A stretch of 26,796 bases of DNA from a virus, in IMG/VR virus record IMGVR_UViG_3300030329_002279, positions 2,251-29,046 of that record. One strand, 5' to 3'. A program made the translations under genes and the position numbers. The notes beneath the pieces were generated by a model. It did no database searches and was not told the origin of the DNA. It saw only the letters and a list, made by a program, of their open reading frames with translations. Of this stretch, positions 1 to 26,796 are shown one piece after another (the first letter of the stretch is position 1; every line of letters starts with the position of its first letter).

Positions 1-529
1 ATGGGTGCAATACGACTGAGACGTTACCCGGAGGTGCAGGCTCAGTTGTGTTACCGAATATTCGGCTTTGCCCAGCAGATATATGACCAGCGGTCAGGGT
101 GTTACCTGCACCACAAAGAGAAGTAGAGAATGAATCTAATTGTGTTAGACCATCCTTGTCCTTCTTACGTTGCAATGCATTCTGCCCTAACACACCAATC
201 TGTGCTAGTACGTTACTCGACAATCGGCGATACACACGGTCAGTTATGATAGTTTGTATACCTGCAACTGTTGGTGTAAGGCTCAAGAGTGAGTCAGACA
301 TTTGTTGTGGGTTATCCAGCATTGTTGTTTCTGAAATACCCTGAGCAGTTAGTTTATCTAACCGCACTTCGTTCCACACAGTACCTGTGTTCTCGTCTAA
401 TGTTACCTTATCAACGACTTGATCGCTGGTCATTGTTCCTTCGTATTCACGAACAATACGTGCAGACGCAATGACAGTAGGAAGACTATCAGACAGTGCA
501 GAGGTAGTAGTGTTACCTGTTGTAGCCAC
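1..529 (-). CDS. Major capsid protein, N-terminal part (runs off the window)
   Basis: The reading frame covers 176 codons and is still open at base 1, so only the N-terminal half or so is present. The start is GTG at 529: an in-frame TAG lies six codons upstream, no ATG lies between, and GGAG sits 8 nt before the GTG. The protein begins MATTGNTTTSALSDSLPTV. Further in come QRKKDKDGLTQLDSFSTSLCG, near residue 130, and GNTTEPAPPGNV near residue 160. These resemble the N-terminal arm of HK97-fold capsid proteins from uncultured marine phages, recognised from memory rather than by search. It follows the scaffold gene by 11 nt, the usual scaffold-capsid order. It would form the icosahedral shell. 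Confidence 0.8.
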   Translation of the reverse strand, partial: MATTGNTTTSALSDSLPTVIASARIVREYEGTMTSDQVVDKVTLDENTGTVWNEVRLDKLTAQGISETTMLDNPQQMSDSLLSLTPTVAGIQTIITDRVYRRLSSNVLAQIGVLGQNALQRKKDKDGLTQLDSFSTSLCGAGNTLTAGHISAGQSRIFGNTTEPAPPGNVSVVLHP

Positions 530-540
530 TGAAGACTCTC

Positions 541-1371
541 CTATCTACGTAGTTGTCGCAGGGCTGGCCCCATGTGTTCCAACACTTTTGCCTTATCAGC
601 CTCCGATAGATCTGATAGCCCCTTACTAGAAGTTGCTACACGACTTACTAAGTCATCTATGTTTGGTGATGAACCAGCACGTGGTGGTGCACCTTGCCCA
701 GCTGCAGCTTTTGTCTCAGCAATACGTGAGGCTGCTGCATCTTCCTGCAAATTATTTTTTACCCAATCCACGACGTAGTTGATGGCGGTATACGGGTTAC
801 CTTGACTTGCTGCAACACCTGCTTCATATACAGAAACAGGTACATCACCGCCTTGTTCAGGGGGCATTGGATTGTAACCCATCTGTTTTACCATACGATG
901 GGTTTCCGTAGCAGCTTCTTGCCACTTCGCTTCGTCAAGTAGACTGTTCACATCAGCTGTAGGTTCAGCATCTGCTTGTTCGACTTGAGGACTAGAACCA
1001 CTTTCCAGAGCTTCTAGACGGCTCTCCAATTGTTTGTTACGCAATTGTGTTTGCACATCTTCTGGTAAGAGTTCAGATAGTGCTTCACTTAAAAGCTCAA
1101 GTGTCGCCTCTACTTGGTCTTGTCGTGCACTGACATCGCCAGTATCTGCATTAGCTGCAACAAATTTGTCTAGCTGAGATTGAAAGTTTTGGACACGCCC
1201 TAGTCCACTAGAGACATCGTGCTTCATTCTATCTATCTCAGACAATCGACTTTCTTGTTCATTCAGCCTAGCAACTAAATCTTCTATAGTCGGCATTGCC
1301 TGCTCTTCTTGCATTTCATCGGGAGGATAATCACCTGCCGTCTCAGCACCAAAAGCATTTACATCTGACAT
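541..1371 (-). CDS. Capsid scaffolding protein
   Basis: This 276-aa, strongly acidic, Q/E/A-rich protein has predicted coiled-coil stretches (about residues 28-65 and 80-130, for example VARLNEQESRLSEIDRMKHD). It ends in a small charged C-terminal segment (KAKVLEHMGPALRQLRR) of the kind scaffolds use to bind capsid protein. No enzymatic motif is visible. The ATG at 1371 has AGGAG 6 nt upstream. Its position directly ahead of the major capsid gene, the composition and the size all fit a scaffolding protein that directs procapsid assembly and is then lost. The assignment rests on composition and context, because scaffolds are poorly conserved in sequence. Confidence 0.75.
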   Translation of the reverse strand: MSDVNAFGAETAGDYPPDEMQEEQAMPTIEDLVARLNEQESRLSEIDRMKHDVSSGLGRVQNFQSQLDKFVAANADTGDVSARQDQVEATLELLSEALSELLPEDVQTQLRNKQLESRLEALESGSSPQVEQADAEPTADVNSLLDEAKWQEAATETHRMVKQMGYNPMPPEQGGDVPVSVYEAGVAASQGNPYTAINYVVDWVKNNLQEDAAASRIAETKAAAGQGAPPRAGSSPNIDDLVSRVATSSKGLSDLSEADKAKVLEHMGPALRQLRR

Positions 1372-1407
1372 ACAATACTCCTAACTGGCATCACTGCGAG
1401 TTACTAC

Positions 1408-1431
1408 ACGTTTGCCTATTGAGGGAAACGT
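1408..1431 (-). other. Hairpin in the leader of the scaffold-capsid transcript
   Basis: ACGTTT (1408-1413) pairs with AAACGT (1426-1431), with two inner C-G pairs around a TATTGA loop. It would lie about 20 nt into a transcript from the promoter at 1451-1479. It may stabilise the capsid mRNA 5' end. Read on the plus strand it is followed by TTCTATTTTTT, so it could also act as a weak terminator for antisense transcription. Confidence 0.4.
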
Positions 1432-1450
1432 TCTATTTTTTATAGTTGTT

Positions 1451-1479
1451 ATAATAGTTTTATTCTGTAATTGTTTCAA
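1451..1479 (-). promoter_or_regulatory. Sigma70-like promoter for scaffold and capsid genes
   Basis: On the minus strand TTGAAA (1479-1474) and TATTAT (1456-1451) are separated by exactly 17 nt. Each box matches the consensus at five of six positions. The promoter begins at the stop codon of the 1730-aa gene and lies in the only sizeable gap (104 nt) inside the late minus-strand operon, directly upstream of the scaffold and capsid genes, whose products are needed in high copy. It suggests that host RNA polymerase transcribes at least part of the late region. Confidence 0.6.
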
Positions 1480-4400
1480 TCTAATTTTCCTATCAAAGTC
1501 AAGGCTTCATCAAGGGTCATCGATGGTTTACCTGTTAAAGTATCTGTAGCTATGACAGGGTTCTGCAATCTCAACGTCTTTCTTTGACGTGCAGTTACAT
1601 CGTCTATACGGTATCTAAGTTTCCTAGCTGCGTCTAAACGTGCAGAGTACTGAGCTATATCAAGTCTGTTTTCTTTAGGCAGTTGCTTGTCCATGATAAT
1701 CTGTTGCTCTAGCCAACCAATCTCTCTGTCTAATTGACCCCATGTTTGAGTAGGCCCTACACCTAATGTACTTTCAAAATCTTTTCCAAGTATTGCAGTG
1801 TTTTTATCTAACATTTCATACCAGTCTGTGTTCTGCATAATATAATGTTTAGCTTCCATTATCTCATCAACATTAGCAGAGCCAGTAGTCTTGAATACTC
1901 TTTCATTCATCAATTCAATTTGCAGGCCCATCAATGGAGTTGGCTTACCATTCTCATCTAATCCACCGAACTCACCTGCACGAATACGTTTTTCTAAAGC
2001 AGCATGTCTGGCATCTACTGCTTCAAAGTTAGTTCTACCACCAACAGTTTCTTCGTCATATGCCCTGTAGTATTCGTTCATAATCATAGATGTAGAACTA
2101 CCGGGAGTAAATTCAATACCAGCATTTTCACGTGTAGTACTAATTGCCATCGATGCATTTCTCTTTAGCATAGTAATATGTTTAACAAAGTCTGCTCTAT
2201 CTCGGAATGCTGATTGATTGGTAGCTGAATAATCCTCCCATGAATCCTGTATGTCTTGTTCTAGTTGTTCTTTTATTTCTTCAACTTTCAAGTATCCCTT
2301 TTGTTGTGCTGATTGGAATTGACCTGCACGTGAGAAATCCTCATACCTTTCAAATGGGCCGGGGTATTTTCTTTTGAAATCGTTATACATCGTTTGAGAT
2401 ATCTCACCCCTATCAAATCCCATAGGGTTCAGGTCTTTATCAGATATTATGATTTGATTTATTTGTTCACTTGGAGATGTGGAATGTACACGCAACCCTA
2501 AGAACTCAGTGAGGCCTTGAGTAAGGGAGTCTACTCCAGCTGCCGATAACTCTTTAGCTGTAATATTGCTATCAACTCCTGCTTCTTTCATTTCATCTAC
2601 AAATTCATCGATACTTTGAGTCAGCCATATAGGAGCTAATCTAGCAGAAGCACTTTGTAGTCCCTCAAAATTATTGGTGGCAAGCATGTGTCTGCCTTGG
2701 AAATCATATCCACCTTTGAATGCTACTTCTTGAGCTACACGTAATGTAGGAGATGCTTTTGAATCTAAGAATCTTGATACACCATGCATAAGTTCATTCC
2801 TAAATGTATCTTGATCATCATCTAAAACATCTAATCCTGTCGTATATGCAGAAGCAACCATGTTAGCAAATGGCTTGAGCCATCCTAAAGTATCTACATC
2901 AAACTCACCTGCACGAATAGTTCCTAAGTTTGGATTGAGTCTTATAGTTCCACGTGCTAATGCCTTCTCGTCTATCAATGAAAGCACTTCTCTAGGATCT
3001 CTCCCCTGAGCTATTGCAGATACAGCAGATACAGTTAATGCTGCTCCAGTTACCATTAGTATATGGTTTCGTATTTCTGCACCTGCAAGGGTACTGCCAG
3101 ACAAAGCCCTAGCTATAACCTGCCTTTGTGATCTAAAGAATCCATCTGCAAAGAACATATACTTTGTATACTTGCCACGACCTATAGCATCAGGAGCTGC
3201 TGTTAATAAGTTATATGTTTCACCAATAGATCTTTTTTCTTGAGGGGTTAGCTTCCTGCCTAACAATTGTTCTTTGAACCTAGCTTCTTGCAATACAGCA
3301 GTAACACGTATGTCATTCATACTGGTGACAAAGGCTTGCTCAAAACTACCGATCCGTATTGGTGTACCCTTGATGCCATATCCTTTTACTCTTTCTGGAA
3401 GTTCACCTAAAGTAAAATCTTCAAATTGTTTAGGTATAAACTCATTGGGGTTGTTAGGATTTGGTTTATCTACATCAGATATCTTTACACCAAATTCTGT
3501 TTCTGCAATTTTATACTCGATACTTTCCATTTTAGCTTGAGTAGCTGTTCTAAAATCTTCTGGGTTTTTCCATGCTGCTTTCCAACCTTCTCTGAAACCT
3601 CCCCAGAAAGCTCCTGCTCCAGCCCTTGAACCCATAGCAAATGGTGCAAGTATAAAGAGACCGCCGAGGTCTACTGTTGTAGCCATATATACTCCTAGAG
3701 TATTGGCTTTATCTATCAACGGCATTAGAGTTCGTGCAATTGCCTTATCTTCCCATTGTTTATTTTTACGTGGATTTATTTGCTCTCTAATCCAATTGAT
3801 ATCTCTTTTTGCCGATCCTTCTTTACCCATAAACAATAGTGTTTCACCACCAACTACAATATTGTTCGTACCAATTGGCACTACTTCATCATAGTTACCT
3901 ATGGCTATTGGATTTGCTGTATCATTTATCAAACCTTTAATAGCTTTATCGGGATTACCAGCAGACCAATCTAAGTCAAGAAGTATCTTACCTATTACCG
4001 GACTACTACCATCAGTAGTTCTCAACATTTGATTTACAATATGACGCTGCATCATCAGCTCCATAGCTTCTTCAGTCAATATTCTTGCACTATCCCATGG
4101 GTTGACTACTTCTACACCATATTTAGTTTGAAGGTCAAATGCCCGTATATAATTTTCACCATCAGATCTGGACAACACATGTGACTGTGTACCCCTGAAG
4201 CCATACTCACCGAGATCCATATCTTTTGGAGAACCATCTGCCTTTGATGCAATTTTTGTTTTAGCGTAATTAGTAAACCTTGTACCGTCTGAACCTATAA
4301 GATCTGATATATCACTTATAAGATTTCTTTCAGTATGTGACCCAAGGTCGAGGTTTCTCTTTTTAGCTAATGACTCCTCAATCTTGGCTTGGAATGCAGC

Positions 4401-6668
4401 AGAGTTAGCTACTGAATCGTAATCAACAATCTCTGGAACAATCATGGTATCACCTGATATTCCTCCATCTGATTGATTACTGAATGCATCAACATCATAC
4501 ATTTTTGGTGCAGTATCAGTAGCATCGCTAATTTTTCTAGCACCTACCATTGCTGGTACATCCATGTTCGTAGCAAAAATTTTGGACAATGATTGCAGAG
4601 CGTTTAGTTGTTCTTCGTTTATCCTGCCTTCTTCAAAAAATCTCAAAGGATTAGCGTGCATTTCTGCCATATCAATGCGTTCAGAGATAACTCGTTTCTT
4701 GTCTCTAACACTTATTCTTACATACTGATTGTAGTTGAATGTCCCTACAGGAAGATCGAACTCACTCTCTAAACCTCTTGCTAGTGCTTTCCCTTCTTTA
4801 GTATCTATGGTTACAGCTTTCCAATACCCTTCTTTTCCTAAGAATAATTGTTTCAACTCTTCGATACTTGTAGCTATAGCTCGCTTAGCACCATTTGCTG
4901 TATTGACACTTTCTGACCAAATGCTACCACTTTGTTTCACCACTTCTTGTGGAGTTGTAATAAGTTTTTGTGAGCCTTCAAGTTTCTTCAGACCTGCATA
5001 CGTAGTAATTAGATTTACTAATTCTTGTTTATCACCATCCCAAACTGTTATTGGAATTAGTTTTCCATCTCCTCTTACCTGTTCAAAGATATCTTTTGCT
5101 ACCTCACGTAACTTCGTTACATCAGCTACAGCTTCTGGTGCTAGTCCAAAGATTGCTGGTTCTGCTTTCAATGTCTCAACTACAGACAAGTAGTTTTCTA
5201 AATCTGATTTACTCGTAAGGTATGACTTCCCTCTAAATGCAGGATCTCCTTGAGGCATAACATCTAAATCTAAATCATACTTGTTACGTATGTTCAAAGT
5301 AGTTTCAGGTACTGGATCAGTAGGATTCTCCCATTGAGATCTATAGTTCCACATTTCATCTAATGCTTCTTCATTTACTTTGACACGCAATTCCCTACCG
5401 GCTAATAAGCTACGGTCTTTGATATCTCTATCAGGGAATATTCCTACGGGGCCCATAGACGATCTTCTGGTTGCAGATGATATATCTAATGCCAATCTAT
5501 CTTTAGGAACATTTGAGCCATTAGGTTTCTTGTGTTTGATTCGTAGTTTTACTGCCATATCTACTAATTCAGATCTGTTCTTTTTCATAAGATCTTTATA
5601 GCTAAAATGATTTCTGCTTGGATCTGAATCATCTAATTTTCTTAATGCAGTATCATCTAAATTCAAAGGAGACCGTGGTTCTTGCAGTTGTCTGAATGGA
5701 GTTACTTGTATTTCTACAGGGGCTTTCTGATCAATAGGCCTCATAGAAACACGTAAAGTGCTAGGAGCCTTTACTGCATTACCCATAGTAGATCTGAAGC
5801 TGTCACTAGGTACATCGAACCTTTCAGGAGCAAGTGTTTCAAATTGTAACCTGCCGCCCTTAGCATGGACTTTCAAATTCGTAGCTACACCAGCTCCCAT
5901 ATTGATACCACCGAATGCTGCGATACCAGCTAATAAACCTAAACCAACACCCGTCTCAGGTCTTTTTTCATTAATCTCTTTTATTCCCGGTAGTTCAAGT
6001 GTTCCTCGAACTGCTCCATCAACAGCAGCATTACGCCCAAGGATATAACCAACAGCTGTCTTTTCACCCCTAGCAGCTACACCTTTAGGAACCATAGGGT
6101 CAACAACGCCACGTGCAACTTTCTTAGCTGCTTGCAATTGCTTTACTTCTGCTAATGCTTTAGTAGCTTTTGCTGCTGCTTGTGGAACAGCAGGAGCAAC
6201 TGCTCTACGTGCCATTGCTGCCGTTCTTGTAATCCTTGCTCCAAAAGAACCAATTGCCCCAGCAGTACCTGCACCTGTAACAAAAGCTGCAGCTTCAGCA
6301 ACAGTCGCTGGTGTAAGCATTGCATCTAATGCTATAGCTGCCCAACGTGTAGCCCTGTTACCTGCTGACATTTTATTGAATAAGTCAGTACCGGGATCAC
6401 CGGGCAACATTACATCAAGTAATTTAGATGCACTAACAGCAGGTGCTACTACACTCCATGCAGTCGGCAGTATACCTGTCTTCCGTTCTTGCTGTTCTCT
6501 TTCAAAGTCAGGGACTGATGGCTCTAAGTGCGGTGCTCTCGATTGATTGAAAGTATAATTACTTGCAGGGGCAGCCTTTGTTGTTGTAGGCAAAAACCTA
6601 TCATATGGATTTTCCAAAGATTTATTTTTATCTCGCTTTGAGTCTATGTCCCATATACCAAATGACAT
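1476..6668 (-). CDS. Giant internal virion / DNA ejection-type protein (1730 aa)
   Basis: A 1730-aa protein starting at an ATG that shares its A with the stop of the previous gene (TAATG). The N-terminal 270 residues are Ala/Gly/Val-rich, with hydrophobic stretches near residues 110-145 and 240-264 (VGLGLLAGIAAFGGI). Two more lie near residues 1000-1020 (VDLGGLFILAPFAMG) and 1205-1220 (ILMVTGAALTVSAVSAIA). The rest is charged and helical. This matches the make-up of internal core proteins that leave the capsid with the DNA and span the cell envelope (T7 gp15 and gp16 are the model), but I see no specific domain. It sits between the transglycosylase-bearing protein and the scaffold. Ejection function is inferred from size, membrane-prone segments and neighbours. 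Confidence 0.6.
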   Translation of the reverse strand: MSFGIWDIDSKRDKNKSLENPYDRFLPTTTKAAPASNYTFNQSRAPHLEPSVPDFEREQQERKTGILPTAWSVVAPAVSASKLLDVMLPGDPGTDLFNKMSAGNRATRWAAIALDAMLTPATVAEAAAFVTGAGTAGAIGSFGARITRTAAMARRAVAPAVPQAAAKATKALAEVKQLQAAKKVARGVVDPMVPKGVAARGEKTAVGYILGRNAAVDGAVRGTLELPGIKEINEKRPETGVGLGLLAGIAAFGGINMGAGVATNLKVHAKGGRLQFETLAPERFDVPSDSFRSTMGNAVKAPSTLRVSMRPIDQKAPVEIQVTPFRQLQEPRSPLNLDDTALRKLDDSDPSRNHFSYKDLMKKNRSELVDMAVKLRIKHKKPNGSNVPKDRLALDISSATRRSSMGPVGIFPDRDIKDRSLLAGRELRVKVNEEALDEMWNYRSQWENPTDPVPETTLNIRNKYDLDLDVMPQGDPAFRGKSYLTSKSDLENYLSVVETLKAEPAIFGLAPEAVADVTKLREVAKDIFEQVRGDGKLIPITVWDGDKQELVNLITTYAGLKKLEGSQKLITTPQEVVKQSGSIWSESVNTANGAKRAIATSIEELKQLFLGKEGYWKAVTIDTKEGKALARGLESEFDLPVGTFNYNQYVRISVRDKKRVISERIDMAEMHANPLRFFEEGRINEEQLNALQSLSKIFATNMDVPAMVGARKISDATDTAPKMYDVDAFSNQSDGGISGDTMIVPEIVDYDSVANSAAFQAKIEESLAKKRNLDLGSHTERNLISDISDLIGSDGTRFTNYAKTKIASKADGSPKDMDLGEYGFRGTQSHVLSRSDGENYIRAFDLQTKYGVEVVNPWDSARILTEEAMELMMQRHIVNQMLRTTDGSSPVIGKILLDLDWSAGNPDKAIKGLINDTANPIAIGNYDEVVPIGTNNIVVGGETLLFMGKEGSAKRDINWIREQINPRKNKQWEDKAIARTLMPLIDKANTLGVYMATTVDLGGLFILAPFAMGSRAGAGAFWGGFREGWKAAWKNPEDFRTATQAKMESIEYKIAETEFGVKISDVDKPNPNNPNEFIPKQFEDFTLGELPERVKGYGIKGTPIRIGSFEQAFVTSMNDIRVTAVLQEARFKEQLLGRKLTPQEKRSIGETYNLLTAAPDAIGRGKYTKYMFFADGFFRSQRQVIARALSGSTLAGAEIRNHILMVTGAALTVSAVSAIAQGRDPREVLSLIDEKALARGTIRLNPNLGTIRAGEFDVDTLGWLKPFANMVASAYTTGLDVLDDDQDTFRNELMHGVSRFLDSKASPTLRVAQEVAFKGGYDFQGRHMLATNNFEGLQSASARLAPIWLTQSIDEFVDEMKEAGVDSNITAKELSAAGVDSLTQGLTEFLGLRVHSTSPSEQINQIIISDKDLNPMGFDRGEISQTMYNDFKRKYPGPFERYEDFSRAGQFQSAQQKGYLKVEEIKEQLEQDIQDSWEDYSATNQSAFRDRADFVKHITMLKRNASMAISTTRENAGIEFTPGSSTSMIMNEYYRAYDEETVGGRTNFEAVDARHAALEKRIRAGEFGGLDENGKPTPLMGLQIELMNERVFKTTGSANVDEIMEAKHYIMQNTDWYEMLDKNTAILGKDFESTLGVGPTQTWGQLDREIGWLEQQIIMDKQLPKENRLDIAQYSARLDAARKLRYRIDDVTARQRKTLRLQNPVIATDTLTGKPSMTLDEALTLIGKLD

Positions 6669-9600
6669 TAGCTAAACCTTCTTCTGCCACTTCTAGCACC
6701 TGTAAATCCGAATCTTCTCTTAGCATCTTGCTCTACATCTTTCAAGAAAACATTACGTGTAGCTAGGTTAGATTTCAAAAACGCACGTTCATTCTCAGAC
6801 AAGGAGCTAAGGTACCCCGGTGTAGGCACAGCAAATTGTGGGCCCAATGCACCGAACCTTGTCTGCTGATCTGGTCTGAATCTATAGCCACCTTCAGGAG
6901 ATGTACGTAACCCACCGCTAGTAACAGCACGTGCTCTTGGTGGAGTAAGCATATCGCTACGTTCTTGTATCTGCTCCTGCGTCATGTTGCCTGAAAAGCC
7001 GGGAAGTGAAAAGAGGTCACTAGCACTTGTACCAGCACTACCATTTACTCCAGCAGTTGCATTGCTTACTGTAGTAGCAGGCTTTCTACTCTGCCCGCCA
7101 ATAGTATAATCTGCTGTGTTATATCCACCGGTTCGGAAAGTAGAAGAAGGGCCAGTACTGATTGCACCTTGTGGGTTATCTGGATTAAGAAGTTGCCATG
7201 CTCTATATCTCATTTCTCCAGTGGGATCGTACTGTGCTAAATTATCAGCTGTACCACCCATGTTTATTTGTTGGAGTATTCTAAACTCTCCAGTAGGATC
7301 AGTAATATCTGTATAACCACCAGAGCTTGCATCAGTATAAGGATTTTGAGCAGCCATCCAATTCATTGCGTCTGTACCTGATAAACCTTCTGGTACATCA
7401 CCAAGGCTAACAAATGGTTTATTTATACCAACTGATCCTGCTTGCCCTTGAGCAGCTAATGCAGCAGCTTCAGCTATCTGTTTATCTCTGTTTTCAATAT
7501 CTGCTGCTGTTGGGTTATCTGGAAATCCATCCTGTGCCCTTGGGATAAACCTATTAGCTCTAGCCATGATACGCTGCTGGTTCTCATCTAATGGAAGCAC
7601 TACCATAGGTGCACCATTCAGCGACATTACTAACTCTTCATTTTCTGTACCATCATTAGAGTCTCCTACAATAATAGGATTACCTAAATTGACACCACCT
7701 CTATTATTTTGAGGAATCCAAAATTCAGAACTAGCTGCAGCTGATGCATCGAGATCATCTTGCCAGTCAAATTTTTGTGTCTCTGGGTTGAATGGGCCTT
7801 TTGTTTCAAACTTCCAATCCTTATTCATCTTACCAATAAGTTGAACTGGATCACCCGTTATTCTAAATCTATTTCTAGCAGCTCGAAGTGCAGCCATATA
7901 TGCTTCTGGAGTTGTAAATGCACCGCCAGTCATATGTGAAATGTTCATGCCAGAAACATAATCACTAGACAGATGGAACGCATTAGGATTGAAGCCACCT
8001 TGACTATCAAAGATATCCCTAGGTGTCATACCAAAATGTTTTGGTTGATCATCATACGTCCTCAAAGGGCCTACATCTCTTGTAACATCATCATCAGCAT
8101 CGACATCAAGATCAATACGTGATTGAAGTTGAGCTTCACGTGCTGCTATTTGTTTAGCATTCGCCTCTGATTGTTCACGTGTCAAACCAGTTCCCGGTGG
8201 TAGATCAGAACTTTCATCAAGTAATTTTTGGAGCCTCTCTTTTTCGGCAAGTGCATCCTGAAGTTCCTTTTTCAACTCTGCTGCTGTATCTGGAGTAACT
8301 CCAGTTCCTGTTGGCACATCAGGTGACTCATCAATTTTTTCTGGAGTTTGTAAAACTCTACCCACATCAGGGCCACGTCCAGTATCAGGAGGTTGAGTCC
8401 ATGCAGAAGGCTCACCTGTTGTTGGTTCTACTCCTGCTTCTGTTGGCTGTGGTATTAAAGATGGGTCACCTAATACACCGCCACCTGCATATGGATTGAA
8501 TGCTTGAAATTGGTTAGCATCCATTTTCCCTGTTATGTCATCATATGTAGCAGCTCTACCTAATCTAGTTTTTATTTCATTTGAATTTTGTACATACCTA
8601 TTGACGAATGCATTTACCTTATCTGCCATTGTCAATTCACCTAATGGAGACACATCACCTGTCAATGCAAAACTAGCAGCAAGTACATCAGCTGGTTCTT
8701 GCATTGCTGTGAATATAGATTCCAGTGTTTGACGTTGCTCTGTTTGCAACGCAGCTAAAGCATTCAAGTCATTTGCACGTGCAGCTTCAGCATTAGCGAA
8801 TGCAGTTAAGATATTTTGATTGTCACTTTGCCGTCCACTTTCAGCTAAGTTGGCAGCATTGTAAAACTGATCTGCTCTTGATTCAGCCAGCTCTAAATCA
8901 TAATCTAATCTATTTTGTAATTCTATTTCTTCTTGTCTTCTGATATCCAAGAATGTATTTACAGGAAGTGAACCGGGGTTATCAACAGGATTACCCCATG
9001 TAGTTTTTCCATCAGGGCCAATCAGCACAGTGTTCATAGTAGCTTCTGCATACTGATCATCTGATATAACATATCCATCGCTATTGATAATTTGTTTGTC
9101 TTGTAAATCGTTTAGGTTTTGTATTTGTAAATAACCACCAGACAACGGAGTTACTGCATAGTGCCCACTATCAATACGTTGTTTGTATAAATTATATACG
9201 TTTGGATATCTATTTATTAAGTCTTCACGGCCTATACCATACTGTTGTTCTCTTGGAAGATTACGTATAAACGATCCATCACTATTCAAATAATATCTAG
9301 ACTCTAAGATTCTCATATTATGAAGATTAAAGGGAGTAGCCTTTGCTCTCCACTCTGCATCTGGTTCTAATATTTCAATTGCCTGAGGAAGTCCATCTTC
9401 ACTAGGAGCAGGTATCAGCATAAGCTGTCTTATCAGTTGGAACTGTTCACTATCAGGTTTGTTATATATATCAGGAGAAATCCCATTGACACGCATCAAG
9501 TTTCTAGCGATATCTTGAAAGGCTAAGTTTGTATGTCTTTGCTGTGCACTGATTATAGTTTCATTTTGATAGTCTGGTCGAAGTCCTACAATATTACCAA

Positions 9601-10348
9601 CAGCATCAAAGTCAAAAACAGTTCCTTCAAATGCAGGTTCTCCAAAAACATTAGCACTTGTAGTACGTCCTTGAAATGAAGGACTCTTAGTAGCAGGAGT
9701 ATCTGTAAATCCTGTTACAATGTTTTCACGTGCTGCAGATGCAGAAGGTTGAAATCCAACAGGTTCGCTAGCAATTGTATTATCTTGAGGGATATTATCT
9801 ACTATAGGTGCATAAGGAGCATAAACACCTTTGAACGCTGTAGTTACTGCATTCAACCTTGATAAGCCTTCTTTGAAGTCATCTCTGGATTGTTGCACTC
9901 TTTTATCAGTAGGCAATGTATCAGGTGTACTTTTATCTTGATCGTAATCAGCTGTAACATCTTTAGTTGCATCATCTTGATGTAACCAAACAGTCCATGG
10001 CTCAAACATTGTTTTACCTACATTGAGTGCATCTTCCATTACTTTCATTGCACCGTATGCTTGCATTGCCTCATTACCTGCTTGGAAGATTTCGTCTTTC
10101 CTGCCTGCCAAAATACCTTTAGGTGTAAAGTGTAAATCGTATATTTGGAACAAACCTTTAGAATCCTTATGATCCCCTAGTGCCGTAGATTCAAAACCAG
10201 ACTCCCCATAAGAAATACCAAACATTGTTTCTAATAATTTTCTAGGAGTTATTCCAAAATAATCTTGAACACTCTGCCCTTTTTCAGACTCCCACATGTT
10301 GATACCATCAACAATGATTTTTAGCATTTGATTATTGTTGAACTGCAT
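6668..10348 (-). CDS. Virion protein with N-terminal lytic transglycosylase-like domain (1226 aa)
   Basis: Residues 1-130 resemble a soluble lytic transglycosylase / lysozyme-like domain. GISYGESGFESTALGD (44-59) supplies the ESGF catalytic motif with E49 as candidate acid, followed by SKGLFQIY (63-70), the usual glycine-phenylalanine-glutamine strand. This would cut peptidoglycan during DNA entry, as the N-terminus of T7 gp16 does. Residues about 475-545 are a long helical/coiled-coil stretch. Near residues 665-720 a segment ESPDVPTGTGVT recurs as ESSDLPPGTGLT around a charged helix. The C-terminal third is Gly/Asn/Thr-rich and ends very basic (RRFGFTGARSGRRRFS). It is coupled by TAATG to the genes on both sides. 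The enzymatic domain is fairly clear; the remainder has no assignable fold. Confidence 0.7.
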   Translation of the reverse strand: MQFNNNQMLKIIVDGINMWESEKGQSVQDYFGITPRKLLETMFGISYGESGFESTALGDHKDSKGLFQIYDLHFTPKGILAGRKDEIFQAGNEAMQAYGAMKVMEDALNVGKTMFEPWTVWLHQDDATKDVTADYDQDKSTPDTLPTDKRVQQSRDDFKEGLSRLNAVTTAFKGVYAPYAPIVDNIPQDNTIASEPVGFQPSASAARENIVTGFTDTPATKSPSFQGRTTSANVFGEPAFEGTVFDFDAVGNIVGLRPDYQNETIISAQQRHTNLAFQDIARNLMRVNGISPDIYNKPDSEQFQLIRQLMLIPAPSEDGLPQAIEILEPDAEWRAKATPFNLHNMRILESRYYLNSDGSFIRNLPREQQYGIGREDLINRYPNVYNLYKQRIDSGHYAVTPLSGGYLQIQNLNDLQDKQIINSDGYVISDDQYAEATMNTVLIGPDGKTTWGNPVDNPGSLPVNTFLDIRRQEEIELQNRLDYDLELAESRADQFYNAANLAESGRQSDNQNILTAFANAEAARANDLNALAALQTEQRQTLESIFTAMQEPADVLAASFALTGDVSPLGELTMADKVNAFVNRYVQNSNEIKTRLGRAATYDDITGKMDANQFQAFNPYAGGGVLGDPSLIPQPTEAGVEPTTGEPSAWTQPPDTGRGPDVGRVLQTPEKIDESPDVPTGTGVTPDTAAELKKELQDALAEKERLQKLLDESSDLPPGTGLTREQSEANAKQIAAREAQLQSRIDLDVDADDDVTRDVGPLRTYDDQPKHFGMTPRDIFDSQGGFNPNAFHLSSDYVSGMNISHMTGGAFTTPEAYMAALRAARNRFRITGDPVQLIGKMNKDWKFETKGPFNPETQKFDWQDDLDASAAASSEFWIPQNNRGGVNLGNPIIVGDSNDGTENEELVMSLNGAPMVVLPLDENQQRIMARANRFIPRAQDGFPDNPTAADIENRDKQIAEAAALAAQGQAGSVGINKPFVSLGDVPEGLSGTDAMNWMAAQNPYTDASSGGYTDITDPTGEFRILQQINMGGTADNLAQYDPTGEMRYRAWQLLNPDNPQGAISTGPSSTFRTGGYNTADYTIGGQSRKPATTVSNATAGVNGSAGTSASDLFSLPGFSGNMTQEQIQERSDMLTPPRARAVTSGGLRTSPEGGYRFRPDQQTRFGALGPQFAVPTPGYLSSLSENERAFLKSNLATRNVFLKDVEQDAKRRFGFTGARSGRRRFS

Positions 10349-10602
10349 TATGCACCAGCCTCATCTAACAGCTGACGTGTTTGTGTAACTGCTCCAATTA
10401 TAGATTCATTCATAGCACGATACTCAGGGTTCTCATACATGAATGTAGTATATGCATCATACTTATCTGCAGTACGTTCTGCAATTTCTTCTACTCCCTG
10501 ACCAGTAAAGAAGTATGTATTAGTAGCACTCAGCCTATAAGACTGACGTGCAGCTAGACGTGCACCTCTTCGTATTAGTCTATCGCTTGATTCACCTGCC
10601 AT
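10348..10602 (-). CDS. Small virion-region protein, unknown (84 aa)
   Basis: An 84-aa protein with a basic N-terminus (SDRLIRRGARLAARQSYRLS) and an acidic, helical C-terminus. No motif is recognised. Its start overlaps the portal stop (TAATG), and its own stop overlaps the next start in the same way, so it is made in step with the portal and ejection proteins. Position suggests a small connector, core or assembly component, but nothing in the sequence proves it. Confidence 0.6.
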   Translation of the reverse strand: MAGESSDRLIRRGARLAARQSYRLSATNTYFFTGQGVEEIAERTADKYDAYTTFMYENPEYRAMNESIIGAVTQTRQLLDEAGA

Positions 10603-12425
10603 TATTGAAACTGCCTTGCTGCTTGATCTACTTGTGCATTCATTCGTGCATCAGTAACTATAGGTTCTGTTGGATTGCCGAACTCATCTACTGTAGTCAA
10701 TGCCTGTTCATCTCCCATTACTGGTTCTGGTTCTGATGGGTCTTGTGCTCCCATGATACGCATTACTTCTTGCCCTACTTCACCTAGCCCAGCTAATGCA
10801 ACAAGCGTTTGTACATTAGACATAGCTGGTGAACGCATAAGGTCTTCTACTGATCGTTCATCTTGTTCTTGTGTTGGGTCATCTATACCCATCTTATCCA
10901 TGGCTGTTCGTTCTGATAGACCCGGCATGATCCTGTATAGATCAGCCCATAGTCTAGCCTTACGTGCATTGATCATAGTCTCATCAGTAGTTTCAAACGT
11001 AACATTAGTAAAGTAATAGTTATCAATGTCTGCTGGTTTCAGCGTAGTCTCTGACGGAGTGTTTGAGAAGGAACCGTAAAGAGTGACCTCTGTTTCCAGT
11101 ATATGTTGTATATCCATCAATACCCATGAGTTTATTTTTTGACAAGCACGTTGCAATGCAGATACAGGGCCAGTCAGTTTAGTAGCAGAGTTTCGTAATA
11201 GCATGTCACTTTCAGTGGCAGACTCTACTCCTACTAGTGGCGAGCCACCCAGTGCACCAAACTTAGATGCTTCATCTGCGTAACCGTTGACACGTTGCAA
11301 TCCTTGAATAAGTGTAAGGGGAGCTTCACCCCATCGTAATACATCTACATTTTGATCAGGGCGTAAGTTCAAATGACTGCCGGGGCCAAGTCTAAATTCT
11401 TTCTCACCATCTTCTAGTTCTTCCATGTTTGTTGTCACTAAAGCTGGGAATACATACATACGTAGCCATGCTTCCATTTCTGTAAGGAAACGTGCTTCAG
11501 ATGTGAGTACAGATCTGATAGGGCGAAGTATAGATGCATATCTATCTTCAGGTTTATTGTCCCCATCTACTTCACCAAATCCGGGATCTACTATTGCATA
11601 TGGGACGTACCCATCATAGTCGAGCATATTATCATCTGATTCTTTAGTTTCCCAAGAGTACGGATTGATAGCTTCATGTATGACATCACCCTCTACCCAT
11701 ACAATATATTGACCCGGATCATCTTTGTATGGTTTTGTCCACATCTCTACGTACTGAAGTTTACGCATAGGGTCACCCATACCATACACTTCTTCCATTT
11801 CTGGATACTTCATACAAAGATCGCTAGAGAATATTTCATACTCTTCGTAGACATACTGTGGTTCCCATGGATTACTAGGGTCTTCAAAGATATGTTCAGG
11901 TGGACAGACATCTACATTCCACAGGAATCTAGACTTAGCTATTCTCTTTACTGCATTACGAAATCTACGTTTATCTGAACTGGTAGGGTTCTCTGGCAGG
12001 TCAGGCAGTAAATCAAACTTCAGTGTTTTCTTTAGTACCATCTTACCTCTGATAAGTTTTTTCTTACCTCTATCTAATGGAGCACCTTGATCTTCATGGA
12101 CTCTTGCCCACCACATATCGTGGAAACGTCTTTGATTCTCTGCATGATCCCTAGCTGCTTCTTGTGAATCGCCAACAGGACGTATAGGTACATATGTTCT
12201 TGGTGATGTGAGTATGTGATCTGATGCATTGACTACTGCATTGTATGCTGTAGGAGGTACTGTTGGAGCTAAACCTTCATCCATCCATTCATCTGGTATG
12301 ATACTTTTTGCAAAGTTACCCGTGATGAGATCGTCATCTGTTTGAAATTCAACAAGCAATTGGCCATATACACTAGATTTTAAATGCTGGAATCTTTTGT
12401 ATGCGTCATCGGCATTCATGTTCAT
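10602..12425 (-). CDS. Portal (head-tail connector) protein
   Basis: A 607-aa protein, within the usual portal size range, directly downstream of the large terminase and overlapping it by 4 nt (ATGA). The sequence is acidic and Trp/Tyr-rich in the first half (RFHDMWWARV near residue 100). It has an aspartate/proline-rich clip-like region (DPSNPWEPQYVYEEYE) and a long helical segment in the second half (GLQRVNGYADEASKFGALGG, about residues 375-395) followed by SATESDMLLRNSATKLTGPV. It ends in an acidic, Ala/Gln-rich tail. The overall pattern matches podovirus-type portal proteins of marine phages. It would form the dodecameric ring through which DNA is packaged and ejected, and would dock the terminase. 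The name rests on position, size and general resemblance. Confidence 0.8.
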   Translation of the reverse strand: MNMNADDAYKRFQHLKSSVYGQLLVEFQTDDDLITGNFAKSIIPDEWMDEGLAPTVPPTAYNAVVNASDHILTSPRTYVPIRPVGDSQEAARDHAENQRRFHDMWWARVHEDQGAPLDRGKKKLIRGKMVLKKTLKFDLLPDLPENPTSSDKRRFRNAVKRIAKSRFLWNVDVCPPEHIFEDPSNPWEPQYVYEEYEIFSSDLCMKYPEMEEVYGMGDPMRKLQYVEMWTKPYKDDPGQYIVWVEGDVIHEAINPYSWETKESDDNMLDYDGYVPYAIVDPGFGEVDGDNKPEDRYASILRPIRSVLTSEARFLTEMEAWLRMYVFPALVTTNMEELEDGEKEFRLGPGSHLNLRPDQNVDVLRWGEAPLTLIQGLQRVNGYADEASKFGALGGSPLVGVESATESDMLLRNSATKLTGPVSALQRACQKINSWVLMDIQHILETEVTLYGSFSNTPSETTLKPADIDNYYFTNVTFETTDETMINARKARLWADLYRIMPGLSERTAMDKMGIDDPTQEQDERSVEDLMRSPAMSNVQTLVALAGLGEVGQEVMRIMGAQDPSEPEPVMGDEQALTTVDEFGNPTEPIVTDARMNAQVDQAARQFQ

Positions 12426-13789
12426 GCGACACCTGTCAAGAATCTACGCTTAGGCTTATTGCCGAACGTAATGTATTTTTTATTAGACACGATCTTACGT
12501 GGCTGTCTTTGCTTAGCTAACAATACTGTCAAGCCAGCAGCCATTACACAATCATCAAAATATCCGGGAGGTGCTGAATATTGTATATTCCCTCCTGCCA
12601 GTACTTTACCTTCAAACAACTTTAACTCTCGTCTTAGTTGTTCGTCATCATCTATAAAGTGTATACGCCCATGCTCTACTTCTGCAACTAGTGTTGAGAC
12701 TAATTGTGCTTTTGATTGCAGGGTGAATTTGAAAGAGGTTATATGGCATCCTTCGTCAATAAGAATATCTTTCACAGCTTCACCTACACCAGTTGCATCC
12801 ATATGAATCGTTTGGCATTTATACTCTTGATATAACTTTGCGATACGTGGGCCGAGTGCTGTGTAGGACAAGCCATTGAATCTATCACTAGCAACAATCG
12901 ACATGTCTTTGATGTCAATAACATAGGCTACTGTGTAGTCATGTTGCTTTGCTACATCTAATCCCATTAAATAGTGTTTACCTTTTTGCCATGGCTGTTG
13001 TTTACTATCAAAACAGTCATCGACGTTCTTGAAAACTTTACCTTCTGATTCAGCCCATTGGGCTAAAAAGCGTTGACGGAACTCGATATCTGGATATTCG
13101 AGCTTTGCTTCATCAACAACCTTTTTATCTATAGAAGGGTTAGCAGTAGTAGGAACTGAGAATGAATAATAATCTGCATCTTCTTGTAATGAGGACTGTC
13201 CACGTTCCCAATATGATCGAAACCAGTTATTACTTTGGGGCACTCCTATTGCGATTAGTCGTCCATTTGAGTCAGTTAGTGCTGGCATGAACTCGTTACG
13301 TGCAGTATCAGGTACATCATGTGCTTCATCTATTATCGCTGCAGTTACTCTGTCACCCTGTAGCGAGACTTCGTTATCTGCAGATTTAGCTTGAATACGT
13401 GCTCCTGATTTTAGTTCAATCAGTCTACGTTCTTTGTTATAAGATGCTATCACATCATTTAAAAGTGGTGCATTGCCTGATGTAGGATCGCCGATACATG
13501 ACTTAACAAACGGCTCCCATACCCTCATAGTCAATTCATAGTTAGGGGCAATGATATACACAAGAGGATAATGCTTTACTCCTGCAACTATAGTTGGCTT
13601 ACGTGATAGTTCACGCCATGCTTCAGCTACAATAGCTGTAGATTTGCCTGAACGACGACCACAGGCTGCAATTATTCTATTTTCCGGACGGGAGTGTATA
13701 TGTTCAGCTTGCCATGGAAAAGGTTCATACCCTTTCTCACCGAAGATAGTTAGCAAATCCCATTGCAATGGACGTTCATATTTAATCAT
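12422..13789 (-). CDS. terL: Terminase large subunit (packaging ATPase and nuclease)
   Basis: A 455-aa protein with both halves of a large terminase. The ATPase half has Walker A GRRSGKST (44-51), Walker B AAIIDEAHD (150-158, with the D-E pair) and a coupling-motif-like IAIGVPQS (179-186). The RNase H-like nuclease half has acidic residues in MGLDVAKQHD (D278), HMDATGVGE (D331) and YFDDCVMA (D412/D413). The protein docks on the portal, pumps DNA into the capsid and cuts concatemers. Length and motifs are complete. It overlaps the upstream 90-aa ORF by 8 nt and the portal by 4 nt. This is the firmest functional call in the window. Confidence 0.95.
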   Translation of the reverse strand: MIKYERPLQWDLLTIFGEKGYEPFPWQAEHIHSRPENRIIAACGRRSGKSTAIVAEAWRELSRKPTIVAGVKHYPLVYIIAPNYELTMRVWEPFVKSCIGDPTSGNAPLLNDVIASYNKERRLIELKSGARIQAKSADNEVSLQGDRVTAAIIDEAHDVPDTARNEFMPALTDSNGRLIAIGVPQSNNWFRSYWERGQSSLQEDADYYSFSVPTTANPSIDKKVVDEAKLEYPDIEFRQRFLAQWAESEGKVFKNVDDCFDSKQQPWQKGKHYLMGLDVAKQHDYTVAYVIDIKDMSIVASDRFNGLSYTALGPRIAKLYQEYKCQTIHMDATGVGEAVKDILIDEGCHITSFKFTLQSKAQLVSTLVAEVEHGRIHFIDDDEQLRRELKLFEGKVLAGGNIQYSAPPGYFDDCVMAAGLTVLLAKQRQPRKIVSNKKYITFGNKPKRRFLTGVA

Positions 13790-14054
13790 ATAGTAGTTTA
13801 TCCGCTGATTTTTCGCAGTATTTGAGGGAATCGTGGTATGCCTGCATCATGCCACACCAGTATGCTATCTGTGATTCTTCTGATAGCAACTCGAACGGAC
13901 GCTCTTCTTCCATTTTCTCTTTAAAAATTTGCCAATCAAAATTTGTAGCGTCAACATCCCCTTCAACTAGTAAGATGAGTTTCGCAACTTCAGAACGCAT
14001 CCACCTAATTGCTTCTTCCATACCCTTGATACCATCAAGTTTCATGGTTTCCAT
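13782..14054 (-). CDS. Unknown 90-aa protein ahead of terL
   Basis: A helical, acidic protein (WMRSEVAKLILLVEGDVDA, ESQIAYWCGMMQAYHDSLKYC) with no recognised motif. The ATG at 14054 has no clear Shine-Dalgarno sequence. A second ATG three codons later (14045) is preceded by GGAAACC and could be used instead. A small hairpin AACTC-TGAC-GAGTT ends at the 14054 start codon and may limit initiation. Overlap with terL by 8 nt points to coupled translation. It may be a packaging accessory protein. Confidence 0.6.
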   Translation of the reverse strand: METMKLDGIKGMEEAIRWMRSEVAKLILLVEGDVDATNFDWQIFKEKMEEERPFELLSEESQIAYWCGMMQAYHDSLKYCEKSADKLLYD

Positions 14055-14081
14055 AACTCGTCAGAGTTTAAAAAATTTTTT

Positions 14082-14576
14082 TTATTCTTTATCCTCTGCC
14101 TCCATGTCAATTATTGTACCACTTTCTCTCGGAACATAGTCTTCAGTTTGTGCCATTCTTGTTCCAGCGTAACTTGCGAAGAAACTTGCAAGCTGGGATT
14201 CGTTTTGAGTGTCTCTAGATTCACGGGGTTTACCAAACATTCGGTCGAAGTAGTACTGCTGTGCCTTGACATCTCCCCCAACAGCAGATGCAATCAAAGC
14301 ATCGTACACTGCATCAACGTCATTAGCTCCCCTGTCTTCGAAAATGGTTACCCATGCTTTCTTTTCCCTACCTTGATTCTTAACAGCTAGAGGAGCACCT
14401 GTCCCTTTGACACTTACGCCCCTCCCCACATGTCTTAGAATAGGAGTAGGCGTGCCGGGCCCAATGTGAATGCTACCATCTCGGCAACCAGCCACTATCT
14501 CCTCGTAGCTACGGTCACCATAGTCTCTATTTGGATCTAGCAACGCTATCAAATCTTCTGTCTCTTTGTCTTTCAT
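14082..14576 (-). CDS. Probable terminase small subunit
   Basis: A 164-aa protein, first gene of the late minus-strand operon. Residues 70-120 (KKAWVTIFEDRGANDVDAVY then ALIASAVGGDVKAQQYYFDR and MFGKP) follow a pattern known from small-terminase-like DNA-recognition proteins, in which a helical A..GDV.A..Y..DR..GKP block ends the DNA-binding part. Small terminase precedes large terminase in most tailed phages, with one small ORF between here. The ATG at 14576 is preceded by AAGG about 14 nt upstream, a weak and distant ribosome site. Role inferred: recognition of phage DNA and regulation of terL. Confidence 0.65.
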   Translation of the reverse strand: MKDKETEDLIALLDPNRDYGDRSYEEIVAGCRDGSIHIGPGTPTPILRHVGRGVSVKGTGAPLAVKNQGREKKAWVTIFEDRGANDVDAVYDALIASAVGGDVKAQQYYFDRMFGKPRESRDTQNESQLASFFASYAGTRMAQTEDYVPRESGTIIDMEAEDKE

Positions 14577-14615
14577 GGATGAATAATAACCTTGTAGCTC
14601 CCTTCAAGTCAATGG

Positions 14616-14675
14616 CAGCGAAGGCTTAATGTAACTTCGTCGCTGATCGCCCCCCAGAGTACAATAGAAGGGGGG
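14616..14675. repeat. Hairpins in the leader of the late operon
   Basis: CAGCGA (14616-14621) can pair with TCGCTG (14640-14645). Immediately beside it CCCCCC (14650-14655) pairs with GGGGGG (14670-14675) across a 14-nt loop. They lie 40-100 nt ahead of the small terminase start and would be in the 5' leader of the late minus-strand transcript. Strand of action is not decided by the sequence. Confidence 0.45.
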
Positions 14676-14751
14676 TAGCATCTGGCACCCCGTCCGTCCC
14701 AGTGTTAATGTTCTCTGTTGTCCTAAGTAGAGAGTAAGTACTAGTAGAGTC

Positions 14752-14802
14752 GGGGCTATTAATAATATTCTAAGGGGAGTACCCCAGAATATTATCCGCC
14801 CC
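14752..14802. repeat. Long hairpin with AGTA apical loop
   Basis: GGGGC (14752-14756) pairs with GCCCC (14798-14802), then ATAATATTCT (14762-14771) with AGAATATTAT (14786-14795), then GGGG with CCCC around the loop AGTA (14778-14781). That is about 19 base pairs in 51 nt. The AT-rich middle helix would be easily extruded in supercoiled DNA, so a DNA role (origin, promoter architecture) is possible as well as an RNA one. Confidence 0.6.
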
Positions 14803-14858
14803 TAATGGGATGCCTGAAGGTTAAGAGCAAGTATATATTCCTATATCCCCTTTGATCT

Positions 14859-14941
14859 CCCGCACTGAGCTAGCTTTGCTAGCTAGCCACAGTACACTGT
14901 GGCTGTTCTATGCTGCTTAAGCAGCATAGAAGCAGTGCGGG
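14859..14941. ncRNA. Cloverleaf-like four-way junction, three perfect arms
   Basis: CCCGCACTG (14859-14867) pairs with CAGTGCGGG (14933-14941). Inside lie three perfect hairpins with almost no spacer: AGCTAGC-TTT-GCTAGCT (14868-14884), AGCCACAG-TACA-CTGTGGCT (14885-14904), and a 26-nt perfect palindrome at 14906-14931 centred on CTTAAG. Nearly every base is paired. The geometry is tRNA-like, but there is no T-loop, anticodon-loop or D-loop sequence, and arm lengths are wrong for a tRNA, so this is not called as one. No G-U pairs are present, so neither strand nor RNA versus DNA can be decided here. Confidence 0.65.
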
Positions 14942-15003
14942 TCTGCTACGGTGCAGTGTTATACCACGTGCGAGGGCTCTGTCCGAGGTTACGGAGTGTT
15001 TAA

Positions 15004-15101
15004 GCTAGAAGCACCTGCTCTGTTAAGAGCATGTGCTGAGTACTGTTGCAGGCCTGCTCTGCGAGAGCAGGCTTAGTTCTGCAGTAATTACAGCATCTAG
15101 C
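15004..15101. ncRNA. Three-way junction structure
   Basis: GCTAGA (15004-15009) pairs with TCTAGC (15096-15101). Arm 1 is AGCAC.TGCTCT paired with AGAGCA.GTGCT (15010-15037, one C-T mismatch, loop GTTA). Arm 2 has an outer bulged helix, TACTG/CAG with CTGCAGTA (15041-15051 and 15079-15086), and an inner perfect GCCTGCTC-TGCGA-GAGCAGGC (15052-15072). Same design as its neighbours: closing helix plus hairpin arms. Confidence 0.6.
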
Positions 15102-15124
15102 AGTGTCTCCATCCTGTACTATGT

Positions 15125-15182
15125 AGGTACTAGCTCTCTGCGAGAGAGCTAGTACCTCTCGGAGTAGCTGTATACCAGCTAC
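15125..15182. ncRNA. Two adjacent perfect hairpins
   Basis: A perfect 14-bp helix joins 15125-15138 to 15144-15157 with loop TGCGA. Seven nucleotides later GTAGCTG (15164-15170) pairs with CAGCTAC (15176-15182) across TATAC. The first shares its tip CTCTGCGAGAG with the hairpin at 15052-15072. No coding potential is evident here. Confidence 0.6.
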
Positions 15183-15252
15183 GTGCACTACTGTGTTCAT
15201 TGAAGTAGTATAGTAGTAATCTTTCTTCTACCCCGAAGTTGAAGCCCAGCCC

Positions 15253-15390
15253 TTCATCCACCGAGATGCTCTTCCGAGCAATGAACAGCTCCGATTCAAC
15301 GGAGCGTAGATCTTCCGTGCCCTTGGTGTCAGTGTGGCAAAAGCTGATCCAAAGTGAGGATTATTTTTCCTTAAAAAATAACGTCCCTTT
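15253..15390 (+). ncRNA. Chain of four hairpins
   Basis: In order: TTCAT (15253-15257) with ATGAA (15281-15285) enclosing TGCTC-TTCC-GAGCA; GCTCCG-ATTCAA-CGGAGC (15288-15305); TTGG.GTCAG (15323-15332) with CTGATCCAA (15344-15352), containing one pair that is G-U only in plus-strand RNA; and an AT-rich helix TTATTTTT (15361-15368) with AAAAATAA (15374-15381), extended by GGA/TCC. An open frame from TTG at 15239 passes through here but lacks a ribosome site and looks incidental. Confidence 0.5.
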
Positions 15391-15414
15391 GGTGCACGCT
15401 TTTGTCGAATCTCC

Positions 15415-15463
15415 AGACACTAAAGTGCTACTGCATAAAGCAGACAGCATCACTTCAGTGTCT
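15415..15463 (+). ncRNA. Hairpin with stacked inner helix
   Basis: AGACACT (15415-15421) pairs with AGTGTCT (15457-15463). Inside, GTGCT (15425-15429) pairs with AGCAT (15446-15450), its outermost pair being G-U when read as plus-strand RNA, and CTGC-ATAAA-GCAG forms the tip. Flanking GGTG (15391) and CACC (15478) could close it further. Confidence 0.5.
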
Positions 15464-15513
15464 TCCAATCCGATGCCCACCTCCTTAGAGAATCTGCACA
15501 CCTTATAGAACCA

Positions 15514-15553
15514 GAACAGCATGGCGTGCCCATTGGGGCATCCCATGTTGTTC
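15514..15553 (+). ncRNA. Long hairpin with two G-U pairs, ATTG tip
   Basis: GAACAGCATGG (15514-15524) pairs with CCATGTTGTTC (15543-15553), and GTGCCC (15526-15531) with GGGCAT (15536-15541) around the loop ATTG. Both imperfect positions are G-U pairs on plus-strand RNA and would be C-A mismatches on the minus strand. The tip TGCCCATTGGGGCA is repeated exactly at 17039-17052. Confidence 0.6.
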
Positions 15554-15563
15554 TTTCCGAGCC

Positions 15564-15658
15564 ATTCTTTAGGGGAAGGTCACATAGATTTGGATGTAGC
15601 CAAATCTATTGTGTCCGTTTATATCAGCACAAGGTGCTGACTTAGGCCCCTAAAGAAT
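15564..15658 (+). ncRNA. Three-way junction structure
   Basis: ATTCTTTAGGGG (15564-15575) pairs perfectly with CCCCTAAAGAAT (15647-15658). Arm 1 is CACATAGATTTGG (15581-15593) with CCAAATCTATTGTG (15600-15613), one bulged A. Arm 2 is TCAGCAC-AAG-GTGCTGA (15624-15640). All helices are 7-13 bp. Strand assigned from G-U evidence in the neighbouring hairpin only. Confidence 0.6.
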
Positions 15659-15691
15659 AGCTGGGATTCTAACGGCCTATCTCTCTCTCTA

Positions 15692-15765
15692 AGCCCCGGA
15701 AATCTAAGTCGGAGTACCTCCTAAGATTTCGCTCAGATATGGAGGGATCCATATCTGATGGGGCT
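15692..15765 (+). ncRNA. Three-way junction structure with AGTA tip
   Basis: AGCCCC (15692-15697) pairs with GGGGCT (15760-15765), flanked by CTCT/AGAG. Arm 1: GAAATCT (15699-15705) with AGATTTC (15724-15730), internal loops, and a GG-AGTA-CC tip (15711-15718). Arm 2: CAGATATGG (15734-15742) with CCATATCTG (15749-15757). The pattern repeats that of 15564-15658. Confidence 0.55.
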
Positions 15766-15769
15766 GAGA

Positions 15770-16065
15770 GGCTAGTATGTAAACCATGTAATCACAGTTT
15801 GTCAACCCTGAGTACAGGGCTCCGCAATTTTTTAGGAGTACCTAAAAAATGGTTGACAAACCACCTTGAGTAGTCTCAGTGGTAAGAATAAGTAGGGAGC
15901 CATAGAGGAACAGTTCTTACAATACAAGTCACCCCCAGTCAAGGCCTAACGGAAAAGCCTTGACAGTGGGCAAGCATATTGCAAAATCTAAGGCGGGGTA
16001 CCGCCTAACATTTTGCTAATATGTGCCTTGTAATGTAAGAACTTAGTATGGTTTAAATACTAGCC
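15770..16065 (+). ncRNA. Domain of about 290 nt closed by a long-range helix
   Basis: 15772-15787 (CTAGTATGTAAACCAT) pairs with 16048-16063 (ATGGTTTAAATACTAG) with one mismatch, and two further G-C pairs extend it to 15770 and 16065. Enclosed are: a three-way junction closed by GTTTGTCAACC (15797-15807) with GGTTGACAAAC (15851-15861), holding a CTG-AGTA-CAG hairpin and a ten-pair hairpin with loop AGTA at 15827-15850; a small hairpin CCAC..TGAG-TAGT-CTCA-GTGG (15861-15882); and a branched structure closed by 15913-15928 with 16027-16042 (15 bp, one mismatch) containing GTCAAGGC/GCCTTGAC and a compound hairpin at 15974-16026. This is a large ornate fold rather than scattered palindromes. No Rfam family could be assigned by eye. 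Confidence 0.6.
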
Positions 16066-16085
16066 AAGAGAGAGCTAGTAACCAT
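16048..16085 (+). promoter_or_regulatory. Leader hairpin competing with the long-range helix
   Basis: ATGGTT (16048-16053) pairs with AACCAT (16080-16085), and ACTAGC (16059-16064) with GCTAGT (16074-16079) around CAAGAGAGA. The left strand is the same sequence that can pair with 15772-15787, so the two folds exclude each other. It ends 21 nt before the next start codon, and the ribosome site AAAGGA lies just outside it. Confidence 0.5.
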
Positions 16086-16106
16086 GTTCATTGAAAGGAA
16101 AATACA

Positions 16107-17021
16107 ATGAATAAGACAATGAAACAAGCAATGATAGATCACGCTAATGCAAGGGTTTCTGCTAAGAAACCATATGCACAGCCTGTTAGCGAAAGAATGC
16201 TTGAGCTAATGGATAGTGAATACAACTGGTTGCAGAACCCAGTTGATGAAAATTCTCCTAAGTTTATTACTTGGGACAAGCATCAAGCTAAATGGATAGC
16301 AATGATTGTTAGCAATCTATCAGTATGGATAGAAAACAATGGAGTAACTCAACCAGAGTTACGAGATACTGAGTACTATCACAAGACAGATCCAGATACT
16401 GGTGAAGCATGGAATGCGTCCAGTATTTGGGCTGACATCATTGTTGGCAAGCTCACAGAGATTGCCACTAAAGATGATACGAAGTATGTCAGAGCGACAG
16501 GGAAGACTGTATCTAATGCATATAAGATAGGTGCAAAGAATGAAGAAAGATTCAAGACTGAAATTGAACCTACCCTGTCGCCTACATTAGCTAGTATATT
16601 CAATACATTATCTAATGGAGAACCCTGTGAAGTGACTGTCACAAAGAACCGTGATCAACGGTTGACTGACAGCCATGAACGTGATGCCGAAGGCAATTAC
16701 GTGAATGCACGTGCATCCCGTACTCGTAAGGGTGCATGGGTGGACGCACCTCGTGCCACCGAGGAAGTCCATCACTTCACAGTTACCATTGAAAACAATG
16801 AACCTGATCAGAAAGTAAGACAACAAATTGAAGATTTGTTTTACTTTACAATGAACTCATTTCCACTCAATGGTAACGCTGTAGATGATACCTATAAAGG
16901 ATTGAAAGCTACAGTGAAAGGTAAAGTAAAAGCTATAGCTTGTACTCATCACTATGTAATAGATGATAGCGGGCTTGGTACTTGTAACAAGTGTGGTGCT
17001 ACTAAGCAACACAAGCTATAG
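16107..17021 (+). CDS. Early protein with C-terminal zinc ribbon, unknown (304 aa)
   Basis: First early gene, starting at ATG with AAAGGA 7 nt upstream, behind the structured leader. The body is mixed charged and hydrophilic, with no enzyme motif I recognise. It includes a basic middle part (NARASRTRKGAWVDAPR, near residue 200-216). The C-terminus carries C279-x-H281 and C293-x2-C296, a compact zinc ribbon (CTHHYVIDDSGLGTCNKCG). A zinc ribbon and a first-early position would fit a nucleic-acid binding or transcription-related protein, but that is inference. A hairpin overlaps its stop codon (17014-17031). Confidence 0.75.
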   Translation: MNKTMKQAMIDHANARVSAKKPYAQPVSERMLELMDSEYNWLQNPVDENSPKFITWDKHQAKWIAMIVSNLSVWIENNGVTQPELRDTEYYHKTDPDTGEAWNASSIWADIIVGKLTEIATKDDTKYVRATGKTVSNAYKIGAKNEERFKTEIEPTLSPTLASIFNTLSNGEPCEVTVTKNRDQRLTDSHERDAEGNYVNARASRTRKGAWVDAPRATEEVHHFTVTIENNEPDQKVRQQIEDLFYFTMNSFPLNGNAVDDTYKGLKATVKGKVKAIACTHHYVIDDSGLGTCNKCGATKQHKL

Positions 17022-17391
17022 CGGGATAGCTAGATGCCTGCCCATTGGGGCAGGCATCAGCTACAGTCCACCACTGCAGTTCCTGCAGTGGTGTTGAAGG
17101 CACAGTACCTAAGTACTGTGCCTTCAAACAGACCCCGTGGCCAGCCCAACCTGCAATGCACCGATGCTACCAAAGGTAGCCTCGGAAATGCATCAACTGC
17201 TTTAGTCAGCAGTTGATGCTGTTGGTAGCAACAGAAACAAATCCTAGATTTGTTCCAGTTGCAGTGAAAGGAAAAATTATCATGGATAATTTTACAGTAA
17301 CAACAGCTAGCAACAAGCACTGCAAGCAGTGCATGATGCGTAGCTGTGCTGTTGCTGATAGCAACAGCATGTGGCCACGAAGGTGACCACA
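17014..17391 (+). ncRNA. Array of about ten hairpins after the first early gene
   Basis: In order: AGCTAT/ATAGCT over the stop codon (17014-17031); a 16-bp hairpin 17027-17063 with an ATTG loop; CACCACTGCAG-TTC-CTGCAGTGGTG (17069-17093); a perfect 15-bp hairpin 17094-17108/17113-17127 with loop CTAA; 17161-17185 (loop AAA); GCATCAACTGCT/AGCAGTTGATGC (17190-17219); CTGTTG/CAACAG (17219-17234); AACAAATC/GATTTGTT (17236-17254); AAAATTATC/GATAATTTT (17273-17293); ACAGCTA/TAGCTGT enclosing GCACTG/CAGTGC (17303-17347); GCTGTTGCT/AGCAACAGC (17348-17368); TGTGG/CCACA (17370-17391). Loops are mostly 3-6 nt. Some adjacent arms overlap by a base or more and may be alternatives. The two hairpins at 17014 and 17027 cannot both form. 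No coding frame here has a ribosome site. Confidence 0.65.
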
Positions 17392-17400
17392 GTGGGAGCA

Positions 17401-17425
17401 AGTACAAGGACGTGTAAAGAGGTCG
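17401..17425 (+). promoter_or_regulatory. Repeated 25-nt motif, copy 1 (candidate phage promoter)
   Basis: AGTACAAGGACGT, then G, then TAAAGAGG, then T, then CG. The same block with two substitutions (T and C) occurs at 23915-23939. Both copies are in gaps just ahead of a gene or gene group: here 25 nt before a start at 17450. It does not look like a standard sigma70 promoter. A phage-specific promoter, an activator site or an RNA element are all open. Confidence 0.5.
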
Positions 17426-17449
17426 AAATAGATAGAAGAGGGAGGCTCT

Positions 17450-17590
17450 ATGCCAATATTATTTGTGATAGTACTAACAATACTTAGTACATATGTTGCA
17501 ACATATCTACTGTATATGACATATCTGTATAACTTTACAGATTACTTAGAGGAAAGAAAGGTGAATGATGACAGTAACAAAAGAATATGA
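17450..17590 (+). CDS. Small single-span membrane protein (46 aa)
   Basis: A 46-aa ORF, MPILFVIVLTILSTYVATYL followed by LYMTYLYNFTDYLEERKVND and a short charged tail. It starts at an ATG with GGGAGG 5 nt upstream and overlaps the next gene by 26 nt. Residues 3-27 form one hydrophobic helix and the C-terminal 17 residues are charged. It is the first gene after the repeated motif and the hairpin array. A role at the inner membrane, such as modifying host envelope functions or excluding other phages, is possible, but no family is recognised. Confidence 0.6.
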   Translation: MPILFVIVLTILSTYVATYLLYMTYLYNFTDYLEERKVNDDSNKRI

Positions 17591-18062
17591 TCCGATGACC
17601 ATGCCACATACACATGTACGTGCAGTAATACATGGCTTTGGTAGACCAGACTTCAAGGAATATATGTTTGAACGTAAGAAAGTATACCTTGACTGGCTTG
17701 ACAAGGAACATGGTAATCATCCTACTGACTGGCAACCTGAAGAACCTAACAAGTTCTACGACGGTATAGTATTTGAACTACCTGATTCAGAAGAGCTAAC
17801 GAAACTAGTAGCTGAGCATGAGAATAAGAAAGCTACATGTTGGGTACGTAGCATTACGTATCGAGCACACTCATGTACGTTCCAGTGTGGAGTACAACAA
17901 GAGAAGTATGGTACATCTATCTGCGAACTGGACACGACACGTGATGCAATGGATGTTATAATAGAACTTGATGATTGGGAATGTGATGCTGAGGTAAAGG
18001 TGGATGAGGCACAAGCACAGTTCTTAGATGAATTGTACCCTGATAATCAAATAGTAATCTAA
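17565..18062 (+). CDS. Unknown acidic early protein (165 aa)
   Basis: The ATG at 17565 has GAAAGGTGA just upstream, and a second ATG follows directly. The protein is acidic, especially the C-terminal 40 residues (MDVIIELDDWECDAEVKVDE). It contains a conserved-looking N-terminal block HTHVRAVIHGFGRPDFKEYM and single cysteines near residues 93, 103, 107, 116 and 134, with no clear metal-site spacing. It overlaps the membrane peptide gene and is followed by a structured gap. Function unknown. Confidence 0.7.
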   Translation: MMTVTKEYDPMTMPHTHVRAVIHGFGRPDFKEYMFERKKVYLDWLDKEHGNHPTDWQPEEPNKFYDGIVFELPDSEELTKLVAEHENKKATCWVRSITYRAHSCTFQCGVQQEKYGTSICELDTTRDAMDVIIELDDWECDAEVKVDEAQAQFLDELYPDNQIVI

Positions 18063-18064
18063 CA

Positions 18065-18300
18065 ATCATATCCCCTCGCTTTCGTCAACCCCTAAAGGGG
18101 TGTGACTTCAGCTCGTTGATATGATGTGTTTGATTTGTATTGGTAATATTCCCGTTGGATAAACAAGCTCTTCCGCAGTACAGCCCCGCTGTGCCCGGAG
18201 TTTATCCTATGCACAATGTAAGAGTTAGTGGAACTGGGAAGCTAACCGCCAATCATGAGAGCTTGACCCTATGGCTCCTGAACATGGGGTTGAGCTCTCA
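18065..18300 (+). ncRNA. Structured intergenic RNA, four helices with G-U pairs
   Basis: ATCATATC (18065-18072) pairs with GATATGAT (18118-18125) around ACCCCT-AA-AGGGGT (18088-18101). GGATAAAC (18157-18164) pairs with GTTTATCC (18200-18207), enclosing TCCG/CGGA and GTACAGC-CCC-GCTGTGC, with one U-G pair. GTTAG/CTAAC (18224-18246) forms a weak arm. Finally 18256-18273 pairs with 18283-18300 over 18 bp, with three imperfect positions that are all G-U pairs in plus-strand RNA. Loop GCTCCTGAA. The block fills the gap between two genes and ends 18 nt before the next ribosome site. Candidate RNase III processing site or regulatory leader. Confidence 0.65.
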
Positions 18301-18328
18301 CCAAATTGGAAAAAGAAAGGAGGTAATG

Positions 18329-18652
18329 ATGACATCTATATCTACATGGGGAGTAAGCAAATCTGCTTTCATATCCCTTGACAATCCTGCTGATAGTACA
18401 TGGCAACATGCAATGTATATACGTGATGGAGAGAGTGCTGATACTCAACTGCGTGTGTACATGACAGAAGAAGAACTTGTAGAACTATATGAAACACTAC
18501 ATGCATACATACATGCACAAGTATTCATGGTTGAACAAGAACTTGATGATGAAACTATCAACATAAAAGTCAATCCAAAACTACTGGAACAATATGTTGC
18601 AATAAAGAATGGTAAAGAGCATGAAGTGGAACGAAGTACTACCACAGTATAG
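18329..18652 (+). CDS. Unknown early protein (107 aa)
   Basis: The start is the second of two adjacent ATGs (18326 and 18329). AAAGGAGG lies 5 nt before the second, a strong site and good spacing. The frame is open further upstream, to 18140, but that part runs through the structured RNA and has no ribosome site. The protein begins MTSISTWGVSKSAFISLDNP, is acidic, and has a helical middle (TEEELVELYETLHAYIHAQV) followed by EQELDDETINIKVNP. No family is recognised. It overlaps the following small gene. Confidence 0.7.
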   Translation: MTSISTWGVSKSAFISLDNPADSTWQHAMYIRDGESADTQLRVYMTEEELVELYETLHAYIHAQVFMVEQELDDETINIKVNPKLLEQYVAIKNGKEHEVERSTTTV

Positions 18653-18812
18653 AGCTGTGCGTACATTAGAACAATGGATAGCTACATACCCCAAAGATGT
18701 AGCAACATTCCTAATGTTCATACAAGAATCATCAGCTACCGAGGGTAAGATACAGGCTTACATGGTAGATGGTGTAGAGAAACAAGGTGATACATGGGTA
18801 GACCTAACTTAG
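18609..18812 (+). CDS. Unknown early protein (67 aa)
   Basis: A small ORF overlapping the previous gene by 44 nt and the next by 19 nt, part of a tight run of small early genes. Two starts are possible, 18609 (MVKS) and 18621 (MKWNEV); neither has a strong ribosome site, so translation may depend on coupling. It has a Trp/Tyr-containing N-terminus (YRAVRTLEQWIATYPKDVAT) and no recognised domain. Confidence 0.5.
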   Translation: MVKSMKWNEVLPQYRAVRTLEQWIATYPKDVATFLMFIQESSATEGKIQAYMVDGVEKQGDTWVDLT

Positions 18813-18976
18813 ATAACGAGAATGATTGGGAGAAACGTGAACGTGAACTCAATGCATTCCAAAAAGTATTAGATGAGTTCTTAGAAACTGTACCTAATGC
18901 ATTACTAACTAAGGGTGTAGTCAATAAGTTCAGAAAGTTTCTAAACGATAAGATAGATAAAGGATGGAGACCATGA
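18794..18976 (+). CDS. Unknown early protein (60 aa)
   Basis: A highly charged helical protein (NDWEKRERELNAFQKVLDEF and VNKFRKFLNDKIDKGWRP). The ATG at 18794 has AAGGTG 5 nt upstream, inside the previous gene. Its stop overlaps the next start as ATGA. Such small charged proteins are typical of phage early host-takeover regions, but no target can be inferred. Confidence 0.55.
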   Translation: MGRPNLDNENDWEKRERELNAFQKVLDEFLETVPNALLTKGVVNKFRKFLNDKIDKGWRP

Positions 18977-19284
18977 CTGTAGATGAAGATGTGTTACCAG
19001 AACTATTGCTAGAACTAAAGCAAGGTCTAGATAAAATCATACACCCAGTAGTAGAAGGATTCATTGATTCATTTGAAGATCGATATCATCCGGAAGTGCA
19101 TGATAATGCTATCTGGAAAATGCATCTAGATATACAACGATTCTGGCATGCAGAATGGAAAAGGAGATTAGGTTATTCGGAAACAGAATACAAAGTCAGT
19201 ACTGGTAAATCGTGGTATCAAGAGGTTGATGACGTTGGAACTGTATTAGTTACAACGGATGAAACAGGAGATGATCATGAGTGA
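18973..19284 (+). CDS. Unknown acidic early protein (103 aa)
   Basis: The start at 18973 forms an ATGA overlap with the previous stop and has GGAG close upstream. An in-frame ATG at 18964 would add three residues. The protein begins MTVDEDVLPELLLELKQGLD and is acidic, with a His/Trp-rich centre (WKMHLDIQRFWHAEWKRRLG). No family is recognised. Confidence 0.6.
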   Translation: MTVDEDVLPELLLELKQGLDKIIHPVVEGFIDSFEDRYHPEVHDNAIWKMHLDIQRFWHAEWKRRLGYSETEYKVSTGKSWYQEVDDVGTVLVTTDETGDDHE

Positions 19285-19513
19285 ACCAGATGTAAATGAT
19301 GAATGGGTTCAACGAGTCCAAGACGCAGTAGAAGATTTGTTGATAGAACTAGAGGAAAGAATAAGTAAAATCTTCGAATACACATTAGAAGAAATCGAAG
19401 AAGTACTAACAGCTTCTGAACTAGATATGCAACAGATATTCAAAGAAAAACAAAAGGAACTCTTTGGAGAAGAGTTCCCAAAAAAAGAAAGTGAGGTTCA
19501 AGATGCCAGCTGA
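19277..19513 (+). CDS. Unknown coiled-coil early protein (78 aa)
   Basis: The ATG at 19277 has AGGAG 7 nt upstream and overlaps the previous gene by 8 nt. In-frame ATGs further upstream (19259, 19271) lack a site. Most of the protein is one long acidic helix with heptad-like spacing (QRVQDAVEDLLIELEERISK, EYTLEEIEEVLTASELDMQQ). It probably forms a coiled-coil dimer or binds the neighbouring product. Function unknown. Confidence 0.6.
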   Translation: MSEPDVNDEWVQRVQDAVEDLLIELEERISKIFEYTLEEIEEVLTASELDMQQIFKEKQKELFGEEFPKKESEVQDAS

Positions 19514-20579
19514 CATCGAGAAACTAGTATATGTAAAAGAAGAAGGTGTGCCATGGCATGGACTGGGTACAGGAACAGATGGATACACCACATCCCAACA
19601 GTTGTTAGAGGAACATCGGTTGGATTGGAATGTAGAAAAGACTCCAGTACTATTTAATAGTGCTGAGATATGGGCCAAGAGGGAAGTGCCTAATAGGTAT
19701 GTACTGTATAGAGACAGTGATGCCCAGCCACTTGGTATTGTAGGCCCTAACTACCAGCCAGATGCACCCAAGGATATCTTCAAGTATGCAGATGAGCTAG
19801 TGCCGGACGGCATAGCACGTTGGGCTACTGCAGGTACACTATGGAACGGTGGCTTTCCTAGATTCTTTGCAACCATGAAGTTAGAAAAAGATTGGCATAT
19901 ACGTGGTGAAGAACACCAACAGTATTTGTTATTCCATACTGATTACAATGGACAGTACTCACTGCAAATCCTAGGTACTAATGTACGTGTGGTGTGTCGT
20001 AACACTACCGACTTAGCATTAGGTAAGAGAGATGAGTATGGAAGAAGACTCAACACAGGTGTACGTATCAAGCACAATGCTTCTAATAGAGATGCCTTGA
20101 TAGAAGAATCCTTGAAGCAAGTAAGCATAGTAACTGCACAGATGGAACGCTTTGCTAACTGGGCTGAAGGTATTGGTTCACGTGCCTCAATCGATAGCAA
20201 CTTACAAGGTCATGGAACATTAGGTATTGTATCTGATGATCCTAAAATCGATAAAGTGCTAGAGATTATTGCACCAAAAGGATTCATTGATTCATCTGTA
20301 TCTTATGATAGAGACAGTGAAACTGAACACAAACTACAGGTTATAAAGCAAAAACGATCTAACTTCTTTAGTAACTTCTGGTTGCCTGAGAAAGAACGTA
20401 ACGGTGATATCATGTACAGTTTGTACAACGCAGCCATAGGGTATGCTGACTATGGAATAAACAGTAAGGCAACTGGTAACAACACTAGACAGGAAGCACG
20501 TAACAAGAGTGTACTGTTTGGTGCAGGTGCAAGGATGAAACAAGCTGTTACTCATGAGTTACTAGGTGCAGGATGGTAA
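19503..20579 (+). CDS. DUF932-type phage/plasmid-like protein (358 aa)
   Basis: The start is ATG 19503, with GAGG 6 nt upstream. An in-frame upstream extension to 19464 has no site. The pattern is that of the phage/plasmid-like family often annotated DUF932: an N-terminal VPWHGLGTGTDGYTTSQQLL (residues 16-35), then WNVEKTPVLF, RYVLYRDSDAQPLGIVGPNY (65-84), and TNVRVVCRNTTDLALG near 159-174. A long helical region and a C-terminal block with NNTRQEARNKSVLFGAG follow. Family members are common in phages and plasmids, often next to replication or recombination genes as here. The biochemical role is not established. It overlaps genes on both sides. Confidence 0.75.
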   Translation: MPADIEKLVYVKEEGVPWHGLGTGTDGYTTSQQLLEEHRLDWNVEKTPVLFNSAEIWAKREVPNRYVLYRDSDAQPLGIVGPNYQPDAPKDIFKYADELVPDGIARWATAGTLWNGGFPRFFATMKLEKDWHIRGEEHQQYLLFHTDYNGQYSLQILGTNVRVVCRNTTDLALGKRDEYGRRLNTGVRIKHNASNRDALIEESLKQVSIVTAQMERFANWAEGIGSRASIDSNLQGHGTLGIVSDDPKIDKVLEIIAPKGFIDSSVSYDRDSETEHKLQVIKQKRSNFFSNFWLPEKERNGDIMYSLYNAAIGYADYGINSKATGNNTRQEARNKSVLFGAGARMKQAVTHELLGAGW

Positions 20580-20797
20580 CCATGGAAATCGATGAATCAG
20601 TTGATGGTTCTAAACTCTGCATTCAACCCCTTCAATGGATCACTGATGCGAACGGAACGTGGATCAGGAACGTGCCTGCTAACGGATCAACATGTGGCCA
20701 TGCAAAGAAGTATCACAGATTCAATGGAACGAATGGGAACTACTGCAAGCACTGCAAACCCAAAAACAAGTTCCATACCTTTAGTGAGGAGGATTAG
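20573..20797 (+). CDS. Small zinc-finger protein, unknown (74 aa)
   Basis: It overlaps the DUF932-type gene by 7 nt. The ATG at 20573 has AGGTG a few bases upstream; ATG 20582 (MEIDES) is an alternative. Residues 41-61 show C-x-H, then C58-x2-C61 (CGHAKKYHRF, NYCKHC), a compact zinc site of the same layout as the C-terminus of the 304-aa early protein. Basic residues sit inside the finger. It may bind nucleic acid or an RNA polymerase, but that is only a guess. Confidence 0.6.
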   Translation: MVTMEIDESVDGSKLCIQPLQWITDANGTWIRNVPANGSTCGHAKKYHRFNGTNGNYCKHCKPKNKFHTFSEED

Positions 20798-20798
20798 C

Positions 20799-21185
20799 AT
20801 GGAAAATAATACAACAGCTGATGCATTAGTTGCTAGCTTTAAGAGTGTCCGAGAGATGCATAAGCAAGCAACTATTGATAGACTAGAAGTACAACGTAAC
20901 CTAGCTGAGGCAGTGCAACAAGCAAGGGACTGTGAACAACAGTACACCTTGCGTAAAGCACGTATCAGTGGTGACGTACCGGGCAAGAATGCAGAACAAA
21001 GAGCAGCTACCTTACTGGTAATGCTTGAAGAGGATGAGGTATACACGGATACTTTCACCGAAGCATTTGAGCATAGAGCTAGAGCCTCTGAACTAGAAGC
21101 TCATGTCCGTGTAAAAGATGAAGAAGTTAGAGCTTTACGAGAAGAGCTACATCTGATAGCAAATCTTGCAGGGCAGTTGCAATGA
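20799..21185 (+). CDS. Unknown coiled-coil protein (128 aa)
   Basis: The ATG at 20799 has GAGGAGG about 6 nt upstream. A longer in-frame reading from 20592 overlaps the zinc-finger gene and has no site, so it is rejected. The protein is almost wholly helical and charged (ATIDRLEVQRNLAEAVQQAR, EALELEAHVRVKDEEVRALR-like stretches), ends LHLIANLAGQLQ, and should form a coiled coil. It overlaps the next gene as ATGA. No family is recognised. Confidence 0.65.
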   Translation: MENNTTADALVASFKSVREMHKQATIDRLEVQRNLAEAVQQARDCEQQYTLRKARISGDVPGKNAEQRAATLLVMLEEDEVYTDTFTEAFEHRARASELEAHVRVKDEEVRALREELHLIANLAGQLQ

Positions 21186-21745
21186 GTGGTCACTTAGAAA
21201 AAGAAGCACTCAAGTTAGGAGCCATAAAAGTGGCAGAGATAGAAAAAAAGGACGTTGAAGGAGGCATGATCTCTAGAGATTGGGAGATTACTTTCGAGTT
21301 AGATGGCTTTACTATAAAGCATGGTGTTAGTTGTAGCCTTGAAGATATGTATAACTGGGTACTACAACTAGCAGGTGTATTCAATATCAGTGCAAACAAA
21401 GCTACTGTTAACCAAGTAGTTTCTGCACCTACATATTCTAATATAGATGGTGCTAATGTAGAGCAACCTAATTTCAACCTGACTGCGACCAAGTATGCTG
21501 ATAGAAAAGATGCTAATAAAATTGTTAGTGGACTACTGTGTCCATTCAATCAAGGCAAAGAGTTAGCACCTTCACGTGAGGATTGGGCTAGATACAATCA
21601 ACAAGATGGTATGTTAGACAATTACTTTTGTACTAAGGAACAGGATGATAGTGGTGAATGGATAACACCAGCTAACTGTACCCGTGGTGCAGATTGTGGC
21701 AAGACCATATGGAGACGGGAAGCTCATACGAGCTTTACCGTATAG
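21182..21745 (+). CDS. Unknown protein with four-cysteine C-terminus (187 aa)
   Basis: Coupled to the previous gene by ATGA. The N-terminal 80 residues look like a mixed alpha/beta domain (ISRDWEITFELDGFTIKHGV). The C-terminal third carries C120, C150, C166 and C172 (GLLCPFN, NYFCTKE, NCTRGADCG), spaced like a metal site. No catalytic motif is seen. The gene is followed by a structured gap holding a 15-bp stem. Confidence 0.6.
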   Translation: MSGHLEKEALKLGAIKVAEIEKKDVEGGMISRDWEITFELDGFTIKHGVSCSLEDMYNWVLQLAGVFNISANKATVNQVVSAPTYSNIDGANVEQPNFNLTATKYADRKDANKIVSGLLCPFNQGKELAPSREDWARYNQQDGMLDNYFCTKEQDDSGEWITPANCTRGADCGKTIWRREAHTSFTV

Positions 21746-21753
21746 TAACAGAC

Positions 21754-21829
21754 GCAAGCTACTCAGTGTTCCTGTTAGGTAACTGCAGGATAGGTTACTT
21801 CATTGCCTTTTCCGCACTGGGTAGCTTGC
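21754..21829 (+). ncRNA. Stem with possible pseudoknot between two early genes
   Basis: GCAAGCTACTCAGTG (21754-21768) pairs with CACTGGGTAGCTTGC (21815-21829) over 15 bp, with one U-G pair. In the 46-nt inner region CCTG (21771-21774) can pair with CAGG (21786-21789), while AGGTAAC in its loop (21777-21783) can pair with GTTACTT (21794-21800, one G-U), giving an H-type pseudoknot or two alternative hairpins. It lies 9 nt after a stop and 17 nt before the next start. Confidence 0.65.
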
Positions 21830-21846
21830 CATTTAAGGAGAAGAAA

Positions 21847-22377
21847 ATGCCAGAACATTTAACATATAAAGATTACAATCAGTATGAAGATACGTGGCAC
21901 GACGTATTAGATTTGAACAATGATGTCATCACCTATGACATACTAGAAGAAATGGTTCAAGACAAAGGTTGGTTCGATGAGAACATGGTTGCTGATATAA
22001 CAGTAACTAGAACCTCTGACATCTGGAGAATCTTCAATCAAGTATCAACACTACTAACTGATGACACTAGTTACAACAAAGCAGATGACCAAAAGCTATG
22101 TCAGTTCTACTGTATGTTGATGGAAAGAATGTATAGATTAAGCCAACAAACATTTGTACATACACTTGCATACTTTTGTAATGAAAGCCAACGTGGCAGT
22201 GAAGCTAAAGATGTAAGGTTCGATGACCTAACTGAAGGACAACGAGCTAGATTACGTGACTTTACACGTATGAATAAGGAGCTAGCTGATATAAAAGAAA
22301 GTATGCAGAACAGGAGGAACCAATGGAAAGGTATCGATATGCCGAACGAACAAGATCCGTTCACCAGCCCTGTGTAA
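21847..22377 (+). CDS. Unknown acidic early protein (176 aa)
   Basis: The ATG at 21847 has AAGGAG 6 nt upstream, directly behind the structured element. The protein is acidic and helical (HLTYKDYNQYEDTWHDVLDL, DLTEGQRARLRDFTRMNKEL) with no recognised domain. It overlaps the next gene by 55 nt, in another frame. Position just before the ATPase suggests the replication module, but nothing direct supports that. Confidence 0.65.
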   Translation: MPEHLTYKDYNQYEDTWHDVLDLNNDVITYDILEEMVQDKGWFDENMVADITVTRTSDIWRIFNQVSTLLTDDTSYNKADDQKLCQFYCMLMERMYRLSQQTFVHTLAYFCNESQRGSEAKDVRFDDLTEGQRARLRDFTRMNKELADIKESMQNRRNQWKGIDMPNEQDPFTSPV

Positions 22378-22595
22378 TGTGCAAGGTAGAAGTATGTATG
22401 GACATCATGCCTAACTCACCAGCTAATAGAAGAAATCCAAAGTTTCCTGTATACTCGTATAGAGATGCAAGAGATGGTGAACCGCATTACTGTGAGGGTG
22501 AATCAGCGAAGTACCTACTTGACTCGATAGATTATCTAATACCAAAAATAGAACTTCAACAGAAGGTACATAAATACAAGAGACCCGGTGTTTAG
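22323..22595 (+). CDS. Small cysteine-containing protein, unknown (90 aa)
   Basis: The ATG at 22323 has AGGAGG 5 nt upstream, a strong site inside the previous gene. Cysteines C17, C20, C25 and C57 (QPCVMCKVEVC, HYCEGE) could hold a zinc ion. The rest is charged, with a basic C-terminus (KVHKYKRPGV). Followed 11 nt later by the ATPase gene, so probably co-transcribed with it. No family is recognised. Confidence 0.6.
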   Translation: MERYRYAERTRSVHQPCVMCKVEVCMDIMPNSPANRRNPKFPVYSYRDARDGEPHYCEGESAKYLLDSIDYLIPKIELQQKVHKYKRPGV

Positions 22596-22606
22596 AAAGG
22601 TGACTC

Positions 22607-23779
22607 ATGAATACGAAACTTGAATGGCACATAGAAGATACAAGTATCAGTGCAACAAGAAACATATCAGCTACAGAAAAAGGGCTGACACATATACTAA
22701 AGTTCGAGGCAAAGAACATTCGACCAGAACGTGGACACCCTTATGCAACTATAAGAATATACCTGAACAACCTGAAATTAGAATCAGATGACATAGCTTT
22801 ACACAAACGTGAAGAAAGAAATAGGTTAGTCAATCAAGCACATCGTATACTGAAAGCACAGACACGTGGCTATGCACAAGACACAGCACAAAAAGATATG
22901 CTGGACTTTACTGAAGAACTCTGGGAGAAATGGATACGTAAAGATGGTGTACGTAAGAGTAGAAACATACAAAGAGTAGATGGTTTAGACTGGTTACTGA
23001 AACCATACATACTCAAAGGTGCAGGTTCAATACTCTTTGCCCCTCCCGGTACAGGTAAGTCATGGCTCGCAGTAGCTATGTCAGTAGTAATAGACGCTGG
23101 ACATAGCAACGTATGGACACCTGAACGTCAAGCTAATGTACTGTATGTAAACCTAGAACGTGATGAAGATGATACCGATTACCGTATCCATCAAGCTAAC
23201 GCCGCTTTACTTGGAGAAGACTATAGAGACAGAAGCATAGATGTACTACACAAGAGAGGCAGTACATTGACTGAGGTAAGTGGAGCTATACAAGACCACG
23301 TAGATAACAACGACGTTGGCTTAGTTGTCTTAGATTCACTAAGCAGAGCCGGTGCTAGCTTAGTAGACGACACTGCTGCTAACAGGACTATGGATACCAT
23401 GAATCGATTAGGTTGTGCTTGGCTAGCAGTAGCACATCCGCCTAGAGCAGACAGTGACCATGTGTTTGGTAGCCAGATGTTTACAGCTGCTGCTGATATG
23501 GAATGGAAACTGTCAACAGTCAATGAAGAAGATAAGATTTACATGAGACTAGAAGCTACTAAAGTAAACGCAAAGCGTAAAGGATCCTTAGAAGGATTGC
23601 TCATGCACATGAAAGGTGAGTACGGTATACAAGGACTAGAGCAAATAGATCCACGTATGATACCTGAACCTATGAGCAATGAAGATAAAGTAGAAGCTGC
23701 AGCATTAGCTAGCTTAGCTGACAATAACTTTAGTAATAGAATACAGCAGTATCAAAGTACTGAGAACATACCGTTCTAA
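22607..23779 (+). CDS. RecA/RepA-like AAA ATPase (helicase or recombinase)
   Basis: A 390-aa protein. Residues 1-130 are a charged N-terminal region ending in a basic linker and VDGLDWLLKPYILKGAGSI. The P-loop is APPGTGKS (145-152), Walker B is VGLVVLDSLSRAG (237-249), and a sensor-like AHPPRADSDHVFGSQMFTAAADM follows in two parts near 275-300. This is the AAA_25 / RepA hexameric helicase layout, with RecA-type recombination ATPases the main alternative. It is likely to act in phage DNA replication or recombination, consistent with the nuclease genes that follow. The ATG at 22607 has AAAGGTGA upstream. The C-terminus is an Asn/Gln-rich tail ending IPF, which resembles the acidic-phenylalanine tips that recruit SSB partners, though weakly. 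Confidence 0.8.
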   Translation: MNTKLEWHIEDTSISATRNISATEKGLTHILKFEAKNIRPERGHPYATIRIYLNNLKLESDDIALHKREERNRLVNQAHRILKAQTRGYAQDTAQKDMLDFTEELWEKWIRKDGVRKSRNIQRVDGLDWLLKPYILKGAGSILFAPPGTGKSWLAVAMSVVIDAGHSNVWTPERQANVLYVNLERDEDDTDYRIHQANAALLGEDYRDRSIDVLHKRGSTLTEVSGAIQDHVDNNDVGLVVLDSLSRAGASLVDDTAANRTMDTMNRLGCAWLAVAHPPRADSDHVFGSQMFTAAADMEWKLSTVNEEDKIYMRLEATKVNAKRKGSLEGLLMHMKGEYGIQGLEQIDPRMIPEPMSNEDKVEAAALASLADNNFSNRIQQYQSTENIPF

Positions 23780-23829
23780 GATACTTACATACCTACCATA
23801 GAAAAAATTTTGGTAAGCACAGTAGTGCA

Positions 23830-23873
23830 CAGTAGCAGTAGCAGTAGCAGTAACAGTAGCAAAACAGTAGCAG
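23830..23873 (+). repeat. Short tandem CAGTAG-type repeats
   Basis: About six near-copies of CAGTAG, some as CAGTAA or with small spacers, lie in the 209-nt gap after the ATPase gene. GCAC-AGTA-GTGC (23817-23828) forms a small hairpin immediately upstream. The tract is low-complexity and A-rich afterwards. It could be an iteron-like protein site or simple slippage. No ORF crosses it with a ribosome site. Confidence 0.5.
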
Positions 23874-23914
23874 AACAATAAAGAAAGGTAGAGAACAGTT
23901 GTAAAAGAACAACG

Positions 23915-23939
23915 AGTACAAGGACGTTTAAAGAGGCCG
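23915..23939 (+). promoter_or_regulatory. Repeated 25-nt motif, copy 2 (candidate phage promoter)
   Basis: AGTACAAGGACGT, then T, then TAAAGAGG, then C, then CG: 23 of 25 bases match the copy at 17401. TATAAT follows at 23952-23957, then a small ATTACT-GTCA-AGTAAT hairpin, then the strong ribosome site of the gene at 23989. Its place ahead of the last early gene block supports a promoter or other control site. Confidence 0.5.
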
Positions 23940-23988
23940 GAGTAGCTTCATTATAATATTACTGTCAAGTAATTGCAAGGAGGATTGT

Positions 23989-24318
23989 ATGAAAAGTAAA
24001 TGCCCACCATGTCATATGGTTATTGAATCACCAGAAGTAGCAACAGCTAGATGGGAGGCTAATGGATACGGGACTAACTCAAGAAGAAGATATAAAAAGT
24101 TCATGGGTATCTGTAACAGTTGTGGTAAAAAGAAGTTCTATCCTTTAGGTACAACTGATAGTGAACAGGGAATGAGTAGTTCATTCTCACTGAAAGCTAA
24201 GTTAGCTAATATAGATACGAAACCTTATGTATCCCAATCAATATTACAAAGCGAACAAAAGAAACTTGGTAAGCGTTACAGAGCTCAAACACTAAACAAA
24301 GGATCAGTAAAGAGATGA
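23989..24318 (+). CDS. Basic zinc-ribbon protein, unknown (109 aa)
   Basis: The ATG at 23989 has AAGGAGG 6 nt upstream. C5-x2-C8 (KCPPCHM) and C42-x2-C45 (GICNSCGKKKF) form a classical zinc ribbon over the first 50 residues. The remainder is basic (GKRYRAQTLNKGSVKR), as expected for a DNA- or RNA-binding protein. It is the first gene after the repeated motif and is coupled by ATGA to the HNH-like gene. A role in transcription or recombination is plausible but unproven. Confidence 0.65.
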   Translation: MKSKCPPCHMVIESPEVATARWEANGYGTNSRRRYKKFMGICNSCGKKKFYPLGTTDSEQGMSSSFSLKAKLANIDTKPYVSQSILQSEQKKLGKRYRAQTLNKGSVKR

Positions 24319-24686
24319 AGCGTAGTTCTATGAAGCGTAGTACTAAGCCTATGAAAAGATCTAGGTTGAATCCTAGGTCTAAGAAGATGGCTAAGTTCTA
24401 CAAAGAAGTAAGAGTACCAGCCGTCATAGCCGTCATAGGTGACATGAAACGTCCATGTCCTGTTAAGTCACAAGTATGTACGCACTATGTACAGGGCATA
24501 CATGAGATCTTGCCTAGAGGGCGAGTAGGTGGTATCATAGTTGCACATAAACCGGGCAACATTATTGGTACATGTCATGCCTGCAATAGTTATATAAGCT
24601 CTCATCCACTATGGGCAAAAGACAATGGGTGGTTGAAGAGTAACAGTGAGGCAGCAAATGATAACAAACAAATACAACCTACCTAA
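24315..24686 (+). CDS. HNH-like endonuclease (123 aa)
   Basis: The first 33 residues are extremely basic (MKRSSMKRSTKPMKRSRLNP). The core has C48 and C55, then GIHEILPRGRVGG (62-73) with H63-E64, KPGNIIGTCHACN (79-91) with N82, C87 and C90, then SSHPLWAKDNGW (95-106) with H97. Four cysteines plus H...N...H match the zinc-stabilised HNH fold found in phage recombination and packaging nucleases. The order with the Cas4-like, PD-(D/E)XK and RuvC-like genes suggests a recombination or DNA processing role. Confidence 0.65.
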   Translation: MKRSSMKRSTKPMKRSRLNPRSKKMAKFYKEVRVPAVIAVIGDMKRPCPVKSQVCTHYVQGIHEILPRGRVGGIIVAHKPGNIIGTCHACNSYISSHPLWAKDNGWLKSNSEAANDNKQIQPT

Positions 24687-25533
24687 CTTCTGGGTACAGG
24701 CAGTCGAACATCAACTAAGCTCGCACCAATCAGAAGCTGATTATTCTGTAACAGAATTACTAGATGCACCACGTCGTGTGAAGTTATTGAGACAATACAG
24801 AGATGAAATAGATACTGATGCTAGTGATACAGTATGGGCTATCTTTGGTACAGCTACACATTCTATTATTGAATCAGCAATTGAAAATACTAATGACGGT
24901 TCATTGATTGCTGAGCAAAGAATGTTTGCTGACTTCGATGGTGTAAAGATTAGTGGTGCATTCGATGTATATGATAAGACCACTGCTACTATCTATGATG
25001 TCAAGACATCTACAACTGCTGATGTCAGTACGCCTGACTCGCCTATTACTATGCGTAAGACTAATGAACGTGAGGCTCAGCTCAACTGTTACGCATACCT
25101 AGCTAGACAAGAAGGGTATGAGGTACGCAATCTAGTCAACGTAATACTACTAAGGGACTGGGTACGTAGTAAGGCAAGCAGGGAAAGAAACTATCCTGAA
25201 CATCAGATAGCTATACAATCAAGAACAATGTGGACAGAACAACAGACAGAACTCTTCATTAAGCAACGTATCAAACTACATGAGCAAGCTAAGGTTGAGC
25301 TTCCTTACTGTACCGAAGAAGAACAGTGGAAGAGTGAAGCAAAGTTTGCAGTCGAATCTCGCAACAGAGCTAGGGCCCATAAGCTAGCTGATACATATGA
25401 TGAAGCTGCAATGTGGATGCAAAGATATAAGAAGGGGCAGTACATAACTGAAAGACCACGCACATCTATACGGTGTGAAAGTTTCTGTGCAGTGCAACCA
25501 TTCTGTACACAGTATAGGACTATGGTAAAATGA
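24658..25533 (+). CDS. Cas4/RecB-like PD-(D/E)XK exonuclease with four cysteines
   Basis: The start is ATG 24658, with GAGG 6 nt upstream; a GTG at 24646 is possible but weaker. From that ATG the protein is 291 aa. GTATHSIIES gives the active-site histidine (H68). ISGAFDVYD gives D103, IYDVKTS gives D114 and K116, and EAQLNCYAYL (from residue 139) supplies Q141 and Y145 of the QxxxY motif. C218, C273, C277 and C283 have the one-plus-three layout that holds a 4Fe-4S cluster in Cas4 and AddB-type nucleases. Expected activity is single-strand exonuclease in recombination or end processing. There is no CRISPR array or other cas gene, so this is a phage recombination enzyme rather than an adaptation protein. 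Confidence 0.85.
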   Translation: MITNKYNLPNFWVQAVEHQLSSHQSEADYSVTELLDAPRRVKLLRQYRDEIDTDASDTVWAIFGTATHSIIESAIENTNDGSLIAEQRMFADFDGVKISGAFDVYDKTTATIYDVKTSTTADVSTPDSPITMRKTNEREAQLNCYAYLARQEGYEVRNLVNVILLRDWVRSKASRERNYPEHQIAIQSRTMWTEQQTELFIKQRIKLHEQAKVELPYCTEEEQWKSEAKFAVESRNRARAHKLADTYDEAAMWMQRYKKGQYITERPRTSIRCESFCAVQPFCTQYRTMVK

Positions 25534-26024
25534 CTGAACTAAAACCATTCGACCAACAACTATATGATGAGAATGATCCTGCTAAGTATCTTATTATAAA
25601 GTGGCTAAAAGATAATGATTACAATGCTATAGCTAACCCAAGTAAATCAGGTGTCGATGTACTTGCTAAGAAAGATAACATTGATTACTACATAGAAGTT
25701 GAAGTCAAACATAACTGGGACAAATATGAATTTCCTTTTGATACTATAGATATAGCAGGCCGAAGAGACAAAATATTTAAACCATCTCGAATTGAAAACA
25801 CTTATCTATTTATGTTGAATAGTAAACGAGAAAGGTTCTTGATTCTTTCAGCAAAAGATATACTAATGAACTCAGTAAAAATAAATAAGGCTACAAAGTA
25901 TACACCTAACGGAGAAACCTTTATACGTGTACCTGCAAGTGCAGCTAAGTATATAGATTTACAAAAGCAATTAACATTCACTGATGCAGGATTGGATATT
26001 CCTAATGATATTTATCGGCATTGA
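25530..26024 (+). CDS. Second PD-(D/E)XK nuclease-like protein (164 aa)
   Basis: Coupled to the Cas4-like gene by ATGA. SGVDVLAKKDNIDYYIEVEV followed by KHNW (residues 40-63) gives a PD-(D/E)XK signature with D43, E58 and K60. The layout is short, like restriction-enzyme and Holliday-junction type folds. A charged N-terminal helix precedes it, and a predicted beta-rich part (ENTYLFMLNSKRERFLILSA) follows. Family not pinned down. It may act with the RuvC-like protein on branched DNA. Confidence 0.65.
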   Translation: MTELKPFDQQLYDENDPAKYLIIKWLKDNDYNAIANPSKSGVDVLAKKDNIDYYIEVEVKHNWDKYEFPFDTIDIAGRRDKIFKPSRIENTYLFMLNSKRERFLILSAKDILMNSVKINKATKYTPNGETFIRVPASAAKYIDLQKQLTFTDAGLDIPNDIYRH

Positions 26025-26457
26025 TCCGGGTATACAAGGTGGGATAGTTATACTCTGTGACGATCACTTTGACGTAGAACCAATAGCATATCCTATGCCA
26101 GTAGATGGAACTGGTGCACATGGATACCTGATTCATAGTATCGTTGACATCATAATAGAAGCACAACCAGACCAGATAGTAATTGAAAAGGTAACAAGAC
26201 CAGCATCACTTGTTAGATGCATGGGCATCTTTGAAGGCATAGGAGCAGCCTTAGACATAGATGTTATCACTGTTACACCACAGGTATGGAAGAAACATTT
26301 CAAGCTCAGTAAGAATAAACAAGACTCGATTGACCTAGCACTACACATCTATCCACAGCTAAAAGAATATATTAAAAAATCTTCAGATGATGGGATAGCA
26401 GAGGCTGCACTAATAGCAGAGTATGGTAGACTAGCACCATATAACATACCATACTAG
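26005..26457 (+). CDS. RuvC-like Holliday junction resolvase (150 aa)
   Basis: The start chosen is ATG 26005 (MIFIGIDPGIQGG), which places the first catalytic aspartate at D7. An in-frame reading from 25984 adds seven residues with no function. Catalytic candidates are D7 in GIDPG, E61 in IVIEKV, and D128/D129 with E133 in SSDDGIAEAALIAEYG. This is the RNase H-fold pattern of RuvC-type resolvases of phages. It would resolve recombination or replication junctions before packaging. It overlaps the previous gene by 20 nt and is the last plus-strand gene before the convergent hairpins. Confidence 0.8.
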   Translation: MIFIGIDPGIQGGIVILCDDHFDVEPIAYPMPVDGTGAHGYLIHSIVDIIIEAQPDQIVIEKVTRPASLVRCMGIFEGIGAALDIDVITVTPQVWKKHFKLSKNKQDSIDLALHIYPQLKEYIKKSSDDGIAEAALIAEYGRLAPYNIPY

Positions 26458-26480
26458 AGGAAATGTAAAGAGGCAAAACA

Positions 26481-26556
26481 AGCGGTATCACCTCACTACC
26501 GCTGCTAGGGTATCACCTTCCCTAGCCCGCAGCCCTGATCGCCCGGTCAGGGCTGC
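26481..26556 (+). terminator. Three hairpins between convergent gene sets
   Basis: AGCGGTA/TACCGCT (26481-26503), GCTAGGG/CCCTAGC (26504-26526) and GCAGCCCTGA/TCAGGGCTGC (26529-26556), 7, 7 and 10 bp. They stand between the end of the plus-strand early genes and the end of minus-strand late genes, so they probably terminate transcription in both directions. No long T run follows, so release may be inefficient or factor-aided. The first two loops both contain ATCACCT. A weaker relative of the repeated motif (GTAAAGAGG) lies at 26465-26473. Confidence 0.55.
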
Positions 26557-26562
26557 ATCTAT

Positions 26563-26607
26563 TTAGTACCGTATCTTCTTTGGCTTTCTTGTTTTCTTAG
26601 TTGGCAT
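26563..26607 (-). CDS. Tiny basic peptide (14 aa)
   Basis: MPTKKTRKPKKIRY, with AGGAG 5 nt ahead of the ATG. Eight of fourteen residues are lysine or arginine. The strong ribosome site and the placement as last gene of the late strand argue that it is translated, but its shortness keeps confidence low. A DNA- or RNA-binding peptide is possible. Confidence 0.4.
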   Translation of the reverse strand: MPTKKTRKPKKIRY

Positions 26608-26621
26608 TATAACTCCTACCA

Positions 26622-26723
26622 CTAATCATATAATTCAGTTTCTATAAAAACTGGTGTTGATTCTCCTACATATGCACCCTGTACATTGTAGTAAAAGAAC
26701 TCAGTTTTATTATACCTCAACAT
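26622..26723 (-). CDS. Tiny ORF after a late gene (33 aa)
   Basis: MLRYNKTEFFYYNVQGAYVG followed by ESTPVFIETELYD. The ATG lies inside the end of the upstream late gene (14-nt overlap) in another frame, consistent with coupled translation. No clear ribosome site. It has an aromatic, acidic composition and no family is recognised. Confidence 0.4.
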   Translation of the reverse strand: MLRYNKTEFFYYNVQGAYVGESTPVFIETELYD

Positions 26724-26796
26724 TCATTTCAATAGTAGGCATACCACCTCGTTGTTGACCTATTAGCTTTCTATACGTTGGACGTATCCATAGCTT
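26710..26796 (-). CDS. C-terminal end of a late protein (runs off the window)
   Basis: Twenty-eight codons open at the right edge end in TAA: KLWIRPTYRKLIGQQRGGMP then TIEMNVEV. Being on the minus strand and converging on the early genes, it belongs to the far end of the late operon if the genome is circular or permuted, so a tail or other structural protein is likely. Too little is present to name it. Confidence 0.5.
   Translation of the reverse strand, partial: KLWIRPTYRKLIGQQRGGMPTIEMNVEV

Follow-up and report, generated by a model that had tools for sequence, protein, structure and literature searches.

How should one read 1.5 kb of marine phage DNA that encodes no convincing protein and folds, almost end to end, into hairpins nested within larger helices? 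The window (the whole stretch of DNA analysed, 26,796 nucleotides, bases 2251–29046 of a 29,046-base viral record) comes from an incomplete contig. Late genes run leftward (TerS at 14082–14576, TerL at 12422–13789, a portal-sized protein of 607 aa, and two very large proteins), early genes run rightward, and 14577–16106 is where the two sets meet. An earlier note had seen no ORF with a ribosome site covering this interval and had proposed for it a large structured plus-strand RNA on the scale of GOLLD or ROOL, with extruded DNA hairpins near an origin among the alternatives. The first statement holds, as the interval has no convincing ORF, just mechanical ones of 61–89 aa. The second is the question addressed here.

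To the right lies the orphan ORF304 (16107–17021, plus strand; 304 aa, with a ribosome site), for which no homologue was found. The DNA from TerS to a conserved element at 18137 is a phage-specific accessory island; protein scans with its ORF304 and ORF165, and with DUF932, found no close relatives in the collections scanned, and AlphaFold models of the two ORFs, made without homologues, are uninformative (pLDDT about 34). Among the genes covered by protein searches are those for an AAA_25 helicase/primase-like protein, a Cas4-like exonuclease, and a Holliday junction resolvase. Within this set, from an incomplete contig, neither a DNA nor an RNA polymerase was recognised, suggesting that the phage probably depends on host enzymes, and no Rep/HUH or relaxase family was found within the same limits. 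Two TerL relatives lie in MAG contigs, one labelled Dehalococcoidia (L054; 85%, from ALOHA) and one labelled Chloroflexi (L055; 56%). From these labels, the host of this uncultured phage group is probably a SAR202-type member of the Chloroflexota (Dehalococcoidia/Chloroflexi).

Extent and anatomy of the hairpin-rich region

Both strands fold far below shuffled controls. For 14577–16106, the MFE is −617.8 kcal/mol on the plus strand (dinucleotide-shuffle mean −451.4, sd 10.2; z −16.4) and −638.8 kcal/mol on the minus strand (mean −457.2, sd 9.9; z −18.4). RNA parameters were used throughout, save in one fold with DNA parameters, which gave −324.7 kcal/mol and most of the same arms. In a 120-nt sliding scan, excess folding is concentrated at 14840–16080 and 16960–17400, with a weak patch near 18040–18360. 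Given the z-scores and the scan, the dense nested helices reported earlier, with closing helices and two- and three-arm junctions, are real, far beyond chance, and wider in extent than first noted: a second cluster (17010–17391) and a smaller structured gap (18063–18260) had been overlooked. The left boundary needs correction, because the structured part is about 14640–16100, and 14577–14640 is instead a TerS-proximal promoter and a conserved motif.

The main nested palindrome array, hereafter R1 (14640–16100), was defined from folds of both strands and from wobble and loop counts, and its helix list comprises the helices common to both folds. It consists of hairpins of 7–16 bp and long closing helices. 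From the left, these include a long hairpin with an AGTA tip inside a GGGGC/GCCCC closing helix (14752–14802); a four-way junction (14859–14941) in which a 9-bp helix (14859–14867/14933–14941) closes three perfect hairpins of 7, 8, and 11 bp almost without linkers; two hairpins at 15010–15072 (11 bp with a GTTA loop and 9 bp with a GCG loop); and a perfect 15-bp hairpin with a GCG loop (15125–15157). Next come a 25-nt motif with a GCCCTTYATCCACCGAGA core (15242–15266), a hairpin tipped by CCCATTGGGG (15513–15554), and a three-way junction (15556–15666) with two hairpins on a closing helix of 19 positions, 17 of them paired (15556–15574/15648–15666). The largest domain, of ~400 nt (15677–16078), has an outer helix (15677–15687/16068–16078), an arm (15688–15769), and a second closing helix (15770–15787/16048–16065; 17 of 18 positions paired), such that the arm interrupts an otherwise continuous helix (15677–15687 plus 15770–15787 with 16048–16065 plus 16068–16078). 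This domain holds an AGTA-tipped hairpin (15699–15730) and a further three-way junction (15912–16043), where the helix 15912–15928/16027–16043 closes hairpins 15938–15964 and 15975–16023.

Several tips recur: G-AGTA-C four times (~14777, 15712, 15807, and 15836) with a GGTA variant near 15997, GCG near 15061 and 15140, TCTGCGAGA twice, and CCCATTGGGG near 15529 and again in the second cluster (near 17041–17050). The hairpin at 15699–15730 is a paralogue of that at 15983–16014, and together they form the D1 repeat (15700–15741 versus 15984–16025; 81% over 42 nt). Inspection of the copies shows one base pair with both of its bases exchanged, and two mismatched positions of one copy that are paired in its partner. 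The second cluster, R2 (17010–17391, from the sliding scan and folds), partly overlaps a short 34-codon ORF that has a ribosome site (about 17284–17388).

The recurring tips and the ORF overlapped by R2 are consistent with small mobile hairpins that inserted into one another, comparable to the palindromic elements of Rickettsia or, in sponge mitochondria, to the repetitive hairpin-forming elements. Like the mitochondrial elements, R1 is a cluster of DNA-encoded hairpins in intergenic DNA. However, those are near-identical mobile copies, whereas the hairpins of R1 share tips only, with D1 the sole repeat pair above 80% identity over 40 nt. In sponges, stems are conserved and loops vary (PMC2800124), the reverse of R1, in which tips recur and stems differ. 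Copies of R1 are also absent from the rest of the window and from the plasmids and phages searched, and we consider this origin very improbable.

Strand tests against RNA and DNA controls

R1 could instead specify a large structured RNA. On the plus strand this would be an early leader or a trans-acting RNA of the GOLLD, ROOL, or ICP1 type; on the minus strand, an RNA lying upstream of TerS. Large RNAs typically show nested, multi-branched architecture of this sort, and like GOLLD, ROOL, and the ~800-nt ncRNA of phage ICP1, R1 is a large, ornate, ORF-less stretch in a phage genome; the ICP1 RNA is that phage's most abundant transcript (PMC7567579). We compared the strands of R1 with those of controls (16S, 23S, RNase P, MS2, a tmRNA stretch, ICP1, and the M13 intergenic region, with GOLLD and ROOL left out of the set), counting in normal folds the in-helix G-U pairs, that is, those flanked by Watson-Crick pairs.

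By this measure, R1 has 10 wobbles in 279 pairs on the plus strand (3.6%) and 10 in 301 on the minus strand (3.3%). Functional strands have 13.7% in 16S, 13.9–15.5% in 23S, 19.6% in RNase P RNA, 10.7–11.0% in MS2 RNA, and 9.8% in the ICP1 noncoding region, and shuffles of R1 have 14.5% (sd 2.4). Perfect Watson-Crick helices of at least 8 bp number 16 in R1, one in 16S, and zero and two in the MS2 pieces. Among 26 hairpin loops of R1, one is GNRA and none is UNCG. Unpaired bases are strand-symmetric (A152 T151 G90 C81; compare A185 T118 G151 C44 in 16S and A420 T257 G264 C65 in 23S), which is supportive and not decisive alone because those of MS2 RNA are also near-symmetric.

The energy difference between strands, MFE(+) minus MFE(−), is +21.2 kcal/mol in R1, slightly in favor of the minus strand (shuffle sd 8.6). 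In controls, the difference for the functional strand ranges from −6.9 to −95: its advantage over the complement is 89–95 kcal/mol in 16S/23S pieces, 42–49 in MS2 pieces, 25 in RNase P, 21 in the M13 intergenic region, 12 in a presumed tmRNA stretch (a soft control, lacking annotation in its record), and 7 in ICP1 (transcript strand assigned from flanking genes). Of the two features of large structured phage ncRNAs in general, a better fold and tolerance of G-U, the plus strand of R1 shows neither and the minus strand shows the first, weakly. If R1 is an RNA, the minus strand is more likely than the plus strand.

The plus strand had been favored earlier because the imperfections in three helices could be read as its G-U pairs. 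Two of the three (15514–15553 and 15323–15352) do fold better on the plus strand, but the third (15415–15463) folds better on the minus strand (−25.6 versus −18.1), and the argument fails across the region as a whole, where in-helix G-U is equal on the two strands. Mismatches were counted in a G-U-forbidding fold, which treats both strands alike and, applied to rRNA, serves poorly as a control for types of mismatch; in R1, single mismatches inside helices comprise 1 G.T, 3 A.C, and 17 others.

We also folded a known DNA palindrome array, the telomere of the linear Streptomyces plasmid pSV2 (bases 1–170). Its pairing is 69% strand-symmetric, with in-helix G-U in 2 of 33 (6%) and 1 of 31 (3%) pairs on the two strands. 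The profile of R1 resembles this wobble-poor, strand-symmetric array and not the RNA controls. The strand symmetry and scarce wobble suggest that selection, or continual perfection, acts at the level of DNA.

The late (TerS/TerL) promoter, TTGACT-18-TATTAT (14583–14612, minus strand), lies between R1 and TerS and is directed away from R1; at this site, L004, L006, and L054 have TTGACA-17-GATACT or GATAAT. Just outside it is the conserved motif TTCGTCGCTGATCGCCCCCC (14636–14656), also found in L004, L009, and L010, where it lies upstream of TerS, and at the opposite end of contig G001 (L021). Perfect early promoters (TTGACA, TATACT) are present in relatives G001 and L054 and absent in or to the left of R1. 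No consensus promoter is directed into R1 from either side, and the nearest match within it (15960–15987) has two mismatches. Such a lack argues weakly against a transcript because host promoters may differ.

Searches with all models of Rfam 15, including GOLLD (RF02032) and ROOL (RF03087), gave no match in the region at gathering or relaxed thresholds, not even a weak one. R1 is far more perfect and strand-symmetric than GOLLD, ROOL, or the ICP1 RNA, and the ICP1 noncoding region is much less structured. With no strand bias in wobble or loops, no inward promoter, no conservation in relatives (see below), and a better fold on the minus strand, the plus-strand RNA proposed earlier is not upheld; extruded DNA hairpins, the alternative listed beside it, match the strand symmetry better. 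The two plus-favoring helices and the 21 kcal/mol advantage of the minus strand still count toward RNA, and we rate a structured RNA on either strand as rather unlikely.

Relatives and neighboring elements

TerL searches recovered nine and then twenty viral loci, plus the two MAG contigs, and R1 was found in one contig only; TerL profile scans recovered relatives without it. Searches with R1 had no match among phages or plasmids (blastn against INPHARED and PLSDB) and no homologue among viral contigs, and exact motif scans returned L007, G001, or chance matches only. None of the collections searched contained anything like R1. Most relatives at 85% TerL identity carry, in place of R1, a short gap that folds weakly, and the gap upstream of TerS in G001, G003, and L054 is short and not strongly folded. 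At the position of R1, L007 has its own 133-nt nested domain with a perfect 15-bp closing helix, unrelated in sequence; the 25-nt motif (15242–15266) is all that it has in common with R1, and L007 is the only place where the scans found that motif. Since most relatives lack R1, it is not essential to this phage type. In more distant relatives, L011 (7561–7800) and L043 (1761–2840) have strongly folding stretches unrelated in sequence to R1, one inside an ORF and the other partly intergenic.

Rapid turnover between relatives, and the confinement of hairpins to non-coding gaps of a variable island, would also fit a non-adaptive process in which template switching by foldback, at a non-coding and replication-prone site, repeatedly makes and perfects inverted repeats. 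Near-perfect, strand-symmetric arms with loops mostly of 3–6 nt are consistent with this process, as are duplicated hairpins re-paired with new partners, exemplified by the D1 copies. Yet palindromes in decay would be expected to accumulate G.T and A.C mismatches, which account for only 7 of 31 counted mismatch positions (small numbers), comparable hairpins were not found in the other non-coding gaps of the window, and closing helices spanning 65–380 nt would require repeated distant switches. We therefore view foldback as a credible but unlikely explanation. Inverted chimeras from MDA were rejected by reasoning, as they would yield long inverted copies of nearby genome and not dozens of nested hairpins of 8–15 bp; R1 also matches nothing else in the window. 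The Holliday junction resolvase was rejected as a special partner of R1, as G001, G003, and L007 carry a resolvase without R1.

Other elements were noted around the array and in relatives. A small conserved RNA candidate (18137–18260, plus strand) lies at the end of the island, separate from the array, and is placed in an early leader. It has counterparts in L007 (5734–5872, minus strand) and L054 (290–388, minus strand), the latter with a perfect promoter directly upstream. The candidate has conserved UAWUAUUCC and ACAAUGUAAGAGUUAG, a P3 stem, a possible UUCC/GGAA pseudoknot, and a P1 stem in which two of five pairs have changed on both sides among three phages; it has no match in Rfam. A small hairpin, ATTATC-ATG-GATAAT, holds the start codon of the 34-codon ORF in its loop. 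LexA-like GAACNNNNGTTC operators are present in L004, L021, and L007 and absent from the window by exact-pattern scan. Arrays of palindromic, LexA-like AGAACNNNNGTTCT operators occur in the divergent region of relatives (L007 6436–6507, L004 63–95, and L021 9478), and inspection found degenerate ones in L054 (about 4515–4590); the window lacks these too.

The ends of the 36.5-kb contig G001 (L021 10466–10484 and L023 142–158) both carry a diverged copy of the region around the TCGCTGATCG motif, oriented alike, which would fit an assembly that closed on itself through strain variants. GCGC and CGCG have zero occurrences in 29 kb (the window and L027), with about 47 GCGC expected in the window, whereas G001, G003, and L054 have both and almost lack CCGG, suggesting avoidance of different restriction enzymes.

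A possible role as folded DNA

Because R1 folds equally well from either strand, we prefer a folding DNA element over a giant RNA. We assign a probability of roughly 40% to the reading that R1, with the smaller R2, is a DNA-level nested palindrome array that helps to open or prime strands where late and early transcription diverge. The traits observed are very stable folds of both strands, near-zero wobble, strand-symmetric loops, near-seamless junctions, and confinement to non-coding DNA. A site between divergent operons gathers negative supercoils, and the start of replication exposes single strands. Either the supercoiling or the single-stranded DNA could let R1 form hairpins and branched junctions, and the folded DNA may help open, prime, or load the replication machinery at the divergence point. 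We infer that R1 folds in cells and has a role in replication. Counting against a DNA array, closing helices 260–380 nt apart extrude poorly from double-stranded DNA and need long single strands. The GC-skew minimum is located inside R1, but this switch is not distinctive because the change in coding strand also predicts it. A scan for DnaA boxes found none in R1.

Two known classes of DNA element are informative. Typical telomeres of linear Streptomyces replicons have tightly packed palindromes, in which a closing pair surrounds two hairpins with small loops, and function as DNA (PMC4513846). R1 likewise has packed palindromes with closing helices and hairpins, a likeness that extends to the "rabbit ear" ends of parvoviruses. 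It differs in being internal, with phage genes on both sides instead of a replicon end, in its size (1.5 kb versus about 0.3 kb), and in belonging to a tailed phage that has a terminase. In rolling-circle plasmids and ICEBs1, single-strand origins (sso) form hairpins in single-stranded DNA, and their structure can matter more than their sequence (PMC4595007). Known sso are orientation-specific and far shorter than R1, those of pBAA1 and ICEBs1 having three key stem-loops; no relaxase or Rep was found among the genes searched in the incomplete contig.

More specifically, we tentatively propose, as a possibility that is itself doubtful, an internal 1.5-kb architecture whose two strands can both adopt one multi-branched structure, serving as DNA in the control of replication or gene switching. 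To our knowledge, such an internal folded-DNA element has not been described for tailed phages. Wobble rate, loop symmetry, and the strand energy difference together provide simple controls that separate ornate RNA from strand-symmetric hairpin DNA when genomes are scanned. If R1 acts as DNA, packed palindromes like those of telomeres and parvoviruses would extend to the interior of a tailed phage genome, and R1 would offer a concrete test of how replication starts in a phage with no recognised polymerase, from an uncultured and abundant lineage of the dark ocean.
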